From contig JAISHS010000025.1 in NCBI GenBank assembly GCA_031262405.1, forward strand, positions 1-64,000: DNA of 64,000 nt, read 5' to 3'. How positions within the stretch are numbered: the stretch's first letter is position 1; every line of letters starts with the position of its first letter. The position numbers were made by a program, and so were the translations under genes. The DNA is from Oscillospiraceae bacterium (lineage in GTDB: Bacteria > Bacillota > Clostridia > Oscillospirales > Oscillospiraceae). The notes beneath the pieces were generated by a model. It had not been told where the DNA came from. It saw only the letters and a list, made by a program, of their open reading frames with translations, and made no database searches. This document shows positions 1 through 64,000 of the stretch, piece by piece.

Positions 1-193
1 TTTCGCGCACACTCTTGCGCGGAAGCGAGGGATATGGAGCTTGCTTCGACGAGGGGGCGCTTCGAAAAGCCCCCAATCGTTTTTCTCTTTCAGGCGTTAC
101 CCGGTTTCTCTTTTTGCGAACAAAAAGAGAAATGGGGTAACACCCCTCAGCGTGGGTTCCACGCTGTCACACCGCGTTGAAACGCGGAAATTG
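1..193. repeat. Cluster of back-to-back hairpins downstream of yihY
   Basis: No gene is supported here. Consecutive palindromes are visible: a stem of seven outer pairs plus twelve inner pairs (about 95-141, TTCG-type loop), AGCGTGG/CCACGCT with a 3-nt loop (149-165) and CCGCGTT/AACGCGG (172-187). On the minus strand GGGGT-GTT-ACCCC shares its ACCCC arm with the long stem, so the two foldings exclude each other. The stretch around 20-60 resembles 24740-24790 (shared ATCCCTCGC and CGTCG blocks on the minus strand), linking it to dispersed repeat family A. It may also end yihY transcription, although no T-run is present. Confidence 0.6.
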
Positions 194-1063
194 TCATGTG
201 TCCGCGCGACTCAATCCTCTGTCCTCTGTCCTCTCGCCTCTGTCCTCTGGAATTTTGTCCTTTCTAAGCACAAAATTCATTGCGTTGCACATTATCAAAA
301 TCAACCCGCAGGCATAGAGCCAGAGCATAAACACGATAATCGACGCCAGCGAGCCATAGAGCAGCGGATACCTCGAGGACACGTTAATGATATTCGAGAA
401 GAAAAAGCTTACGATTACAATCAGCACCGACGCTAAAATCGCCCCGGGAAAGACCTTAGTGCGCACGCCCTTGGGCGCCGTAATCCGATAGAGCGCGTAA
501 ATTATAAACATAAAGATCACCAGCAAAACCGGATACTTCACCGCCTGCCAGATGGAAATCCCCCGCAGGAGCGGAATCGCATTGGCAAGCCTCGTCATAA
601 TCCAGTTGCCGCTGACCATAACCAGCCCGCCGAAATAAATCGCCCCCAAAAACAGCAGCGAAAAGAGAAAGCTGAAGGCCAGCCCGAAGATACCCTTAAA
701 GCGCGACTCACCCTGAATGTCCGCCATAATCCCATGCAGCGTTCGAAAGGCCGCCGCCGAGGTGGTCAGCATTCCCAGCGCGCCCGCCGTTATAAGTCCG
801 GGGTTGTTGTGCAGCTGAACATAGTTGAGATAGTCTATAATAACGGTCAGCGCGCTCTCGGGAATAACCCCCTCGAAGTCCACCAGCGCAAGGCGCAAAT
901 CGGGCACCATGCCCACGAGCACGGCGTGTACGCAGATGAGCGTCGGAAAAACAGAGAGCATGAGGCAATAGGAGAGCGCCGCCGCTTTTCGCGGAACGTG
1001 CTTCCCGTCATAAATCTCCACCAGCTCGACTATCGCCGCTAATAATTTTTTCTTCCCCGTCAT
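194..1063 (-). CDS. YihY/BrkB family inner membrane protein
   Basis: 289-residue polytopic membrane protein of the YihY/BrkB family (UPF0761), with about six hydrophobic segments between residues 28 and 265. Early annotations called the family ribonuclease BN; no enzymatic role is accepted and its function is unknown. The start ATG is preceded by AGGAGAC. It is the last gene of the dcw run, separated from ftsZ by a strong hairpin, so it probably has some independent expression. Oddity: about the last 17 residues (after KIP, reading EDRGERTEDRG...) are translated from an AGAGGAC heptanucleotide array, so the C-terminal tail is repeat-derived and low in complexity. Family assignment is firm; function is not. 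Confidence 0.85.
   Translation of the reverse strand: MTGKKKLLAAIVELVEIYDGKHVPRKAAALSYCLMLSVFPTLICVHAVLVGMVPDLRLALVDFEGVIPESALTVIIDYLNYVQLHNNPGLITAGALGMLTTSAAAFRTLHGIMADIQGESRFKGIFGLAFSFLFSLLFLGAIYFGGLVMVSGNWIMTRLANAIPLLRGISIWQAVKYPVLLVIFMFIIYALYRITAPKGVRTKVFPGAILASVLIVIVSFFFSNIINVSSRYPLLYGSLASIIVFMLWLYACGLILIMCNAMNFVLRKDKIPEDRGERTEDRGLSRADT
214..249 (-). repeat. AGAGGAC heptanucleotide array inside the yihY 3' end
   Basis: Five 7-bp units on the minus strand: AGAGGAC, AGAGGCG, AGAGGAC, AGAGGAC, AGAGGAT, followed by TGAGTCGCGCGGAC. The units carry no stop codon in the yihY frame and are translated. The GAGTCGC motif after the array also follows heptad arrays of other sequence near serA and mazG. 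Confidence 0.85.
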
Positions 1064-1128
1064 GATAGTCTCCTATGAAGCCAAACCTCGTATTAGAAGA
1101 AAGAGGCCGAAGCCCTTTTCCGCCAAAC

Positions 1129-1164
1129 GAAGTTCCCCCCGCCACCCGTGGCGGGGGGAACTTC
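1129..1164 (-). terminator. Hairpin terminator between ftsZ and yihY
   Basis: Perfect 16-17 bp stem (GAAGTTCCCCCCGCCAC and its complement) with a 3-nt loop, just after the ftsZ stop codon. GC-rich, but the T-run is poor on both strands, so termination may be partial. Confidence 0.6.
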
Positions 1165-1175
1165 ATTATTGTAAC

Positions 1176-2303
1176 TCATTTAGAATTGAAAATCTTAAAA
1201 ATACTGTCGAAGGGATCCTCTTCCTTCGGTTTAGGCTGCGCAGCGGGTTTTTCAGAAACTGCCTCCGCCATCTCCGCCGCCGCGGTGAATAGCCCCTGCG
1301 ACTTCTCGGCTGGCTCACTCTTACTCACCTCAAATTTCTTTGACGGAGGCTCATCAAAACCCGTTGCTATAACTGTCACGCGGATTTCATCGTCCATGGT
1401 GTCGTCAAAGGTCGCGCCAAAGATGATGTTCGCCTCGGGATGCGCCGCCGCCTGAACGAGATTGGCCGCCGCTTCAACATCCTCGAGACCCATGTCGATA
1501 GAGCCGGTGATGTTGATAAGAACGCCTCTCGCGCCGTCTATCGAGGTCTCCATGAGCGGACTTGCAACCGCCGCGCGCGCGGCGTCCTCCGCCTTACCCT
1601 TGCCGACCGCGTGACCGACGCCCATATGGGCGAAGCCCGCGTCCTTCATGATGGTCGTGACGTCCGCAAAGTCTAGGTTGATAAAGCCCGTGTTCTTGAT
1701 GAGATCAGAAATGCTCGTAACCGCCTGATGCAAAACATCGTCCGCGATTTCAAAGGCATTGGCAAAGGTAACGCGCTGATCGGTGGCAAATTTCAGCCTG
1801 TCATTCGGGATGATGAGCAGAGAGTCAACCTTACCCAGAAGCTCCGCAATACCGGCGCCTGCCTGATCCATGCGGCGCTTGCCCTCAAAGCTAAAGGGCT
1901 TGGTTACAACGCCGACAGTAAGTATTCCCGACTCCCTGGCTATGTCCGCGATTGTCGGCGCGGCGCCCGTGCCGGTTCCGCCGCCCATTCCGGCGGTGAT
2001 GAAAACCATGTCCGCATCCTCAAAGCTCTTGGCAATGTTGTTGCGGCTCTCCTCAGCACTGCGGCGGCCGATGTCCGGATCGCTGCCCGCGCCCTGACCA
2101 TGCGTCAGCTTTTCGCCGATCTGAATCTTCTGAGTCGCGCTTGAAATTGAAAGAGCCTGCTTGTCCGTATTGATTGCAATAAACTCAACACCCTTAGTAC
2201 CGCTCTTTACCATTCTGTTCACGACGTTATTGCCCGCGCCGCCGACTCCGACGACCTTAATTGTCACCACATTCTCGGGACCGGTTTCAAGCTGAAACGA
2301 CAT
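1176..2303 (-). CDS. ftsZ: Cell division protein FtsZ
   Basis: Tubulin-like GTPase that polymerises into the Z-ring. The tubulin signature GGGTGTGAAP and the T7 loop (NLDFADV, with downstream DAGFAHMG) are intact. The ORF track starts at 2309, but GGGAGG lies only 2 nt before that ATG and 8 nt before the ATG at 2303, so the product is 375 residues beginning MSFQLETG. After the core comes an Ala/Glu/Lys/Pro-rich linker ending DPFDSIFKIFNSK. This terminal peptide lacks the proline of the usual D-I-P-x-F docking motif, and no ftsA lies beside the gene. A sigma-A promoter is present upstream. Confidence 0.98.
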   Translation of the reverse strand: MSFQLETGPENVVTIKVVGVGGAGNNVVNRMVKSGTKGVEFIAINTDKQALSISSATQKIQIGEKLTHGQGAGSDPDIGRRSAEESRNNIAKSFEDADMVFITAGMGGGTGTGAAPTIADIARESGILTVGVVTKPFSFEGKRRMDQAGAGIAELLGKVDSLLIIPNDRLKFATDQRVTFANAFEIADDVLHQAVTSISDLIKNTGFINLDFADVTTIMKDAGFAHMGVGHAVGKGKAEDAARAAVASPLMETSIDGARGVLINITGSIDMGLEDVEAAANLVQAAAHPEANIIFGATFDDTMDDEIRVTVIATGFDEPPSKKFEVSKSEPAEKSQGLFTAAAEMAEAVSEKPAAQPKPKEEDPFDSIFKIFNSK

Positions 2304-2407
2304 ATTCATAGCCTCCCATATTTTTTTACGGATACAACAGTCCAGCTAAACACTAATCATATTCGGTTTACACGTAGAGATCAGCATATTTTTTATGTAT
2401 TCGTCCT

Positions 2408-2436
2408 ATTGTATACCGAAAATTCCCTTTGGTCAA
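2408..2436 (-). promoter_or_regulatory. Sigma-A promoter of ftsZ
   Basis: On the minus strand TTGACC, 17 bp, TACAAT, about 100 bp upstream of the ftsZ start. It gives ftsZ expression separate from the rest of the dcw operon. Confidence 0.75.
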
Positions 2437-2507
2437 GGGTTCTTTGAAAAAACTTATGTGAACTATATAATTATTTTCAAAAATTTTCAAATTTTTTCAA
2501 AAATTAG

Positions 2508-2580
2508 CCTCGCAGAGTTTCGCCCCGCAGGGCGAAATTAATTCAAATCGTTTTTTTCAGCGACCTGTGCGGTGAAAAAC
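2508..2580. repeat. Dispersed repeat family A, copy 1 (partial)
   Basis: A 73-bp segment starting CCTCG(C)AGAG that matches 27581-27653 at all but about ten positions. It contains the hairpin TTTCGCCC-CGCA-GGGCGAAA; the second copy reads TTTTGCCC-CGCA-GGGCAAAA, a compensatory C:G to T:A change. It directly follows the ftsQ stop codon. Confidence 0.8.
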
Positions 2581-2583
2581 GAC

Positions 2584-3327
2584 TTACTCCGGCAGAAAGT
2601 TTGCCTGCTTGTCCTTCGTGAGGTCAAAAAAGCCCCGCGCGCCGTCGTCAAGCTGTGCGGCGGCGTTTTTGAGCAGCGTCAGCTTTGAGTCAAGGCCGTC
2701 TGCGTCGCCGAGCTTTACGGTGAAGCGGCCCAGATAAGTCAGCTGTGGGTTAGCGCTCGTCTCCAGATTAATCGTCGCGACGTCTGTGAGCATATCCGAA
2801 GCTTGCAGCGCCGTTAGCAGCGCCGCGAGATATTCAACCTTAAACCTATCCTCGTCCGGCACGGTGATCACACGCCCGGCAACAGGCTCAGTAATATAAA
2901 ACCCCGTGACGCTTAAGTAGTCTCCCAGCTCCTCGGCTGGACACTCCTCGAGCGCGCGGCAGTTGTTGTCGATGAGCCACCACTCGGTCTGCGACGGCAC
3001 ACAGGCAATTCTCCCGCTCTCGCGCACCTCAATAACAATCTTATTGGGAAGCGCGCGCTTAACCTCAACGCTTCCCGCATAGGGCAGCGCGTCCGTAATA
3101 CGCCCGGCGGCCGCCGCCCTATTGAGAAAGATTAAGTTTGAGCCGATCTCCAGTCCCGAGGCGTCAATGATCTCCTGCTCGGTATAGCGTCCCGCCCCCG
3201 TGACCTCAATGCTCGAGACCCGAAAGAAAACGCTCACCGCCAGCACAACCGCCGCCAGTATCAGCAGCACAGACACGGAGCCTACGAAGACCCCCGACCC
3301 CCGCCGTTTTTCGTATTCTTGTGTCAT
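2584..3327 (-). CDS. ftsQ: Cell division protein FtsQ/DivIB
   Basis: 247-residue bitopic protein: short basic cytoplasmic N-terminus (EKRRG), one membrane segment at about residues 14-36, a POTRA domain starting at SIEVTGAGRYTEQEI, then the beta-rich FtsQ domain. With FtsL and DivIC-type partners it links the Z-ring to the septal synthase FtsW-PBP. AGGTA precedes the start. It lies between murA and ftsZ, the standard dcw position, and is followed by a family A repeat and the ftsZ promoter. Confidence 0.9.
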   Translation of the reverse strand: MTQEYEKRRGSGVFVGSVSVLLILAAVVLAVSVFFRVSSIEVTGAGRYTEQEIIDASGLEIGSNLIFLNRAAAAGRITDALPYAGSVEVKRALPNKIVIEVRESGRIACVPSQTEWWLIDNNCRALEECPAEELGDYLSVTGFYITEPVAGRVITVPDEDRFKVEYLAALLTALQASDMLTDVATINLETSANPQLTYLGRFTVKLGDADGLDSKLTLLKNAAAQLDDGARGFFDLTKDKQANFLPE

Positions 3328-3355
3328 GGTTTTAGTACCTACTTTTTACGATACC

Positions 3356-3473
3356 AATTGAGAATTGAGAATGCAGAATTGAAAATTAGTGGAGTCGCGC
3401 AAAGCGCGACAATATTTTAATCATCGCAAAGCGATACCTTCATTGTCAATTGTCAATTCTCAATTCTCAATTA
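3356..3473. repeat. Fold-back repeat element (family B), copy 1
   Basis: Left arm of AATTGAG-type heptads (3356-3389), hairpin GTCGCGC-AAA-GCGCGAC (3394-3410), hairpin ATCGC-AAA-GCGAT (3423-3435), and a right arm of inverted heptads (3441-3473). The arms are inverted repeats of each other. The right arm runs into murA and supplies its last codons (ATT GAG AAT) and TGA stop. A second complete copy in the same orientation lies at 63640-63737. Confidence 0.9.
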
Positions 3474-4716
3474 GTTCAACCTCCGCGCCCAGTTCATTGA
3501 GAATCCTATCTAACCTCTCATATCCCCTGTTGATGTGACCCGAGTCAAATAGCTCAGTGCGGCCTTCGGCGGCGAGTGCCGCCGCGACAAGAGCCGCGCC
3601 GCCTCTCAAGTCCGTCGCCGTAACCCGCGCCGCCGAGAGACGCTCAACGCCCTTGATAATCGCAACGCGCCCGACAACGTCGATGTCCGCACCCAGACGG
3701 CGCATCTCAATCGCGTGGCGGAAACGGTTTTCAAAAATATTCTCCGTAAAGACCGTCGTGCCGACGGCCTTGAGACAGGCCGCCATAAGCAGCGGCTGAG
3801 CGTCCGTCGGAAAGGCGGGATAGGGCCCCGTTGATATCGGACGCGCCGCGCGAAGAGCGCCGCCGGCGCGAATCGAAACCCCCATGGAGGAGCGCGTAAT
3901 CTCACAGCCCATCTGCTCCAGAGCGGAAGTAACCGTCTCGAAATGCTCCGGAGTAACGCTCTTGAGAGAAACGTTCCCTCCGGCGCAGGCCGTAGAACAC
4001 AGCAGCGTCGCCGCGACTATCCTGTCGGTCATTACGCGGTGCCCAACTCTTTTCCGCGGCTCAAAGCCGCCTATTACAACGGTGCTCGTGCCCGCGCCCG
4101 AGACCCTCGCGCCCAGCTTTATAAGATAGTCCTGCAAATCTATAATTTCAGGCTCCCGCGCGGCATTCGTGATAACGGTCTCCCCCTCGGCGGCACAGGC
4201 AGAGAGCATCACGTTCTCCGTCGCCCCGACGCTGGGAAAGGCAAGATTAATTCTCCCGCCGCGCAGTCCCGAGTCACGGCAAAAAAGCTCCCCGCCCTGC
4301 TCGGTAATCTGCGCGCCTAGGGTACGCAGCGCCTCAAGATGCAGATCAACGGGTCTCGCGCCCAGCTCACAGCCCCCCGGATAGGAGATCTGAGCCGAGT
4401 GCGCTCTCGCGAGAATCGCCCCGAGAAAAATCACAGAGGAGCGCATCTCGCGCATGAGATAGTGAGGAATATCGGTTCCGGTCATCGGCCGCGAGTCTAT
4501 GTAAATTGTGTCCGCGTCCCTGTCAACAATGCAGCCCAAGTGCCGCAGAATTTCTATTGCCGCCTCGACGTCCGAGAGCATCGGGCAGTTTATAAGCTCC
4601 GTCTCGCAGCCGGTAATGATAGAGGCCGCCATAATGGGCAAAACCGCATTCTTGGAACCCTGAACCCTGATTTCTCCGTTAAGGCTATTTCCGCCGGTTA
4701 TTCTCCAGTTACTCAT
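3460..4716 (-). CDS. murA: UDP-N-acetylglucosamine 1-carboxyvinyltransferase
   Basis: Transfers enolpyruvate from phosphoenolpyruvate to UDP-GlcNAc, the first committed step of peptidoglycan synthesis, in the cytoplasm. The N-terminal GSKNAVLPIMAAS substrate loop and the fosfomycin-reactive cysteine in PGGCELGARPVD are present. The track's upstream ATG (4731) is rejected because GGAGG sits 8 nt before the ATG at 4716, giving 418 residues, normal for the family. The last codons and stop are contributed by the family B heptad array. It lies between murG and ftsQ. Confidence 0.97.
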   Translation of the reverse strand: MSNWRITGGNSLNGEIRVQGSKNAVLPIMAASIITGCETELINCPMLSDVEAAIEILRHLGCIVDRDADTIYIDSRPMTGTDIPHYLMREMRSSVIFLGAILARAHSAQISYPGGCELGARPVDLHLEALRTLGAQITEQGGELFCRDSGLRGGRINLAFPSVGATENVMLSACAAEGETVITNAAREPEIIDLQDYLIKLGARVSGAGTSTVVIGGFEPRKRVGHRVMTDRIVAATLLCSTACAGGNVSLKSVTPEHFETVTSALEQMGCEITRSSMGVSIRAGGALRAARPISTGPYPAFPTDAQPLLMAACLKAVGTTVFTENIFENRFRHAIEMRRLGADIDVVGRVAIIKGVERLSAARVTATDLRGGAALVAAALAAEGRTELFDSGHINRGYERLDRILNELGAEVELIEN

Positions 4717-4798
4717 AAATTCCCTCCGCACAGCATTTTCACGCCATACTATGCGTCGGGAGCGATTATTGATAATTTACGGGCAAAAACTTAGTCGT

Positions 4799-5950
4799 TT
4801 ATGCGTTTGAACCGTTCTTATGATTCTTTCTCGACGCCAGCTTCATCGCCGTTTCGGCAATGTTGCCCGTCGCGTCCAAAGCGCCCATTTTCTTCATCTG
4901 CCGTCCCATAGACTCCAGTCTCTCAGGTTTAGATAGCAGCGAGTCTATTTTGCCGAGCAGAGAGCTTGCAGTAACCGCTGTCTCCGGAATCACAATCGCC
5001 GCTCCCGCCTTTTCAAAGACCCGAGCGTTCTTCTCCTGATGGTTATTGGTTACATTCGGCGAGGGAATAAGCACAGCCGGCTTTCCGAGCGCTGCAAGCT
5101 CCGCCAGAGTCGAAGCCCCCGCGCGGCAGACTACAATATCCGCCGCCGAGCAAACAGGCGCCATATCGTAAATATACTCGCGCACATCAAAGCCGCGCGA
5201 CAGCAAATCTGTCAGACCGCGTCCGGCAAGCTTTTTCGCGAAAGCGGCGTAGCCTCCGCGTCCGGCGGAGTGTATCAGAGAAAAAGGCTCCGTCGCGGCG
5301 GCAATTTCAATCAAATCCGCCATGGTATCGTTCATAAACTGCGAGCCGAGACTGCCCCATACGGAAACCACCAGGCTCTTGCCTCCGTCCAGCCCCAGAG
5401 CCGCGCGGGCCTGAAGCTTATTTGCAGCTCCGAACCCTGCCCTCACGGGCGTGCCCGTTACCTCGACGCGCTCTGGCTTGGGATAGAGGCTCCGGCTCTC
5501 CTCAAGCCCGACAAGAATTTTATCCGCCGTGCGCGAGAGCATTTTTGTCGTGAGCCCCGGCTCGGCGTTGCTCTCGTGTATGAGCGTAGGAATGCCCTTG
5601 GCGTGCGCCGCCCTAAGCACGGGATAGCAGACATAGCCCCCCGTCCCGATAGCGACGTCGGGCTCGAACTCCTCAATAATCTTCTTCGCGGCGCTCGTCG
5701 CCGTGAGAACATTTTTAACGGTATTCAGATTGTGGCGCAGTCCATCCAAGCTCAGCGAGCGGGAAATGTTCGTAATCTCCACAGTCTCTAGCGGAAACCC
5801 CTCGCGCGGAACCAAGCTCTCCTCCATGCGCCCCGCCGCGCCTACAAAGAGCACCTGACTGTCGGGATGCAGCTGCATAAGCCTCTGCGCGACTCCCAGC
5901 GCGGGGTTAATATGTCCGGCGGTTCCGCCGCAGGTAAAAAGAAATCTCAT
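4799..5950 (-). CDS. murG: Undecaprenyl-PP-MurNAc-pentapeptide GlcNAc transferase
   Basis: Glycosyltransferase family 28 enzyme that adds GlcNAc to lipid I, giving lipid II on the inner membrane face. The N-terminal GGTAGHINPALGVA loop and the C-terminal donor-site region (CRAGASTLAELAALGKPAVLIP, then NNHQEKNA) are intact over 383 residues. Its ATG overlaps the ftsW stop by one base (TAATG), so the two are translationally coupled. Confidence 0.97.
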   Translation of the reverse strand: MRFLFTCGGTAGHINPALGVAQRLMQLHPDSQVLFVGAAGRMEESLVPREGFPLETVEITNISRSLSLDGLRHNLNTVKNVLTATSAAKKIIEEFEPDVAIGTGGYVCYPVLRAAHAKGIPTLIHESNAEPGLTTKMLSRTADKILVGLEESRSLYPKPERVEVTGTPVRAGFGAANKLQARAALGLDGGKSLVVSVWGSLGSQFMNDTMADLIEIAAATEPFSLIHSAGRGGYAAFAKKLAGRGLTDLLSRGFDVREYIYDMAPVCSAADIVVCRAGASTLAELAALGKPAVLIPSPNVTNNHQEKNARVFEKAGAAIVIPETAVTASSLLGKIDSLLSKPERLESMGRQMKKMGALDATGNIAETAMKLASRKNHKNGSNA

Positions 5951-7164
5951 TAGACCCCCTGTTCCGCCGCCTTCTTAATCTGACGGCTTTTGACGATTTT
6001 TCTCGTGGGAACGTCTCTGGAAATACTCAGAATAATCCCCATCTCGCCCAGCTGCATGAGCAGAGCCGTCCCTCCATAGCTGAAAAACGGCAGTGAAATT
6101 CCGGTGGCGGGAACAAGATTCGTACAGACCGCTACATTAAGTAAAACTTGAATCGCCAGCAGACTCGTGATCCCCGTGCACACCAAAAAGCCATAGCGAT
6201 CGCGGCAGTGAAGGGCAATCCAGAACCCGCGTATGATGAGCAGCGCGAAGAGAATGAGAATAAGCGTCGCGCCGATGAAGCCCAGCTCCTCGCAGATGAT
6301 AGAGAAGATATAGTCGTTGTGCTCCTCCGGAAGATAGAGATACTTCTGCCTGCTCTGCCCGAGCCCCAGCCCGAAGAGCCCGCCGCTGCCAATGGCATAG
6401 AGCGACTGCACAACTTGAAACCCGTCGTTTCGCGGGTCCGAAAAGGGATCCAGCCAGACCCCAATACGCTCGGACTCATAGCCCACGACGAAGAGCATGA
6501 TCCCCACGAGCCCCGCCACAAGCAGCGCGCCGCCCACGAACCACATTGTGCGCGTGCCCCCGACAAACATCATGATAAAGCCGATCCCGAGAATTATAAT
6601 ACAGGCCGACAAATGCGGCTGAAGCGCCAGCAGTCCGACAAGCACGACAAGAATAATCCCAAAGGGCAGCACCCCGCGCCTAAAGGTGCCCATGTCGTTT
6701 TTATACTCGCAAATTAGGTGGGCGAAATATAAAATCACGCCGACCTTGGCAATCTCAGAGGGCTGAATCGTAACCGGGCCGAGATTTATCCAGCGCGTCG
6801 CCTGCTCATTGCCGACGCCTATCACCAGCACCACCACCATCAGCACCCCTGCCCCGATTAGCACCCAAATAGCGCACTTCCGATAAAAATTTACCGGCAT
6901 TCTCGACGCCAAAAGCATCACGATAATGCCCCCGACCGCGAAGAGGAGCTGCCGCGTGAAATAGTAGGAGGCGTTGCCGCCGGTCTCATCTTTCAGATCA
7001 TAATATGCCGAGGCGTAGCTCGCGGAAAACACCATGACGACGCCGATTGTAAGCAGCAGCAGCGTCAGCATGAGAAAGGGCGCATCGATAGGCCCGCGCG
7101 AAATCCTTATGTCCCCGCGGTAATCGCGCAGCTTTTCCGAGTTTTCCACTGTTTTATATGCCAT
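5950..7164 (-). CDS. ftsW: SEDS-family septal peptidoglycan polymerase FtsW
   Basis: 404-residue SEDS glycosyltransferase with about ten membrane helices and the conserved late loop LPFFSYGGTALLMQLGEMG. FtsW polymerises lipid II at the septum with a class B PBP, here probably the PBP at 9792-12146. Its start lies inside the end of mraY (11-bp overlap) and its stop overlaps murG. The cytoplasmic N-terminus is long and charged. murD, which often sits between mraY and ftsW, is absent. Confidence 0.95.
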   Translation of the reverse strand: MAYKTVENSEKLRDYRGDIRISRGPIDAPFLMLTLLLLTIGVVMVFSASYASAYYDLKDETGGNASYYFTRQLLFAVGGIIVMLLASRMPVNFYRKCAIWVLIGAGVLMVVVLVIGVGNEQATRWINLGPVTIQPSEIAKVGVILYFAHLICEYKNDMGTFRRGVLPFGIILVVLVGLLALQPHLSACIIILGIGFIMMFVGGTRTMWFVGGALLVAGLVGIMLFVVGYESERIGVWLDPFSDPRNDGFQVVQSLYAIGSGGLFGLGLGQSRQKYLYLPEEHNDYIFSIICEELGFIGATLILILFALLIIRGFWIALHCRDRYGFLVCTGITSLLAIQVLLNVAVCTNLVPATGISLPFFSYGGTALLMQLGEMGIILSISRDVPTRKIVKSRQIKKAAEQGV

Positions 7165-8167
7165 ATCTGTTAAATACCCCGAAATAAGAGATTACCGCCA
7201 TCAGAATCGAAATCGCGGTGAACATAGTGAAAATCTGCTTCTCCGTGCGCTTTTTACCGCTCCAGCCGCCCATCTCAAGGTGGTGGTGAAAGGGAGCCAT
7301 CTTGAAAAAGCGCTTACCGTGGGTTATCTTAAAATACAAAACTTGAATTACATCCGAGAGCACCTCGGCTATATATATTATGCCGACAGTAACGATAATA
7401 AGCGGCATATCCATCGCAAAGGCCATCCCCGCGACGGCTCCGCCCAGAAACAGCGAGCCCGTGTCGCCCATAAAAACCTTCGCCGGGTAAAAATTAAAGG
7501 ACAAAAACGCAAGCAGCGCCCCCGCCAGCCCTGATGAAAAAATACCGCGCGCCATAAAGCTCTCTCCCCAGGTAAACGCGACAACGGAGAAGAAAATGAA
7601 CACGGGAATCGTAGTGCCCGTGGCAAGACCGTCCAGCCCGTCTGTGAGATTTACAGCGTTTACCGTCGCGACAATCGCAAACACCGCAAAGATAAAATAA
7701 AGCGCCTCCGGAAGCTGCACCGTAATATTGGCAAAGGGAATATAGAGCGCGGGCGAGATGAAGCCAAATTGCCGCAGCGCAAATACAAAAACCGTTGCCG
7801 CGGCCACCTGAAGAATAAATTTCTTCCCCGCCGTCAGCCCAAGATTTTGCTTCTTTTTGAGCTTATAATAGTCGTCCACAAAGCCGATTGCCCCAAAGGC
7901 AAGCGCAAAAGCCAGAACGAACAGGTGCCCGAAATCGCCGTCCGCAAACGCGCTGTAGCCCACGCCGACGCAGGCCGCCGCGCAGCCCACGATAAAGATG
8001 ACCCCGCCCATGGTGGGTGTGCCCGCCTTTGTCTTGTGCCAGCTCGGCCCGTCCTCGCGAATAGATTGCCCCGCCTTGACCCTTCTGAGAAAAGGCACAA
8101 AGACCAGACCCGTTATAAGCGCCGCGGCAAAGCCGATAATAAACGCCGCGCAAAGCTTTATTGTCAT
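7154..8167 (-). CDS. mraY: Phospho-N-acetylmuramoyl-pentapeptide transferase
   Basis: Integral membrane enzyme that moves phospho-MurNAc-pentapeptide to undecaprenyl phosphate, forming lipid I. Visible motifs: DDYYKLKKKQNLGLT, the catalytic NLTDGLDGLATG loop, FMGDTGSLFLGG and HHHLEMGGW. The 337 residues with about ten helices are normal for the family. It follows murE by about 60 bp; the usual intervening murF is missing. Confidence 0.97.
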   Translation of the reverse strand: MTIKLCAAFIIGFAAALITGLVFVPFLRRVKAGQSIREDGPSWHKTKAGTPTMGGVIFIVGCAAACVGVGYSAFADGDFGHLFVLAFALAFGAIGFVDDYYKLKKKQNLGLTAGKKFILQVAAATVFVFALRQFGFISPALYIPFANITVQLPEALYFIFAVFAIVATVNAVNLTDGLDGLATGTTIPVFIFFSVVAFTWGESFMARGIFSSGLAGALLAFLSFNFYPAKVFMGDTGSLFLGGAVAGMAFAMDMPLIIVTVGIIYIAEVLSDVIQVLYFKITHGKRFFKMAPFHHHLEMGGWSGKKRTEKQIFTMFTAISILMAVISYFGVFNRYGI

Positions 8168-8228
8168 ATCTTAAACCTCGTAAACTTTTTTGAAAATCAT
8201 CGCCGCAGAGCCTTGCTCAGAGCAAACC

Positions 8229-9686
8229 CTAATCCGTTTTCAGCTCCGCCAGTACCTTAGCCACAATCTCCCGCTCGTCCATGTGGCGTTTTTCCGTGCC
8301 CACAATCTGATAGGTCTCGTGCCCCTTTCCGGCGAGAATTATAACATCGTCCGGCCGTTGATTTTCAATCGCCCAGGCGATTGCGCGCTCCCTGTCCTCA
8401 ATAACGGTAAATTTGCTCTTTGGCTCCTTCACCCCGGAAACAATTTCGGCGATTATCTCCGCCGGGACCTCCGTGCGCGGATTGTCGGAGGTTATAATCG
8501 CAAAGTCGGCGAGCCTCACGCCGATTTCGCCCATAATCGGTCTCTTCGCTCTGTCCCTGTCGCCGCCGCAGCCGAAGAGCACAACGACCCTCCCCGGCGA
8601 GACCTCCTTAATCGAGCGGATAACATTCTCCAGCGCGTCCGGCGTGTGGGCATAGTCGATGAGAATCGTAAAGCCCATAGTCCCCGGAACGACCTCAACT
8701 CTCCCCTTTACTCCCTTCGCCTCGCGCAGAGCCGCCGCAGTCTCGTCGAGCTTTAGCCCCAGCAGATGCGCCGCCGCAATTACCGCCAGCGCGTTATAGA
8801 CCGAGAACCGCCCCGGAATCCCCAGACGTATCCGCTCAATGCTGCCCTCCCCGATGAGCGCGACAAAGCGCACCTCCTCAGGGGAAAATCTAATGTCGCG
8901 GGCTATGAGATCGGCCTCCGAGTGCTTCTCGGAGAAGGTAAACACCGGACACTGCGCTTTCTCGAGCATAAAGCCGCTCCAGTCGTCGTCGAGATTGACC
9001 GCCAGAGCCTTGCACTGCCCAAAGAGCCGCGCCTTGGCCTTGGCATATTCCTCCATGCTGCCGTGAAAATCCAGATGATCTTGAGTCAGATTGGTAAATA
9101 CCCCCGCTTCAAAGCTCACCCCGCCGACGCGCGAGAGCGTCAGCGCGTGGCTGGAGACCTCCATCACGACATATTTGCAGCCCGAGTCCGCCATCTCGCG
9201 GAAGAGCCTTTGCAGCTCATAGGACTCCGGCGTCGTGTGCTCCGTCTCCAAAACGCGCGAGCCGATCATGTTCTGATTTGTGCCGATAAGCCCAACCATC
9301 TGCCCCGTTACGCTCTCGATAACGTGCTTGAGAAGCATCGTCGTCGTGGTCTTGCCGTTGGTACCCGTAACGCCGACAAGCTTCATTTCATCGGCAGGAT
9401 TGCCGAAAAATTCGCAGGACGCCAGAGCTAAGGCAAGGCGCGAGTCCGCAACGAGCACATAGGGAATGCTGCCCTCCGGCTTCTCCTGACAGATAACCGC
9501 CGCCGCGCCGAGCTGCGCCGCCGCATCTATGAATTTGTGCCCGTCGCTGCTATAGCCCCGAAGCGCCACAAAAACGTCCCCCGGCCTGACTCGCCGCGAG
9601 TCATAGCACAGCCCGGAGATTTCCATTGCTCCGTCCGCCGTACTCTCCAGCACTTGTATGTTCTTTAGTAACTCCTGAAGTTTCAT
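8229..9686 (-). CDS. murE: UDP-MurNAc-tripeptide synthetase, meso-DAP type
   Basis: ATP-dependent Mur ligase adding the third residue to UDP-MurNAc-L-Ala-D-Glu. The P-loop GVTGTNGKTTT and the substrate motif SDNPRTE are seen; DNPR is the signature of meso-diaminopimelate ligases, so the cell wall is probably DAP-type. The start at 9686 (MKLQELL, with GGTGG upstream) is preferred to the track start at 9716 and gives 485 residues. It sits between the PBP and mraY. Confidence 0.96.
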   Translation of the reverse strand: MKLQELLKNIQVLESTADGAMEISGLCYDSRRVRPGDVFVALRGYSSDGHKFIDAAAQLGAAAVICQEKPEGSIPYVLVADSRLALALASCEFFGNPADEMKLVGVTGTNGKTTTTMLLKHVIESVTGQMVGLIGTNQNMIGSRVLETEHTTPESYELQRLFREMADSGCKYVVMEVSSHALTLSRVGGVSFEAGVFTNLTQDHLDFHGSMEEYAKAKARLFGQCKALAVNLDDDWSGFMLEKAQCPVFTFSEKHSEADLIARDIRFSPEEVRFVALIGEGSIERIRLGIPGRFSVYNALAVIAAAHLLGLKLDETAAALREAKGVKGRVEVVPGTMGFTILIDYAHTPDALENVIRSIKEVSPGRVVVLFGCGGDRDRAKRPIMGEIGVRLADFAIITSDNPRTEVPAEIIAEIVSGVKEPKSKFTVIEDRERAIAWAIENQRPDDVIILAGKGHETYQIVGTEKRHMDEREIVAKVLAELKTD

Positions 9687-9701
9687 TTTACCACCATTTA
9701 A

Positions 9702-9720
9702 AAAATTGCTTCGCAATTTT
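9702..9720. repeat. Triloop palindrome upstream of murE
   Basis: AAAATTGC-TTC-GCAATTTT, an 8-bp stem; read on the minus strand the loop is GCGAAGC, the exceptionally stable GNA-type DNA mini-hairpin. It is one of many 3-nt-loop palindromes in the intergenic DNA of this window. The rest of 9721-9791 shows no gene. Confidence 0.6.
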
Positions 9721-9791
9721 GATAAGTCGCTCGTTCCTCTCGCTTTGTTATCGCAGACCGCTGCGGCGGCTACGCCCCAAATTCCAATAGC

Positions 9792-12146
9792 CTAGAATTC
9801 GTTTTGGTCTCGTGTATCAATAACGCTAACCTCTATCACCGCGCCGTATTCAAGCTTCTGCCCGACGCCGACGGACTGGCTCAAGATAATGATCTGCGCG
9901 GGGTCTGTAATCGCGCCGGAGGCCCTGATAAACAGCGCCTGCTCGGCAAGCTTCTGCCGCGCCATGGCATAGGTCAGCCCCTGCAAATCGGGCATCGTCG
10001 CCTCGCCCTGCCCGGGCTCAACTCCGAAGTATAGTATAACCTGACTGCCCGCCGCAATAACGCTGCCCGCCGCGGGAAGCTGCTTTGTAACAAGCTCGCC
10101 CGTGCCCATCGTCCGATTTGTAAACCCAAGCTCAGACAGCTTTGCGCTCGCCTCGTCGGCGCTCATGCCGCTCACGTCAGGCACCGCCTTATCAATTATC
10201 GCCGCTTCCTGCTCGTCATAGACCGGCTCTATGCCCATATAGGGCAAAATATCCGCAAACATCTTCCCCACAGTCGGCGCACCCATCTGACCGCCGCTGC
10301 GATATATACCGGTATCTGCGCTGGGACTGTCTAAAAACACCAAAATCGCGATCTGCGGATCGTCCATCGGCGCGACGCCTACGAAGGACACGATATACTG
10401 CTTCTCGCCCGTCTCCGCCTCGAGCACCGTGTTGGTGGAGGTTCCGGTCTTACCGCCGATTCTAAAGCCCGCTACAGCGGCGTTCTTTCCCGTACCCTCA
10501 ACGTCTCCTACGACCATCTCAAGCATCCGGCAGACCTCCGCGCTCGTCTGACTGCTTATGACCTGACGGATTAGCTCTGGCTCTCTCTTCATGATAGAAA
10601 CGCCCTCGGAGTCTATAATCTCCTCAACGAGATAGGGGCGCATGAGATTTCCGCCGTTTACGCAGGCGGAGACCGCCGTAATGAGCTGCAGGGGCGTAAT
10701 GGTAAAGGTCTGCCCGAAGCTTGCCGCGGCAAGCTGAGTCTTGTTGTCCGGGTTCGTAAATAGATTCTCCGGCCACCACATACTCCCGCTCTCACCGTTT
10801 AAGTCTATGCCCGTTTTGCCGGTGAGATACACGTCCTTGTCCGTCTGCGCCTCAAAGAGACCGAAGGCCTCGGCATAGTCATAAAATTTTTCCGCACCCA
10901 GCCTCATGCCGATCTGCACGAAGGCAACGTTGCAGGAGTGCTGCAACGCCTGAGTCAGCGTCTGCGCACCGTGACCGCCCGCCTTCCAGCAGTTGACCGG
11001 CTGACGCCCCGGCACATCAATCGAGCCGCCGCAGTAATAGCCGTCGTTCTCGTGCACAACTCCCTCGTTGAGAGCCATCGCAAGCGTAAGAATCTTAAAG
11101 GTCGAACCCGGCTCATAGGTATCAGTAACTGTCTTGTTGCGCCACTGCTGCAGCTGCGCCTCGGTAAGCATCTGCGAGGCGAGCTCAGGGTCCGGCTCCG
11201 CGTCAATGAGCGCCTTTACATCCTCGGACACATCCTGATAGTTGTTTAGATCAAAATTACCCAAACTCACCATGCCCAGAATCTTCGCGGTCTTGACGTC
11301 CATCGCAATCGCGCCCGCGCCGTTTAAAAGATCAAAGTCGCGCGCCGCCTGCGCTAGGTGCTTTTCCATGTAATACTGAATCGTGGAGTCAATGGTAACT
11401 CCCATATCATAGCCGTCCACCGCGTCGTAATAGTCCTCAAAGCTCGTGAAGAGCATATCGGTACCCACGGCGTTCTTCGCTCTGACAATACGCCCGTCGA
11501 CGCCGGTGAGATAGTCGTCATAGACCAGCTCCAAGCCGAGCAGCCCGCGGTTTTCCGCGCCGACATAGCCGATAACGTGGCTGGCAAGACTGCTATAGGG
11601 ATAATAGCGCTTCGAGTCCTCCTGCAAATACAGCCCGTCTATGTCATAATCCTTCTTAAACTGGCGCACCCGCTCCGAGACAGACGGCTCAACCTTGAGA
11701 GCTATCGTCTCATACTGTCGGTCCTTCTTGGCAAGCTTATCGAGCACAACCTGCGGCTCAATCTCAAGAATCTCCGCAAGTCCCTCCGCTATAAACTCCT
11801 CCGTCAGAGCCACGGTAAAGTGCGGACTGTCAGCGTCCACAATATCATAGGTATAGACCTCGCGCGGGCTTATATAAATCGTCGCGACGCTGGCGCTCAT
11901 GGCAAGAATATCCCCGTTCGCGTCATAGATAGTGCCGCGCGCGGCGGTCACCTCCGTGTCCCAAACCTGCTGCTCAATCGCCTTAGTCTCATAGAAATCG
12001 TGCCTAATGATCTGCAGCTGAAACAGCCTCACCACCAAAACCAGAAAAAGAGCTATGCCGCACACTATCATAAGTATGAGTGTGCGGCGCAGCATCATCG
12101 AATTGGGCGCAATGCGCGCCCCTCTACCTTTATTGTTACCAGTCAT
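9792..12146 (-). CDS. Class B penicillin-binding protein with two PASTA domains (SpoVD/PBP2-type)
   Basis: Transpeptidase that cross-links septal or spore peptidoglycan. Order of parts: short cytoplasmic tail, membrane anchor at about residues 17-42, dimerisation domain, then the transpeptidase domain with STFK (in YEPGSTFK), SCN and KTG (GGKTGTS), followed by two PASTA repeats (AVPDVSGMSADEA... and MPDLQGLTYAMA...). The start at 12146 has AGAGG 7 nt upstream, giving 784 residues. Its position after ftsL and before murE is that of B. subtilis pbpB/spoVD. Only one such gene is seen here, so it may serve vegetative division, sporulation or both. Confidence 0.93.
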   Translation of the reverse strand: MTGNNKGRGARIAPNSMMLRRTLILMIVCGIALFLVLVVRLFQLQIIRHDFYETKAIEQQVWDTEVTAARGTIYDANGDILAMSASVATIYISPREVYTYDIVDADSPHFTVALTEEFIAEGLAEILEIEPQVVLDKLAKKDRQYETIALKVEPSVSERVRQFKKDYDIDGLYLQEDSKRYYPYSSLASHVIGYVGAENRGLLGLELVYDDYLTGVDGRIVRAKNAVGTDMLFTSFEDYYDAVDGYDMGVTIDSTIQYYMEKHLAQAARDFDLLNGAGAIAMDVKTAKILGMVSLGNFDLNNYQDVSEDVKALIDAEPDPELASQMLTEAQLQQWRNKTVTDTYEPGSTFKILTLAMALNEGVVHENDGYYCGGSIDVPGRQPVNCWKAGGHGAQTLTQALQHSCNVAFVQIGMRLGAEKFYDYAEAFGLFEAQTDKDVYLTGKTGIDLNGESGSMWWPENLFTNPDNKTQLAAASFGQTFTITPLQLITAVSACVNGGNLMRPYLVEEIIDSEGVSIMKREPELIRQVISSQTSAEVCRMLEMVVGDVEGTGKNAAVAGFRIGGKTGTSTNTVLEAETGEKQYIVSFVGVAPMDDPQIAILVFLDSPSADTGIYRSGGQMGAPTVGKMFADILPYMGIEPVYDEQEAAIIDKAVPDVSGMSADEASAKLSELGFTNRTMGTGELVTKQLPAAGSVIAAGSQVILYFGVEPGQGEATMPDLQGLTYAMARQKLAEQALFIRASGAITDPAQIIILSQSVGVGQKLEYGAVIEVSVIDTRDQNEF

Positions 12147-12270
12147 ATAGAACCTCTTGAGCCGCCCCGGCTGCCACATATAGGTATTATAACACAGGTT
12201 AACCGCTATGGCTAGTATTTTTTGTAAAATCCCCGCCGAGTCCCTGTCCTATCCTATAATACTGCGGCGC

Positions 12271-12816
12271 TCACCCGAAATATGACGTTATCGACGTCAA
12301 AAGATTTGAAAGGCTGTCCAAAAATCCGTCTGAACCCGAGTCCTCCTCCAGAATAACCGCCTTGTCGGGGGCGGAGCTGTTTATGTATCTTATTTGTTCC
12401 GGCCGCGGCTGCCGCATTCCCAGCACGCTCGTGGCATATTCCTCAATCTCGCTGCGGTTAAAAACGCTCTCATACTCAATGAGAAGTCTGTTTCTCTCCG
12501 ACTCCAGCTCCTGCAGCTGAGTCTCAAGCTTGGCGGCCTCGTCTGTTATAACCGTCAGCTGCGCGCTCGCCGTAAGATAAAGGATAATAAAGACTGCCGC
12601 ACAGGCATAGCCAATAATCGCCATCGCCGAAACCGACTGCTTTGGTCTCGGTTTCGCCTTGGGCAAAAGCTGCTCCCGCTCTATGGGCGGCGCCTCGGGA
12701 ATAACAATTTTCTGCTTCTTTTCCGGCTCAAACCACTCTCGCTGTGCCGCCGTCTCAAGGTCATAGGCAAGAGACCCGAACACCGGAATCTTAGTTAAAC
12801 CATTTTCGTCTGTCAT
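12271..12816 (-). CDS. ftsL: FtsL-like septum protein
   Basis: 181-residue bitopic protein with a Lys/Pro-rich cytoplasmic part, one membrane segment at about residues 62-84, and an extracellular coiled coil (LETQLQELESERNRLL) followed by a short tail. This is the FtsL/DivIC architecture. Sequence conservation is low in this family, so the call rests on position between rsmH and the class B PBP plus topology. FtsL recruits and activates FtsW-PBP. GAGG precedes the start. Confidence 0.8.
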   Translation of the reverse strand: MTDENGLTKIPVFGSLAYDLETAAQREWFEPEKKQKIVIPEAPPIEREQLLPKAKPRPKQSVSAMAIIGYACAAVFIILYLTASAQLTVITDEAAKLETQLQELESERNRLLIEYESVFNRSEIEEYATSVLGMRQPRPEQIRYINSSAPDKAVILEEDSGSDGFLDSLSNLLTSITSYFG

Positions 12817-12893
12817 TCTCTTGCCTCCTCTCGCGATTATTCTGCTAATCCTTCCGGCTCTTATCCCTGTCCCCTTGTGCCCTTCGTTTTTAT

Positions 12894-13829
12894 CTAAACC
12901 CTTTCGGCTACCCTCAGCTTCGCGCTGCGGCTGCGTGGATTTTCCTCAATTTCCTCCGCCGTCGGAAGAATCGGCTTGCGCGAAACGCTCCTCAGGGTCT
13001 GCTTGAACCCGCAGACACAGACGGGCAAATCTCGCGGACAGGTGCAGCCCTTTTCAAATCTCGCTATCGACTGCTTAACAATTCTGTCCTCCAGCGAGTG
13101 AAAGCTAATAGCACAGAGCCTCCCCCCGGGCTTTAAAAGCTCGGGAACCTGCTCCAGCGCACAGCTTATCGCGTCAAGCTCGCCGTTAACCGCAATTCTA
13201 AGAGCCTGAAACACCCGCTTTGCCGGATGCTGCTTCTCCCGCAGCGCGGAGGCCGGCATCGCCGACTTTATAATTTCGACGAGCTGCCCCGTGGTCATGA
13301 TGACCCCCTCGCGCCGCGCATTTATAATCGCATTCGCGACTCGCGGAGCATAGCGCTCCTCGCCGTATTCATAAAAAATCTTCTTAAGCGCCTCATAGTC
13401 CCAGCTGTTCACGATCTCCGCCGCCGTGAGACGCTCCTCGGCGTCCATCCTCATGTCGAGCTTACTGTCCGCCATGTAAGAAAACCCGCGCGCGGGATCG
13501 TCGAGCTGTGGAGAGGACACGCCGAAGTCAAAGAGCACCCCGTCAATCTTCTCAATTCCCAGCCCCGACAAAATCGCCTTCAGCTCCGCGAAATTGCCCT
13601 TGGCAAGCGTCACCTTTTCCATAAAAGGCGCCAGCTTCACCTGCGCTCTGTGCAGAGCCGTCTCGTCCCGATCTATCGCAACGAGCCGACCGGAGCCGAG
13701 TTTTCGCGCAATGAGCGCCGAGTGCCCGCCCAGACCCAGCGTAGCGTCCACATAGAGCCCCTCCGGCTTTATACTCAAAGCCTCAAGGCACTGACTGCGC
13801 ATTACCGGATAGTGGGAAAAGTCCGTCAA
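12894..13829 (-). CDS. rsmH: 16S rRNA (cytosine1402-N4)-methyltransferase
   Basis: SAM-dependent methyltransferase modifying C1402 of 16S rRNA. The N-terminal HYPVMRSQCLEAL and the SAM site DATLGLGGHS are clear, with GVLFDFGVSSPQLD and the C-terminal HSLEDRIVK. 311 residues is the family length. It overlaps mraZ by 4 bp (ATGA), as in most dcw clusters. Confidence 0.97.
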   Translation of the reverse strand: MTDFSHYPVMRSQCLEALSIKPEGLYVDATLGLGGHSALIARKLGSGRLVAIDRDETALHRAQVKLAPFMEKVTLAKGNFAELKAILSGLGIEKIDGVLFDFGVSSPQLDDPARGFSYMADSKLDMRMDAEERLTAAEIVNSWDYEALKKIFYEYGEERYAPRVANAIINARREGVIMTTGQLVEIIKSAMPASALREKQHPAKRVFQALRIAVNGELDAISCALEQVPELLKPGGRLCAISFHSLEDRIVKQSIARFEKGCTCPRDLPVCVCGFKQTLRSVSRKPILPTAEEIEENPRSRSAKLRVAERV

Positions 13830-14266
13830 AACTCAAGCTCCTCCATAACCGCGCCAAGATTCTCCGGCGTCATCTCCGACTCGCGGATGCCCTTCCAGGC
13901 GGCCTCGTCCCAAAACTCCGCATGGTCGTTGCAGCCGATAACGGCAACGTTTTTCTTAAGACCGGCATACTCCCGCAAATTTTGCGGCAGAAGAATACGC
14001 CCCTGCGCGTCAACGTCGCACTTCGCCGCATAGGCGAAGAAGGGTCTCATCTTGCGCTGCTTAACATAGGGCATGGCGTTCACCTTTTCGGAAAACACCT
14101 GCCAATTTTCCGCTGAAAAGGCGGATAGGCACTTGTCCATTGAGAGCGTCACGAAAAATGAACCTCCCAGATCCTCGCGCATCCTCGCAGGGACAGAAAG
14201 CCTGCCCTTAGAATCCAGCGTATGCGAATATTCACCTGTCATGCTCTCACCCACTTCACCGAACAA
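13826..14266 (-). CDS. mraZ: Transcriptional regulator MraZ
   Basis: 146-residue protein of two SpoVT/AbrB-like halves, with the paired D-x-K-G-R (LDSKGRLSVPA) and D-x-Q-G-R (VDAQGRILLPQ) motifs. MraZ forms ring oligomers that bind GTGGG-type direct repeats and repress the dcw operon. A matching repeat set with 10-bp spacing lies between its promoter and start, so autoregulation is likely. First gene of the dcw operon. Confidence 0.96.
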   Translation of the reverse strand: MFGEVGESMTGEYSHTLDSKGRLSVPARMREDLGGSFFVTLSMDKCLSAFSAENWQVFSEKVNAMPYVKQRKMRPFFAYAAKCDVDAQGRILLPQNLREYAGLKKNVAVIGCNDHAEFWDEAAWKGIRESEMTPENLGAVMEELEF

Positions 14267-14383
14267 AACTCTCTCTTTTAATCCTCCGAAAACCTTCGGA
14301 ATTTCTCTCTTCAGAAAAACAAACTAACATCCTAACCGCATCGGCAAATATGCGGTTTTGCTTGGGGCTGCAATGGGGTTGCA

Positions 14384-14409
14384 TAACACTTTGCCCCACT
14401 TCTCCCCAC
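14384..14409 (-). promoter_or_regulatory. Putative MraZ operator
   Basis: On the minus strand GTGGGG-AGAA-GTGGGG-CAAA-GTGTTA: two perfect and one degenerate repeat with exact 10-bp period, starting immediately downstream of the predicted transcription start. This matches the TGGGN-N5 rule known for E. coli MraZ. Confidence 0.8.
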
Positions 14410-14418
14410 CTATTTGCA

Positions 14419-14447
14419 ATTATACGGGTTAACATAAATTATTGCAA
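14419..14447 (-). promoter_or_regulatory. Promoter of the mraZ-dcw operon
   Basis: TTGCAA, 17 bp, TATAAT on the minus strand, about 145 bp upstream of the mraZ start and just ahead of the MraZ repeats. The remainder of 14448-14565 is AT-rich with no supported gene. Confidence 0.8.
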
Positions 14448-14565
14448 GATAAAATTACTGACATAAATTTACAAAGTTTTGCCCAATATTTTTACTCTCA
14501 CCAACAAATTGTGTTGCAGCCGCTTATTAAACACAATACGTTCCGAAAACGCTCCCCCGCCTGTC

Positions 14566-14604
14566 AAAAAAATTGTGGAAAAATTTTTAAATTTTTTTCC
14601 ACAA
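14566..14604 (-). terminator. Terminator of the serC-serA operon
   Basis: On the minus strand an 11-bp stem TTGTGGAAAAA/TTTTTCCACAA with an AT-rich loop, followed by seven T. Both arms also resemble DnaA boxes (TTTTCCACA), which I take as chance. Confidence 0.65.
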
Positions 14605-14661
14605 AAAAAGTTGGAGCGCTCCCGCACCCCAACTTTTATGGTTTCTAGTTTTTTCAAATCC

Positions 14662-14720
14662 GTCGCCTTCGGCGACTCATTCTATCTATTATCTTTTATC
14701 TTTTATCTTTTATCTATTAT
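14662..14720 (-). repeat. AGATAAA heptad array plus triloop hairpin at the serA 3' end
   Basis: Heptads on the minus strand (AGATAAA three times, then AGATAAT and AGATAGA) span the end of serA and supply its last codons (ATA ATA GAT AAA AGA) and TAA stop. ATGAGTCGCC-GAA-GGCGAC follows, with the same GAGTCGC core seen after AATTGAN arrays. Confidence 0.85.
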
Positions 14721-15878
14721 CCGAACTCTCACAACTCCCGCCAGCTTCTCAACCTCGCGGGCGACGTCTTCTTCAATCTTACCGTTCGTGTCCACTATCA
14801 CATAAGCATACTCGCCTCTTTCGCGGCCTGCGGCATTTACAGTCGTCAGTCCGGAGCCGGTTATAACTTCGACACAGGAGCTTAGAATTCCGTGGTTTCC
14901 CTTGGAGATCACACAAAGTCTCCCCTCCCCGGCTCTGTCGATTGAAAGGCAGGGCAGGTTGACGGAGTTTATAATGTTGCCGTTCTTCACATAGTCAATG
15001 AGCTCCCGCGCCGCCATAATGGCGCACCTGTCCTCGCTCTCCGGCGTGGATGCACCCAGATGCGGAATGTGCAGAACGCCCGGCACTCCCGCAAGCGCCC
15101 CATTCGGAAAGTCCGTGACATAGCGCGCGAGCTTCCCGCTCGCCAGCGCCGCCTTAATCGCCTCGTCATCCGCCAGTTCAGCGCGCGCAAGATTGATTAT
15201 CCGAACGCCGTCCTTCATCTTCGCCAGCGTCTCGGCGTTAATCATATGGTGGGTCTGACCCTTGATATAAGGCAGCTGCAGGGTAATATAATCGCTGTTC
15301 TTATAAATAGCGTCCAAGTTTTTATCAATCTTCACCTTCCGCGAGAGCCCCAGCGCCGCTTCAACCGAAAGATAGGGGTCATAGCCCACAACGCGCATTC
15401 CCAAATTGACGGCGGCGTTGGCGACCTTCGCGCCGATCGCGCCGAGTCCGACGACGCCCAGAGTCTTGCCCATAATCTCCGGCCCGATAAAGCTGCTCTT
15501 GCCCTTCTCTACGAGAGAAGCCACCTCATCGCCCTTATCGGCGAGAGAGCTCACCCAATTGATGCCGCCGACAATATCGCGAGAGCTGATAAGCAGTCCG
15601 CAGAGCACCAGCTCCTTAACCGCCTCGGCATTTGCGCCGGGGGTGTTGAAAACCGCAATTCCGCTCTCGGCGCAGCGGTCGATGGGAATGTTGTTCGTAC
15701 CCGCGCCCGCTCTTGCAATGCAGAGCAGATTCGGCGCAAACTCCATCTCGTGCAGCTTCGCGCTGCGCACCAAAATCGCCTCCGGGTTCTCTGAATCATT
15801 GTCAATATCAAAGCCCGCGTCGGTAAGAATGCCCAGACCCAGATGAGAAATCTTGTTTAAAGCCTTAACCTTATACAT
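14703..15878 (-). CDS. serA: D-3-phosphoglycerate dehydrogenase
   Basis: NAD-dependent oxidation of 3-phosphoglycerate to 3-phosphohydroxypyruvate, first step of serine synthesis. The Rossmann motif GVVGLGAIGAKVA, the substrate region ARAGAGTNNIP and the catalytic HLGASTPE (His) are present, with a C-terminal ACT-like domain (about residues 320-391) that usually gives serine feedback. The start at 15878, with GAGGTGG upstream, overlaps the end of serC by 8 bp. 391 residues is the short bacterial form. The C-terminal IIDKR comes from the heptad array. Confidence 0.95.
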   Translation of the reverse strand: MYKVKALNKISHLGLGILTDAGFDIDNDSENPEAILVRSAKLHEMEFAPNLLCIARAGAGTNNIPIDRCAESGIAVFNTPGANAEAVKELVLCGLLISSRDIVGGINWVSSLADKGDEVASLVEKGKSSFIGPEIMGKTLGVVGLGAIGAKVANAAVNLGMRVVGYDPYLSVEAALGLSRKVKIDKNLDAIYKNSDYITLQLPYIKGQTHHMINAETLAKMKDGVRIINLARAELADDEAIKAALASGKLARYVTDFPNGALAGVPGVLHIPHLGASTPESEDRCAIMAARELIDYVKNGNIINSVNLPCLSIDRAGEGRLCVISKGNHGILSSCVEVITGSGLTTVNAAGRERGEYAYVIVDTNGKIEEDVAREVEKLAGVVRVRIIDKR

Positions 15879-16968
15879 TGTGCGCCACCTCAAAATTCTT
15901 CATATACTCAACCAGAGCTTTAACGCCCTCGATCGGCTGCGCGTTATAGACGGAGGCTCTCATGCCACCGACAATACGATGTCCCTTGAGATTTGAAAAG
16001 CCCTTTGCCGTCGCGCCCTTGACAAATTCGGCGTCCAGCTCGTCATTTCCGGTGCGGAAGGTAATGTTCATGTCGCTGCGTGAGTCAGGTCTCGCGCAGG
16101 CCCTAAAGAGCTTGCTCTCAGCCAAATAGTCATAGAGCAGCGCGGCCTTTTCGCTCTTTATCTTCTCCATACCGCTAACTCCGCCCTGTTTCTCGAGCCA
16201 ATCCAGCACCAGCCCGAGCATATAAATGCACCAGCAGGGCGGCGTGTTGAACATAGAGTCCTTGTCAATCATCCGCTGATAGCTCATCATGAGCGGGGTA
16301 AAGCTCATCTCGTGTCCGGCAAGCGACTTGTCGATAATCACGACCGTCAGACCCGCCGGAGCCATGTTCTTCTGCGCTCCGGCATAGATAAGCCCGAACT
16401 TGGAAACGTCAACGGGCTTGGAGAGAATGTCGGAGGACATATCGCAGCAAATCGGTACCGCTCCCGTCTCGGGAACATAGCCCCACTCCGTACCGTAAAT
16501 CGTGTTGTTCGCGCAGTAATAGAAATAATCAGCCGCGGGGTCGAGCTTCAGCTCGCTCTGCGCGGGAATATAGGTGTGCCCCTCCGCCTCGGAAGTGGCC
16601 GCGATATTCACCGTGCCGTATTTCTTGGCTTCCTTCATCGCACTGTTCGAGAAGTTGCCCGTCACGCAGTAGTCAGCCCTGCCCGCGCCGTCCGGCTTCA
16701 TGAGGTTGAGCGGAATCATCGAAAACTGAAGCGACGCGCCGCCCTGCAAAAACAAAATCTCATGCGTCTCCGGAATGGAAAGCGCGCGCCTTAATTTATC
16801 CTTTGTGCTCTCATGTATCTGAATAAACGCCTTACTGCGGTGGCTCATCTCCATTACCGAGGTGCCTGTCCCCCCGTAATTCAAAATATCCCGTCCCGCA
16901 ATCTCCAAAACCTCCGTCGGCAGCGCCGAGGGTCCCGCGGAAAAATTAAAAACTTCGTCTCTGGTCAT
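15871..16968 (-). CDS. serC: Phosphoserine aminotransferase
   Basis: PLP enzyme converting 3-phosphohydroxypyruvate and glutamate to phosphoserine and 2-oxoglutarate. The start region FNFSAGPSALP is diagnostic; the PLP lysine is in YAGAQKNMAPAG. GGAGG lies 8 nt before the ATG at 16968 (365 residues), so the track start at 16983 is rejected. It forms a two-gene operon with serA; serB is not in the window. Confidence 0.97.
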   Translation of the reverse strand: MTRDEVFNFSAGPSALPTEVLEIAGRDILNYGGTGTSVMEMSHRSKAFIQIHESTKDKLRRALSIPETHEILFLQGGASLQFSMIPLNLMKPDGAGRADYCVTGNFSNSAMKEAKKYGTVNIAATSEAEGHTYIPAQSELKLDPAADYFYYCANNTIYGTEWGYVPETGAVPICCDMSSDILSKPVDVSKFGLIYAGAQKNMAPAGLTVVIIDKSLAGHEMSFTPLMMSYQRMIDKDSMFNTPPCWCIYMLGLVLDWLEKQGGVSGMEKIKSEKAALLYDYLAESKLFRACARPDSRSDMNITFRTGNDELDAEFVKGATAKGFSNLKGHRIVGGMRASVYNAQPIEGVKALVEYMKNFEVAHNV

Positions 16969-17035
16969 ACTATTGTCCTCCAAACTATTTTCGCCTGTAA
17001 CAAATTCAACCTACTATACCAAAATCTTCAAGATT

Positions 17036-17064
17036 ATTATACGCATTTCACGTCGTAAAGTCAA
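17036..17064 (-). promoter_or_regulatory. Promoter of serC-serA
   Basis: TTGACT, 17 bp, TATAAT on the minus strand. A 13-bp palindrome AATCTT-C-AAGATT (17023-17035) directly abuts the -10 box and spans the expected start point, so it could be an operator. Confidence 0.8.
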
Positions 17065-17078
17065 CCTCTGCACAGTTA

Positions 17079-18383
17079 TTATTCTCGCTCCTGCTCTTGT
17101 GCCGAAACACCCACGAGCGCGTTCCCCTCAAGGCCTGTTATAAAAATCTCCCGCGCGTGCCCTCGCCCCTGCTCGCCCATAACCTGCACAAGCGCATAGT
17201 TGTCCGCGTGACCCTCCCAGACTCCGTCAGAGCAGGTCTCAAAGACGACCGGCAGGGTTTTCCCCACGCAGGAGCGCAAAAACGCCTCTTCCATGCGCTC
17301 AGCAAGCTCTCTCGCGCGCTTAGCTCGAGCGGTCTTCACCGCATTGGTCAGCTGTCCCGGAAGCTGCGCCGCGCTTGTGCCCGGACGCGCAGAATACGGG
17401 AAGATGTGCATAGACGAAAACGCGCACTTCTCGATAAAGCTCAGAGTTTTCGCGAAATCCTCCTCAGTCTCCCCCGGAAAGCCGACAATCAAATCCGCCG
17501 TCATGCCGCACTCTGGGAAAAACTCCCTCAAAATCTCCGTCGCCTCAAAAAACTGCCGCGTGTCATACCTTCGATTCATCTCCTTGAGCGTCCTGTCACA
17601 GCCGCTCTGCAGGGAAAGATGAAAGTGCGGACAAATCTTCCCCGTCGCCCTGAGCCTCTCGGCAAATTCGCGCGTGATTACCCTCGGCTCGAGCGAGCCG
17701 AGCCGCAGACGCATAGCCCCGCTCACGGCAGCCATCGCCTCAAGGGCCTCTATGAGGCTGCTTTTCGGCTCGAGATCGACCCCATAGGACGAAATCTCAA
17801 TCCCCGTCATCACAAGCTCCCCGACGCCCTTTTCAGAAAGCGCGGCGCACTGCGCGGCGCAGCGCTCCTTCGGCAGCGAGCGCGGCCGCCCCCGTGTATA
17901 GGGTATAACGCAATAGCTGCAAAAATTCGCGCAGCCGTCTTGAATTTTAAGCGTCGCCCGAGCTCTCCCCTCAAAGGCCCCGCCCGGAAGCTCCTCGAAA
18001 ATGCGCCGCTTGAACGGCTCGTCCACAAAAACCGCTCTCTCCCGCCTACTGAGCGCGCTCATAATATCCTCAAAAAAGTGCTTTTTATCCCCGCTTCCGT
18101 GAACTACGTCCGCGCCCAGCTCCTCTATGCCCTCCCTTGACAGCTGTGAAAGGCAGCCGCAGACCGCCGTTACGGCGTCGGGGTTCTCCGCTTTGAGCCG
18201 CCTTAGAGCCTGACGCGACTTTCTCGCGCTCTCGGACGTCACCGCGCAGGTGTTGACTATAACCAAATCCGCGCGCTCTCCCGCCTGCGCCGGAAAAATC
18301 CCGCGCTCCTCTAAAAGACCCTCCAGTGCCTGAGTCTCAAACTGATTCACCTTGCAGCCGAGCGTATATGCTCTATATTTCAT
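17079..18383 (-). CDS. mtaB: tRNA t6A37 methylthiotransferase MtaB
   Basis: Radical-SAM enzyme that adds a methylthio group to t6A at position 37 of tRNAs. N-terminal UPF0004 domain (YTLGCKVNQFETQ, with conserved Cys), radical-SAM cluster motif CANFCSYCVIPYTRGR, and a C-terminal TRAM-like RNA-binding region. The track ORF extends upstream to 18722 across the divergent promoter; the true start is the ATG at 18383, preceded by AAGGTG, giving 434 residues. KVNQ and overall length favour MtaB over MiaB or RimO. Confidence 0.93.
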   Translation of the reverse strand: MKYRAYTLGCKVNQFETQALEGLLEERGIFPAQAGERADLVIVNTCAVTSESARKSRQALRRLKAENPDAVTAVCGCLSQLSREGIEELGADVVHGSGDKKHFFEDIMSALSRRERAVFVDEPFKRRIFEELPGGAFEGRARATLKIQDGCANFCSYCVIPYTRGRPRSLPKERCAAQCAALSEKGVGELVMTGIEISSYGVDLEPKSSLIEALEAMAAVSGAMRLRLGSLEPRVITREFAERLRATGKICPHFHLSLQSGCDRTLKEMNRRYDTRQFFEATEILREFFPECGMTADLIVGFPGETEEDFAKTLSFIEKCAFSSMHIFPYSARPGTSAAQLPGQLTNAVKTARAKRARELAERMEEAFLRSCVGKTLPVVFETCSDGVWEGHADNYALVQVMGEQGRGHAREIFITGLEGNALVGVSAQEQERE

Positions 18384-18436
18384 ATGTTCACCTTGGAAAG
18401 GACTAAAAATCCATACATTTTTAATCGGTGCTTCCC

Positions 18437-18465
18437 TTGTATTTTTGTTTGCTTGTGTGTATACT
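18437..18465 (+). promoter_or_regulatory. Promoter of the cysteine desulfurase gene
   Basis: TTGTAT, 17 bp, TATACT on the plus strand, about 60 bp upstream of the start codon in the divergent spacer with mtaB. Confidence 0.65.
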
Positions 18466-18527
18466 AAATATAACTGATAATTTAAAGAGATAAAGCTGAT
18501 ATTCAAAGAGAAAGAAGAGAGAAAACA

Positions 18528-19661
18528 ATGCGAATTTATCTTGACAACGCCGCGACAACCCCCGTGCGACCCGAGGCCGCGAAGGCCGCCATAGACGCCA
18601 TGACAGTGCGCTACGGCAACCCCAGCTCTAGTCACACCATGGGCAGAGAAGCCACCGAAATGCTCGAGAGCGCAAGAGCGCAGCTCGCCGAGGCTCTGGG
18701 CGCAAAGCCGGAGGAGCTGCACTTCACCTCCGGCGGCACCGAGGGCATAAACACCGCCATACGCATGGGCGCACTTTCAATGTCCCGCCGCGGCAAGCAC
18801 ATTATAAGCTCCCTTGCCGAGCACAGCGCCACGACTCACAGTCTGGACGAGCTTGAAAAGCAGGGCTTTTCCGTAACGCGCCTCAAGCCGCAAAGAGACG
18901 GCTCCGTTAGTGTCGAGCAGGTCGAGGCCGCCCTGCGGGATGACACCGTTATGGTCTCGCTCATGCTCGTCAACAACGAAACCGGCGGCGTAACTGATAT
19001 AGCCGCCGTCTCGCAGCTTCTAAAATCCAAAAACAGCCCCGCTCTCTTGCACACGGACGCTGTCCAGGGCTTTCTCAAAGTACCCTTCACGGTGAAATCC
19101 CTGGGGGTAGACCTGCTCAGTCTCAGCGGACATAAAATACACGCCCCAAAGGGCGTGGGCGCTCTCTTTATCAGAGACGGCGTGAAAATCCATCCCCTGC
19201 TCGTCGGCGGCCCGCACGAGGGAAATCTCCGCGCGGGAACTCAGGCAATGCCCGCGATTATGGCGCTGGGCGTCGCGTCACAGCTCGGCTCGCGGGAGCT
19301 TACCGAGAGCCTGAGGCATATGTCGCAGCTGAAAGCGGCTCTCCAATCCCGCCTTACGGATGAGATTCCCGGTCTGCAAATCCTCTCGGGAGCCGCCCCG
19401 CATATAATCAGCATCTCCCTGCCCGGCCATCGCAGCGAAACGCTCATGAACTTTCTCGAGGCGCGCGAAATCTTCGTCTCAAAAAGCTCCGCCTGCAAAA
19501 AGGGCGCACGCAGCCACGTCCTCGAGGCGATAGAGCTGCCCCCCGCCGTAATCGACGGCGCGCTGCGAATCGGACTGTCCCACTACAGCACGCTTGAGGA
19601 GATTACCGCCCTTATTGACAGCCTAAAGGAGGCCTTCGAAACCCTATTTAAGAAGCTATAA
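18528..19661 (+). CDS. Cysteine desulfurase (NifS/IscS-type)
   Basis: PLP enzyme that takes sulfur from cysteine as a persulfide for Fe-S clusters or tRNA thiolation. N-terminal YLDNAATTPV, PLP lysine in SLSGHKIHAPKG and active-site cysteine in SSACKKG are present over 377 residues. It is monocistronic; no iscU, thiI or mnmA neighbour helps decide the acceptor. Divergence from mtaB, itself an Fe-S enzyme acting on tRNA, is suggestive only. Confidence 0.93.
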   Translation: MRIYLDNAATTPVRPEAAKAAIDAMTVRYGNPSSSHTMGREATEMLESARAQLAEALGAKPEELHFTSGGTEGINTAIRMGALSMSRRGKHIISSLAEHSATTHSLDELEKQGFSVTRLKPQRDGSVSVEQVEAALRDDTVMVSLMLVNNETGGVTDIAAVSQLLKSKNSPALLHTDAVQGFLKVPFTVKSLGVDLLSLSGHKIHAPKGVGALFIRDGVKIHPLLVGGPHEGNLRAGTQAMPAIMALGVASQLGSRELTESLRHMSQLKAALQSRLTDEIPGLQILSGAAPHIISISLPGHRSETLMNFLEAREIFVSKSSACKKGARSHVLEAIELPPAVIDGALRIGLSHYSTLEEITALIDSLKEAFETLFKKL

Positions 19662-19691
19662 GTTCAGCAGAAGTGATTTAACAATATTTCT

Positions 19692-19725
19692 CGATTGTCA
19701 ATTTTCAATTCTCAATTCTCAATTG
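19692..19725 (-). repeat. AATTGAN heptad array at the end of the AI-2E permease gene
   Basis: Minus strand: AATTGAG, AATTGAG, AATTGAA, AATTGAC, AATCGAG. The first unit supplies the last codon (AAT) and the TGA stop of the permease. No hairpin follows before the convergent desulfurase gene. Confidence 0.85.
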
Positions 19726-21032
19726 TCTTTATCGTGCCAGGGAGCCTTGTCCGCACTGCTTTGGGCGGGGTCTTCCTGGTCTGTTTTTTCGGAAAGCTTG
19801 ACGGGCTGACGGGTTTCGGGGTCTATGTGATCGAGGTCGATATAGACCTCGTTATCCAGCGGCAGACCCCGTTTTTTAAGCTGCTTTTGCACCAGATAGC
19901 GAATCGCGGCATAGATCACCACAAAGAGCGGCACCCCGATAATCATCCCGACGGGCCCGAGCAGTCCCGCCCCGACGATAATCGCAAACATCACCCAAAA
20001 GCCGGAAAGCCCCGTCGCATTGCCCAGAATCTTCGGCGCGAGAATGTTCCCGTCAAACTGCTGCAAAACAATAATAAACAGCACGAATATAAGGCACTGC
20101 AAGGGCGAATACATGAGCACGATGAGGGCAGAGGGAATCGCCCCGATAAAGGGTCCGAAAAAGGGAATGATGTTCGTAACCCCGATGATAATCGCAATCA
20201 GCACCGCGTCCTTAATGCCTATCAGCAGGCAGCCGAGATAGCAGAGCACCCCAACCGCCAGCGCATCCAGCAGCTGTCCGGCGAAATATCCCATGAAGGA
20301 TTTGTTGGTAAAGCGCAGAACATTCAGCAGATTGTTGCTCTGCTTGAGGGGCAAAACGCTGTAGACCAGCCTCTTGCTCTGCGCGGCAAATCTCTCGCGG
20401 TTATACATTATATAGACCGAGGCGACAACCGCGATAAAGAAATTCATAAGCGCTCTTATAACGCTGAAAACGCCGATGGAGACGTTGATTATAAGCTCGT
20501 TCATCTCCGGCAAAATCTCGTTTGCCCATTTCGTCAGCGATTCCTCAACGTTTCCCAAAAGATCAGTTAAGACGGCGTTAACGGTCTCATGCTCGGCAAG
20601 GGTCGTGTTCGCCCAGTCAACAACTGCCTGAACGCTGACGTCCAGATTCGAAATTATACTCCTAATGCTGTTATAGAGCGCCGGAAGAACAATCCACAGC
20701 AGCAGCGCAACCGCGCCCAGAAGCGCAACAATCGCAAGCGTTACGGAAAAACCGCGGCCAAAGTTATCGGCGCGATGGGCGTTCTTCTTAAAAATCCTCT
20801 CCCCCAGCACGCTGCCCGCCACTCTCTCTAAGAGCTTGACCAGCGGCGTCAGCAGATATGCGATAACCAGACCCCAGATTATGGGCGTGAGAATGGTGTT
20901 GATCTCCTTAAAAATCGCCCTTATGCCCGACCAGCGCTGAATAATCCAGAAGACCGCCAGACAGGCAAGTATAACCACCAGAGCCGTAAGGCCCCAATAG
21001 AGATACTTTTTGTCCCATTTGAACTTACTCAT
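19719..21032 (-). CDS. AI-2E family transporter
   Basis: 437-residue protein of the AI-2E/YtvI-PerM superfamily with about eight membrane helices; the C-terminal family region (IIGVTNIIPFFGPFIGAIP and LAPKILGNATGLSGFWVMFAIIVGAGLLGP) is well conserved. Members move solutes or Na+; a role in autoinducer-2 export is shown for only a few. The hydrophilic Asp/Lys-rich tail ends at the heptad array stop codon. Substrate unknown. Confidence 0.85.
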   Translation of the reverse strand: MSKFKWDKKYLYWGLTALVVILACLAVFWIIQRWSGIRAIFKEINTILTPIIWGLVIAYLLTPLVKLLERVAGSVLGERIFKKNAHRADNFGRGFSVTLAIVALLGAVALLLWIVLPALYNSIRSIISNLDVSVQAVVDWANTTLAEHETVNAVLTDLLGNVEESLTKWANEILPEMNELIINVSIGVFSVIRALMNFFIAVVASVYIMYNRERFAAQSKRLVYSVLPLKQSNNLLNVLRFTNKSFMGYFAGQLLDALAVGVLCYLGCLLIGIKDAVLIAIIIGVTNIIPFFGPFIGAIPSALIVLMYSPLQCLIFVLFIIVLQQFDGNILAPKILGNATGLSGFWVMFAIIVGAGLLGPVGMIIGVPLFVVIYAAIRYLVQKQLKKRGLPLDNEVYIDLDHIDPETRQPVKLSEKTDQEDPAQSSADKAPWHDKDN

Positions 21033-21117
21033 AGCCTGTCCGTTCCCGCCTTAATAGTTTTTGGTCAGCCACTTGTATCCAACCGCTTCCCTAACCGGAG
21101 TTGGTTGACACTCAGCG

Positions 21118-21537
21118 TCACTGCGCCCTGACGTATTTCTTGACGTCGTCGCCGACGAGCGCCGGATCACAGGTGGCGCTGATTGTAAATTTCACGCCCT
21201 CCGCCTCGCCGAAGGCGTCAAGCTCGGCTATGAGCGCGCCCATGCCGTCCAAGCCCACGTCGCTGAACATTTTAAAGAAGTTGTCGATGAAAATGTGTGT
21301 AATATCATAGTTTGCCGCGTGAAGCCCCGAAATGAAGCCCTTGAAAAACTCAGCCGCGCCGAATTTATAGTCTGAGGCGTGTATAAGACGAACAGTGTAA
21401 GGGATGTCATAGGTGAGCTTTTTGTCTTTTTCAAGACAGATTACGCTGCCGTTTTCTTCTTCAACCGCTTTCCTTACCAGATCTACCAGCAACTTTGTTT
21501 TCCCGCTTCCCTTGAGACCCAGAATTAACCTAACCAT
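21118..21537 (-). CDS. Small P-loop ATP-binding protein of unknown function
   Basis: 139 residues with Walker A GLKGSGKT at residues 6-13 and a Walker B-like strand ITHIFIDNF near residue 85; the rest matches no family I can name with certainty. AGGAGG lies 9 nt before the ATG at 21537, so this start is preferred to the upstream GTG at 21546. It stands alone between pgi and the AI-2E permease. It could be a minimal kinase-like or AAA-type protein; partner and substrate cannot be inferred. Confidence 0.7.
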   Translation of the reverse strand: MVRLILGLKGSGKTKLLVDLVRKAVEEENGSVICLEKDKKLTYDIPYTVRLIHASDYKFGAAEFFKGFISGLHAANYDITHIFIDNFFKMFSDVGLDGMGALIAELDAFGEAEGVKFTISATCDPALVGDDVKKYVRAQ

Positions 21538-21615
21538 GGCAACCACCCTCCTAGCAAGTTTTCTCTATAGTACCACAGAAAACCCCAGACTTCAAATGTC
21601 AAGTTGTTAACATTT

Positions 21616-22902
21616 TCATTCCCGTTCTTGAAGCATCTTAAACATATTCTTTTTATATGCCTCAACTCCCGGCTGGTTAAAGGGATTGACCCCGGAAACA
21701 TAAGCCGAAAGCGCGCAGCTCATCTCAAAGAAGCAAACAAGCTCTGCAAAGCCCTCCTCGTCCCTTCTCGACGCGGTAATCGCTATGTTCGGAACGTCGC
21801 CCTTGATGTGCGCGCCCGCAACAGCCTTGGTTACTATCCTTTGAACCTCGCCGAATTGCACCCCCGCCAAGTAATTCAGCCCGTCGCGGTCGCGCAGCTC
21901 AAAGGGCACCTTAAGCTCGGCGCCGTCGTCCTCAAAGGAGACGACCGTCTCCATCAGCCTGCGCGGGCCGTCCTGAATAAACTGCCCCATGGAGTGCAAA
22001 TCCGCGCTGAATTCAACAGATGCCGGGTAAATCCCGATACCGTTTTTGCCCTCGCTCTCGCCGAAAAGCTGCTTCCACCACTCCGCCATAAAGCGAAAGG
22101 ACGGTTCAAAGCAGGCTAAAATCTCAATCTGTCTGCCCAGCCCGTAGAGATGCTGACGCACCCCGGCATAGATCCAAGCGGGGTTCTCAGAAGAGCGCAA
22201 ATCCAGATCATGCAGCTCGCGCACGGCGCAGTTTAAAACCTTCTCAATGTCAATTCCCGCAACCGCCATGGGCAGCAGCCCGACGGCAGAGAGCACCGAA
22301 AAGCGCCCGCCCACGTCGTTCGGAACAATAAAGCGCTCCCAGCCCTCGGAAACCGCCGTGTCGTGCAAAATGCCGCGCTGGGCGTCCGTCGTCGCGATAA
22401 TGCGCCGCTTCGCGCCCGCCGCGCCATATTTTTTCTCCAGCAGCGCCTTGAACACCCTAAAGGACAGAGCCGGCTCAAGCGTGCCGCCCGATTTAGAAAT
22501 CACATTCACCGTAAAATCGCGGTCGCCGATAAGCTCAATAATCTCGCTTATAGCCGCCGGCGAAACGCCGTTTCCGGCAAAGAACACGTCGGGCGTGTCC
22601 TTCTTTTTCATATTATAGTTCGGCGAGCGCAAGAGATCAATCGCGGCCTTCGCCCCGAGATAAGAGCCGCCTATACCGATAACAACCAGAGCCTCGCTAT
22701 TGCCGCGAATTCGCGCGGCAGCCGACAAAATCGCCTTAAGCTCTCCGGCCTTGACCCTCTCCGGCAGCTCCAGCCAGCCTGTGTATTCCGCGCCCTCTCC
22801 GCTGCGCTCAAAAAGCGTCCTATGCGCGTTCGAAACCTTAGAAAAGTCCGGACCCGTCGGACCGAAGAATTCCTTCGCCCCGGATATGTCGATTTTAACC
22901 AT
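21616..22902 (-). CDS. pgi: Glucose-6-phosphate isomerase
   Basis: Interconverts glucose-6-phosphate and fructose-6-phosphate. SIS-fold signatures are seen: VIGIGGSYLGAKAAIDLL, SKSGGTLEPALSFR and the PGI signature region DVGGRFSVLSAVGLLP. 428 residues is typical of the short Firmicutes form. It has its own consensus promoter. Confidence 0.97.
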   Translation of the reverse strand: MVKIDISGAKEFFGPTGPDFSKVSNAHRTLFERSGEGAEYTGWLELPERVKAGELKAILSAAARIRGNSEALVVIGIGGSYLGAKAAIDLLRSPNYNMKKKDTPDVFFAGNGVSPAAISEIIELIGDRDFTVNVISKSGGTLEPALSFRVFKALLEKKYGAAGAKRRIIATTDAQRGILHDTAVSEGWERFIVPNDVGGRFSVLSAVGLLPMAVAGIDIEKVLNCAVRELHDLDLRSSENPAWIYAGVRQHLYGLGRQIEILACFEPSFRFMAEWWKQLFGESEGKNGIGIYPASVEFSADLHSMGQFIQDGPRRLMETVVSFEDDGAELKVPFELRDRDGLNYLAGVQFGEVQRIVTKAVAGAHIKGDVPNIAITASRRDEEGFAELVCFFEMSCALSAYVSGVNPFNQPGVEAYKKNMFKMLQERE

Positions 22903-22962
22903 TGTGCTTTGCCTCTTTCGTGTGTTATATATGTCGTTATATCCTGTTTACAGGCACTGAAT

Positions 22963-22991
22963 ATTATAATACATTCCCCATCTTTTTTCAA
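22963..22991 (-). promoter_or_regulatory. Promoter of pgi
   Basis: TTGAAA, 17 bp, TATAAT on the minus strand. The palindrome CCTGTTTACAGG lies just downstream of the -10 box, in the 5' leader. The remainder of 22903-23087 holds no gene. Confidence 0.75.
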
Positions 22992-23087
22992 GGGAAATTT
23001 TGTCATTATCCCTCCCGCGTGGGGACAAGCTGCCCCGCCCCAATGCATATAACTCCAAAAGTGGGAAACCCACGGCAAAATTGGTCC

Positions 23088-23118
23088 TGCAGACACTAAC
23101 TGAGCGTTAGTGTCTGCA
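23088..23118 (-). terminator. Hairpin after the carboxypeptidase gene
   Basis: Stem TGCAGACACTAAC/GTTAGTGTCTGCA, 13 bp, a few bases past the stop codon at 23126. No T-run follows, so it may protect the 3' end rather than terminate. Confidence 0.5.
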
Positions 23119-23125
23119 TTACACC

Positions 23126-24274
23126 TTACTTCCCGAATAATTTCAGCAGTAGCTTTCCGTAAATTTTAAACGTCGTGAGCCTCTCGACGGCGCTTCCCGC
23201 CAGCAGCGGAACTCGCGTCAGCTCCTCATCACCGCTTCTGACAATCACCTCGCCTAGTCTCGCGCCCTTATCGATCGGCGCCACCAGAGACTCCGGCAAA
23301 ACAATCTCATAGCTTAGGTCCTTCGCCGCGCCCTTTTCAACAAGCATCCCCGCCTGACCGGAGTATTCCGGCTGGAGACTGTTCGTCTCGCCCAGCTCAA
23401 CCGCCACCGGCGGCAGAGCCTCCGGCGCGCGCAGCGAACACAGCTCAAAATTGGCAAAGCCATAGCTGAGCAGCGCCTTCGCGCTCTCAAATCGCTCCGC
23501 ACTCGTCTGCTCGTGCATGACAACCGCTATATACTCCGTGCCGTCCCGCATAGCCGACGCCGAAAGACAGTACATCGCCTTCTTGGTAAAGCCGGTTTTA
23601 AGCCCCGTCGCCCCGTCAAAGAACCTAACGAGCTTGTTTGTATTCGTCAGAGCCGATTCTCCGCCGCGCAGCGAGTCCATCCAAATCGTCGTATAGTCCT
23701 TGATGTCCTCATGGAACAGCAGCTCCCGCGACATAAGCGCAATGTCATAGGCGCTGGTATAGTGGTTATCGTCGTCAGTCAGCCCCGTGCAGTCCATAAA
23801 ATGCGTATCCGCCATTCCGAGCTGCTCTGCGCGCTCGTTCATCCTCGTCACAAAGGCGCTCTCAGATCCGGCTATGCGCTCGGCCATAGCAACGGCGCAG
23901 TCATTGGCGGAGACGACGGCTATCGCCTTGACCATGTCGCCGACCGTCATCTTCTCGTTTTCCTCCAGCCAAATCTGACTGCCCCCCATAGACGCCGCAT
24001 ACGACGAGCAGGTCACCTGATCCTTATACGCGATATTTCCGGCGGCAATCTCCTCCATAATGAGAAGCAGCGTCATGACCTTCGTCACGCTCGCCGGAGC
24101 CAAGCGCTCGTGGGAGTTTTTTTCATAGAGCACGCTCCCGCTCGTTTTTTCCATCAGCACGGCGCTGGGCGCCGTCACCTGCAAAATATCCTCGCCCACG
24201 GGCTCAACAGCATAGGCGGAAACTGTTGACGCCAAGAGAGCCGCAATCAGTATCATAAGAGCAATTTTTTTCAT
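23126..24274 (-). CDS. D-alanyl-D-alanine carboxypeptidase (DacF-type PBP)
   Basis: Serine carboxypeptidase (family S11) trimming the terminal D-Ala of peptidoglycan stems at the outer membrane face. A signal peptide (KKIALMILIAALLAS...) is followed by the SVTK, SAND and KTG (GLKTGFTKK) motifs and a C-terminal beta-rich domain ending in an amphipathic tail. GGAGG lies 8 nt before the ATG at 24274, giving 382 residues; the track start at 24295 is rejected. DacF and DacB types differ mainly in expression, which the sequence does not settle. Confidence 0.93.
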   Translation of the reverse strand: MKKIALMILIAALLASTVSAYAVEPVGEDILQVTAPSAVLMEKTSGSVLYEKNSHERLAPASVTKVMTLLLIMEEIAAGNIAYKDQVTCSSYAASMGGSQIWLEENEKMTVGDMVKAIAVVSANDCAVAMAERIAGSESAFVTRMNERAEQLGMADTHFMDCTGLTDDDNHYTSAYDIALMSRELLFHEDIKDYTTIWMDSLRGGESALTNTNKLVRFFDGATGLKTGFTKKAMYCLSASAMRDGTEYIAVVMHEQTSAERFESAKALLSYGFANFELCSLRAPEALPPVAVELGETNSLQPEYSGQAGMLVEKGAAKDLSYEIVLPESLVAPIDKGARLGEVIVRSGDEELTRVPLLAGSAVERLTTFKIYGKLLLKLFGK

Positions 24275-24640
24275 AAAAAAACCTCCGCAAAACAAGCCTC
24301 ACCAAACTATATGGCTTGTATGCAAAGCTTATGCCCCGCGAGAGCAAAAACTAATTCCAAATCCCTCTGCCGACCCGAATATCAAAATACACAAATTTTC
24401 ACAAAATTTTCCTCAAAAGATTTAAGCCTATTCAATTCGACTGAATATTACAAAACTCACCCCCTTTTCTCAAATCAAGTATTTGCAAGGGTTTTCAACA
24501 TTTTCAACAGGGTTTTCAACACTAATCGCAGAAATCTACCGGCGAATTATTCATAATTCCCAATCCTGACCGCAATCTTTCCGATAAAAGACCGGTTTCC
24601 AGCTCAAAATTTTCTATTGACAAAACAAAAGTTTTGTGCT
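24275..24640. other. Gene-free AT-rich spacer upstream of the carboxypeptidase
   Basis: No credible coding region. TTTTCAAC occurs three times at 24491-24520 with irregular spacing. I find no convincing sigma-A promoter for the carboxypeptidase; GCATA...CATATAGT upstream is only a weak forespore-type match. Confidence 0.5.
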
Positions 24641-24849
24641 TGAGGTAAACATTACCGAACAGTTTTGCTCCGCAAAAAAATTCAAACGAAAGCCCAACGA
24701 AGTGGGTTTCGTTTGAAAGAGGAGGAGCACACTTGCGAGTGAGCGTTTGTGCTTGCACAGACGCGAGGGATGCTGGTGTTGCTCCGACGACGTGGCGGGC
24801 TGCATCCAAAACTGGCGGAAAAGGGCGTCGCCCTTTTCCGACAAGCTAT
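24641..24849 (-). repeat. Dispersed repeat family A, copy 3
   Basis: Shares with 27688-27747 the flanks ACGTGGCGG(N)CTGCA(N)CC and ACTGGCG[hairpin]CGACAAGCT, with a 9-3-9 hairpin GAAAAGGGC-GTC-GCCCTTTTC between them. Other palindromes at about 24653-24717 (CAAACGAAA...TTTCGTTTG). The element touches the rqcP stop codon (TAGCTTGTCGG on the minus strand). Confidence 0.75.
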
Positions 24850-25088
24850 TCAATCTGTTTATACATCGCAGGGGCGTCCGCCTTCGCGGCGGTCTCATTG
24901 ACCGCTAAAACCTCCACGCGCGTAATGCGCCCGCCGAGCCTCAGCTCAATTACGTCCCCTATTTTGACATTATAAGAGGGCTTGGCGATTTTCCCGTTCA
25001 CCTGAACCCTCTGGGAGTCCGCCGCCTCGGCGGCCACCGTGCGCCGCTTAATAAGCCGCGACACCTTCAAATACTTATCCAACCTCAT
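24846..25088 (-). CDS. rqcP: S4-domain RNA-binding protein RqcP (YabO)
   Basis: 80-residue protein that is almost entirely an S4 domain (MRLDKYLKVSRLIKRRTVA..., VNGKIAKPSYNVKIGD). B. subtilis RqcP acts with RqcH in C-terminal alanine tailing on stalled 50S subunits. The start at 25088 (GAGG upstream) is preferred to the track start at 25133, which lies in repeat sequence. It follows mazG and spoVB in the same order as B. subtilis yabM-yabN-yabO, but yabP and yabQ do not follow. The stop codon is part of the family A repeat. Confidence 0.85.
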   Translation of the reverse strand: MRLDKYLKVSRLIKRRTVAAEAADSQRVQVNGKIAKPSYNVKIGDVIELRLGGRITRVEVLAVNETAAKADAPAMYKQIE

Positions 25089-25111
25089 TCTTCGTCCCTC
25101 GTTTTTTTGTT

Positions 25112-25168
25112 GTCGCGCCCCGCGCGACTCCATAAATTGTCAATTCTCAATTGTCAATTGTCAATTAG
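25112..25168 (-). repeat. AATTGAN heptad array plus GTCGCGC hairpin at the mazG 3' end
   Basis: Minus strand: AATTGAC, AATTGAC, AATTGAG, AATTGAC, then ATGGAGTCGCGC-GGG-GCGCGAC. The first unit supplies the last codon and TGA of mazG. Third occurrence of the GTCGCGC hairpin; loop GGG here, AAA in the two complete family B elements. Confidence 0.85.
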
Positions 25169-25880
25169 TCTCCCCACGCTCTTCCCTTTTCGCAAACTCC
25201 CCGATAAACTCATCACAACTCTTCTGCAGCGCCATCTCCGGATCGACCCCTGCGGCTCTCGCAAGCGAAACCGCCGAGAAAAGCAGCTCCCCCAGCGCGC
25301 CCTCCGCCTTATCGGAGTCTCCCGCGCCGAGCGCCGACTCAAAGCCCGCCAGCGCGCCGCGAAGCTTGTCCGCCGCATTTGGGAAATCCGCTCCCGCTTT
25401 ACTCGCCTTCTTCAGCAGCTTCTCCGCTCGCCAAAGCGCAGGCAGGCTCTTTGCAACAGCCTCCAGCGACTTCGTTACCGTGGTCTGACTCTTCTCCCTG
25501 CGCTTTAGCTCCTCCCAGTTGACTAGCACCTGCCCGGAGCCTTCAACCTGCACGTCTCCAAAGACGTGCGGATGCCGGAAAATAAGCTTCTTACAGGCCG
25601 CGTCCGCGACGGCGTCCACGTCGAAAACGCCCTTCTCCTCCTCAATGCGCGAGTGGAAAAGCACCTGCATCATTAAGTCGCCCAGCTCCTCCTTCAAGTG
25701 ATCAGGAGAGCCCTCGTCAATCGCCTCGCAGACCTCATAGGCCTCCTCCAAGAGATTTCGGCGAATGGATTCGTGGGTCTGCTCTATATCCCAGGGGCAG
25801 CCCCCCGGCGAGCGCAGCAGCGCGATAATCGCGCGAAAATCCTCAAGGTTATACTGCGCCTTAAACTCAAAATCAACCAT
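25161..25880 (-). CDS. mazG: Nucleoside triphosphate pyrophosphohydrolase MazG
   Basis: Hydrolyses (d)NTPs to monophosphates and pyrophosphate as a house-cleaning enzyme. N-terminal signature CPWDIEQTHES followed by the helical metal site LLEEAYEVCEAID and EELGD, then a second MazG-like helical half (EKLLKKASKAGADF...). 239 residues is the normal length. It starts about 20 bp after spoVB and its stop lies inside a heptad array. Confidence 0.95.
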   Translation of the reverse strand: MVDFEFKAQYNLEDFRAIIALLRSPGGCPWDIEQTHESIRRNLLEEAYEVCEAIDEGSPDHLKEELGDLMMQVLFHSRIEEEKGVFDVDAVADAACKKLIFRHPHVFGDVQVEGSGQVLVNWEELKRREKSQTTVTKSLEAVAKSLPALWRAEKLLKKASKAGADFPNAADKLRGALAGFESALGAGDSDKAEGALGELLFSAVSLARAAGVDPEMALQKSCDEFIGEFAKREERGETN

Positions 25881-25900
25881 GCGTTACTGTCCTCTTTATA

Positions 25901-27541
25901 TCAGTGTTTCGGCGTATACACCCGCAAAAGCTTCGCCAGCTTCTCACCCTTGGGGATGAGGCGCATATCCTCCATCGTAATGGCGCGCGTTATAATCGTC
26001 AGAACGATATATGCCGCCGCGGCAACTCCCACCGCCGCAACAAGCGCAATCAGAGTCTCCATCCTCGTCGGATCATCCCCCGCGCCAAGAATCCCAAGAA
26101 CCGCCGGATAGATGAGCCAGGCCAGAGCTCCCATCACCAGAGAGTTTACAAGCGGCTTTAAGAACACCTGCCCTATCGACGGGCGATTATCAAGCTTAGT
26201 CATTATAAATAAAAGGTTCAGCCCGAACATTATCAGATTGCAGATCAAAATCCCAATCGGCGCGCCGTAAATACCCACCTCGGGCTTGCCCACCAGCACC
26301 CACTGCACTCCGACCGTAGCCGCCGCCCCGATAAGCATCGCCGTCACCGGAAGCCTCTCTTTACCCGAGGCCTGCAAAATCGCCTGCATCATGAGTGCCA
26401 GACAAAGGAAGAAGGAAGAAGCGCCCATAATCGCCAGAAGCCCGCCGCCCGCGACGTTGCTGCCGTAATACAGCCCGTTCATGATAGGCGCGGCAAGCAC
26501 GCTCAGGCCGACCGCCATGGGCAGAGTGATGATAGCCGAAATCCTCATCGACGAGCTGATAACCTCCTTGGCCTCGCTGTGCCGCCTTGTAATCAGGCAG
26601 CCGGAGAGCGCCGGAATAACGCTGACCGTCAGCGGCGTAATAATCGCCGTAGGCAGGTTATAGAGCGTCTGCGCCTTGGAATAAACGCCGAACAGCTGCA
26701 TAGAGCTCTCCTCGCCCAACCCTAACCCGTTCTGCAAGCGCGCCAAAATAATCTTCGTGCTCACGAGCGCAATAACCGCGAACACACAGGAGCCGAGCGC
26801 AATGGGCACGCCAATCTTCACCAGATTTTTCAGTACCCTGCCGCTGCCTTCGGCGGAATCGTCGAAGGCTCTCCCCTCATAGCGCGCGCTCTCGGTGCGA
26901 GCACGCTTGACAACCAAAACGCCGATATATATGCAAGCGGCTAAGCTTCCCACGGCAACGCCCGAAGTCGCTCCCGCCGACATAACTGCGCTGCTCTTAC
27001 CCATGCTCCTGAATATAAGCAGCATCCCTATGCCGAAGATAACCTTGACCCCCACCTCAATAACCTGCGAAACAGCGGTGGGACGCATATCGGAAAGCCC
27101 TTGGGAATAACCCCGAAACGCACTCATGACGCAGCAGATTAAAATAGAAGGCGCCAGCGCCATAATTGACTGACTCGCGCGAACGTCCTGCATGAATATG
27201 GCAAGCTCCGTCGGCCAGATGAGCATCGCGAGGCTCCCCGCCGCGCCCAGAACCACAAACGCGCCTATCGCCACGGAGAAAATCCGCTTCACCTGCACAG
27301 GCTTTTCCAAATTGTTCGCCTCGGATATCAGCCTTGCCACAGCAACCGGCAGCCCGGCGGTAGACAGCGCCAGAATAACCCCATAGAGGTTATAAGCCAC
27401 CTGAAACAGTCCGTAACCCTCGTCGTCGAGGATGTTCCCCATCGGAATCTTATACAGAAAGCCCATCAGCTTAACCACTACAACCGCAACGGTCAAAATG
27501 GCAGCTCCGTGCAAATAGTTTTGGTTCTTATCAGAAGCCAT
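25901..27541 (-). CDS. spoVB: Lipid flippase / stage V sporulation protein B (MOP family)
   Basis: 546-residue polytopic protein with about fourteen membrane helices, of the SpoVB/MurJ branch of the MOP superfamily that flips lipid-linked wall or polysaccharide precursors. Conserved N-terminal region LMGFLYKIPMGNILDDEGYGLFQVAYNLYG. The track ORF to 27736 includes repeat DNA; GTGGAG 8 nt before the ATG at 27541 sets the start (MASDKNQ). The neighbours mazG and rqcP support spoVB (yabM) rather than murJ. Confidence 0.88.
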   Translation of the reverse strand: MASDKNQNYLHGAAILTVAVVVVKLMGFLYKIPMGNILDDEGYGLFQVAYNLYGVILALSTAGLPVAVARLISEANNLEKPVQVKRIFSVAIGAFVVLGAAGSLAMLIWPTELAIFMQDVRASQSIMALAPSILICCVMSAFRGYSQGLSDMRPTAVSQVIEVGVKVIFGIGMLLIFRSMGKSSAVMSAGATSGVAVGSLAACIYIGVLVVKRARTESARYEGRAFDDSAEGSGRVLKNLVKIGVPIALGSCVFAVIALVSTKIILARLQNGLGLGEESSMQLFGVYSKAQTLYNLPTAIITPLTVSVIPALSGCLITRRHSEAKEVISSSMRISAIITLPMAVGLSVLAAPIMNGLYYGSNVAGGGLLAIMGASSFFLCLALMMQAILQASGKERLPVTAMLIGAAATVGVQWVLVGKPEVGIYGAPIGILICNLIMFGLNLLFIMTKLDNRPSIGQVFLKPLVNSLVMGALAWLIYPAVLGILGAGDDPTRMETLIALVAAVGVAAAAYIVLTIITRAITMEDMRLIPKGEKLAKLLRVYTPKH

Positions 27542-27580
27542 CAAAATTCTCCACTGAATTAAAAATCTACCTTCGAAATA

Positions 27581-27747
27581 CCTCGTAGAGTTTTGCCCCG
27601 CAGGGCAAAATAGATTTAAATCGTTTTTTTCAGCGGCGTGTACGGTGAAAAAAACTCTTCTCAGACCGCGAGTCGCCGCGCAGCGGCACGTGGCGGTCTG
27701 CAACCTAACTGGCGTGAAATGCCTTTGGCATTTCACGACAAGCTCTT
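27581..27747 (-). repeat. Dispersed repeat family A, copy 2 (most complete)
   Basis: The first part (27581-27653) matches 2508-2580 with a compensatory change in the hairpin TTTTGCCC/GGGCAAAA. The second part (27688-27747) matches 24790-24849 in its flanks but has a different 9-3-9 hairpin, TGAAATGCC-TTT-GGCATTTCA. Lies upstream of spoVB. Confidence 0.8.
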
Positions 27748-27825
27748 GATAATATTTCTAATATTATCCGGCATACTAATTTATATGCCGCAAGTCCCGG
27801 TGCTAATCTCATTACGCCGCACCGG
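27748..27825. repeat. Three consecutive palindromes upstream of spoVB
   Basis: GATAATATT-TCT-AATATTATC (27748-27768), CGGCATA/TATGCCG (27769-27790) and CCGGTG/CACCGG (27797-27825) follow each other almost without spacing. Function unknown; they may be part of the spoVB leader or operator. 27826-27941 is AT-rich with no gene. Confidence 0.6.
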
Positions 27826-27941
27826 AGTAACTTTACACCAAATCACTGGAAAAATCAAGTAAAAGCCGCCCGATATTTTCCTGCCCCCGAGTAATATAGT
27901 TAATTATTTATAAATATTTAGTCATTTACTGTTAAAAGTTC

Positions 27942-27970
27942 TTGTTTTATTTTAACTTGTTTGTTATAAT
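27942..27970 (+). promoter_or_regulatory. Possible promoter of the kinase gene
   Basis: TTGTTT, 17 bp, TATAAT on the plus strand; TTGTTATAAT is duplicated 10 bp downstream. The -35 box is weak. Confidence 0.45.
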
Positions 27971-28011
27971 TTGTTATAATTTGTAAAACCTTGTCTCCAT
28001 CGTCCCACATA

Positions 28012-28039
28012 TATCTGTTATCTCTTATCTGCTATCTGC
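28012..28039. repeat. TATCTNN heptad array upstream of the kinase gene
   Basis: Four units with exact 7-bp period: TATCTGT, TATCTCT, TATCTGC, TATCTGC (AGATANN on the other strand). It lies between the promoter and the AAGGAGAT ribosome-binding site, so it would be transcribed into the 5' leader. Confidence 0.8.
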
Positions 28040-28070
28040 ATTTTCCCTTTCGTAAAAGGAGATCGACATC

Positions 28071-29150
28071 ATGGATTCAATACTCTCGCTTAGCGCCGTT
28101 TTCGAGCCTGTTCGTCAGCCCATTATAGTAACAGGCGAGGGCAAGGTCATCTTTGCCAACATCGCTGCGCTGGGCGCCTTCGGAAAAGACGTTACAGAGA
28201 CCCCACCGGATCAGCTTTTCCCTCCCGAAATGCTCTCCAACACAGCCGAAAGGCTCATGTGCTCGGTGGAGCTTCTCGGGAAGAGGGCAAAGGTATTGGC
28301 AATCCGCCGCGGCTCAAACAGAATATTCTATCTTGATCCCGAGCCGGACGAGGCCGCCTCCGGAATCATGATCACGAGCCATATGTCCAGCTATCTGCGA
28401 AACTGCGTAACCGGACTTAAAATCGCCGCTGACCGCTGTTTCAGCCAGCTCGAGACCGGCGGCGCGCCCGATCCTCGCCTGGTCTCCATTCTCTACCACT
28501 ACTATTACCGTCTCGCGCGCTCGATAACCCAAATTGACAGCGCCGACAAGCTCTGCCGAAGGGAGTTCTCCTTCCGTCCCGCTCCTATGGACCTCTCGGA
28601 GGTCTGCCAAACCTTTATCGAAACCCTCTCCTCCCTAACGTCAGATCGCGGCGTCAAGATAAATTTCACGGCGGAGCCGGGCAGACTCATAGCCTTCGCC
28701 GACAGCTCTTTAGTTGAGATGCTGCTTCTGAATCTCTTCTCAAACTGCCTGAAAAACTGCTCCCCCGGCGATGAAATCTCCCTAGACCTCAGCCGCGACC
28801 CGGGCAAAATCGCCCTCTCTCTGGGCGACACCGGTCAGGGCATCCCCGAAAATGAGCTCTCTGAAATCTTCTCCCTGCCCACGAACAACTCTGTTTTCCT
28901 GCACGAGGGAATCGGACTGGGGCTCTTTATCTCCCACGAGATCGTCCGTCTGCACGGCGGCACCCTCCTAATCGAGAGCCGCGAGGGCGAGGGCGTCCAC
29001 ATCCGCGTGCTCCTGCCGACCGGCGACGAGTCAACGGGCGTACTCAACTCCCCCCGCGCTGAATACTCAACCGGCGGAATGTCCCTTTTCCTCACGGGAC
29101 TTGCCGACGCTATCCCCAGCAGCCACTACGGTCTCAAATTTGAAGATTAA
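28071..29150 (+). CDS. Cytosolic histidine-kinase-like ATPase lacking the H-box histidine
   Basis: 359 residues, no membrane segment. An N-terminal region (about 1-95) looks PAS-like, followed by helical DHp-like and HATPase_c domains. The ATP site is complete: N box NLFSNCLKN (221-229), G1 DTGQG (253-257), G2 GIGLGLF (280-286). The H-box region reads SSYLRNCVTG (106-115), where the phospho-acceptor His of H-E-L-R-N-P-L-T is Ser107; the nearest His is 104. No response regulator is nearby. AAGGAGAT sits 9 nt before the ATG. It may be a pseudo-kinase, an ATP-dependent switch, or use His104. Confidence 0.8.
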   Translation: MDSILSLSAVFEPVRQPIIVTGEGKVIFANIAALGAFGKDVTETPPDQLFPPEMLSNTAERLMCSVELLGKRAKVLAIRRGSNRIFYLDPEPDEAASGIMITSHMSSYLRNCVTGLKIAADRCFSQLETGGAPDPRLVSILYHYYYRLARSITQIDSADKLCRREFSFRPAPMDLSEVCQTFIETLSSLTSDRGVKINFTAEPGRLIAFADSSLVEMLLLNLFSNCLKNCSPGDEISLDLSRDPGKIALSLGDTGQGIPENELSEIFSLPTNNSVFLHEGIGLGLFISHEIVRLHGGTLLIESREGEGVHIRVLLPTGDESTGVLNSPRAEYSTGGMSLFLTGLADAIPSSHYGLKFED

Positions 29151-29198
29151 TCACTAAACTCGCGTTTAATATTTTCCTATTTTGTCTGATTTTTACTA

Positions 29199-29227
29199 TT
29201 GACAAAACGCACTATATATAATAGTAT
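29199..29227 (+). promoter_or_regulatory. Promoter of the T-box leader
   Basis: TTGACA, 17 bp, TAGTAT on the plus strand, about 20 bp before the first T-box helix. Confidence 0.7.
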
Positions 29228-29247
29228 GTCACTCAATACAGCAAAAA

Positions 29248-29530
29248 GCTGTGATGAGGAACAAGTAACCCCCCTATAAAATCGCTCAGAGAGTTGCCGG
29301 TCGGTGAGAGGCGCGCGGAAAACGGGATCGGCGAATACATCCTCTAGCTTCGCACCGAACGGCAAAATGGCTCAGTAGGCTGCGGCGGGTGCGCCCGTTA
29401 AAGCGTCGGGGTCATTGCACATCGCTTTTCGCGACGGAAGTGACCTATTAAGGCAGTCGGCGCGAGTCGGCTGTAAACCAAGGTGGTACAGCGAGTTTTC
29501 GCCCTTCGGATTTTCCGAAGGGTTTTTCAT
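29248..29530 (+). ncRNA. T-box riboswitch, apparent tyrosine specifier
   Basis: tRNA-sensing leader. Stem I opens with GATGAGGAACAAGTA; the distal elements AGAGAG and GGTGAGAGG are present; the 3' strand carries GAATACATCCTC, where TAC (29336-29338) sits in the specifier position before the closing UCCUC. The antiterminator T-box core is AAGGTGGTACAGCG (29480-29493), with TGGT to pair with a tRNA ending ACCA, consistent with the A73 discriminator of bacterial tRNA-Tyr. A terminator and the CoA ligase gene follow. Uncharged tRNA-Tyr would be expected to raise expression. T-box identity is firm; the Tyr call is by alignment by eye. Confidence 0.88.
29502..29527 (+). terminator. T-box intrinsic terminator
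   Basis: CCCTTCGG-ATTTT-CCGAAGGG followed by TTTTT; alternative to the antiterminator that uses the T-box core. Confidence 0.85.
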
Positions 29531-29571
29531 TTTGCCCAAACCGCCAAATACTATTAGGAGGAACAAACACC

Positions 29572-31212
29572 ATGCCAATCACAGACTTTCTTGAGAGAAA
29601 CGCGAACGACTTTCCGGACGAGACCGCCCTCGTGGAAATCAACCCCGAGCACGAGCACACAGCCGGCTCAAGCTGGAAGGAATTCAGCCTCGTCGAGCTC
29701 AACTACAACGAGAACACCTACCGCCGCGAGATTTCATGGCGCGACTTCGACTGCCGCGCAAACCGCTTTGCCCATCTTCTCATGGCAAACGGCGTCAGAC
29801 CCGGCGACAAAGTAGGAATCCTTCTGATGAACTGCCTCGAGTGGCTGCCCATCTACTTCGGCGTCCTCAAATCCGGCGCGCTCGCCGTACCTCTCAATTA
29901 CCGATACACCGCCGACGAAATCGCTTACTGCTTAGACCTCGCCGACTGCTCGCTGCTAATCTTCGGCAACGAATTTCTCGAGCGCGTCGAAGCCAAAAAA
30001 GACTCTCTCCCCAAGCTTCGCAAGCTCTACTATGTCGGAGCCTCCTGCCCGGACTGGGCGGAGAGCTACTACCAGTTCATGAGCTACTGCTCCAGCCGCA
30101 AGCCCCCGATCGAATTCACCGACGACGACTTCGCCGCCATCTATTTCTCCTCCGGCACAACGGGCTTCCCGAAGGCGATACTGCACAAGCACCGCAGCCT
30201 CACACACGCCGCCCTGTGCGAGCAAAACCACCACGGTCAAAAGCGCGGCGACTGCTTCCTGTGTATGCCGCCCCTGTACCACACCGGCGCGAAAATGCAC
30301 TGGTTCGGCTCACTCGTCTCCGGTAGCCTCGGCGTACTCCTGCGCGGAATCAGCCCCAAGTGGATACTCGAGACCGCCGCAAGCGAGCGCGCGACAAATG
30401 TCTGGCTCCTCGTACCTTGGGCACAGGACATCCTCGACGCCCTCGACCGCGGCGACGTAAAGCTCGCCGATTACGATCTCTCCGCCTGGCGGCTCATGCA
30501 CATCGGCGCGCAGCCCGTACCCCCCGCCCTCATTAAGCGCTGGATGGAATACTTCCCCCACCACCAATACGACACCAATTACGGTCTCTCCGAATCCATA
30601 GGCCCCGGCTGCGTCCACCTCGGCGTAGAGAATATACACAAAGTCGGCGCAATCGGCATCCCCGGCTTCGGCTGGGAGTGCCGCATAGTCGACGAGAAAA
30701 AGCAGCTCGTCTCCCCCGGCGCCGTCGGCGAGCTCGCCGTGCGCGGCCCCGGCGTCATGACGGAATACTACCACAACGAGCAGGCGACGCTCGAGTCCCT
30801 CTCGCCGGACGGCTGGCTCTGGACCGGCGACATGGCGCGCCAGGATGAAGACGGCTTCATCTGGCTCGTCGACCGCAAAAAGGACGTCATAATCACCGGC
30901 GGCGAGAACCTCTACCCCGTCCAGATCGAAGATTTTCTACGCGGCAACGACAAGATAAAAGACGTCGCCGTAATAGGCCGCGCCCACCCGCGCCTCGGCG
31001 AAATCGCCTGCGCGATAATCGAGCTCAAACCCGGCGCCACCTCCTCAGTCGAGGAGATGAACGCCTTCTGCCATGACCTGCCGCGCTACAAGCGCCCGCG
31101 CGAAATCATCTTCGACACTATCCCGCGCAACCCGACCGGCAAAATCGAAAAGCCCGCCCTGCGCAAAAAATACGGCAGCGTGGACCTGGTCTCCCAGCAG
31201 ACCGGCGCCTAG
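29572..31212 (+). CDS. AMP-forming acyl/aryl-CoA synthetase under T-box control
   Basis: 546-residue class I adenylate-forming enzyme: activates a carboxylic acid as acyl-AMP, then probably transfers it to CoA. P-loop YFSSGTTGFPK (about 190), the adenine motif YGLSE, the hinge region GWLWTGD...DRKKDVIITGGENLYP and the C-terminal lysine motif PTGKIEKPALRKKY are intact. No carrier-protein domain and no signal peptide. AGGAGG precedes the ATG; a terminator follows, so it is a single-gene transcript. The Tyr-type T-box suggests a substrate tied to tyrosine supply, for example an arylacetate re-assimilated to aromatic amino acids, but sequence alone does not fix the acid. Confidence 0.9.
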   Translation: MPITDFLERNANDFPDETALVEINPEHEHTAGSSWKEFSLVELNYNENTYRREISWRDFDCRANRFAHLLMANGVRPGDKVGILLMNCLEWLPIYFGVLKSGALAVPLNYRYTADEIAYCLDLADCSLLIFGNEFLERVEAKKDSLPKLRKLYYVGASCPDWAESYYQFMSYCSSRKPPIEFTDDDFAAIYFSSGTTGFPKAILHKHRSLTHAALCEQNHHGQKRGDCFLCMPPLYHTGAKMHWFGSLVSGSLGVLLRGISPKWILETAASERATNVWLLVPWAQDILDALDRGDVKLADYDLSAWRLMHIGAQPVPPALIKRWMEYFPHHQYDTNYGLSESIGPGCVHLGVENIHKVGAIGIPGFGWECRIVDEKKQLVSPGAVGELAVRGPGVMTEYYHNEQATLESLSPDGWLWTGDMARQDEDGFIWLVDRKKDVIITGGENLYPVQIEDFLRGNDKIKDVAVIGRAHPRLGEIACAIIELKPGATSSVEEMNAFCHDLPRYKRPREIIFDTIPRNPTGKIEKPALRKKYGSVDLVSQQTGA

Positions 31213-31237
31213 CAAATCTCGAAATCCCATATATTAA

Positions 31238-31272
31238 AACAAAAGCGTCGCCCTCGGCGCTTTTGTTTTTTA
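31238..31272 (+). terminator. Terminator of the CoA synthetase gene
   Basis: AACAAAAGCG/CGCTTTTGTT stem, 10-nt loop, followed by TTTTT. The rest of 31273-31447 is AT-rich without a gene. Confidence 0.9.
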
Positions 31273-31447
31273 TTATGTTAACTCTTCAGTAAAATAACTC
31301 TCTTTTTTACAAAAACTTCATACCGTATTAAATTTCAGCCTATAAACACTTCTTTCGTGCGGTTAAATACTATAAAAACATCATACTATAGCTTTTAAGC
31401 AAAATTATTGCGAAAAACTTTTTTCAAAATACATCATTCCGGCTGAA

Positions 31448-31476
31448 TTGAATGAATAAACCCTCTATGTTAAAAT
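31448..31476 (+). promoter_or_regulatory. Promoter of the SLH protein gene
   Basis: TTGAAT, 17 bp, TAAAAT with an extended TGT before the -10 box. The leader is about 50 nt and ends in GAGAGG before the start codon. Confidence 0.65.
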
Positions 31477-31531
31477 TAACTATTAAAATATTATGTATAC
31501 TAACAATATTTAACATGAGAGGTAACGAAAA

Positions 31532-34500
31532 ATGAGAAAAGAACTTTCAAAAGTCCTGTCCATGCTCCTCGCCGTCTGCATGGTCCTCGGCCTTTTTGCC
31601 ATCGCCCCTGTATCAGCAGACGCTGCGGAGGCTGAAGTTGAGGAAGTTGAGGATGCGCCCACCATTACCTACATATCTCCAGATCACGAAAATTGGACAT
31701 CCCTAAAAGAAAAGGTTAATCCGAACCTTGGCCTAGATTTAGTTTTAACTTTTTCTGAGCCTATGGATACCGCTATTGGGAATGCTCGTTTAAGAAAGTT
31801 TAATGATGATAGATATATAGTTCCAACTACTACTAGTTGGACTGACGATAACAGGAAGTTGACGATATCTGTTGCGGCGAATGCTGAATATTTCACGTAT
31901 GATACGCAATATGAGTTTTTTGCTCCCAAGGGTAGTCTAACGGATGCTAGTAAATTTCATACTCCTATCGCTTCAAATTCGTTAGATGAAAATCTCCGCT
32001 TCACCTTCACCACCATTGACGCGCCTAAGGTGCAAATCTGGTGGAATGAAACCGATTCCTCCGTTTCCACCGATTATGTTCCCGGTCAGAGGGCAACCCT
32101 GCCTAATGTTGTGCTATATAAAGATTTAGGCGGCACTACCGGTTGGTGCGACGCTGGTACTGATACAATTCTTGATCAAGCCGATCTCTCCGATAGAAAT
32201 GATCATACCGGCTGGACGCTCAACTGGACAGGCACCACGCAGGCAGGAGCCGCCTATAACTCTTCCGACGCTCCCGTCCTCGCTGGCAACTACGCAGTCA
32301 CCGCCACATATGATTACGGCGGATATGACATCACCGGCGAAGCGAATTACACCATCACTGACACCACCTACCCGACCATTGACTTTCCGCTACCCACCGC
32401 CAAATACGGCCCGGAGGACGCAGATAAATACGTTCCGAACGATGCTCTCACCGGCATCGTCGGCAAAGTCGACAGCACCAAACCTCTCATTCTTACCTAT
32501 AATTTCTCCGAGCCAATGCGCGCGGCTATCGGCAACGCAACTCTTAAAACTGGCGGCGTAGCCGTTCCAAACACTGACAAATCCGTCTACTCTCATGCGT
32601 GGAGTAATGGCGGCAAAACTCTTACAATCACGGTCAATGCCAATGCTCTCTTGCCGGGCACGGATTACGTCTTCTATGGCACCGACAACCCAATTCGCGA
32701 CCGGAACGGTCTCGCGCTGAGTGCGGATTCGACAGGTACTAACATTGACTTCTCCTTCTCCTTCACCACCGCAGCGGACACAACCCAACCGCAGCTGAAT
32801 AGTTTCCTCCTCCCTGGCGATGATGAAGAATTCGGTGTGAATCCGGGTCAAGACTTCACTATTACAGGTGACGTCTGGGTGGACCGGGAATTTCCTATCA
32901 CGGTTGTGTTTGACGAGCCGATGAAGAAGAACAGCTTCAAGGCTTCTCTCACCCCCGTTGACGCTGCCGGTGTATCGCTGCCGGACAGAGAAGTGCTCTC
33001 GGCAACCCAAAGCCAGTGGAGTGCGGACGGCACTACCCTGTCTTTCTCGCTCCCGTCCAATATGTCCTACGGTACGCGCTATAAGATGGTTTTAACCGGA
33101 AGCAGCGCAAAGCTCGAAGACCTCGCCGGTAACGAATTCTATTTCGGTTCCGATTTCGCCCTCTATTTCACGACCCAATCCGCCCCGCAAACCAGCGATG
33201 AACAGCTCATCTTAGAAGAAGATGGTCTCTATCTGGTAAAAGATGATGGTACCACTCGGATTTCGAGGAAACTTGTGCCGGAAGTAAATCTTAACGGATT
33301 GTACAATGGCTTCCAGAGCGGTACATATACTTTTGACGGAAGCACTCTCACGCTCAACAACGTGGTATACTATTCGACTACCGACATTGCGCTGATAATT
33401 CAAACAGGCGATGACGTAAAAATCAATATCACTGGAGCAAACAGCTTTATCTCGAACAAAAAGAATGCCACTTCTGACTCCGTCGGTATTTACTCTTTCA
33501 GTAGTCTTACGATTGAAGCAGCCAATGGAACCGCCACGCTCTATGCTAAGGGCGGTGTTAACACGACGGCTAGAAACTTCGGCGTATTTATGTATCAGGG
33601 TTTGCTGACGATTAACAGCGGCAATCTGATCGCCGAAGGCCGTAATGGTGGAGACGCTAGTCGCGGAATAAACGGAAACAAAATAACAGTTAACGGCGGC
33701 TCATTGACTGCAAAGGGTTTCGATGGTGCCGTAGTCTTTAACAATAAAGAATTCGTCGCTCCAACGTGGAACTATGAGTATTCATATGGCGATCTCGATG
33801 AGGATGAAGTCCTAACTTACATTGTCAGCAAACCTGATTCTGCTGGAAAAATGGTTCCTCAAGACGCTCTTCAAGAATCCGCAGCGGCTATCGAAAAGAC
33901 AAACTTTGTAAATAACCAATACGCCTACATCGCCGTCCTGCCGGAGATAACAACCAAAACTCTCGCCCCGATGACAGCCGGAACAGCCAATACATATGGC
34001 CTTAGTGCAAAAGGCGTCCAACCGGTAACGTGGGATTTGACCGATATTGACTGGGACGAAGAAAGCATTTCGCCCAACGCTAATACTAATAATATTGATA
34101 TCAACATCACTCAAGCTGGTGTAATCACCGTTGGTAAAGATACCCCCTACGGCACTTACACCTTCATCGTCACCCTCACCGACTCCGTCGGTAAACACAA
34201 CGTGCGCTACACGCTGGTAGTCGAACCGTTGGAAAAAATCGTAACTGCAAATTTCAATTCTTCTCAACATAAAAACATCCCCAATTCAACAGCCTTCGGC
34301 CATGTATACGGTGATGCGACCCAAACATCTTTCCATCCAATTATGGTTTTGTGGGAATCCTACGACCTAAAAACTGAAATTGAAAGAATTAAATGGAATG
34401 ACTCCTTCGATCCTGCTATTTGGTCTCTCAGTTGGACCGGCGAGACTGACGACGGCAATGAATACGACAGCAGTGTCACTCCTACAGACCCCGGCGTCTA

Positions 34501-36367
34501 TCATGCAGTAGTAACCTATGACGACAGTATAATTCTTTCTGTCTCCGAGCCTTCCCCTGCCTATACAATCGCCCCCAAAACCCTCACTTGGGCGACGAAC
34601 GGCAAGGTTTTTGACAAAGACTACGACGGAACGACAGCCTCGACAATCGACTCCAATAATCTGCCCAGCCTTGTGGGGATTATAACCGACGACACGGTGG
34701 CAGTGGACATTTCTGCTGCGACTGCGCCCTTTCCGAATTCAGGAGCTTTACCACAGTTGCGATACCTAAATGGCGTCGGCTTCGGAATCACGGGTGCGCA
34801 CGCTTGGAAATACACCATCTCAACTCAGCCCAGACTGACAGGCAAGATTAACCCCGCCGAAATCACCTTCCCCGATGCTATTGAAGATACCTACCTCAAT
34901 GGTCTGTTTGCCGAGTTTTCCACTACAGATCCGGATACGTATAGAACGATAAGAGAGCAGCTTCAGAACCTTGCACAAGCGGCAATCGGCGTACAAACGG
35001 GTACTGAACCCGACCAATACGAGAGCGTGGCCGGCGAATATAACTGGTATGTCTACGACGACGATCTGGAAGAATATCGTAAGGTCAATTCCGTTCAAGA
35101 TCAAAACGACCTTGCGCTGGGCACTCACACGCTTTACATCGGATTCACCACCAGTAACACGAACTACGAATCTCCTCAATACTATGGCCCCGTTACCGTC
35201 ATAGTCACAAACAACACCATCACGGGCACTGTCAGAGACAAAGAATATAACGGCACCAGCACCTTTACTTTCAGCAGCTTGGTTGTCAAAAATTCATTGG
35301 ATGTAACGATAGCAAATTACAATATTGATCCGATCGGCTTCTCCTTCCAGTGGTATGAGCTTGATGGGTCGCTTGTCAGCGGAAGTCCTAAGGACGTGGG
35401 TACCTATTATGTCCAAGTCACCTATAACAACGGGACGGACTACGCCTCCGCCATCATCGGCGACCCGACGGACCCCGACGAATGCTACACCATCACCGAA
35501 CCCGTCAATCCCCCTCCCCCCCCACCCGGCGGCGGTGGCGGCGGTGGCGGCGGCGGTGGCGGCGGTGGCGGCGGCGACCCCGTAGCCGAAGAGTTCACCG
35601 TTACCTTCAATTCAATGGGCGGCACTGCGGTTGCCAGCCAGACCGTTGACTCCGGCGAGACCGCAATCGAGCCGAGAGACCCGATCTATACCGGATATGC
35701 CTTCATCGGCTGGTTCACGGACGAGGACTGCACCGAGGAATATGACTTCGACGACGCAGTTACCGCCGACCTCACCCTCTACGCCGGCTGGGTAAAAGAG
35801 CCCGAAGCTTGGGACAACCCCTATACTGACGTCAAAGAGAGCGACTGGTTCTATAACGACGTCATGTTTGTAACCGTTGAAGACCTCATGAATGGCACCA
35901 CAGACACCCTCTTCTCCCCCTCTAGCACCACCACAAGGGCTATGGTAGCCACCATACTCTACCGTCTGGAAAATGAGCCTTCAGTTGCAGGATTAAGTAC
36001 CGATTTCACCGATTTATCGGCTGATTGGTACAGAAACGCCATAATCTGGGCAGATAACAGAGGAATTGTCAATGGCGTCTCATCCACCAAATTTGCTCCC
36101 GATTCCCCTGTCACAAGAGAGCAATTAGTAACGATTTTGTTCCGCTATTCGGTCTATAAAGGCTATAACACGAACCTTTCAGACAACTTAGCTGGTTACA
36201 CCGACGCCTCTCAAATCTCCTCCTATGCCCTCCCCGCCTTCAAATGGGCTGTCGCCACCGACCTCATAAACGGCCGCTCTGACACAACGCTTGTCCCCGG
36301 CGGCGAGACCCTCCGCAGAGAGCTTGCGGTAATCCTAACCCGCTTCGTTACCTACACAAATAGTTAG
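31532..36367 (+). CDS. Large SLH-domain surface protein with Ig-like and InlB-type repeats
   Basis: 1611-residue secreted protein. Signal peptide (LSKVLSMLLAVCMVLGLFA...), three Ig-like repeats sharing an LTFSEPM-type strand (about residues 60-150, 310-410 and 455-550), a beta-helix-like region resembling Cthe_2159-type carbohydrate-binding domains (about 560-740), further Ig/MBG/YDG-like domains (about 800-1320), a Pro then 16-Gly linker, one InlB B-repeat (FTVTFNSMGG...LYAGW) and three C-terminal SLH domains (about 1430-1611) that anchor it to pyruvylated wall polymers. Likely an S-layer-associated adhesin or polysaccharide binder; the ligand is unknown. The first third looks richer in A+T than neighbouring genes. 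Monocistronic. Confidence 0.88.
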   Translation: MRKELSKVLSMLLAVCMVLGLFAIAPVSADAAEAEVEEVEDAPTITYISPDHENWTSLKEKVNPNLGLDLVLTFSEPMDTAIGNARLRKFNDDRYIVPTTTSWTDDNRKLTISVAANAEYFTYDTQYEFFAPKGSLTDASKFHTPIASNSLDENLRFTFTTIDAPKVQIWWNETDSSVSTDYVPGQRATLPNVVLYKDLGGTTGWCDAGTDTILDQADLSDRNDHTGWTLNWTGTTQAGAAYNSSDAPVLAGNYAVTATYDYGGYDITGEANYTITDTTYPTIDFPLPTAKYGPEDADKYVPNDALTGIVGKVDSTKPLILTYNFSEPMRAAIGNATLKTGGVAVPNTDKSVYSHAWSNGGKTLTITVNANALLPGTDYVFYGTDNPIRDRNGLALSADSTGTNIDFSFSFTTAADTTQPQLNSFLLPGDDEEFGVNPGQDFTITGDVWVDREFPITVVFDEPMKKNSFKASLTPVDAAGVSLPDREVLSATQSQWSADGTTLSFSLPSNMSYGTRYKMVLTGSSAKLEDLAGNEFYFGSDFALYFTTQSAPQTSDEQLILEEDGLYLVKDDGTTRISRKLVPEVNLNGLYNGFQSGTYTFDGSTLTLNNVVYYSTTDIALIIQTGDDVKINITGANSFISNKKNATSDSVGIYSFSSLTIEAANGTATLYAKGGVNTTARNFGVFMYQGLLTINSGNLIAEGRNGGDASRGINGNKITVNGGSLTAKGFDGAVVFNNKEFVAPTWNYEYSYGDLDEDEVLTYIVSKPDSAGKMVPQDALQESAAAIEKTNFVNNQYAYIAVLPEITTKTLAPMTAGTANTYGLSAKGVQPVTWDLTDIDWDEESISPNANTNNIDINITQAGVITVGKDTPYGTYTFIVTLTDSVGKHNVRYTLVVEPLEKIVTANFNSSQHKNIPNSTAFGHVYGDATQTSFHPIMVLWESYDLKTEIERIKWNDSFDPAIWSLSWTGETDDGNEYDSSVTPTDPGVYHAVVTYDDSIILSVSEPSPAYTIAPKTLTWATNGKVFDKDYDGTTASTIDSNNLPSLVGIITDDTVAVDISAATAPFPNSGALPQLRYLNGVGFGITGAHAWKYTISTQPRLTGKINPAEITFPDAIEDTYLNGLFAEFSTTDPDTYRTIREQLQNLAQAAIGVQTGTEPDQYESVAGEYNWYVYDDDLEEYRKVNSVQDQNDLALGTHTLYIGFTTSNTNYESPQYYGPVTVIVTNNTITGTVRDKEYNGTSTFTFSSLVVKNSLDVTIANYNIDPIGFSFQWYELDGSLVSGSPKDVGTYYVQVTYNNGTDYASAIIGDPTDPDECYTITEPVNPPPPPPGGGGGGGGGGGGGGGGDPVAEEFTVTFNSMGGTAVASQTVDSGETAIEPRDPIYTGYAFIGWFTDEDCTEEYDFDDAVTADLTLYAGWVKEPEAWDNPYTDVKESDWFYNDVMFVTVEDLMNGTTDTLFSPSSTTTRAMVATILYRLENEPSVAGLSTDFTDLSADWYRNAIIWADNRGIVNGVSSTKFAPDSPVTREQLVTILFRYSVYKGYNTNLSDNLAGYTDASQISSYALPAFKWAVATDLINGRSDTTLVPGGETLRRELAVILTRFVTYTNS
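35528..35575 (+). repeat. GGC/GGT trinucleotide tract coding poly-glycine
   Basis: Sixteen consecutive Gly codons (GGC and GGT only) preceded by a C-rich Pro run, between the Ig-like part and the InlB repeat. A length-variable linker by slippage in multiples of three is plausible. Confidence 0.85.
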
Positions 36368-36401
36368 TATTAGGCGTTAAAACAACCTAAATCAGCACTT
36401 T

Positions 36402-36428
36402 GGGGCTGCGGATTAACTCCGCAGCCCC
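36402..36428. terminator. Bidirectional terminator between the SLH gene and leuS
   Basis: GGGGCTGCGG/CCGCAGCCCC stem with a 7-nt loop between convergent stop codons; an A/T-rich tract follows on the plus strand. Confidence 0.7.
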
Positions 36429-36455
36429 ATTTATCATTATTTCAATATCTTCGCC

Positions 36456-38870
36456 TTATTTCGGTTTCACGATCAGATTTATCAGCTTATTCTTGACCAC
36501 GATGACCTTCACGATGTCCATGCCCTCGATCAGCCGCGCGATTTTTTCGTTAGCCTTTGCAAGCTCGAGCACCATCTCGTCCGGCGCATCGAGCGGAATA
36601 ATAACCGTCGCCTTGAGCTTTCCGCCCACTTGAACGGCAATCTCCTTTTCGGCGTCCAGCGTTTTCGCCGGATCAAATTTCGGCCAAACCTGCTCGCAAG
36701 CCAGACCCTTAAAGCCCTGCTTCTCCCAAAGCTCCTCGGCTATGTGCGGCGCGAAGGGCGAGAGCAACGTCAAGAGCATCTTGATGTCCCCGCGCGTCGG
36801 CGCGTTCTCATAGAAGGTGTTAACGAGGCTCATGAGCGTCGCGATTGCGGTGTTGAACTTCATGTTCTCAATGTCGTCGCCGACCTTCTTAATCGCCTTG
36901 TGAATCTCGCGCTCGTTTTTTGCGGAATAGGTCTCGTCTCCCGGAAGCTTATTCTCCGCAAGGTTCCAAATCCTGTCCAGAAACCGCTTGCAGCCCTTTA
37001 CCGCCGTGCTCGACCAAGGCACCGACTTTTCAAAGTCGCCGATGAACATTATATAGAGCCTAAGCGTGTCCGCGCCGAACTCCGCGACGATGTCGTTGGG
37101 GTTTACGACGTTTCCGCGAGACTTGCTCATCTTCTCGCCGCCCTCGCCGAGAATCATGCCGTGGCTCGTGCGCTTCATATAGGGCTCGCTCGTCGGCACA
37201 ACGCCCAGATCGTAGAGGAACTTGTGCCAGAACCGCGAATAGAGCAGGTGCAGCGTCGTGTGCTCCATGCCGCCGTTGTACCAGTCCACTTGATGCCAGT
37301 AGCTTATCGCATCCTGCGAAGCCAGAGCCGTGTCGTTGTGCGGGTCTAAATAGCGCAGATAGTACCAGCTCGAACCCGCCCACTGCGGCATGGTGTCCGT
37401 TTCGCGTTTCGCCGGCCCTCCGCAATGCGGGCAAGTTGTATTCACCCACTCGTCCATATGCGCCAAGGGACTCTCGCCGTCGTCCGTGGTCTCATAGCTC
37501 GAGACCTCCGGCAGCTTCACGGGAAGCTGCTCCTCCAGCACGGGAACCCAGCCGCATTTCTCGCAGTAGACCAGAGGAATCGGCTCCCCCCAGTAGCGCT
37601 GCCGCGAGAAAACCCAGTCGCGCAGCTTGAAGTTAACGGTCTCGCGGCCGATATCGCGCTCGGAGAGCCACTTTATCATCAGCGGAATCGCCGCCTTGAC
37701 GCTCATTCCGTCCAGAAAACCGGAATTCACCATAATCGCGTCCTCGTCCTTGGCGACGTAAGCCTCCTTGGTGACGTCCCCGCCCTTGACGACCTCGATT
37801 ATCGGCAGACCGAACTTCTCGGCAAACTCCCAGTCGCGCTGATCGTGCCCCGGAACCGCCATAATAGCGCCGGTGCCATAGGACGCGAGAACATAGTCGG
37901 AGATGAAAATCGGAATGCTCTCCCCCGTCACGGGGTTAATAGCGGAAACGCCCTCGAGCCGCACGCCGCTCTTGTCCTTAGCAAGCTCCGTGCGCTCAAA
38001 GTCCGACTTCTTCGCGGCGTCATTTTGATATGCGCGCACCTCGTCAATATTCGTGAGCCGCGCCGCCCACTTTTCAATCAGCTCGTGCTCCGGCGCGAGA
38101 ACCATATAGGTCGCGCCGAAGAGCGTGTCGGGGCGCGTGGTGAAAACCTTGATATCGTCTCCGGCGTCGGCCTTGAAGACCACCTCCGCGCCGACGGAGC
38201 GGCCAATCCAGTTGCGCTGCTGAGTCTTGACGCGCTCTATATAGTCGACCTCGTCCAAATCGTCCAGCAGCCTCTGGGCGAACTCTGTAATCTTCAGCAT
38301 CCACTGGCTCTTCTCACGCCTGACAACGTCGGAGCCGCAACGCTCGCAGACCCCGCCGACGACCTCTTCATTTGCAAGAACGCACTTGCAGGAGGTGCAC
38401 CAGTTGACGGGCATACTCGTTTTATACGCCAGCCCGCGCTTAAAAAACTGCATGAAAATCCACTGCGTCCACTTGTAATAGTCAGGCTCGCTCGTGACGA
38501 CGCACCTGTCCCAGTCAAAAGAGAAGCCCAGCATTTGAAGCTGCGCGGTAAAGCGGCTGATATTCGTCTTCGTGACCTCGCGCGGGTGCATATGGTTAGC
38601 TATCGCATAGTTCTCCGTGGGCAGCCCAAAGGCGTCGTAGCCGATGGGAAACAACACGTTATATCCCTGCATCCTGCGCTTGCGCGCGACTATGTCGAGC
38701 GCGGTATAGGGTCTCGGGTGTCCGACGTGCAGCCCTTGCCCGGAGGGATAGGGAAACTCAATCAGCGCGTAATATTTAGGTCGATTATCGTTGTTAAAGG
38801 CGGCGTAGGTCTTGTGCGCCAGCCAATACTCCTGCCATTTTTTCTCAATCGCTGTGAAATCATATTTCAT
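36456..38870 (-). CDS. leuS: Leucyl-tRNA synthetase
   Basis: Class I synthetase charging tRNA-Leu. HIGH-type motif HVGH in [20 protein letters not shown], zinc-type cysteines ([16 protein letters not shown]), CP1 editing domain, and KMSKS in [11 protein letters not shown]. The start at 38870 ([16 protein letters not shown]) gives 804 residues; the track's longer ORF runs into rsfS. It is last in the nadD-LCP-rsfS run with a 7-bp gap, and no T-box precedes it. Confidence 0.98.
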
Positions 38871-38877
38871 ATGGCTT

Positions 38878-39240
38878 TTACCTCTGCCCGACAAGCGCCG
38901 ACACATCTATGTCCTGCGCGTCCGACCAGAGCCTCTCCAATCCGTAAAACTCACGCACCAGTTCCAGAAAAACGTGCACCACAACGCAGCCGAAGTCTAA
39001 GAGCACCCAGCCGCCCTCTCTGTAGCCCTCGCGGTGCAAAAGCGTCTCTCCCTGCTCCTCCATTACCTTTTCAACCTCGTCGCAGAGGTTCTTTATCTGA
39101 GTTGTGGAGTTGGCGGTGCATATCACAAAATAGTCGGCAATAACACTCAGCTCCGAAACCTTCAAAAGCTTAATGTCCCGGGCAATTTTATCTCCCAGCG
39201 TTTTGACAATAGTCTCCGCCATTTCCTGTGGTGTAATCAT
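38878..39240 (-). CDS. rsfS: Ribosomal silencing factor RsfS
   Basis: 120-residue protein that binds ribosomal protein uL14 and blocks subunit joining in poor nutrient conditions. The conserved core ([22 protein letters not shown] and [21 protein letters not shown]) is clear. Order yhbY, nadD-yqeK, LCP, rsfS, leuS matches Firmicutes practice. Confidence 0.95.
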
Positions 39241-39250
39241 AATCTCTCCT

Positions 39251-40438
39251 TTAAGTCTTAGGTACGCCCGGCGGCCAATAGAAGCTGTCGAGCCCCCCCG
39301 CGACCGGCGCGCCGTTCGTCACGGGATAGTTTGCCGGATCAAGCTCATACCTGTCATTGTCATGGGCGACCTGATATAAAATCTCAACGTCCTCCCGCGT
39401 CACGGGAGTGTCGAGCGGGCTGAGCTTTTCGTTTACAATCTCAAGCCATTCGTCCACATAAATCGAGACATAGCCCCAATTGCGAATATGGGTGAAGTAG
39501 TTTCCGGGTACCGTCGAAACGTCCAGATCCTCCAAATCCATTTTCAAAAACTCCTTGGCATACCAGAGCACATTGCCCAGCGCCAAATCCGTCTTGCAGG
39601 TGTCCATCGCGACCTGCGCGATATTCAGGAGCTTGTTCCAATCGGCAAGTCCCAGGTCCATGACCTGCTGAGCAATCGCCATCAGCAGGTCGTGCTGAAC
39701 CTCAAGCCGACCGATGTCGCCGTCAGCATAGCCCGTGCCGTCGTCGTTCTGGCGGAAACGCCAGACGCCCAGCGCGTCATAGCCGTTCAGCAGCTGATAC
39801 CCGGCCTCCAACTCAATTGTAAACTCATAGTTGTACTCCGGCGTGTAGTCGTGATACCACATGTCCTGAGGAACGTCGAACCAGACCCCGCCGATAGCGT
39901 CTATAATCCGCTCAAAGGCCTCGATATTGACAATCACATAGTTGTTAGGGCGAAAGCCCGCTATTTTATCGATTTCGTCGAGCAGAGCGTCAATTCCGCC
40001 GTCGGGGTTATTGTAAATCGTGTTGATCTTCTTGACTGAAATAGGTATGTTGACCAGCGTGTCGCGCGGAATCGAGACTATATTTAGCTTGTGGTCAATG
40101 GCGTCGAACCTCGCCACCATAATCGTGTCCGTGTTCACCTCAAGCTGATCCTCGCCCACTATCAGCATAGTGTAATAGCGCTCATCCTCTGAAATCTGAG
40201 GATCGTCAGAAGCCTGAAGCTCGGTTCCGGACGCCTCCGGCGGATTGGGATCGGGGTCCTTTATCTCCGGCGGCTTTGTCGCAATCGCAAAATAGACCAC
40301 CGTGCCGATTATAATAAGCGCAAGCACAGTAAGAATTATAGTCGGAGCCTTACTCTTCTTGCGTGAGGTATCGCCGTCGGACTGCTGCCTCTTTTTAGGT
40401 TTTTCGGGTTTTTTCCCGCCACCGCTGACAAGTTTCAT
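39251..40438 (-). CDS. LytR-CpsA-Psr (LCP) family wall-polymer transferase
   Basis: 395 residues: basic cytoplasmic tail, membrane segment at about 31-52, Pro/Glu-rich stalk, then an LCP domain with RFDAIDHKLNIVSIPRDTLV and an Arg/Asp-rich lipid-phosphate site (VWRFRQNDDGTGYADGDIGRLEVQHDLL). Members attach undecaprenyl-linked glycopolymers to peptidoglycan. Possibly relevant to anchoring of the SLH protein; that is inference. Confidence 0.9.
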   Translation of the reverse strand: MKLVSGGGKKPEKPKKRQQSDGDTSRKKSKAPTIILTVLALIIIGTVVYFAIATKPPEIKDPDPNPPEASGTELQASDDPQISEDERYYTMLIVGEDQLEVNTDTIMVARFDAIDHKLNIVSIPRDTLVNIPISVKKINTIYNNPDGGIDALLDEIDKIAGFRPNNYVIVNIEAFERIIDAIGGVWFDVPQDMWYHDYTPEYNYEFTIELEAGYQLLNGYDALGVWRFRQNDDGTGYADGDIGRLEVQHDLLMAIAQQVMDLGLADWNKLLNIAQVAMDTCKTDLALGNVLWYAKEFLKMDLEDLDVSTVPGNYFTHIRNWGYVSIYVDEWLEIVNEKLSPLDTPVTREDVEILYQVAHDNDRYELDPANYPVTNGAPVAGGLDSFYWPPGVPKT

Positions 40439-40471
40439 CTATTTTGCCTTTCATTGTTGTAACAAGTATAA

Positions 40472-40513
40472 ACATTTTCGCCGCTCATGAAACAAGTTTA
40501 AAAGCGAAAATGT
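40472..40513. repeat. Inverted repeat between nadD-yqeK and the LCP gene
   Basis: ACATTTTCGC/GCGAAAATGT, a 10-bp stem with a 22-nt loop in the only sizeable gap of this run. It could be an attenuator; no clear T-run. Confidence 0.4.
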
Positions 40514-40530
40514 ACTGTCCTTCACTCTCT

Positions 40531-41706
40531 CTAATTACCCGTGCCTCGGTGCTCCAGCAGATAGCCGAGCGCGTCCAGCGTATTTGCATGGGGCTTCTTA
40601 CCCTGAGAAATCAAATCCTTAAGGCTCATTTCAAGCCCGAGTATAAGCGCCTCGTCAATATCCGTATATGCCAGCGCGCGAAGCTCATCCAACCCGTCAA
40701 AATCCCGCGTGGGTTCTATGTAGTCGGACAGATATATCACCTTTTCCGGCAGACTCATATCGGGCTTACCGGTCGTGTGCCAGCGGATAGCGCCATAGAC
40801 CTCATCGTTTATTCCAAATAGCCGCCTCGACAGCTCCGCGCCGGTTTTTGCGTGGAGAAGCTTGAAGCTGCTTCGTTCGTCAACATCAGCCATAATACCA
40901 TATATTTCACATAAATGCAACTGCTCTTCGGCGTTTTGTTTCTTCGTTATGTCGTGCAGCAGAGCCGCTTCCGCCGCCAAGGCCGCGTCCGTTCCCCAGC
41001 GTGTCGCAAGCTTAAGCGCCTCCCGGGCTGTGCCCAGAACGTGTTTTACGCGCTTTTCGCCTATAAAGGGCAAAACCCGCTCCCTAAGCCAGCTCAAGTC
41101 CGGCTGCGCGCCGTAAAAGCGCCGCCTTATAATCTCGGCATAGACCGCCTCCGGCGTCTTATCGCAGCCCTTCCGCTCTGGGAGAAGCCTCCTCAACTCC
41201 GTGGACGAAATCTCCACCGGCTCGAGCGCTATGAGCCTCGGGCGCGCTATCCCCTGCCGCTCTAACTCTGCGCATTTATTCTCCAGCGCGACGCTTAAGT
41301 CTCCCTCGCGGGAGAACGCCGCAAGAGCCGCCAAGCCCGTGACGTCCCTAAAATCCTTCCAACGCTCAAAGCTCATGAGCATATCCGAGCCCATCAGTAA
41401 AAAAAGCTCGTCCTTCGGATAAAGCTGCCGCAGCTGCCGGAGCGTGTCTATGGTATAGCTCACGCCGCCGCGCTTAATCTCAATGTCCAATACCTCGACC
41501 CGCGCAACGCCCTCGAAAGCAAGCCTTGCAAGGTGCAGCCTCTCCTCCGGCGTCGGAGACCCGGCCGGCTGCTCCTTGTGCGGAGAGCCCGCGGAGGGAA
41601 TAATAAGCAGCTTCTCCGCGCCCAAGGCCTCCAGTGCCGCTTCAGCCGCCTTAACGTGCCCGGAGTGCGGCGGGTTAAAGCTCCCTCCGAAAACGGCAAG
41701 CCTCAT
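40531..41706 (-). CDS. nadD: Fused nicotinate-nucleotide adenylyltransferase and YqeK HD phosphohydrolase
   Basis: 391 residues, about the sum of two separate Firmicutes proteins. Residues 1-200 are NadD: GGSFNPPHSGHVKAA nucleotidyltransferase motif and SSTELRRLLPE. Residues 205-391 are a YqeK-type HD domain: KHVLGTAREA, LLHDITKK, LHAKTGAEL, IRWHTTG and YLSDYIEPTR. NadD makes deamido-NAD; YqeK enzymes hydrolyse Ap4A symmetrically. In B. subtilis the genes are adjacent but separate. No frameshift or internal start is evident. Overlaps yhbY by 4 bp. Confidence 0.93.
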   Translation of the reverse strand: MRLAVFGGSFNPPHSGHVKAAEAALEALGAEKLLIIPSAGSPHKEQPAGSPTPEERLHLARLAFEGVARVEVLDIEIKRGGVSYTIDTLRQLRQLYPKDELFLLMGSDMLMSFERWKDFRDVTGLAALAAFSREGDLSVALENKCAELERQGIARPRLIALEPVEISSTELRRLLPERKGCDKTPEAVYAEIIRRRFYGAQPDLSWLRERVLPFIGEKRVKHVLGTAREALKLATRWGTDAALAAEAALLHDITKKQNAEEQLHLCEIYGIMADVDERSSFKLLHAKTGAELSRRLFGINDEVYGAIRWHTTGKPDMSLPEKVIYLSDYIEPTRDFDGLDELRALAYTDIDEALILGLEMSLKDLISQGKKPHANTLDALGYLLEHRGTGN

Positions 41707-42011
41707 ACCGCCTTCCTCGACTTCGGAAGCTCAATTTTCGGATTCTTCTCGTTGCGCTTGTAGAGCACAAACTTGCTGCCTATGACTTGAACGGCCTGTG
41801 CCCGGCACCTTTCGCAGAGCGTGTCGCAGGCCTCGCGGGGAGAGAGGGTAGAGGTCTCCAGAACCTTTCCCTTCACAAGCTCGCGCGCGTTTAACGCATC
41901 GGCTACCTGCGTAACAATGTTATCGGTTAGGTCGCCCTTGCCGATGTGAATAATCGTGTCCTCTTTCGCCGCCATCGCGCGGAGCACCGCGCGCTGTTTG
42001 CTGGTCAGCAT
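41703..42011 (-). CDS. yhbY: YhbY-type RNA-binding protein (CRM domain)
   Basis: 102 residues with the CRS1-YhbY fold: LTSKQRAVLRAMA at the N-terminus and the IGKGDLTDN loop near residue 22. It associates with pre-50S ribosomal particles. Start codons of yhbY and nadD-yqeK are 4-bp coupled. The C-terminal tail is basic. Confidence 0.92.
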   Translation of the reverse strand: MLTSKQRAVLRAMAAKEDTIIHIGKGDLTDNIVTQVADALNARELVKGKVLETSTLSPREACDTLCERCRAQAVQVIGSKFVLYKRNEKNPKIELPKSRKAV

Positions 42012-42040
42012 ATTTTAGCCCTCGCAATTCATCGAGTTTT

Positions 42041-42634
42041 TTAGTCGTTCAATAATCCGCGCAGCTTCTTTTCAAATTCGCGCAGCGCGGCTCCTCTGTG
42101 GCTCACCGCGTTTTTCTCCTCCGGCGTAAGCTCGGCCAGGGTCCTTCCCGTGCCGGGAAGCTCAAAAACCGGATCGTAGCCGAATCCGCTTTCACCGCGC
42201 GCGGATAGGCTTATTGTCCCCACGCACTCGCCCCGCGCCGCCGTTTCGCGCCCGTCCGGGAACACGCAGGCAATGCATGAGACGAATTTCGCCCGCCGAT
42301 TGTTCTGCCCTGCCATATTTGTTAACAAAAGCGCCGTGCGCTCGGCGTCGCTACCGCAAGTCTCCCCGCCATACCGCGCCGAGTATACCCCCGGCGCGCC
42401 GCCCAAGGCCTCGACGACGAGTCCGGAGTCGTCCGCAATCGCCGGCTCACCCAGTGCCTGACAGGCAAAGAGCGCCTTAATTCTAGCGTTCTCCTCGAAG
42501 CTCTCGCCCGTCTCCTCGGCCTCGGCTAGCAGCCCCGCCTCGCGCTGGGTAACCAGCTCCGCGCCCAATCCGGCGAGGATTTCCCTGAGCTCTTTTAACT
42601 TTTTGGGGTTATTGCTCGCGAGAATAAACCTCAT
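42041..42634 (-). CDS. rdgB: XTP/dITP pyrophosphatase (RdgB/HAM1)
   Basis: 197 residues; removes ITP, XTP and their deoxy forms from nucleotide pools. N-terminal LASNNPKKLKELREIL, ADDSGLVVEALGGAPGVYSARYGGE and the C-terminal TPEEKNAVSHRGAAL are family signatures. Overlaps ftsY by 4 bp. Confidence 0.96.
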   Translation of the reverse strand: MRFILASNNPKKLKELREILAGLGAELVTQREAGLLAEAEETGESFEENARIKALFACQALGEPAIADDSGLVVEALGGAPGVYSARYGGETCGSDAERTALLLTNMAGQNNRRAKFVSCIACVFPDGRETAARGECVGTISLSARGESGFGYDPVFELPGTGRTLAELTPEEKNAVSHRGAALREFEKKLRGLLND

Positions 42635-43539
42635 TGCAGCAGTGCCTCCACGAATGCAGCCGGCTCAAATGGAGTCAGATCGTCAACGCCCTCGCCCAGC
42701 CCGACGAACTTCACCGGCAGACCCAGCTCCTCGGCTATCGCAAAGACGATTCCGCCCTTGGCGGTGCCGTCCAGCTTCGTGAGAACAATGCCCGTTATGT
42801 CGGCGGTCTCCTTAAAGGTCTTGGCCTGTGTCAGCCCGTTCTGACCGGTCGTCGCGTCGATGACGAGAAGGGTCTCGCGGTCGGCGTCCGGCAGCTCGCG
42901 CGCGACTATGCGCGTAATCTTGCCCAGCTCGTTCATGAGGTTTTGCTTGTTGTGAAGTCTGCCCGCCGTATCGATAATGAGAATATCCGCGCCCCTGGCC
43001 TTCGCCGCGGCTATGCTGTCAAAGACCACCGCCGCGGGATCGGAGCCCTCCGTGCCGCGAACGAGCGTCGCGCCCGCGCGCTTGCTCCAAATCTCAAGCT
43101 GCTCCGCCGCCGCCGCACGAAAGGTGTCCCCCGCCGCCAGCAGAACCTTCTTACCCTCAGCAGCAAAGCTCGCCGCCAGCTTCCCAATTGTCGTCGTCTT
43201 GCCGACGCCGTTCACGCCGACGACCAAAATCGCCGAGGGCTTTGTAGAGAGATTCAGAGTCCCCGCGCCCCCGCTCAAACTCTCGGTCAGAATCTCCGCA
43301 AAGGCGCGTTTAAGCTCCTGCCCGCCGCGCAGACCGCGCCGCTTGACCTCCTGACGCAGCCGCTCCACGGCTTTGCTCGACGCTCTCACCCCCGCGTCCG
43401 CGAGAATAAGCGTCTCCTCCAGTTCCTCATAAAACTCCTCGTTCTCACCGGAAAACCCCGCAAAAATGTTGTTCATCGCAACACTCATGTTGCTCTGCGT
43501 CTTCGCAAGTCCTTTTTTTATTTTATCAAAAAAACCCAT
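42631..43539 (-). CDS. ftsY: Signal recognition particle receptor FtsY
   Basis: 302-residue SRP GTPase that docks ribosome-SRP complexes at the membrane. NG domain only, without the long acidic A domain of E. coli: G1 GVNGVGKTTTIGKLA, DTAGRLHNKQNLM, TKLDGTAKGG. Its ATG overlaps the smc stop by one base (TAATG). rnc-smc-ftsY order is typical of Firmicutes. Confidence 0.97.
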   Translation of the reverse strand: MGFFDKIKKGLAKTQSNMSVAMNNIFAGFSGENEEFYEELEETLILADAGVRASSKAVERLRQEVKRRGLRGGQELKRAFAEILTESLSGGAGTLNLSTKPSAILVVGVNGVGKTTTIGKLAASFAAEGKKVLLAAGDTFRAAAAEQLEIWSKRAGATLVRGTEGSDPAAVVFDSIAAAKARGADILIIDTAGRLHNKQNLMNELGKITRIVARELPDADRETLLVIDATTGQNGLTQAKTFKETADITGIVLTKLDGTAKGGIVFAIAEELGLPVKFVGLGEGVDDLTPFEPAAFVEALLQ

Positions 43540-46500
43540 TACGCCTCTATCTCCTTGGTAGCTTGGTCGAGGTCTAATCCAATAATCTCCGACACGCCCT
43601 TTTCACGCATCGTCACGCCGCAGAGCAGATCGGCCTCCTCCATCGTGCCGCGCCGGTGCGTAATCACAACAAACTGCGTCTGATCGGCAAGACCCCGCAG
43701 CTGCCGGGCGAAACGGTCGACATTCGTCTCATCCAGAGCCGCGTCAATCTCGTCCATCACGCAAAAGGGCGAGGGTCTCACCTTGAGCACGGCAAAATAC
43801 AGCGCAATAGCCACGAGCGCCGTCTCTCCGCCGGAGAGCAGACTCAGCGTAGTCAGTGCCTTGCCCGGCGGCTGCACCTTAATCTCAATCCCGCAGCCTA
43901 AGATGTCCGTCTCGTCGTCGAGCAGCAGCTTTGCCGCTCCCCCTCCGAAAAACTCCTGAAAAGTCTCCTGAAAGCTAGCATTTATCAGCGCAAACTCCCG
44001 GCTGAAAATCTTCTCCATCTCCGCGCTTATCTCGGAAATAAGCTTTTCCAGCTCGCTTTTTGCGCGCTCGACGTCGTCGCGCTGCTCCGTCATAAAGTTA
44101 TATCGACCGGAAACCCGCTCAAATTCCTCAATCGCGCCCAGATTCGGCGTACCCAAAAGCGAGATTTCCCGCTTTAGCGCACCGATCCGCCGATTCGCTC
44201 CGGAAACGCTTTCCAAAATTATGCGCACATTTGCCGCCGCCGTGCGCGAGAGCTCATAGTTGTCCCAGAGCTTGTCTAAAAGCTGCTTTTCCTCCATCTC
44301 GGCGGCAAGCTTCTTCTGCTCTGCTAAGGCCGAGACGCGCTCTAAATCCAGCAGGCGGTTGTTCTTATCCTGCGCTTGCTTTTCGCTGCGCGTGCGCCGC
44401 GCCTCCAGCTCAAGGCGGTCGTTAATTTGCTCTTGAAGCTCCCTCTTTAGCCTGTCGCACTCCTCCACCGCCGCATCCAGCTCCTCGCGCGTCTTAAGCC
44501 GCCGCTGAATAATCTCTTGCCGCTCCCGCTCTATCGCCTCAAGTGCCGAGGCGCGCGCTAAATCGTCCCCCATGAGACTGTCAAAAAGCTCACGCAGCCG
44601 CTCTATAGAGCGGCTTGTCGCCGCGCTCTCCGACTCGAGCGCCGAAAGAGCGCGCTCCAACGAGTTCATCTCCGCTACGGCGCCGGCAAGCTCTTCCCCG
44701 GCAAGGGTCAGCTCCCGCTCAGCCTCCCGCAGCTCTCTCGCATTATCTAATGACGCCGCTTCCAGCTTCTTTTTTTGCTCCTCAAGCTGCCTTAATTCAT
44801 TCGCGCGTGAGATTATCCCCGTGCCCCGCGCCGCGCTGCCGCCCGTCATCGAGCCTCCGGCGTTTATCAGCTGCCCGTCGAGCGTAACAATACGCAGCTG
44901 GTTGTCAAATTTCTTTGAAATCCGCAGCGCGTCGCCCATATTCTCCGCAACCGCAACCCGCCCCAAGAGATTGGCAAAAACACTCTCATATTTCCCGTCA
45001 AACCGCGCCAGCTCAAAGGCCGTACCCAAAAACCCGTCCTCCGGATCCGGCCGCCGCTTCATTTCGAAGGGCTTTATCACGCTCAGCGGCAAAAATGTCG
45101 CCCTGCCCGCGTCGAGCCGCTTTAAGCGCTCAATCGCGCTCTTGCCCTGCTCCTGTGTGTCAACAACAATGTTCTGCATCGCCGAGCCCAGAGCCGTCTC
45201 GATTGCCAGCGCAAAGCGCTCGTCCGCCGAGACGAGATTTGCAACCGGCCCGTGAACTCCCGTCAGAGCCCCGCGCGAGGCCTCGCGCATTACGGTCTTG
45301 ACCGCCTTGGAATAGCCCTCATACTCCCGCTCCAGCGAGGAGAGCAGCTGCACGCGGCTTCTCACCCCGCCCAGCTCAATCGTGAGCGCGGTTGATTTCT
45401 CCCGCAGCGAGGCCGCAAGCCGCTCACGAGAGCTCAAGCGCATTTTATGTCCGTCAATGATATTCCTAAGCGCCGGAAGCGAGCTTCTCGCGTCCGCGGA
45501 CTCAGTGAGCCCCAGAAGCTGACTGCGCCGCTGCTCCAGCTCGCTTAAGTGCTCCGTACCCTCGTCAATCTGCCGCTTGAGCGTCTGCGCCCGGAAGCTT
45601 TGCTCGTCGCGCTCCGCGCCCAATTGCGCCTGCCGCTCGAGACTTAAGCTCTGCGTGTTGTCCAAAACCGCCAGCGCACTCTCAAGCGCGGCACAGCCGC
45701 GCTCACGCTCGCCGATAGACTCGCGAAGGCGCTCGGAGAGCCTGTCCTTCTCGCGCATCCTCTCGGAAAAATTCTCGCGGTCGGCATAGAGCTGCCCCAG
45801 CTCGAGCTTCGCCCTCTCGGCGTCCGCGCGGGCCTTTTCCCAGTCCTCGTCAATTATCCTCGTGCGCTCGGCAAGCGAGTCCAGCGTCTGCAGCCAGAGC
45901 GAAACCTCAAGGAGCCTGAGCTCGTCGCGCAGGACTAAGTATTTCTTCGCCGTCTCCGCCTGCTCGCGCAGGGGGTCAACCTGAAGAGCCAGCTCGTCAA
46001 GCTTGTCGTTAATCCGCACGAGATTTTCCTGAGTACGCTCAAGCTTTCTCTCGCTCTCGTCCTTGCGGTGGCGATAGCGGGCAATTCCTGCCGCCTCCTC
46101 AAACAGCTCGCGCCTGTCGGCGCTCTTCGCGGAAACAATCTCGCTTATCCTGCCCTGACCGATAATGGAATAGCCGTAACGCCCCAGCCCCGTATCCATC
46201 AGAAGCTCGGTTACGTCCTTGAGACGCACCGGCTCACGGTTTACATAATATTCGCTCTCACCGCTGCGATAATAGCGCCGCGTGAGCATAAGCTCCGAAA
46301 AATCCGTGTCAAAGGTTTTATCGCTGTTGTCAAGAATCAGCGACACCTGCGCAAAGCCCATTTTAGGCCGCGCCTGCGTGCCGCCGAAGATAACGTCCTC
46401 CATCTTGCCGCCGCGAAGCGTCTTTGTGCGCTGTTCGCCCATGACCCAGAGGATAGCGTCGGAAATATTCGATTTTCCGCTGCCGTTCGGCCCTACAATC

Positions 46501-46583
46501 ACCGTTAACGGCTTATCAAAGGTCAGAGCAAGCTTGTCCGGAAAGGACTTAAAGCCCTGCAGCTCCAGCGCCTTCAAATACAT
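43539..46583 (-). CDS. smc: Chromosome partition protein SMC with short arms
   Basis: Condensin-type ATPase for chromosome organisation. Walker A GPNGSGKSN (31-39), N-arm coiled coil about 175-435, hinge about 440-590 (GVHGPVANLV...GGSMTGG), C-arm about 595-855, signature LSLLSGGE and Walker B FCVMDEIDAALD. Total 1014 residues against about 1186 in B. subtilis; head and hinge are whole, so both arms are about 80 residues shorter. scpA and scpB are not in the window. Coupled to ftsY. Confidence 0.96.
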   Translation of the reverse strand: MYLKALELQGFKSFPDKLALTFDKPLTVIVGPNGSGKSNISDAILWVMGEQRTKTLRGGKMEDVIFGGTQARPKMGFAQVSLILDNSDKTFDTDFSELMLTRRYYRSGESEYYVNREPVRLKDVTELLMDTGLGRYGYSIIGQGRISEIVSAKSADRRELFEEAAGIARYRHRKDESERKLERTQENLVRINDKLDELALQVDPLREQAETAKKYLVLRDELRLLEVSLWLQTLDSLAERTRIIDEDWEKARADAERAKLELGQLYADRENFSERMREKDRLSERLRESIGERERGCAALESALAVLDNTQSLSLERQAQLGAERDEQSFRAQTLKRQIDEGTEHLSELEQRRSQLLGLTESADARSSLPALRNIIDGHKMRLSSRERLAASLREKSTALTIELGGVRSRVQLLSSLEREYEGYSKAVKTVMREASRGALTGVHGPVANLVSADERFALAIETALGSAMQNIVVDTQEQGKSAIERLKRLDAGRATFLPLSVIKPFEMKRRPDPEDGFLGTAFELARFDGKYESVFANLLGRVAVAENMGDALRISKKFDNQLRIVTLDGQLINAGGSMTGGSAARGTGIISRANELRQLEEQKKKLEAASLDNARELREAERELTLAGEELAGAVAEMNSLERALSALESESAATSRSIERLRELFDSLMGDDLARASALEAIERERQEIIQRRLKTREELDAAVEECDRLKRELQEQINDRLELEARRTRSEKQAQDKNNRLLDLERVSALAEQKKLAAEMEEKQLLDKLWDNYELSRTAAANVRIILESVSGANRRIGALKREISLLGTPNLGAIEEFERVSGRYNFMTEQRDDVERAKSELEKLISEISAEMEKIFSREFALINASFQETFQEFFGGGAAKLLLDDETDILGCGIEIKVQPPGKALTTLSLLSGGETALVAIALYFAVLKVRPSPFCVMDEIDAALDETNVDRFARQLRGLADQTQFVVITHRRGTMEEADLLCGVTMREKGVSEIIGLDLDQATKEIEA

Positions 46584-46603
46584 CGCATTACCTCACATAA
46601 AGT

Positions 46604-46648
46604 ATACTACTGCACGTCCGGCAGAGAGCGCCGAAGCGACAGTAGTAT
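46604..46648. repeat. Inverted repeat between rnc and smc
   Basis: ATACTACTG/CAGTAGTAT, 9-bp arms about 27 nt apart. It could be an RNase III processing site ahead of smc, which would fit rnc autoregulation; inference only. Confidence 0.35.
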
Positions 46649-46660
46649 ATATTGCTTCGA

Positions 46661-47347
46661 TCAGGCGAAGCCGCGCGCATTTAATGTTTCAAGCGCGCTT
46701 TGGGCGGCGCGTTGCTCCGCCTCTTTTTTGGTTTTTCCGCTGCCCTCGGAAAGAGCTTCTCCGTTCAGACTCACGCGCATACAAAAAACCTTGTTGTGAT
46801 CCGGGCCGCTCTCGCTTGCCGTATCATAGGCCAAGACATTACCCGGGGAGCACTGTATAAGCTCCTGCAGCGCGGTCTTAAAATCGGTGTTCACAACTGC
46901 CTCGCCCGGCTCTTTGCCATCGAGAACAAAGCTCTCGATAAAACGAGACGCCGTATCCACGCCGCCGTCAAGAAACAGCGCCGCAATAATCGCCTCCACG
47001 CAGTCGGCGAGAATAGACTCGCGCTCTCGGCCGCCGGATGACTCCTCTCCGCGCCCGAGTCGAATGAAGCTGCCCAGCTCCAGCCGCTTTGCCGTCTCAA
47101 AGAGACTCTGCTCACAGACAAGCTCCGAGCGCAGCCGCGTCATCTGTCCCTCCGGAAGCTCCGGATGCTTCAGATAGAGCCCGCGCGCCACGACAAAGCC
47201 CAAAACAGAGTCGCCCAAAAACTCCAGCCGCTCGTTGCTGCTGAATTTTCCCCGATTCTCGTTGGCATAGGAGCTGTGGCTCAGGGCGTTATCCAAAAGC
47301 GCCTTGTTCTTGAAGGTATACTGCAGCTTCGCTTCCAAACTCTCCAT
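46661..47347 (-). CDS. rnc: Ribonuclease III
   Basis: 228 residues: RNase III domain with NERLEFLGDSVLGFVVA signature and catalytic acidic residues (DCVEAIIAALFLDGG), then a dsRNA-binding domain (about 157-225). Processes rRNA precursors and structured mRNAs. Starts 6 bp after acpP and precedes smc. Confidence 0.97.
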   Translation of the reverse strand: MESLEAKLQYTFKNKALLDNALSHSSYANENRGKFSSNERLEFLGDSVLGFVVARGLYLKHPELPEGQMTRLRSELVCEQSLFETAKRLELGSFIRLGRGEESSGGRERESILADCVEAIIAALFLDGGVDTASRFIESFVLDGKEPGEAVVNTDFKTALQELIQCSPGNVLAYDTASESGPDHNKVFCMRVSLNGEALSEGSGKTKKEAEQRAAQSALETLNARGFA

Positions 47348-47353
47348 GCGCGC

Positions 47354-47587
47354 TCAGCCCCGCGAAGCGCGGCTGATATACTCAACCAAATCACCCGCGG
47401 TGTTAATGCTCTTCACGTCGTCGTCAAGCACCTCGATCCCAAACTCGTCCTCAATCGCCATAACCAAATCCACCAAATCCAGCGAATCGGCCTCCAAATC
47501 CTTCACGAAAGAGGTCTCGAGGCTTATCTCATCCTCCTCTACGAAGAAAAGCTCACTCAGCATTCTTTTAACTGTTTCGAATATCAT
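47354..47587 (-). CDS. acpP: Acyl carrier protein
   Basis: 77 residues; the phosphopantetheine serine is in DLEADSLDLVDLVM (usual DSLD motif). GGAG upstream of the ATG at 47587 sets the start; the track's longer version has an implausible hydrophobic extension. Lies between plsX and rnc. Confidence 0.95.
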   Translation of the reverse strand: MIFETVKRMLSELFFVEEDEISLETSFVKDLEADSLDLVDLVMAIEDEFGIEVLDDDVKSINTAGDLVEYISRASRG

Positions 47588-47723
47588 AACCCGTCTCCAA
47601 ATAATAAAGTTTGCCTCGGGCAAATGCCCTAGAATGATAATAGTTATATATCCCTGTATTGTCAAGAGTTAGCTTGTGAATATTTACCGTCAAAATCAAC
47701 TGTTCTTATTTTCGCCGACGTTC

Positions 47724-48740
47724 CTACTTGCTCACCGTCATCAGATTCATGTTTTCGGTCAGCTGCGAGGCAAAATTCGCGCTTTGATAGGCAAGCGCCT
47801 GCCGAGCCGCGCTCGTTATCGCCTTCGCGTCGGAGCCGCCGTGCGCCTTAATAACAAGCTTCGAAATCCCGAGCATGGCCGTACCACCGACTTCAGAGGG
47901 ATCGACAAGCTTTTTTAGCTCTCCGAAACGCTCGCGCAGAACTAGCGCGGCAAGCTTCGATCGCCTGTTATAGGTCAGAATGTCCTTCACCCGACCCATG
48001 AGAAACTTTCCGGAGCCTTCAATGGTCTTGAGCATCACATTCCCCGAAAAGCCGTCCGTGACAACCACATCCACGGTATTGAAAAAGACGCCGCTCGCCT
48101 CAACATTGCCGATGAAGTTGATGTGACCCCCGTCGTGAGCGTTTTTAAGCAGCTCAAAGGCCTCCTTCTGTAACCCCGTTCCCTTGGTGTCCTCGGTGCC
48201 GACGTTTAGAAGCCCGACCCTCGGGCTCTCGCAGCCCAGAACAGTCTTTGAATAGAGCGAGCCCATGAAGGCAAATTGCAGCAGATATTCCCCCGTACAC
48301 TCTACATTCGCCCCGCAGTCTATGAGCACAACCCCGCGGCCTCCGTTCGGAAGCACGGGCGCCATAGCCGCGCGGCGAATCCCGCGCACGCGCTTGACAA
48401 TCAGCGTCGCCCCGGTCAGCAGCGCGCCGGTGCTCCCCGCGCTTATGCAGGCGTCGCCGCCCCCGTCGCGCAGGAGCGAGAGCGCAACAGACATGGAGGA
48501 ATCCTTCTTCGTGCGAAAAACCCCCGTCGGGTCGTCCTCCATCTCAACGGTCTCACGCGCGTCAACAATGCTTATCCTGCCGTCAGAGTTCGCGCCCTCG
48601 CGAGCAAGACAAGCCTCAATCTCCTCCGTCCTGCCGACAAGCACCGCTTCGATATCCAGCTCACGCACGGCGGCAACCGCGCCCTTTACGATTTCGCCCG
48701 GAGCGTTGTCCCCGCCCATGGCGTCAATAATAACTCTCAT
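47724..48740 (-). CDS. plsX: Phosphate acyltransferase PlsX
   Basis: Converts acyl-ACP to acyl-phosphate for phospholipid synthesis (used by PlsY). 338 residues with MRVIIDAMGGDNAPGEIVKGA at the N-terminus and VLIDCGANVEC. The start overlaps the trmFO stop by 4 bp, an unusual coupling of lipid and tRNA genes. No fapR or fabD neighbour. Confidence 0.96.
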   Translation of the reverse strand: MRVIIDAMGGDNAPGEIVKGAVAAVRELDIEAVLVGRTEEIEACLAREGANSDGRISIVDARETVEMEDDPTGVFRTKKDSSMSVALSLLRDGGGDACISAGSTGALLTGATLIVKRVRGIRRAAMAPVLPNGGRGVVLIDCGANVECTGEYLLQFAFMGSLYSKTVLGCESPRVGLLNVGTEDTKGTGLQKEAFELLKNAHDGGHINFIGNVEASGVFFNTVDVVVTDGFSGNVMLKTIEGSGKFLMGRVKDILTYNRRSKLAALVLRERFGELKKLVDPSEVGGTAMLGISKLVIKAHGGSDAKAITSAARQALAYQSANFASQLTENMNLMTVSK

Positions 48741-50032
48741 ACCCTTTTCCTCTCTATCTCTCTCAGTGCCCTCTCAGACAGCGCCGCATTTTTATTTAGC
48801 TTGCCCTTGACCCGATATTCCAAGGGGTCAAGCAGCCCGAAATTTATATTCATCGGCTGAAACCGCGTAATCGTCCCGTCGGAAACATACAGTGCCAGTG
48901 CCCCGATCGCCGTCGTTCGCGGAAAATCCAGCGGCTTTTCCCCGCTCATTCTTCGCGCCAGCTCCAAGGCCGCCAGCAGCCCGGAGGCCGTAGACTCAAT
49001 ATAGCCCTCCACCCCCGTAAGCTGACCGGCAAAGACAAGTCTCGGCTCGCTTTTGAGCCTGTAATACCTGTCCAGCAGCCTCGGCGAGTCGAGATAGGTG
49101 TTGCGGTGCATCACCCCGAAGCGGACAAACTCCGCGTTTTCAAGCCCCGGTATCATCGAGAAGACCCGCTTCTGCTCGGGAAAAGCCAAATGCGTCTGAA
49201 AGCCCACTAGATTATACAGCGTGTCGGCGGAGTTATCCCGCCGCAGCTGCACCACCGCGTGAGGCTCGCGCCCCGTGCGCGGATCTATGAGACCCACAGG
49301 CTTTAGCGGCCCGAAGCGCAGGGTCTCGACGCCCCGCCGCGCCATCACCTCTACGGGCATACAGCCCTCGAAGACCGCCCCGTCGTCAAAGCCGTGAACC
49401 TCGGCCTGCCGCGCGGAAATAAGCTCGTTCCAAAAGGCAAGATACTCGCTCTCGTCCATCGGGCAGTTTACATAATCTTCTCCGCCCTTACCGTAGCGCG
49501 AGGCTCGGAACGCCGCGCCAAAATCTATGCTCTCACGCGTCACAATAGGCGCGGCGGCGTCATAGAAATTTAGTAACTCGCCGGAAAGCTTTTCAGCCAG
49601 TGCCTCGGCAAGCGCATCCGACGTGAGCGGCCCCGTCGCGACTATAACGTCGCCCTCCGGCAAAATGCACGCCTCTTCCTGCACAACTTCAATATTCTCA
49701 CACCCGCGTATCGTCGCCGTTACCGCAGCCGAAAAGCCCAATCTATCCACCGCAAGAGCGCCGCCCGCCGCCACACGGTTGCTGTCGGCGCAGCGCATTA
49801 TGAGGCTTCCCAGCCGTCGCAGCTCCTCCTTGAGAAGACCCGCAGCATTGGTCAGCTCATTGCTTCGCAGGGAGTTTGAACAGACAAGCTCCGCGAAATC
49901 TCCCGAGACCTGCGCGGGCGTCTTCTTCTCGGGCTTCATCTCAATAAGCCGCACGCCTATCCCGCGCCTAGCCAGCTGCCAGGCCGCCTCGCAGCCAGCA
50001 AGCCCCGCCCCAATCACCGTAACCCGCTCCAT
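48737..50032 (-). CDS. trmFO: tRNA m5U54 methyltransferase TrmFO (folate/FAD)
   Basis: Uses methylenetetrahydrofolate and FAD to methylate U54 of tRNA. FAD motif VIGAGLAGCEAAW and VCSNSLRSNELTNAAGLLKEE are diagnostic. The track's 56-residue Arg-rich extension is a read-through of the topA tail in another frame; the true start is the ATG at 50032, one base after the topA stop, giving 431 residues. topA-trmFO order is common in Firmicutes. Confidence 0.96.
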   Translation of the reverse strand: MERVTVIGAGLAGCEAAWQLARRGIGVRLIEMKPEKKTPAQVSGDFAELVCSNSLRSNELTNAAGLLKEELRRLGSLIMRCADSNRVAAGGALAVDRLGFSAAVTATIRGCENIEVVQEEACILPEGDVIVATGPLTSDALAEALAEKLSGELLNFYDAAAPIVTRESIDFGAAFRASRYGKGGEDYVNCPMDESEYLAFWNELISARQAEVHGFDDGAVFEGCMPVEVMARRGVETLRFGPLKPVGLIDPRTGREPHAVVQLRRDNSADTLYNLVGFQTHLAFPEQKRVFSMIPGLENAEFVRFGVMHRNTYLDSPRLLDRYYRLKSEPRLVFAGQLTGVEGYIESTASGLLAALELARRMSGEKPLDFPRTTAIGALALYVSDGTITRFQPMNINFGLLDPLEYRVKGKLNKNAALSERALREIERKRV

Positions 50033-50033
50033 A

Positions 50034-52328
50034 CTATTTCTTCGCCGCAGATTTCTTTGCGGTCGTCGACTTCGCGGCGGGCTTCTTAGTCGTCGCGGAT
50101 TTTGTTGCAGTCTTAGTAGCGGTCTTGGTTGTCGTAGTTTTAGCCGTCTTACTCGCCGCGCTCTTACTCGCGCTCTTCGCCGCAGCCTTCGGTGTCTCAC
50201 CCTCGGCGGCGGGCTTTTTCTTATAGCCGCGTTTATCCTCCGGCAGAAAGGCCTTGCAATCCTCGTTTATGCAAAACGGCGTCTTCCTGCCCTTGCCGGA
50301 GAGCTTAAACAGCGTCTTCCCGCACTCGGGGCAGGTCTCCTTGACCGGCACATTCCAGCTCATAAAGCCGCAGTCCGTGCCCTTTTCACAGGCATAATAG
50401 GTATAGCCCTTTTTGGACGTGCGCTTTAAAATTCTCCCGCCGCACTTAGGACACTTCCCCGGCATCTCCAGCACCAAGGGCTTGGTGAAATCACATTCCG
50501 GATAGCCCGGACAGGCCAAAAACCGCCCGAAGCGCCCGCTCTTTACAACCATCTGCCTGCCGCACTTGTCGCAGCTCTCGTCGGAAAGCTCCGCCGGAAT
50601 CGGAATCCGCTTACCGTCCAGAGCCTCCTCAGCACCCTCCAGCTCCTTCGAGAAACCGTCGTAATAGTCCCTCAAGACCTGCTTCCAGCCGACCTTGCCC
50701 TCTTCCACGGCGTCGAGCTGAACCTCCATATTCGCGGAGAATTTAAGATTCACAATGTCGGGAAAATGCTCCTCCATGAGTCCGGTAACCACCCCGCCCA
50801 AAATGGTGGGCTTGAGATATTTACCCTCTTTCACGACATATTCGCGGCTCGTAATCGTGCTTATAATCGGCGCATAGGTGCTCGGACGGCCTATGCCGTT
50901 TTCCTCCATCGCGCGAATGAGCGTCGCCTCCGTATAGCGTGACGGCGGCTGGGTGAACTGCTGCTCCTTTGTGATTCCGGCGAGCTTGACCTTTTCTCCC
51001 TCCGCCAAATCAGGCAGAGCCTTTTGCTTCTGAACCGTCTCGTCGTCGTGACTCTCCTCATAGACCGCCGTGTAGCCGGGAAACTTAATCTCGGAGTGCA
51101 CCGCGCGGAAAATATAGCCCGCCGAAAGAACGTCGATAGTCACGCTGTCATAGACGGCGTTTGCCATCTGACTGGCGGTGAAGCGCCCCCAGATGAGGCG
51201 ATAGAGCCGATACTGATCCGCCGTGAGGTCCTTCTTAATACTCTCCGGCGTGAGCGCAATATTACTGGGTCTGATTGCCTCGTGCGCGTCCTGCGCGCCG
51301 CTCTTCGTCTTGAAAACCCGCGTCTTAGGCGGGTAATACTCCTTGCCGTAGCGCGCCGTAATAAAGCTCTTGGCGGCAGCCAGAGCGTCGTTTGAGATAC
51401 GCAGAGAGTCCGTTCTCATATAGGTTATGAGACCGACCGCGCCCTCGCCCGTTATCTCAACGCCCTCATAGAGCTGCTGAGCGATGGACATCGTCCTGTG
51501 CGGGGTCATGCCCAGACGGCGCGAGGCCTCCTGCTGCAGCGTAGATGTAATAAAGGGCGGCGAGGGCGAGCGCTGTTTTTCTCCCCGCTTGACAGAGGAA
51601 ATCTCAAAATCGCTCTTTGACACGGCGGTTATGACCGCGTCGACCTCCGCTTCGGAGTGCAATTCCAGTTTTTTCTTCTGCGTCCCATAAAACCGCGCGG
51701 AAAATCCGCCGCTCTTGCCTATGCGCTCAAACTTCGCGTCCAGCAGCCAAAACTCCTCCTGTACGAAGGCGTCAATCTCGTTTTCGCGGTCAACTACCAT
51801 GCGCGTCGCAACGGACTGCACCCGCCCGGCCGAGAGTCCCCGCCGCACCTTGCGCCAGAGCAGCGGACTGAGCTTATAGCCGACGATCCTGTCCAGAATA
51901 CGCCTTGCCTGCTGCGCGTCAACGAGGTCCTGATCAATCGCGCGGGGCGCAGCTATAGAGCTTGTAACAACATTCTTCGTAATCTCGTTGAAGGTAACGC
52001 GCTTTGCCTTACTGTCCGGCAGAGCCAGCAGCTCCTTGAGATGCCAGCTTATCGCCTCTCCCTCACGGTCGGGGTCGGTCGCGAGATAAACGACGTCGGC
52101 GCGCCCGGAGGCGCTCTTGAGGCTCCCTATAATATCCTCGCGGCTCTTTACGGGCTGATAGTCCGGCTCAAAATCGTGCTCAATGTCCACTCCCATGGTG
52201 CTCTTCGGCAGGTCTCTCAAGTGCCCCATGGACGCCACGACCCTATAGTCGGGACCCAAATACTTCTCAATAGTCTTGGCTTTCGCCGGGGATTCCACTA
52301 TAACCAAATTCGGCTTCTGTTTCGCCAT
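50034..52328 (-). CDS. topA: DNA topoisomerase I
   Basis: 764-residue type IA topoisomerase relaxing negative supercoils. TOPRIM start VIVESPAKAKTIEKYLG, active-site tyrosine in GLITYMRTDS, three C-terminal zinc ribbons (CDKCG...CPGYPEC; CPKCGG...; CPECGK...CINEDC). The last roughly 50 residues are a Lys/Thr/Ala-rich H1-like tail. Follows dprA. Confidence 0.97.
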   Translation of the reverse strand: MAKQKPNLVIVESPAKAKTIEKYLGPDYRVVASMGHLRDLPKSTMGVDIEHDFEPDYQPVKSREDIIGSLKSASGRADVVYLATDPDREGEAISWHLKELLALPDSKAKRVTFNEITKNVVTSSIAAPRAIDQDLVDAQQARRILDRIVGYKLSPLLWRKVRRGLSAGRVQSVATRMVVDRENEIDAFVQEEFWLLDAKFERIGKSGGFSARFYGTQKKKLELHSEAEVDAVITAVSKSDFEISSVKRGEKQRSPSPPFITSTLQQEASRRLGMTPHRTMSIAQQLYEGVEITGEGAVGLITYMRTDSLRISNDALAAAKSFITARYGKEYYPPKTRVFKTKSGAQDAHEAIRPSNIALTPESIKKDLTADQYRLYRLIWGRFTASQMANAVYDSVTIDVLSAGYIFRAVHSEIKFPGYTAVYEESHDDETVQKQKALPDLAEGEKVKLAGITKEQQFTQPPSRYTEATLIRAMEENGIGRPSTYAPIISTITSREYVVKEGKYLKPTILGGVVTGLMEEHFPDIVNLKFSANMEVQLDAVEEGKVGWKQVLRDYYDGFSKELEGAEEALDGKRIPIPAELSDESCDKCGRQMVVKSGRFGRFLACPGYPECDFTKPLVLEMPGKCPKCGGRILKRTSKKGYTYYACEKGTDCGFMSWNVPVKETCPECGKTLFKLSGKGRKTPFCINEDCKAFLPEDKRGYKKKPAAEGETPKAAAKSASKSAASKTAKTTTTKTATKTATKSATTKKPAAKSTTAKKSAAKK

Positions 52329-52386
52329 TTAATCAAATTCCTTACTCATTATTATAAAAAAGCTCTGAAAGCTAGTTAATGCGTTT

Positions 52387-53670
52387 TCAATTCTCGCCGC
52401 CTCTGATATTGAGGCTGAACCTGCGCCCCGCCTCGCGCGTTACAAAGCCCTTTAGCTCGAGCATCGTCAGCTCCGCGAGAACCGTCGCGGGAGAAAGCGC
52501 CGATTCCTCTATAATATCATCTACATGTTTGGCCTTCACATTCATAACGGATACAATTTTCAGCTGAGTCTCCGGCAAGGAGTCTAGCTGTCCCCTCAAA
52601 TCAATATATTCCCGCTTTTTGGGCTTGTCAACACTTTTTCTGTCGCCCGCCACGCGCAGCTTGAGAAAGCCTCTCCCCGGCGCGGGGGCATTTTCCTTGG
52701 TTTTAAGCGGCAGAGACACCACCGTCGGATAGATCGCGGGCGAGTCCGGAAGCGAGCTCTCCTGCAAAATAATCTTGTCCGGCGCGGCAATTTTGTCCGG
52801 AAACCGCCCGGAAAAGTCCTCTAGAATGTCCCAGCCCTTCGAGACCAGCGTCGCGCCCTGACGAATCAAATCGTTCGAGCCCTCGCAGTTCGGTGCGTCC
52901 GCATTACCAGGCACGGCAAAGACCTCTCTGCCCTGCTCCAGCGCGAGATCCGCCGTTATGAGCGCGCCGCTTCTCAGGGGAGCTTCTATTATCAGAACCC
53001 CGACGGAAAGCCCGCTGACAATTCTGTTGCGCTCGGGAAAAAGCCTGCCGTGCAGCGGCGTTCCCGGCGGATATTCGCTCACGAGCGCGCCGACCGCCAT
53101 GACGTCGGTATAGAGCACATCGTTGTTCTTAGGATAAATCTCGTCAATGGAGCAGCCCAGAACCCCGACGCAGGAGCCTCCCGCGCGCAGAGCGCCCTCC
53201 GCCGCCGCGCTGTCAATACCGGCGGCAAGCCCCGTCACGACAAGTCCCCCGCCCTTGGTCAGGTCATAGCCGAAGCTTCGCGCCATCTTAATCCCATATG
53301 GCGTCGCGCGGCGCGTACCCACAACGCCGATTGCCGCCTGCTCGTCCATAACCGGCAGCCGCCCCTTGATATAGAGAACGATCGGCGGGGCAAATATATT
53401 GCGCAGCCGCGCGGGATAAGCCGCGTCGCCAAGCGTCAGAATGGTGACGTCCTCTTCCTCGCACCGCCCCAGAATCTCAGTCGCTCTACCTAAGCTCTTG
53501 TCGGAAACAAGCTTCATTTCGCCCGGCGTAAGACGCAGCGTCTCCTCCAGCGTGCGCGCATCGGCGAAATAAGCCGCCTCCGCGCCGCCAAAGACCTCAA
53601 TGATTTTAGCGCGCGTACCGGGCTTGAGCTCCGTCATCGCGGACAGCCAAATCCAATATTTCAGTGACAT
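52387..53670 (-). CDS. dprA: DNA processing protein DprA
   Basis: 427 residues; loads RecA on incoming single-stranded DNA during transformation. Rossmann core GVVGTRRATPYG, GLAAGIDSAAAEGAL, FPERNRIVSGLS, and a C-terminal winged-helix (about 355-420). Between trmH and topA, as in many Firmicutes. No other competence gene is present. Confidence 0.95.
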   Translation of the reverse strand: MSLKYWIWLSAMTELKPGTRAKIIEVFGGAEAAYFADARTLEETLRLTPGEMKLVSDKSLGRATEILGRCEEEDVTILTLGDAAYPARLRNIFAPPIVLYIKGRLPVMDEQAAIGVVGTRRATPYGIKMARSFGYDLTKGGGLVVTGLAAGIDSAAAEGALRAGGSCVGVLGCSIDEIYPKNNDVLYTDVMAVGALVSEYPPGTPLHGRLFPERNRIVSGLSVGVLIIEAPLRSGALITADLALEQGREVFAVPGNADAPNCEGSNDLIRQGATLVSKGWDILEDFSGRFPDKIAAPDKIILQESSLPDSPAIYPTVVSLPLKTKENAPAPGRGFLKLRVAGDRKSVDKPKKREYIDLRGQLDSLPETQLKIVSVMNVKAKHVDDIIEESALSPATVLAELTMLELKGFVTREAGRRFSLNIRGGEN

Positions 53671-53710
53671 TTTTTGAACCCTTCTATCTCTCTCGGGATG
53701 GACTTGTTAC

Positions 53711-54466
53711 CTATTCGCCCCTATACAGCTCCCACATGATTACCGACGCCGCCACCGCCGCATTGAGCGACTCCGTCCCCGGCTCCATAGGAACGGCGAG
53801 CCTCCCGGCGCAGTGCCTTAGCAGTCTCGCGGAGAGTCCCGCGCCCTCGTTGCCGATCGCAACCGCCGCGCGCGGCTCGCGAAATCGCCTTAAATCCGTA
53901 GCTCCCGCTCCGGCACAGGCGCCATAGAGCGGCAGCTCCTGCCTTTGCAAAATCCGAAGCAGCACATCTAGCTCCGGCGTCAGCACCGCCACCTTAAAAA
54001 TCGCGCCCATCGTCGCACGCACCGTCTTGGGATTATAAACGTCGGCACACTCACCCAGCAGAAACACACAGTCAAATCCAAAGGCCGCCGCCGAGCGCAG
54101 GGCTGTGCCTACATTTCCCGGGTCCTGAACATTTTCCAGCACCAGAGCCCGGTCAATTTTCTCCGGCGGCTTTCTCTCCGGAACCTTCACAGTAAAAAAG
54201 GGCCCCGGCGAATTTGCCTGCGGCGAAACGAAGTCCGCCAGAGCCTCCGGCACAATATACTGCACGGAGGCGGCGCCCTCGAAGCCCGGAAGCGGCGCCT
54301 CACGCCAGAGAATAGCACCGATTTGCGCCTTGGAGGCGAGAGCCTCCCGAAGGAGCTTTTCACCCACACCGAGAAACTCGCCGCACTTTTTGCGATAGGC
54401 TCCGTCTCTGCCCAGCGCGCGCAAATGCGCGACTATTTTGTTTTGCCTTGAGCTAATCGTTACCAT
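53711..54466 (-). CDS. TrmH-family (SPOUT) RNA 2'-O-methyltransferase
   Basis: 251 residues: N-terminal L30e-like substrate-binding part, then a SPOUT knot domain with LVLENVQDPGNVGTALRSAAAFG, AIGNEGAGLS and the C-terminal ESLNAAVAASVIMWE. Modifies rRNA or tRNA ribose; target not resolvable by eye (RlmB/TsnR-like). Confidence 0.9.
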   Translation of the reverse strand: MVTISSRQNKIVAHLRALGRDGAYRKKCGEFLGVGEKLLREALASKAQIGAILWREAPLPGFEGAASVQYIVPEALADFVSPQANSPGPFFTVKVPERKPPEKIDRALVLENVQDPGNVGTALRSAAAFGFDCVFLLGECADVYNPKTVRATMGAIFKVAVLTPELDVLLRILQRQELPLYGACAGAGATDLRRFREPRAAVAIGNEGAGLSARLLRHCAGRLAVPMEPGTESLNAAVAASVIMWELYRGE

Positions 54467-54493
54467 AGTAGCCGTCCCGTCGCAAAAGCTAAG

Positions 54494-54523
54494 CGGCTAC
54501 GGCGGTTTTGCCCGCCGTAGCCG
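54494..54523. terminator. Hairpin between lysS and the TrmH-type gene
   Basis: CGGCTACGGCGG/CCGCCGTAGCCG, 12-bp stem just after the lysS stop; no T-run on the minus strand, so read-through is likely. Confidence 0.45.
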
Positions 54524-54534
54524 TCATCACCTAA

Positions 54535-56031
54535 TCAATCAATCGGCTTCATCGTCGGGAAGAGAATAACCTCCCGGATGGAGTCGTTACCCGTTAGCAG
54601 CATGACGCAGCGGTCAATCCCGATTCCGAGACCTCCCGTCGGCGGCAGGCCGTATTCCAGTGCCGTTATGAAGTCGTCGTCCATCATATTCGCCTCGCTG
54701 TCGCCCTTTGCGCGAAGCTCGGCCTGCTTGCGAAAACGCTCCAGCTGGTCAATCGGATCGTTCAGCTCCGAGAAGGCGTTGCCCATCTCGCTGCGGCAGA
54801 TAAACAGCTCAAAGCGCTCTGTCAGACGCTCGTCTGTCGGCGAACGCTTGGCAAGCGGCGAAACGTCCACCGGGTGCATAGTTATAAAGGTCGGCTGAAC
54901 AAGCTTTTCCTCCACGCGCTGATCAAAGCACTCATAGAGATAGTTGCCCCAGGTTCTCTCCTTCTCCTTGGGAAGCTCCACCCCGACAGACGCTGCAAGC
55001 TTTTCCGCCTGCTCGTCCGTCTCCGCCGCCATGAAGTCCAACCCCAGATATTTCTTGACCGCTCCGGCCATGGTAAGCCGCTCAAACCCGGGCGAGAGAT
55101 CAATTGTCTCTCCCTGCCAAGAAACCTCATAGGTACCCAGAAGCTCTTTTGCCGCGCCGGAGAGCAGAGTCTCGAAGAGATCCATCATGTCGTTAAAATC
55201 GGCATAGGCCTGATACAGCTCAACCGTTGTAAACTCCGGATTGTGCCGCGTGTCCATACCCTCGTTGCGGAAAATCCGCCCGATCTCATACACGCGCTCA
55301 ATACCGCCCACGACGAGCCTCTTGAGATGCAGCTCGGTGGCTATGCGCAGATACATTTCCATATTCAGGGCGTTGTGGTGCGTCATAAAGGGTCTGGCGG
55401 CGGCGCCGCCGGAAATGGTATTGAGAACCGGCGTCTCGACCTCCATATAGCCGCGCGCATCCAAAAAGTCCCTGATATATTTAATAAACCTGCTGCGAAT
55501 CTCAAAAATCCGCCGCACCTCGGGATTGACAATGAGGTCTACATAGCGCTGACGAAAGCGCGTCTCCGTGTCCGTCAGCCCGTGAAATTTCTCAGGCAGC
55601 GGCAGCAGCGACTTCGAGAGCAGCACAACCGACTTCACATGTACGGAAATCTCGCCCCGGCGCGTGCGGAAAACAAAGCCCTCAACGCCGACTATGTCGC
55701 CAATGTCCCACTTCTTAAACTCACCGAAGGCCTCCTCGCCCAAATCGTCAATCCTAACATAGAGCTGAATGCGCCCCCGCTCGTCCATGAGATCGGCAAA
55801 GAATGCCTTGCCCATGTCGCGCTTGCTCATGAGCCGCCCGCAGAGCTTTACATCCTTATTCTCCCACTCCTCAAAAGCTTCCTTGATCTCGGCGCTTTTC
55901 GCCGTGCGCTCAAAACGAGTTTTGATGAAGGGGTCGCGCCCGGCGGCTCTGAGCTTTTCAAGCTTTTCGCGGCGCACGCGGAGAATTTCGGTCAGGTCTA
56001 AAGTCTCTTCAGGTATATTATCCTTGCTCAT
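54535..56031 (-). CDS. lysS: Lysyl-tRNA synthetase, class II
   Basis: 498 residues: N-terminal OB-fold anticodon domain (KLCGRLMSKRDMGKAFFADLMD), then a class II catalytic core with motif 2 EIGRIFRNEGMDTRHNPEF and motif 3 GLGIGIDRCVMLLTG. Follows greA, a conserved pair. Confidence 0.97.
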   Translation of the reverse strand: MSKDNIPEETLDLTEILRVRREKLEKLRAAGRDPFIKTRFERTAKSAEIKEAFEEWENKDVKLCGRLMSKRDMGKAFFADLMDERGRIQLYVRIDDLGEEAFGEFKKWDIGDIVGVEGFVFRTRRGEISVHVKSVVLLSKSLLPLPEKFHGLTDTETRFRQRYVDLIVNPEVRRIFEIRSRFIKYIRDFLDARGYMEVETPVLNTISGGAAARPFMTHHNALNMEMYLRIATELHLKRLVVGGIERVYEIGRIFRNEGMDTRHNPEFTTVELYQAYADFNDMMDLFETLLSGAAKELLGTYEVSWQGETIDLSPGFERLTMAGAVKKYLGLDFMAAETDEQAEKLAASVGVELPKEKERTWGNYLYECFDQRVEEKLVQPTFITMHPVDVSPLAKRSPTDERLTERFELFICRSEMGNAFSELNDPIDQLERFRKQAELRAKGDSEANMMDDDFITALEYGLPPTGGLGIGIDRCVMLLTGNDSIREVILFPTMKPID

Positions 56032-56048
56032 TAGTAAAGCTTTCCTTC

Positions 56049-56528
56049 CTATTCGTTGCCTATGCGCAAAATCTCATACTCAATCGCACCGACCGGTGCC
56101 TCGACGGTAATGACGTCGCCGACCTTGGAGCCGACGAGCACCTTACCGAAGGGGCTGTCGTCCGAGAGCCGCCCCTGCATGGGATTGGCCTCCTGCGAAC
56201 CGACAATCCAATACTCCTCAACCTCGCCGTCCGCCAGACACTTCACGCGGACGTGGCTGCCGAGGCCGATATGCATGGCGTTCTTCGGCGGCTCGATAAT
56301 TTCGGCGTTCTCGAGCATCTTGTGCAGCTCCGTAATCTTGGAATAGAGCTTCGCCTGCTCGTTCTTGGCCTCCTCATACTCGCTGTTTTCAGAGAGATCG
56401 CCGAAGCTGCGCGCCTCTTTAATAAGCTCGGCAACTTCTCTCTCCTTGACAGTCTCGAGTATGTGCAGCTCCTGCTTGAGCTCGTCAAACCTCGCCTGAC
56501 TCATCTTATACTTAGTTTCAACTGCCAT
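56049..56528 (-). CDS. greA: Transcription elongation factor GreA
   Basis: 159 residues; stimulates RNA polymerase to cleave backtracked RNA. N-terminal coiled coil (LKQELHILETVKEREVAELI... with DLSENSEYEEAKNEQ at the tip) and C-terminal FKBP-like domain (SDDSPFGKVLVGSKVGDVITVEAP). First gene of greA-lysS; AAGGGG before the start. Confidence 0.97.
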   Translation of the reverse strand: MAVETKYKMSQARFDELKQELHILETVKEREVAELIKEARSFGDLSENSEYEEAKNEQAKLYSKITELHKMLENAEIIEPPKNAMHIGLGSHVRVKCLADGEVEEYWIVGSQEANPMQGRLSDDSPFGKVLVGSKVGDVITVEAPVGAIEYEILRIGNE

Positions 56529-56663
56529 ACTTTTCTACCCCTTGTTTGTTATACCCTCGCGGCCTTGCCGCCGCGGTTAAGGAACAATATCAGCGCGCGC
56601 ATTTTTTAACACATTCAGCGCGCGCGCTTTGATCTATACATTAAATAGCAAATATCTTCAATG
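56529..56663 (-). other. Structured 5' leader of greA-lysS
   Basis: About 135 nt from the predicted start to greA. Contains GCGCGCGC/GCGCGCGC with a 17-nt AT-rich loop and CGCGGC-GGCAAG-GCCGCG. No T-box core or known riboswitch pattern was recognised. Confidence 0.5.
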
Positions 56664-56669
56664 CTTCGT

Positions 56670-56698
56670 ATTATAGTTTCAAATCACTGCCCTGTCAA
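56670..56698 (-). promoter_or_regulatory. Perfect consensus promoter of greA-lysS
   Basis: TTGACA, 17 bp, TATAAT on the minus strand, both hexamers perfect. The -35 box directly follows the ctpA-side hairpin. Confidence 0.92.
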
Positions 56699-56723
56699 GC
56701 GCAAAATAAAGAAGATTTTGCGC
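56699..56723 (-). terminator. Hairpin after the S41 protease gene
   Basis: GCGCAAAAT-CTTCTTT-ATTTTGCGC on the minus strand, followed only by TTGACA of the next promoter; weak terminator at best. Confidence 0.45.
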
Positions 56724-56757
56724 TCTCACTTACCTAAGTGGACAAAATACCCTTCAC

Positions 56758-57963
56758 TTAGCCAGTACGCTCGGCTACAAGCTGCTGCGCCCTTTGTAAC
56801 TGCTCGTCATATTCATACTCCAGCCTGCCCGCGCGCAAAAGCGTGGAATCCTCCTCCGAAAGCTCAACGACATAGTCCGGAACCAGTCCCCCCTGCTGCG
56901 CCAGGTCTACCCCGTTCGGCGTGAGATAGCCGTTCGTCGAGAGATGCAGCGCGCTGCCGTCCGACAGGGCAATCGTCACCTGAGAGCGCGACTTACCCGT
57001 CGTCTGAGTGCCGACTAGACCCGCAAAGCCGCTTTTACACCGCTCAGAGAGCGCCGCCGCGAAAAACTCCGCCGCACTATAGCTGTTCCCGTTGATCAGA
57101 ACCGCCATGGGCAGATCCGTAAAGCTCGCATCGGAGCGCGTCACGGCCTGAGTGCCGTTTTGCGCCACGGATATGAAAATCTCGCCCTCGGGAAGCAGAT
57201 AGTCCAGCAGCTGGGTCAGCTCGACAACCAGCCCGCCGGGGTCGTTGCGCACATCAAAAACCAGCCCCCGCGCGCCGCGCGACTTAAGCTCGTCAATCGC
57301 GGCTCTGCCGCCGGAAGCGGCGCCCTTGTCGAAGTTTCTAATTTTGATATAGCCTATGTCGTCCGGCAGCATATAATACTCTATGGGGTCTGAAAAAATC
57401 TTCTCTGACTTTAGCACCACCGTTCTTTCCGTCCCACCGGCGTCGCGGATCGTAAGCTCAAAGGCTCTGCCGTCCATCTCGGCAATTCTCTCCTTAAGCT
57501 CCGACGGCTCAAGCTTCTCAAGCGATACCCCGTCGAGTGCCACGACCAGCTCCCCGGGCTTAAGGCCTGCGTTTGCCGCCGGCGTGTCATCAGTCACGCT
57601 CTCGATTCTCAAAAAGCTCGACTCCGTGTCCTTGGAAACCGTAACCCCGATTCCGATATATCTGTTGTTCTGCGAGTCCATATAGCTTTTATACTCAGAC
57701 GGCGTCAAGTAATAGCTCCAGCGGTCGCCCGTCGCGGCAACCAGCCCGTCATAGGCGGCCTCGCTCGCCTGCTCCATATCAACCTCGCCTATAAACTGGG
57801 AGTTTATGAGATTATACAAAACGGCAAACTTCTCCGCCCCCCTGAGACTCGCCCCGCCCCCAAAGGTAACGAGCATATAATAGCCCCCGGCGAGCAGAGC
57901 CAGAACAAGACCCGCGGCGAAAGCAATAATCACACCGCGCAAACTATACTTCTTTTCTTTCAT
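56758..57963 (-). CDS. ctpA: S41 family carboxy-terminal processing protease
   Basis: 401 residues with an N-terminal membrane anchor (about 9-32), a PDZ domain (YIGIGVTVSKD...SVTDDTPAANAGLKPGELVVALDG, about 97-180) and the peptidase domain with the nucleophile in NGNSYSAAEFFAAAL and the lysine in GTQTTGKS. Acts outside the membrane. Position behind ftsEX and the M23 hydrolase suggests it processes envelope proteins or the hydrolase itself; inference. Confidence 0.92.
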   Translation of the reverse strand: MKEKKYSLRGVIIAFAAGLVLALLAGGYYMLVTFGGGASLRGAEKFAVLYNLINSQFIGEVDMEQASEAAYDGLVAATGDRWSYYLTPSEYKSYMDSQNNRYIGIGVTVSKDTESSFLRIESVTDDTPAANAGLKPGELVVALDGVSLEKLEPSELKERIAEMDGRAFELTIRDAGGTERTVVLKSEKIFSDPIEYYMLPDDIGYIKIRNFDKGAASGGRAAIDELKSRGARGLVFDVRNDPGGLVVELTQLLDYLLPEGEIFISVAQNGTQAVTRSDASFTDLPMAVLINGNSYSAAEFFAAALSERCKSGFAGLVGTQTTGKSRSQVTIALSDGSALHLSTNGYLTPNGVDLAQQGGLVPDYVVELSEEDSTLLRAGRLEYEYDEQLQRAQQLVAERTG

Positions 57964-58039
57964 AAAACTAAACTCCTTTCGGAATTGTAGCGGTTATTAT
58001 ACTAATCCTCGGAAAAAATATCAGCTTATTGTATGAATC

Positions 58040-58067
58040 GCCGGACAGCTTATATTTGCTGTCCGGC
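58040..58067. repeat. Perfect palindrome between the M23 and S41 genes
   Basis: GCCGGACAGC/GCTGTCCGGC, 10-bp stem and 8-nt AT loop in the 130-bp gap. No T-run; possible attenuator or mRNA-stability element. Confidence 0.5.
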
Positions 58068-58093
58068 GTTAGTATTCTTCAAATTTCTGCGGC

Positions 58094-59296
58094 TTAAAAA
58101 TATGTATAGGATAAGGGATCCGTCGCAACGCCGTTGAGTCGCACCTCAAAGTGCAGATGCGGTCCGGTGGAAAGCCCCGTACTTCCTACATAGCCTATAA
58201 CCTGACCCTGCGTAACACTCTGCCCCAAGGATACCGCTATTGCGCTCTGGTGCGCATAGAGCGTCGTCATGCCGTTGCCGTGACTTATAACGACATAGTT
58301 TCCGTAGCCGCCGCCATAGTTACCGGAATTGGCTGTGATAACCGTCCCGCTGTCCGCCGCAAGAATCGGAGTGCCGCTCGGCGCGCCTATGTCCTCTCCG
58401 GCGTGCCACTTGTTCACGTTCAAAATCGGGTGCATACGCCAGCCGAAGGTGTCTCCCGCGCTGTATCCGGGCAGCGGCCACTTATAGGTGCCCGTGCCGG
58501 TGACATAATTGCCCATTTCTTCTTTCTTCTGCTGCGCCTCAAGCTCGGCGACCTTCCTGTTAATGTCGTCCTCAAGCGAATTTGCAAAGGCCTCAAACTC
58601 AGCATATTCGGCCTTGTAGCGTTCTATGTCCTCTTCAAGCTCGCGCATCAGCTGCTCCGCCGCGGCAATCTGCCTCTCGAGCTCAGCCTTCTTATCCTCC
58701 AGCTGAATCTTCGTGGCCTCGTGCTCGGCAAGCGTCGCCTCATACTCCGCCTTGACCTCGGCAACGTGTTCGCGAGCGGCTATGTAGGCGTCCTCCATCT
58801 GCTTGTCATTTTCCATAATGGAGTTTACAAAATCCAAACGGCTCAGCAGATCGGTAAAGCTAGAGGCATTGAAGATGATAGCTATGTAAGTGAGGTTTCC
58901 CGCCTCCTCCATCTCTCTCATACGCCTGCGCAGAGCCTGCTTCTGAGCCTCCTCCTGCTCGATAGCCTCTTCAAGCTCCTGTGCCTTGGTCTCGACCAGA
59001 TTCTCATACATGGCAATCTGTTCGTTTATCAGCTCAATCTCCTGACGAGCCAGCTCGTTCTGCTCGTCCAGCAGGGCCTTGCGCTCCATCGCCGCATCCA
59101 TCTGATCTTCCAGATTGCCGATTTGAGCGCCCAGCTCGTCCATCTTGCCGTTAAGCTCTTCCTGCTGCTCCTTCAAGGCGTCAATCTCGGCCTGCGTCGC
59201 GGCAAAGGCCCCGCCGAGTGCGGAGAGCCCGAGCGAAAGCAGCATCGCGGCCACCAGCACCAGACAAATGATAGCGGCAATTCTCTTAGTCTTCAA
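58094..59296 (-). CDS. EnvC-like M23 peptidoglycan hydrolase with coiled coil
   Basis: 400 residues: signal peptide, long coiled coil (about 35-265), then an M23 (LytM) domain. All zinc and catalytic residues appear present (HAGEDIGAP, LYAH, GPHLHFE), unlike degenerate E. coli EnvC, so it could cut peptide cross-links itself. The start is TTG at 59296 with AGGAGG 8 nt upstream. Directly behind ftsEX, the expected activator. Confidence 0.92.
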   Translation of the reverse strand: MKTKRIAAIICLVLVAAMLLSLGLSALGGAFAATQAEIDALKEQQEELNGKMDELGAQIGNLEDQMDAAMERKALLDEQNELARQEIELINEQIAMYENLVETKAQELEEAIEQEEAQKQALRRRMREMEEAGNLTYIAIIFNASSFTDLLSRLDFVNSIMENDKQMEDAYIAAREHVAEVKAEYEATLAEHEATKIQLEDKKAELERQIAAAEQLMRELEEDIERYKAEYAEFEAFANSLEDDINRKVAELEAQQKKEEMGNYVTGTGTYKWPLPGYSAGDTFGWRMHPILNVNKWHAGEDIGAPSGTPILAADSGTVITANSGNYGGGYGNYVVISHGNGMTTLYAHQSAIAVSLGQSVTQGQVIGYVGSTGLSTGPHLHFEVRLNGVATDPLSYTYF

Positions 59297-59378
59297 TAGA
59301 ATACCTCCTAGTTAGCGGGAAGCTTTGAATAAGCCCAAATGGCTCATCCGCTTCTTCCCAAGGCCCTAAATTCCGTAG

Positions 59379-60272
59379 CTATACCTTCAAGTAATTGCGT
59401 ATCGCCATTCCCCCGCCGAAGAAGCCCACGAACACACCCATGGCAAGGAAAACTCCACCCACCGGCAGCATGAGCGTATCATAGGGGACAACCGTGACCA
59501 AGTTTCCGGCAATTCCGGACATAATGCTGTCGGAGACGAGCGTATATATACCCCACTGCGCAAAAAATGCGGCAGCCGCGCCCAAAACTCCCAGAGCAAG
59601 CCCCTCGATAATAAAGGGCGTCCTTATAAAGCTGTTCGTCGCCCCGACCATACGCATAATCGCGATCTCCTCGCGGCGGCTGAAGGTCGTGAGCTTAACA
59701 GTGTTCGACATTATAAATATGGAGACCAAAAACAGTGTTACCACCAGAATCAGCGACACTCCCGAAACGATGTTGCGCAGCCTTACAAAGCCCTGAGCTA
59801 TCTGCAGCATAGCGCTCGTTTCGGCAATGCCCTCAGTCTGATCAACGTCGATCTGGGTTTCCCCCATAAAGGCGATGTCCTCCAGGTAGATCACATATCT
59901 GTGACGGAAGGTGTCGGACTGAATCTCTTCAAAAATAACCTCGTCTTCGCCGTAATCGTTCCTGTAGTCCTCATAGGCCTGCTCCCGCGAAATAAAGTCC
60001 ACCTCGCGCACATTCGGAATCGCCAAAAGATGCTGCTCAATTGCGCGCGCCTGCTCCTCGCTTAAGGTCTCGTCGACGAAGGCAAGCATCTCGTTCTGGC
60101 TCTCGTAATAAGATATAAGCGAGTTAATGTTGACCGCCAGCAGCGCAAAGCAGCCCATAATTAAAAGACACGCAATGAGTATTGTCACCGACGCGAAGGA
60201 CATGAATCCGTGGGTAAAAACGCTCCGAAAACCCTCTTTAAAGAGGTAACCGATCTTATTCATCAATGCCAT
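59379..60272 (-). CDS. ftsX: Cell division ABC transporter permease FtsX
   Basis: 297 residues, four membrane helices with a large extracellular loop between the first and second (about 47-175) that contacts the hydrolase partner, then the FtsX permease core. The track's long ORF lies inside ftsE in another frame; the start is ATG at 60272 or 60263, overlapping the ftsE end. FtsEX converts ATP hydrolysis into hydrolase activation. Confidence 0.93.
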   Translation of the reverse strand: MALMNKIGYLFKEGFRSVFTHGFMSFASVTILIACLLIMGCFALLAVNINSLISYYESQNEMLAFVDETLSEEQARAIEQHLLAIPNVREVDFISREQAYEDYRNDYGEDEVIFEEIQSDTFRHRYVIYLEDIAFMGETQIDVDQTEGIAETSAMLQIAQGFVRLRNIVSGVSLILVVTLFLVSIFIMSNTVKLTTFSRREEIAIMRMVGATNSFIRTPFIIEGLALGVLGAAAAFFAQWGIYTLVSDSIMSGIAGNLVTVVPYDTLMLPVGGVFLAMGVFVGFFGGGMAIRNYLKV

Positions 60273-60951
60273 AGCTGTAATACCCACCCATTCCGTCGCT
60301 GACGACAAGACCCGCGTCAATCGCCACGACGCGCTTGGAAAACGAGTTGACAAGCTCCTTTTCGTGAGTGACAACAAGTATAGTCGTGCCCAGCTCATTT
60401 ATCTTTTCGAGCAGCAGCATAAGCTCAAGACTCTTAACCGGGTCAAGGTTTCCCGTAGGCTCGTCCGCAATAATGAGCCGAGGAGAGTTCACCAGGGCTC
60501 GCGCTATAGCCACGCGCTGCTGCTCCCCGCCGGAAAGCTCCATCGGATAGCGGTTTTCCCGCCCGTCCAGCCCGACGAGATCCAGAACATAGGGCACGCG
60601 CTTATTTACTTCCTTCTTGCCCGCGCCGACAACGCGCATCGCAAAAGCGACATTCTCATAGACAGTCTTGTCCTCAATGAGGCGAAAATCTTGAAACACA
60701 ACCCCCAGCGTGCGCCGCATATAGGGCAGCTTGCGGGGCTTAATTTTGCCGAGATCAAAGCCGTTGACAATAATCTCCCCGTCCGTCGGCTTAACTTCTC
60801 CGGTTAGAAGCTTAATTAGCGTCGTCTTCCCCGAGCCGGAGGGCCCGACAAGGAAAGCAAATTCTCCGTCCGCTATTTCAATGTCAATGCCGCCGGCGGC
60901 AACGGTGCCGCTGTTCTCATAGACCTTTGAAACGTTTATCATCTGAACCAT
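60256..60951 (-). CDS. ftsE: Cell division ATP-binding protein FtsE
   Basis: 231-residue ABC ATPase: Walker [15 protein letters not shown], signature [15 protein letters not shown], Walker [14 protein letters not shown]. FtsX partner. Starts 13 bp after the PucR-type regulator gene, so the two are probably co-transcribed. Confidence 0.96.
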
Positions 60952-60964
60952 TTACAGTTTACTC

Positions 60965-62056
60965 CTATGTCTTTGTGCTCTGCGAATTCAGATACTTCTT
61001 GACCATCAACGCCACCTTAAAAACAATGGCGTGGTCAAATTCGCGCAGGTCTAGCCCCGTGAGCTTCTTTATCTTTTCAAGCCTGTATACCAGCGTATTT
61101 CTGTGTACAAAAAGCTTCCTGCTCGTCTCCGAAACGTTTAGGTTGTTCTCAAAAAACTTGTTAATCGTAAACAGCGTCTCTTGGTCGAGAGACTCAATCG
61201 GATTTTTCTTGAAAACCTCCGACAAAAACATCTCGCAGAGCGTCGTCGGCAGCTGATAGATAATCCGCCCTATGCCAAGATTCTCATAGTGGATAATCTT
61301 CTTGTCGGTCTCAAAGACCCTTCCCACCTCAATGGCGGTCTGCGCCTCCTTATAGCGGTCGGCAAGCTCACGCAGATGAAACGACGTGGTGCCAATCCCG
61401 ATGACCGTCTTGACAAGCAGTCCGCTGTGAACGGCGTCCCAAATGCTCTCCGCAACACGATAGACGTCCTTATAATCCGCACCCTGATCCAGCTCCTTGA
61501 TAACAACAACGTCCGTCTCGCTCATGCTGAGAACAAAATCGTGCTGCTTGTCCGGAAACAGCCCTTGAATAAGCTCCAGCGCCGCGATGTCGGTCTTGCC
61601 GATCTGCCGAACAAGATACACTGCTCTCGGCGCCTCGGTGACAAAATCCAGCTCCTTGGCGCGCACATAAACGTCGCCGGGCAGAATGTTGTCCGAGATT
61701 ACGTTCTTAATAAACGTCGCCTTATTATACTTTTCCTCATAATTGCTCTTCGCCTCGTTAAAGGCGACGGCAGCCATTATGCAAATGCTCTTCGCCGCGG
61801 CGTCCTTGCCGTCAACGAAAACCGCATAATCAAATCTCGAAGCCGCGCTGCCCAAAATCCTATATGTACGGGTGGCAGTCTGAAAAAAAGGCTCCTGTAA
61901 ATCCAGCGCCACGCTCTTAACGCTCTCGAGCTTCGACCCTATCAGCGGAAGCTCATTGCTGGCGACAACAAAACCCTCCGAATCCACAACTCCAAAGCTT
62001 CTGTCCGTGGCATCCTTCATTTGAAGTATTACGCTTTGAAATATCCTGCTTGACAT
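60965..62056 (-). CDS. PucR/CdaR-type transcriptional regulator
   Basis: 363 residues: N-terminal sensory half (VVDSEGFVVASNELPLIG, sugar-diacid-recognition-like), GGDEF-like middle, C-terminal PucR helix-turn-helix (LFTINKFFENNLNVSETSRKLFVHRNTLVYRLEKIKKLTG). GAGAGGGG 7 nt before the ATG at 62056 sets the start. Ligand unknown. It heads the ftsEX operon, so it may regulate wall remodelling; inference from position only. Confidence 0.87.
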   Translation of the reverse strand: MSSRIFQSVILQMKDATDRSFGVVDSEGFVVASNELPLIGSKLESVKSVALDLQEPFFQTATRTYRILGSAASRFDYAVFVDGKDAAAKSICIMAAVAFNEAKSNYEEKYNKATFIKNVISDNILPGDVYVRAKELDFVTEAPRAVYLVRQIGKTDIAALELIQGLFPDKQHDFVLSMSETDVVVIKELDQGADYKDVYRVAESIWDAVHSGLLVKTVIGIGTTSFHLRELADRYKEAQTAIEVGRVFETDKKIIHYENLGIGRIIYQLPTTLCEMFLSEVFKKNPIESLDQETLFTINKFFENNLNVSETSRKLFVHRNTLVYRLEKIKKLTGLDLREFDHAIVFKVALMVKKYLNSQSTKT

Positions 62057-62099
62057 ATTTTGTCCCCTCTCAAAATATTGCGGAACATCTATGTCCAAC

Positions 62100-62128
62100 A
62101 TCATACCCTATTCTCTTGTTTTTTTCAA
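62100..62128 (-). promoter_or_regulatory. Promoter of the pucR-ftsEX operon
   Basis: TTGAAA, 17 bp, TATGAT on the minus strand, about 40 bp before the start. The rest of 62129-62405 is AT-rich with no gene or terminator that I can support. Confidence 0.7.
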
Positions 62129-62405
62129 TAGATTTTTGATGAATTTTTGTAAATTATTTTATATCCTGTAGCAGAATTCTCCGTTATTGCTAGTTACTAA
62201 CAAATTTTATGTTTAAATTTGCCAATATCCTCGCTCCAAAAAATCCCAAATCACACTTTCCCGAAATGCCTAGCCCCCCATGGAATCCGAAGCTGCACAT
62301 GATTATACAGAAGTAAAGACAATTTGTATAGCCCATAAGTGTACAAAGCTTTACGCGAAATTTTATTGAAATTACACTATTTGTCTCCATTTTGTAACTA
62401 TTTTG

Positions 62406-63083
62406 TTAATTTTCTCCGCAAGTCTCAAAAACCTTTTCCGCCTGCTCGCGGCTCATAAGCCGAAACTGCCCCGGCATGAGCGCCGCATCCAGCTCCAGTC
62501 CGCCGATACTAATGCGCTTTAGCTTCTCCACACGGTTTCCCCGCGCGGCCAGCATCCGCTTCACTTGGTGATACTTCCCCTCGCTCAGCCGGAGCCAACC
62601 GTGCTTTGCGTCTTCGGGGTCAATCGAAAGCGCAGCCTTCCGGCACCTAGTCCCGTCGCGAAGCTCAATCCCGCCTAAAATCGCCTCGCTGTCCGCCGCC
62701 GTCATCGGCTCCGCCGTAAAGAGCTCATACTCTTTGAAGATGTGCTTTTTCGGATGCGTAACCGCGTGCGCGAAGGCGCCGTCGCTAGTCAAAATAAGCA
62801 GCCCCGTCGTGTCCTTGTCGAGCCTGCCCACCGGAAAAAGCTCTTTTCTCGAAAGCCCCTCCCCAAGCAGCTCCAAAACGGTTTTCTCCCGCTTATCCTC
62901 TGTTGCACAGACAAAGCCCTCGGGCTTGTTTAGCATGAGGTACAAATGTTCTTCGGCTTCAAGCCGCTTACCGTCGAGAAAGACCTCGCCGTCAAGCAGC
63001 TGCACACGCCCCGACTTTATAAGCTCTTTGGCGTCGGAGCGCGAAACACCCGCCCCGTCCGCCACTAATTTCTCAAGTCTCAT
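62406..63083 (-). CDS. RsuA/RluB-family pseudouridine synthase
   Basis: 225 residues: N-terminal S4 domain (MRLEKLVADGAGVSRSDAKELIKSGRV) and catalytic domain with the aspartate in VGRLDKDTTGLLILTSDG. Modifies 16S or 23S rRNA; the site cannot be told from the sequence, though length is close to RsuA. Confidence 0.93.
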   Translation of the reverse strand: MRLEKLVADGAGVSRSDAKELIKSGRVQLLDGEVFLDGKRLEAEEHLYLMLNKPEGFVCATEDKREKTVLELLGEGLSRKELFPVGRLDKDTTGLLILTSDGAFAHAVTHPKKHIFKEYELFTAEPMTAADSEAILGGIELRDGTRCRKAALSIDPEDAKHGWLRLSEGKYHQVKRMLAARGNRVEKLKRISIGGLELDAALMPGQFRLMSREQAEKVFETCGEN

Positions 63084-63100
63084 AATTTTATTTGCGTCCC

Positions 63101-63137
63101 TATCTATTATCTAATATCTTTTATCTATTATCTGATC
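63101..63137. repeat. TATCTNN heptad array in a divergent spacer
   Basis: Units TATCTAT, TATCTAA, TATCTTT, TATCTAT, TATCTGA with exact 7-bp period between the rsuA-type gene (-) and the DUF4830 gene (+). Confidence 0.8.
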
Positions 63138-63188
63138 TTATCATATCTGCCGGACAAAGTGAATACCTTTAATCGGGAGGGGTTATTC

Positions 63189-63641
63189 ATGTTTGTCTAC
63201 ACTGTAAAATGGAACAAAAAAACAGCGCTTCTAATCATCCTCATCGCGGCGCTTGTAATCTGCGCGTTAATTCTGCTGATCGGCGCGCTGAAAGGCTCAG
63301 GCTCCGGCGCGCGTGTCTCAAACACGCAGGAGCGCGTGGAGTATCTCGAGAGTCTCGGCTGGGAGATACAGCCCGAGTCGGAAATCGAGAGGTCTGTCGT
63401 AATACCAAGAGAGTTTTCGGAAATCTATTCCGCTTACAATCAGCTTCAGCTGGCGCAGGGCTATGATCTGTCCAAATACTGCGGACTGAATGTCAATGTC
63501 TATACATATTCGATTTTAAATTACAAGGGCTACACCGGCCACGTCGTCGCGGAGGTCTATGTCTACAACAGCGAGATAGTCGGCGGCGACGTCCACTCTC
63601 TCGAGCTGGACGGCTTCATGCACGGCCTGAAGGCGAAATAA
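63189..63641 (+). CDS. DUF4830 domain-containing membrane-anchored protein
   Basis: 150 residues: membrane segment at about 9-32, short linker, then a DUF4830-type domain (YLESLGWEI, VIPREFSEIYSAYNQLQ, GGDVHSLELDGFMHGL). Found in clostridia; function unknown. GGGAGGGG before the ATG at 63189 selects this start. The TAA stop merges with an AATTGAN array. Confidence 0.8.
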   Translation: MFVYTVKWNKKTALLIILIAALVICALILLIGALKGSGSGARVSNTQERVEYLESLGWEIQPESEIERSVVIPREFSEIYSAYNQLQLAQGYDLSKYCGLNVNVYTYSILNYKGYTGHVVAEVYVYNSEIVGGDVHSLELDGFMHGLKAK

Positions 63642-63737
63642 TTGACAATTGAGAATTGACAATTGACAATTAATGGAGTCGCGCAAAGCGCGACAATTAT
63701 TTCAATCATCGCGAAGCGATACCTTCAATTCTCAATC
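63640..63737 (+). repeat. Fold-back repeat element (family B), copy 2
   Basis: Left arm AATTGAC, AATTGAG, AATTGAC, AATTGAC; hairpin GTCGCGC-AAA-GCGCGAC (63678-63694); hairpin ATCGC-GAA-GCGAT (63708-63720); short inverted right arm TTCAATTCTCAATC. Same order and orientation as 3356-3473. Confidence 0.9.
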
Positions 63738-63743
63738 AAAATT

Positions 63744-63789
63744 GCACAATAATAGTCCCCGCTCCTCGGAGCGGGGACTATTATTGTGC
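63744..63789. terminator. Bidirectional terminator between tuf and the DUF4830 gene
   Basis: A 22-bp perfect stem (GCACAATAATAGTCCCCGCT...) with a minimal loop between convergent genes; GTTTTT follows on the plus strand and ATTTTG on the minus strand. Confidence 0.9.
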
Positions 63790-63794
63790 GGTTT

Positions 63795-64000
63795 TTACGC
63801 TATTTCAATAACAACGCCGCTGCCGACGGTGCGGCCGCCCTCGCGGATAGCGAAGCGGAGACCCTTTTCGATAGCGATCGGGGCAATCAGCTCGACCTTC
63901 ATGTCAACGTTGTCGCCCGGCATGCACATATCAACGCCGTCCGGCAGAGAGATAACGCCGGTAACGTCCGTCGTGCGGAAATAAAACTGCGGGCGATAGT
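63795..64000 (-). CDS. tuf: Elongation factor Tu, C-terminal fragment (runs off the window)
   Basis: The last 67 or so codons of EF-Tu: [45 protein letters not shown]. The 5' part lies beyond 64000. Domain 3, which contacts tRNA and EF-Ts, is what is seen. It ends at a strong terminator. Confidence 0.97.

Follow-up and report, generated by a model that had tools for sequence, protein, structure and literature searches.

The window, i.e. the whole 64-kb stretch of DNA that was analysed, contains arrays of tandem 7-nt units (heptads) at or near gene ends, and at several of these loci a short palindrome stands beside the array. Pfam agrees with the gene names (BrkB/YihY, 2-Hacid_dh, MazG and DUF4830). 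The features were the following:

206-212, minus strand: GAGTCGC beside the yihY class C array, no stable hairpin (z=+1.0).
215-249, minus strand: yihY array, AGAGGAC (class C), at the yihY 3' end; no stop is provided and the ORF reads through.
3356-3387, plus strand: murA composite, left arm, a degenerate AATTGAN array with an AATGCAG unit.
3394-3410, plus strand: murA composite, hairpin 1, with GGAG tag.
3423-3435, plus strand: murA composite, hairpin 2, ATCGC/GCGAT, with a GTAT-type tag read from the other arm.
3441-3472, minus strand: murA composite, right arm, an inverted AATTGAN array at the murA 3' end with the stop codon (3462-3460) inside.
14662-14676, minus strand: serA hairpin GTCGCC-GAA-GGCGAC, preceded by TGA G, on the inner side of the array; fold z=-2.6.
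14683-14721, minus strand: serA array, AGATAAN (class B), at the 3' end of serA, holding the serA stop codon (14705-14703).
19688-19724, minus strand: AATTGAN array without GTCGC hairpin, at the 3' end of an AI-2E family transporter gene.
25112-25128, minus strand: mazG hairpin GTCGCGC-GGG-GCGCGAC with GGAG tag; fold z=-4.2.
25135-25166, minus strand: mazG array, AATTGAN (class A), at the 3' end of mazG, giving its stop codon.
28012-28039, minus strand: AGATAAN-type array without GTCGC hairpin, upstream of a histidine kinase gene.
63101-63133, minus strand: AGATAAN array without GTCGC hairpin, between an RNA pseudouridylate synthase gene and the DUF4830 gene.
63640-63671, plus strand: AATTGAN array at the 3' end of the DUF4830 gene.
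63678-63694, plus strand: GGAG-tagged hairpin of the DUF4830 gene, GTCGCGC-AAA-GCGCGAC.
63708-63720, plus strand: second hairpin at the DUF4830 gene, ATCGC-GAA-GCGAT; behind it, a degenerate inverted array that reaches about 63740.

On the coding (minus) strand of serA, positions 14662-14721 read as (AGATAAN)n followed by AGAATGAGTCGCC-GAA-GGCGAC. At mazG (25166-25112) the order is (AATTGAN)n and then TATGGAGTCGCGC-GGG-GCGCGAC, and at the DUF4830 gene (63640-63694) it is (AATTGAN)n and then AATGGAGTCGCGC-AAA-GCGCGAC. The initial annotation had described four arrays, each followed by GAGTCGC, with a hairpin at three of them and a short stem at yihY; it did not include the murA composite or the arrays without this hairpin at 19688, 28012 and 63101. 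The four sites were read on both strands, and a perfect palindrome on the inner side of the array was indeed present at serA, mazG and the DUF4830 gene, but not at yihY, where (AGAGGAN)n is followed by TTGAGTCGCGCGGACAC and only a GTC/GAC stem is left. Since this stem folds no better than shuffled sequences (z=+1.0), yihY is a weak fourth case. The accompanying claim, that the heptad changes and the hairpin stays, holds for AATTGAN and AGATAAN, which have the GGAGTCGC hairpin in common, its order and orientation relative to the array being fixed, but for AGAGGAC there is one weak case. No match above the gathering score of Rfam was found in the window. A perfect 21-bp GGC/GGT-rich tandem repeat was also observed at 35527-35576, within a long ORF (31532-36367).

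The census was carried out on 459 kb, comprising the 64-kb window and 20 further stretches, about one third of the source genome (1.44 Mb, 78% complete), in which genes were called as simple ORFs. It yielded 77 heptad arrays: 38 AATTGAN (class A), 35 AGATAAN (class B) and 4 AGAGGAC (class C). Seven was the only over-represented tandem period in the source genome, with 8.3 arrays per 100 kb, a density that is skewed upward because the stretches were partly picked around array or hairpin matches; comparisons within the sample are less affected by this choice. Like known oriented heptamers, the arrays are built of several tandem 7-nt units and are dispersed and intergenic. Outward from the gene, the array is followed by a short spacer, mostly ending in GGA or TGA, and then by a palindrome of 13-17 nt, whose stem is GTCGCGC, GTCGCC or a relative; among the tags, GGAG is the most frequent.

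An array in the right orientation faced 32 of the 46 intergenic hairpins of GTCGC/ATCGC type, compared with 4 of the 113 other intergenic hairpins (odds ratio 62, Fisher p=2.4e-18). In a second census a correctly oriented array accompanied 42/65 intergenic and 1/24 genic hairpins, and a single wrong-way case was seen. When the genome-wide search for the hairpins proposed earlier was performed, the hairpins did not prove to be mostly array-less: 28 of the 32 GGAGTCGC hairpins that were read had an array no more than 30 nt upstream. The bare 7-mer GAGTCGC was not enriched in the window (13 occurrences, 12.5 expected). The pattern of array plus hairpin is confirmed as genuine and genome-wide. About 40% of the arrays had no GTCGC-type hairpin and hairpin-less arrays occur in other genomes, so the two parts are separable. 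The hairpin subtype was associated with the array class (p=0.008), mostly via GTCGCCTTGAGGCGAC, which was found with class B only, and other subtypes were common to classes A and B; this partly class-linked distribution, with several subtypes shared, fits co-dispersal with exchange.

Inverted (convergent) pairs were frequent in class A; the class B units were all single, and no inverted pair of this class was seen in the 459 kb. Ten diverged copies of a composite of about 120 bp, with 79% mean column identity when aligned, showed the order array, GGAG-hairpin, AATTTAAATC, ATCGC-hairpin, CATTCATT, inverted array. The murA composite (3356-3472) is complete and double-ended, and it folds as one long structure (-47.5 kcal/mol, z=-8.1). 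In one composite copy hairpin 1 was preserved through a G-C to A-U change. The hairpins were not followed by a T-tract as a rule, their 3' flanks being mostly GGATT, ACATTA or AATTTAAAT, and the serA site gave no terminator call; since the T-tract is lacking as a rule, intrinsic terminators were rejected as an identity for the hairpins. The arrays at L119 16910, L130 9251 and L128 18970 run directly into CGTC-type repeats (CGTCATTGCGGGC.. and CGTCATTCCGGG..), which makes intergenic regions of this kind mosaics of several repeat families.

These arrangements bear on the possibility that the arrays came first, by whatever route, and served as landing pads beside which a REP-like GGAG hairpin inserted. 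In cyanobacteria, small repeats are said to lie inside heptamer arrays, which would suit such an order of events, as do the common occurrence of hairpin-less arrays here and in other genomes and the hairpin subtypes common to both array classes. Insertion into an array, however, should leave array halves of the same orientation on both sides of the hairpin, and the flanking arrays are inverted instead; the wrong-way hairpin was met once only, and the association of subtype with array class also speaks against this order of events. We therefore consider the landing-pad order rather unlikely.

The array block itself is about 32 bp long and contains about 4.6 heptad units. Four full units and a fifth partial or diverged one were present in 30/38 class A and 20/35 class B arrays; longer arrays were few, with nine units at L128 3522 and L120 9580. 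In class A the first positions of the unit are largely kept and the seventh is variable, and in class B positions 6 and 7 vary. The class B unit variants depended on the position in the array (mutual information 0.40, compared with 0.20 after shuffling; permutation p=0.0006), and similarity was higher between loci for units of equal position (0.405) than among the units of a single array (0.30). For class A the positional test was not significant (p=0.115); its length is as fixed as that of class B, and a subfamily with the AATGCAG unit recurs in the composite. Because the copy number is nearly constant, the class B variants are shared by position and the composite with its AATGCAG unit recurs, the arrays appear to be copied as blocks. 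For class B, copying as whole blocks and not expansion in place has been shown; class A arrays were probably copied in the same way.

In many bacteria no long-unit repeat is commoner than the heptanucleotide, and slippage was proposed as its origin (work of Mrazek, summarised in PMC4679880). If polymerase slippage had generated the present arrays locally as simple sequence repeats, with the hairpins as unrelated neighbours, the few arrays of nine units would also be accounted for. Slippage is not expected to fix the copy number near 4.6, to leave the units of one array unlike each other, to make same-position units of class B match across loci, to free the seventh base while the first positions are kept, or to couple an oriented hairpin to the array, and the sampled congeners had no arrays at all; this explanation is thus quite improbable. 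Given the same near-constant copy number, position-specific class B variants and recurring composite, the earlier suggestion of one mechanism that builds 7-bp arrays beside a hairpin from the sequence of the insertion site is not supported.

The outer edge of the array lay within 10 nt of the gene behind it, or overlapped it, in 45/68 cases, compared with 12.6 expected from uniform placement. The heptad strand is directed away from the gene, its orientation being fixed relative to the nearest gene; some arrays stood at the start of a gene or between tRNA genes. Stops in all three outward frames were present in 35/38 class A and 34/35 class B arrays and in none of the four class C arrays, and all-frame stops on the inward strand were never seen; the 69/73 of classes A and B do not represent 69 independent observations, because only two heptad words stand behind them. 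Class A and B arrays often provide the stop codon of the gene behind. SerA is altered from its last codon, the congeners ending in VRVL or VRIL and a stop and the source genome in VRVRIIDKR, with the stop inside the array. Stops inside the array were likewise found in murA, which is about 6-10 residues shorter than in the congeners, and in mazG, which is shorter by about 23 C-terminal residues. Shortening of the gene end was not general (8 array genes with orthologues against 46 others, p=0.88), and a general trimming of gene ends is not supported.

At nine congener loci an HU gene is situated between mazG and the S4-domain gene. It is absent at 25084-25166 of the window, where the array-hairpin occupies the junction of the truncated mazG and the S4-domain gene, and the sampled third of the genome yielded no HU gene.

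Tight placement at stop codons, with all-frame stops facing outward and a stem kept through compensatory change, could also be understood if the unit were not a selfish repeat at all but a cis element selected by the host at mRNA 3' ends, in which the all-frame stop is combined with a stabilising or protein-binding hairpin. Arrays at gene starts and between tRNA genes speak against such a function, and with no T-tract as a rule the hairpins are not intrinsic terminators. Absence from the sampled congeners and patchy occurrence across the order are unlike a conserved regulatory need, and the cis-element explanation is accordingly unlikely.

No AATTGAS arrays were found in 11 congeners and no period-7 arrays in 951 kb sampled from congeners; the GGAGTCGC hairpins numbered 38 in the source genome and 3 in the 11 congeners together. 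Class B arrays were absent from all other genomes among 295 of the order. Class A was patchy, being present in 19/295 genomes of the order, with rich occurrence in G152, G260, G289 and G097, which belong to other families. In G289 the two heptads are AATTGAN and AATGAAT/AATTAAT, and both stand ahead of one hairpin, GGGAAAATCGC..GCGATTTT, so the modular build anticipated by the initial annotation recurs there with a different, species-specific hairpin. In G307 an array leads through CGGAG into a hairpin of another kind, after which come ACATTCA and an inverted array, and in G183 an array is followed by a GGAGTCGG hairpin and GGATT. In G016, a genome of another genus (L106, L060), composite element ends were observed in which two heptads keep a constant order, AACAGTT then ATCAAAT, before CAGAGACG, mirrored across a spacer.

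In the IMG/VR collection AATTGAN arrays occurred in at least 120 stretches, compared with 17 for a permuted word. In two of the viral-collection contigs (L222, L250) the array is followed by a hairpin, a linker rich in A and T and one more segment that is palindromic or similar, the stems being different ones; the hairpin of the source genome was not found in viral contigs. In many of these contigs (IMG/VR, L207-L286) AATTGAN arrays were noticed that have 4-5 units and a seventh base free to vary fully, often adjoining other heptads, e.g. AATTAGA/AGTTAGA, AAGAGTG and GGTTAAC. The exact array-hairpin string gave one match in 84,980 genomes, on a Flavobacterium MAG contig without period-7 array. 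From the comparison with the congeners and the other genomes of the order, the element may have been gained specifically in the source lineage. The congeners (57-73% protein identity) are too diverged to reveal an empty site that has a clean junction or a target duplication; insertion is suggested by the absence from the congeners and by the replacement of gene ends with array sequence.

Neither PF01797 (E<=0.01) nor a RAYT profile built from six relatives detected a Y1/RAYT gene in the source genome, a result that is not final because the genome is 78% complete. None was found in G289, which is 100% complete and array-bearing, nor in G016. Among the genomes of the order that were searched, Y1 genes were present in 10/19 array-bearing and 3/16 array-free ones, a weak association, and no Y1/RAYT locus elsewhere in the order was flanked by arrays. 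No autonomous parent was recognised among the ORFs between convergent arrays 0.3-4.5 kb apart; these encode a Na/H exchanger, a transglutaminase, RecX or a zinc ribbon, or have no recognised identity. Convergent class B arrays at a distance of 2.8 kb, one of them with a GAGTCGC hairpin, enclose a DNA-invertase-like serine recombinase gene (L130 3016-3612); as a candidate parent enzyme this recombinase is a lead only. RAYT-like proteins of related genomes (L188, L189, L191, L194, L195) contain the in-frame inserts VGARIARP, GRAMRAPT and GAIHESPAL, which look like translated GTAG-tagged palindromes (GTAGGGGCGCGCATTGCGCGCCC) within the transposase gene itself.

Array and hairpin together are best explained, with reasonable though moderate confidence, as a non-autonomous REP/MITE-like element that is copied as a block and mobilised in trans. 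Its unit would be the block of about 32 bp with about 4.6 degenerate heptads, a short tag and the GTCGC-type palindrome of 13-17 nt, occurring singly or as inverted pairs that form the composite of about 120 bp. The unit would be inserted by a trans-acting enzyme, most plausibly a hairpin-recognising single-strand transposase of HUH/Y1 type that may have been lost or may be missing from the assembly. Insertions would survive mainly at gene ends, where the all-frame stop could close the interrupted reading frame within about 21 nt, and hairpin and array classes may have been exchanged later by recombination between copies. If a period is not a multiple of three and each unit holds one stop, every frame is closed within three units; this suggests why a period of seven is tolerated, insertion at a gene end doing little harm.

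Several features of the arrays have counterparts in known systems. The Xanthomonas and Nostoc heptamers, (GGGANTN)n and GGGGA(C/T)T, are mostly arrays of four units, dispersed and intergenic; they are oriented to, and lie nearest, the gene behind them, whatever its direction, overlap stop codons and often form convergent inverted pairs, and no link to mobile elements was found (PMC4692102). The present arrays share with them the conserved and free positions, the dispersal, the orientation, the overlap with stop codons and, in class A only, the convergent pairs; the Xanthomonas and Nostoc words differ in being G-rich (G-quadruplex), and no coupled tagged hairpin has been described for them (PMC4692102). 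MacGregor reported TAACTGA direct repeats of 2-6 copies in marine Beggiatoaceae, Cyanobacteria and Bacteroidetes; these occur patchily across phyla, stop all three reading frames and in some cases overlap gene stops (PMC4679880). The word AACTGAT is one base from AATTGAT, and the all-frame stops and patchy occurrence are alike, but the TAACTGA repeats stand mostly just upstream of start codons, use a single word and have no reported hairpin module (PMC4679880).

Heptanucleotide repeats are usually ascribed to slippage, and here a near-constant block is copied whole, faces outward, is coupled to a palindrome and often gives the stop. This brings the scattered reports from Xanthomonas, Nostoc and Beggiatoaceae together into a single, testable element class. 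It is possible, and we put it forward only tentatively, that one trans-acting machinery across phyla installs outward blocks of about four heptads at gene ends with a species-specific target or template word and an interchangeable palindrome, and that it has produced the heptamers of Xanthomonas, Nostoc and Beggiatoaceae as well as those of this order.

The palindromes of the REP/BIME/REPIN family carry GTAG or CGTC tags and are tied to RAYT transposases (PMC3733652, PMC2817692). The present unit resembles them as a short tagged intergenic palindrome downstream of genes, single or in inverted pairs, with high copy number and species-specific stems, and it agrees with the REP/BIME description of a many-copy intergenic palindrome of 20-40 bp, often in inverted pairs. 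It differs in its tag, which is mostly GGAG (GTAT-like at hairpin 2) and not GTAG or CGTC, in the heptad block on the tag side, and in that no RAYT was found in the source genome. Like the Correia and ERIC MITEs, the composite of about 120 bp has inverted ends, lacks coding capacity and folds as one long hairpin; its ends, unlike theirs, are degenerate heptad arrays and not unique terminal inverted repeats, and neither a target duplication nor a parent IS was seen. A report coupling a heptad array to a hairpin was not found in the literature, subscription papers lying mostly outside the search. The arrays belong with the known oriented heptamers and the hairpin resembles REP, but without GTAG/CGTC tag or RAYT, and the combination of the two seems to represent a new form of intergenic repeat in bacteria, of the REP/MITE type.

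Follow-up and report, generated by a model that had tools for sequence, protein, structure and literature searches.

Related systems

Rumen and gut anaerobes are known to regenerate amino acids from the short acids that amino-acid fermentation leaves behind, and the same chemistry leads from phenylacetate to phenylalanine and from 4-hydroxyphenylacetate to tyrosine. AMP-forming ligases look alike, which makes it difficult to assign those that start this reductive-carboxylation route. The reductive carboxylation of branched-chain acids and the formation of phenylalanine from phenylacetate have been established in rumen cultures (PMC7356843), as has the use of aryl acids via indolepyruvate:ferredoxin oxidoreductase (IOR) in Methanococcus maripaludis (PMC4162585, PMC3462420). 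In the M. maripaludis route, once the arylacetate has been activated, IOR converts it by reductive carboxylation to the arylpyruvate, and the same sequence of reactions is inferred for the locus described here, which lies in a 64,000-nucleotide stretch of an Oscillospiraceae genome (the window; contig JAISHS010000025.1). The present system differs from the archaeal one in being bacterial, T-box-controlled and dependent on a different ligase family (no comparison with the archaeal ligase was made).

A second related system consists of PaaK (TIGR02155), IOR and an ACT protein. Here too, an AMP-forming ligase is linked to iorAB, and in relatives the T-box matches the product (UUC, Phe). Unlike PaaK (PF14535), the window enzyme is a 546-aa protein composed of PF00501 and PF13193, and its T-box reads UAC. 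The MbcS-type synthetases with VOR form a third system, to which correspond ligases of the same genome under an Ile or Val T-box, one copy being followed by genes for a 2-oxoacid:ferredoxin oxidoreductase. These MbcS-like ligases differ from the window enzyme in carrying an N-terminal HTH/cupin-like part and in serving the branched-chain side.

The tyrS-type Tyr T-boxes (RF00230) share with the window leader the Stem I AGAGA and G-UGGUG motifs, the GAA-specifier arrangement with UAC, the AGUA/GAA Stem II, Stem IIA/B, Stem III, the UGGU antiterminator and a competing terminator. The window leader differs from them in the kind of gene it governs, which encodes a CoA ligase and not a tRNA synthetase, an enzyme of amino-acid biosynthesis or an amino-acid transporter. 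No earlier description of a T-box on an acyl-CoA synthetase, on IOR or on reductive carboxylation was found in open-licence full text, in which the key T-box surveys are not covered. The words "CoA" and "ferredoxin" do not occur in the main text of the survey of Wels 2008 (PMC2494555), and "CoA ligase" and "ferredoxin oxidoreductase" do not occur in a further survey (PMC3766115).

T-box leader and ligase gene

The following features were identified at the locus.

29199-29227 (+): sigma-70-like promoter, TTGACA-17-TAGTAT; 10/12 match to the consensus, which does not prove function
29242-29509 (+): T-box leader with Stem I, Stem II, Stem IIA/B, Stem III and antiterminator; RF00230 match, leader kept 5' of the ligase gene in relatives
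29336-29338 (+): specifier codon UAC (Tyr), flanked by GAA and A; frame taken from tyrS T-boxes, other T-boxes of the genus and the discriminator base
29484-29487 (+): T-box bulge UGGU, pairing with A73-CCA of tRNA-Tyr; from the sequence and the tRNA ends of the genome
29501-29528 (+): intrinsic terminator, 10-bp stem and T run; -19 kcal/mol, fold z -3.1
29556-29562 (+): ribosome binding site AGGAGGA, from the sequence
29572-31212 (+): AMP-forming acyl/aryl-CoA ligase, 546 aa, proposed 4-hydroxyphenylacetate--CoA ligase; from PF00501 and PF13193, orthologs and IOR linkage
31239-31271 (+): putative terminator, ACAAAAGCG..CGCTTTTGT followed by a T run; found by eye, without a terminator scan

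The initial annotation had described a T-box ahead of a single AMP-forming acyl/aryl-CoA synthetase gene. The leader matches RF00230 over the full model (1-219) with 74.9 bits and an E-value of 1.9e-16 (cmscan in E-value mode, 541-base search), and with an E-value of 1.2e-16 when the whole genome was scanned with RF00230. The curated gathering score of this Rfam family is 93 bits, and the default Rfam scan of the window gave no listings; the T-box thus stands as a full-length match 5' of the ligase gene that remains below the curated score. Higher scores were obtained for the leaders of orthologous ligases in loci L022 (108.9 bits), L015 (94.8 bits) and L010 (93.4 bits) and for the operon leader of locus L040 (109.1 bits). 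Other Rfam matches in the ligase leader (anti-hemB, leuA-Halobacteria and ffh) are all far under their curated scores and were taken as chance. The 5' arm of the terminator overlaps the 3' strand of the antiterminator, so that the two structures are predicted to be mutually exclusive; antitermination itself is inferred.

The gene product likewise agrees with the initial annotation. Both ANL domains (PF00501 and PF13193) are present together with the catalytic motifs SSGTTGFPK, YGLSE, TGD, GDMARQDEDGFIWLVDRKKD and a C-terminal PTGK. No PaaK model (TIGR02155/PF14535) is among the Pfam or NCBIfam matches shown for the ligase, PF13193 being present instead. The best NCBIfam matches are fatty-acid--CoA ligases, every one under its curated cut-off. 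The closest solved structures (the fatty-acyl-CoA ligases FadD5 and FadD13 and a feruloyl-CoA synthetase) are distant, and with no close characterised relative, homology does not reveal the substrate. The next gene encodes an unrelated SLH/Big_5 surface protein, and since a hairpin with a T run precedes it, the ligase unit appears to be monocistronic. To this extent the gene is alone under its T-box, as had been stated, but in the genus an SSF (Na+:solute) symporter gene is a second member of the Tyr T-box regulon.

Specifier codon

The specifier loop of the ligase leader reads GAA-UAC-A-UCC (29333-29342). One deletion next to UAC is required in the covariance alignment; read without the gap, the codon is ACA (Thr), which would make the leader responsive to tRNA-Thr. 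This frame requires a different T-box bulge. The tRNA-Thr(UGU) of the genome ends U-CCA (U73) and would need UGGA, whereas the bulge is UGGU; the thrS T-boxes of the genus have, as expected, an ACC-R specifier with UGGA. The genome encodes a tRNA-Tyr(GUA) ending A-CCA (A73), so that of the two tRNAs only tRNA-Tyr fits UGGU. The tyrS T-boxes of relatives have the layout GAA-UAC-R, as does the ligase leader, although in one of them (L210) the T-box lies about 460 bases upstream of tyrS and is more loosely tied to that gene.

The frame was also derived from other T-boxes of the genus. A rule by which the codon is followed by one base and then by the 3' helix strand was calibrated on 27 T-boxes from two genus members, and with it the codon agrees with the downstream gene in nearly all other T-boxes of these two genomes. 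The codons obtained are ACC for thrS, GUC for valS, GCC for alaS, AUC for ilvA and ilvB, CUC for leuA, UUC for pheS and UGC for cysteine genes. UGG is read, with spacing identical to that of the ligase leader, in the T-boxes of trpB, of trpE and of the gene for an ABC binding protein of trp type. The second T-box of L022, which precedes a metY-like gene, has AUG. The default frame of TBDB also leaves one base after the codon and gives UAC in the ligase leader (PMC7778990).

The specifier is UAC (Tyr), which is settled as far as sequence allows, and a response to tRNA-Thr can be dismissed with near certainty, the ACA frame being ruled out by the discriminator base and by the thrS and tyrS T-boxes. 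The TAC specifier and the TGGT core fitting tRNA-Tyr, both named in the initial annotation, are thereby upheld by the tyrS layout, A73 and the genus frame rule together. The covariance model, which had been suggested there as a check of the specifier, returned Tyr once the alignment gap was resolved by the tyrS T-boxes and the discriminator base.

Distribution of the ligase and its T-box

Orthologs of the ligase were found in 30/60 relatives, and at least 80 ortholog loci are present in the genome collection. They occur at 60-84% identity in Oscillospiraceae, Lachnospiraceae, Ruminococcus flavefaciens and Treponema, and also in one Smithella MAG. Each of the 11 genus genomes with the ligase has a T-box 5' of it, and the same holds for 10 other loci. 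All 21 of these leaders carry UAC, and the remainder of the leader is variable. Most orthologs (those of Ruminococcus, Treponema and most Lachnospiraceae) have neither a T-box nor a linked IOR.

On the ligase tree, the T-boxed ligases fall into the L041 clade, at L022 and into the clade of the genus and its neighbours; beyond the genus, UAC is found in at least two ligase clades. About five changes of T-box state are needed on this tree; the estimate is rough, and the pattern used for it missed L005 and L036. The genus group, the L041 group and L022 are also separate on the leader tree, on which deep support is too weak to judge whether the leader had a single origin.

Close orthologs were detected in Treponema/Spirochaetaceae (L069, L071, L075, L080, L082, L084, L085, L090 and L092). 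The Treponema orthologs nest among Clostridia on the ligase tree, which suggests, from the tree alone, horizontal transfer in the gut. Another close ortholog outside the Bacillota belongs to a Smithella MAG (L083), a record that could be a binning error.

Linkage to indolepyruvate:ferredoxin oxidoreductase

The gene iorA, which encodes the alpha subunit of IOR, is located within about 5 kb of the ligase gene in 17/80 ortholog loci, against a chance expectation of about 0.3 loci (phylogenetic dependence ignored). Three gene orders were observed, with iorA downstream, upstream or divergent, usually accompanied by iorB, paaK and a gene for an ACT protein, and an SSF gene is near the ligase gene in 8/80 loci. 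The two genes are also associated across genomes. iorA is present in 28/30 relatives with the ligase and in 14/30 without it (Fisher p 1.4e-4), and outside the genus in 18/19 and 14/29, respectively (p 0.0013); the genomes are not independent in either comparison.

The initial annotation had proposed a search of the genome for IOR genes with Tyr or Phe T-boxes. An IOR is present in the genome of the window (G000:C16:7199-8920; IOR_alpha 708.9 bits, cut-off 650.9), with iorAB on a separate contig. This check thus had a positive outcome, as did that of the specifier. No T-box could be recognised at the IOR genes of the window's genome, which also lie apart from the ligase gene; T-boxes on operons that contain iorA occur in L040 (Tyr) and L079 (Phe).

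The locus L040 (Clostridiales MAG, JAAZCE010000016.1) is decisive for the pathway reading. A UAC T-box (GAA-UAC-C, 109 bits) heads an operon of SSF-ligase-iorA-iorB-paaK-ACT and an aminotransferase-like (PLP) gene, which is cut off by the end of the locus. Judging from gene content, a single Tyr switch would control transport, activation, reductive carboxylation and perhaps transamination. In the genus of the window, the SSF symporter is encoded by a separate gene with its own UAC T-box directly upstream (9/9 detected). In L106, the UAC T-box is on the SSF gene, and the ligase gene follows on the same strand. Neither SSF nor paaK was found in the genome of the window, the assembly of which is 78% complete.

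These linkages bear on the possibility that the enzyme acts on ordinary fatty acids, the Tyr T-box being a general amino-acid starvation signal or a chance acquisition. Apart from the sub-threshold NCBIfam matches to fatty-acid--CoA ligases, little points this way, and the reading is regarded as highly improbable, given that a T-box with UAC is kept across the genus and in separate ligase clades, that linkage to IOR, PaaK and SSF recurs and that UAC is also found on SSF and on the entire L040 operon.

Proposed pathway

It is considered likely, without being certain, that the Tyr T-box controls a CoA ligase for the salvage of tyrosine from 4-hydroxyphenylacetate via IOR and that it is induced by uncharged tRNA-Tyr. 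Tyrosine shortage would leave tRNA-Tyr uncharged, and its GUA anticodon would pair with UAC in Stem I. The A73-CCA end would pair with UGGU, the antiterminator would form, the terminator at 29501-29523 would be avoided and the ligase would be made; both this tRNA-dependent antitermination and the response of expression to tyrosine are inferred. Import of the acid would fall to the SSF-type Na+ symporter, which in the genus is itself under a Tyr T-box; this role is likewise inferred. Once inside, the arylacetate, for which 4-hydroxyphenylacetate is the likeliest candidate, would be activated by the ligase to the CoA ester at the expense of ATP (substrate and activity are inferred). IOR (iorAB, elsewhere in the genome), presumed to run reductively with reduced ferredoxin, would add CO2 to give 4-hydroxyphenylpyruvate, from which an aminotransferase would form tyrosine. 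The pathway of reductive carboxylation put forward in the initial annotation is thus supported, strongly in comparative terms, by observed genomic features: the T-box, its Tyr specificity and conservation, the linkage to IOR, PaaK, SSF and aminotransferase genes, and the presence of IOR in the genome. Against it stand the absence of enzyme data and the presence of paaK in the same Tyr operon of L040, where the assignment of ligases to acids is unsettled. Further points against it are the unlinked IOR without a T-box and the missing SSF in the window's genome, and the many orthologs that lack both T-box and IOR linkage.

The direction of flux through IOR is also inferred. In peptide-fermenting archaea, IOR is known in the catabolic direction, and IOR and the ligase might similarly convert tyrosine to 4-hydroxyphenylacetate for energy. 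Such a catabolic or fermentative role is very improbable indeed: an anabolic one is argued for because the T-box is turned on by uncharged tRNA-Tyr, that is, under shortage, while the AMP-forming ligase consumes ATP in making the CoA ester and the L040 operon contains both a symporter of importer type and a gene resembling an aminotransferase. Since most genus members have a tyrA-type gene (prephenate-dehydrogenase-type, PF02153; 9/11 other genus genomes), salvage by the ligase would supplement de novo tyrosine synthesis and would not be obligatory.

If the proposal is true, a specific function, the conversion of 4-hydroxyphenylacetate to tyrosine, can be given to a ligase family of Oscillospiraceae, Lachnospiraceae, Ruminococcus flavefaciens and Treponema. 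The repertoire of T-boxes would also extend from the making and import of amino acids to the recycling of their breakdown products.

T-boxes of other acid ligases

The gene paaK is located directly 3' of GAA-UUC (Phe) T-boxes in four relatives (G047, G051, G038 and G046; loci L272, L273, L274 and L275), where it is apparently, by its leader, a Phe-controlled gene for phenylacetate salvage. In L079, a UUC (Phe) T-box at 4825-4577 (-) heads iorA-iorB-paaK-ACT. Phenylalanine serves as a control here: the specifier goes with the amino acid expected as product, UUC standing on paaK and UAC on the ligase.

This pattern also bears on whether, within the same pathway, the ligase mainly uses a different aryl acid (phenylacetate, 3-(4-hydroxyphenyl)propionate, 4-hydroxybenzoate or indoleacetate), with tyrosine starvation as a mere proxy for a shortage of aromatic amino acids. 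ANL ligases are often promiscuous, the Tyr operon of L040 contains both paaK and the ligase, and a feruloyl-CoA synthetase is among the closest solved relatives. However, the T-boxed ligase leaders all read UAC and the paaK T-boxes that head transcripts read UUC, and arylpyruvates arise via IOR only from C6-C2 acids. PaaK, the phenylacetate ligase, occurs together with the ligase in 23/30 ligase genomes, which makes the two enzymes probably non-redundant. Another aryl acid is therefore judged unlikely, though it cannot be discounted, and 4-hydroxyphenylacetate is retained as the preferred substrate. The idea that the ligase substitutes for a missing PaaK is unsupported, given the same co-occurrence.

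Two further ligases under T-boxes were identified on contig C15 of the window's genome (L176). An AUC (Ile) T-box near 5813-6060 (+) is followed by an open reading frame at 6132-8402, and a GUA (Val) T-box near 8486-8758 (+) by one at 8723-11098. Both open reading frames consist of an HTH/cupin-like N-terminal part and an AMP-ligase, and the ligase part of the first best matches MbcS, below the cut-off. The second ligase is followed by VorB-type 2-oxoacid:ferredoxin oxidoreductase genes (12006-14361) and by a putative aminotransferase gene (from 14379), judged ilvE-like by eye. These ligases are probably the branched-chain counterpart, putatively converting 2-methylbutyrate towards isoleucine and isobutyrate towards valine.

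When a gene under a T-box is on, the specifier tells which amino acid the cell lacks and so points to the substrate of a ligase. It is reasonably probable that a T-box code for reductive carboxylation exists, in which the specifier of each ligase names the amino acid that its acid becomes, so that the RNA identifies the substrate. The code would comprise the ligase and the SSF importer for Tyr, PaaK and the IOR operon for Phe, and the MbcS-like ligases with VOR for Ile and Val.

Several other loci were noted in these scans. The window contains a leucyl-tRNA synthetase gene at 36456-38906 (-), near which the genome scan gave no T-box. On the minus strand of G000:C15 (L176, near 5267), a third T-box of 53 bits precedes a leuA-like gene (3565-4995); its specifier loop has diverged and allows no confident reading. 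The T-box at G001:C7:21179-21437 (L225/L276), with the ambiguous loop GAA-GUUC-C (Phe UUC or Val GUU), precedes a 100-aa open reading frame and another SSF symporter gene. On the same contig, an AUC (Ile) T-box at G001:C7:37943-38171 (L233/L277) heads a four-gene 2-oxoacid:ferredoxin oxidoreductase operon.
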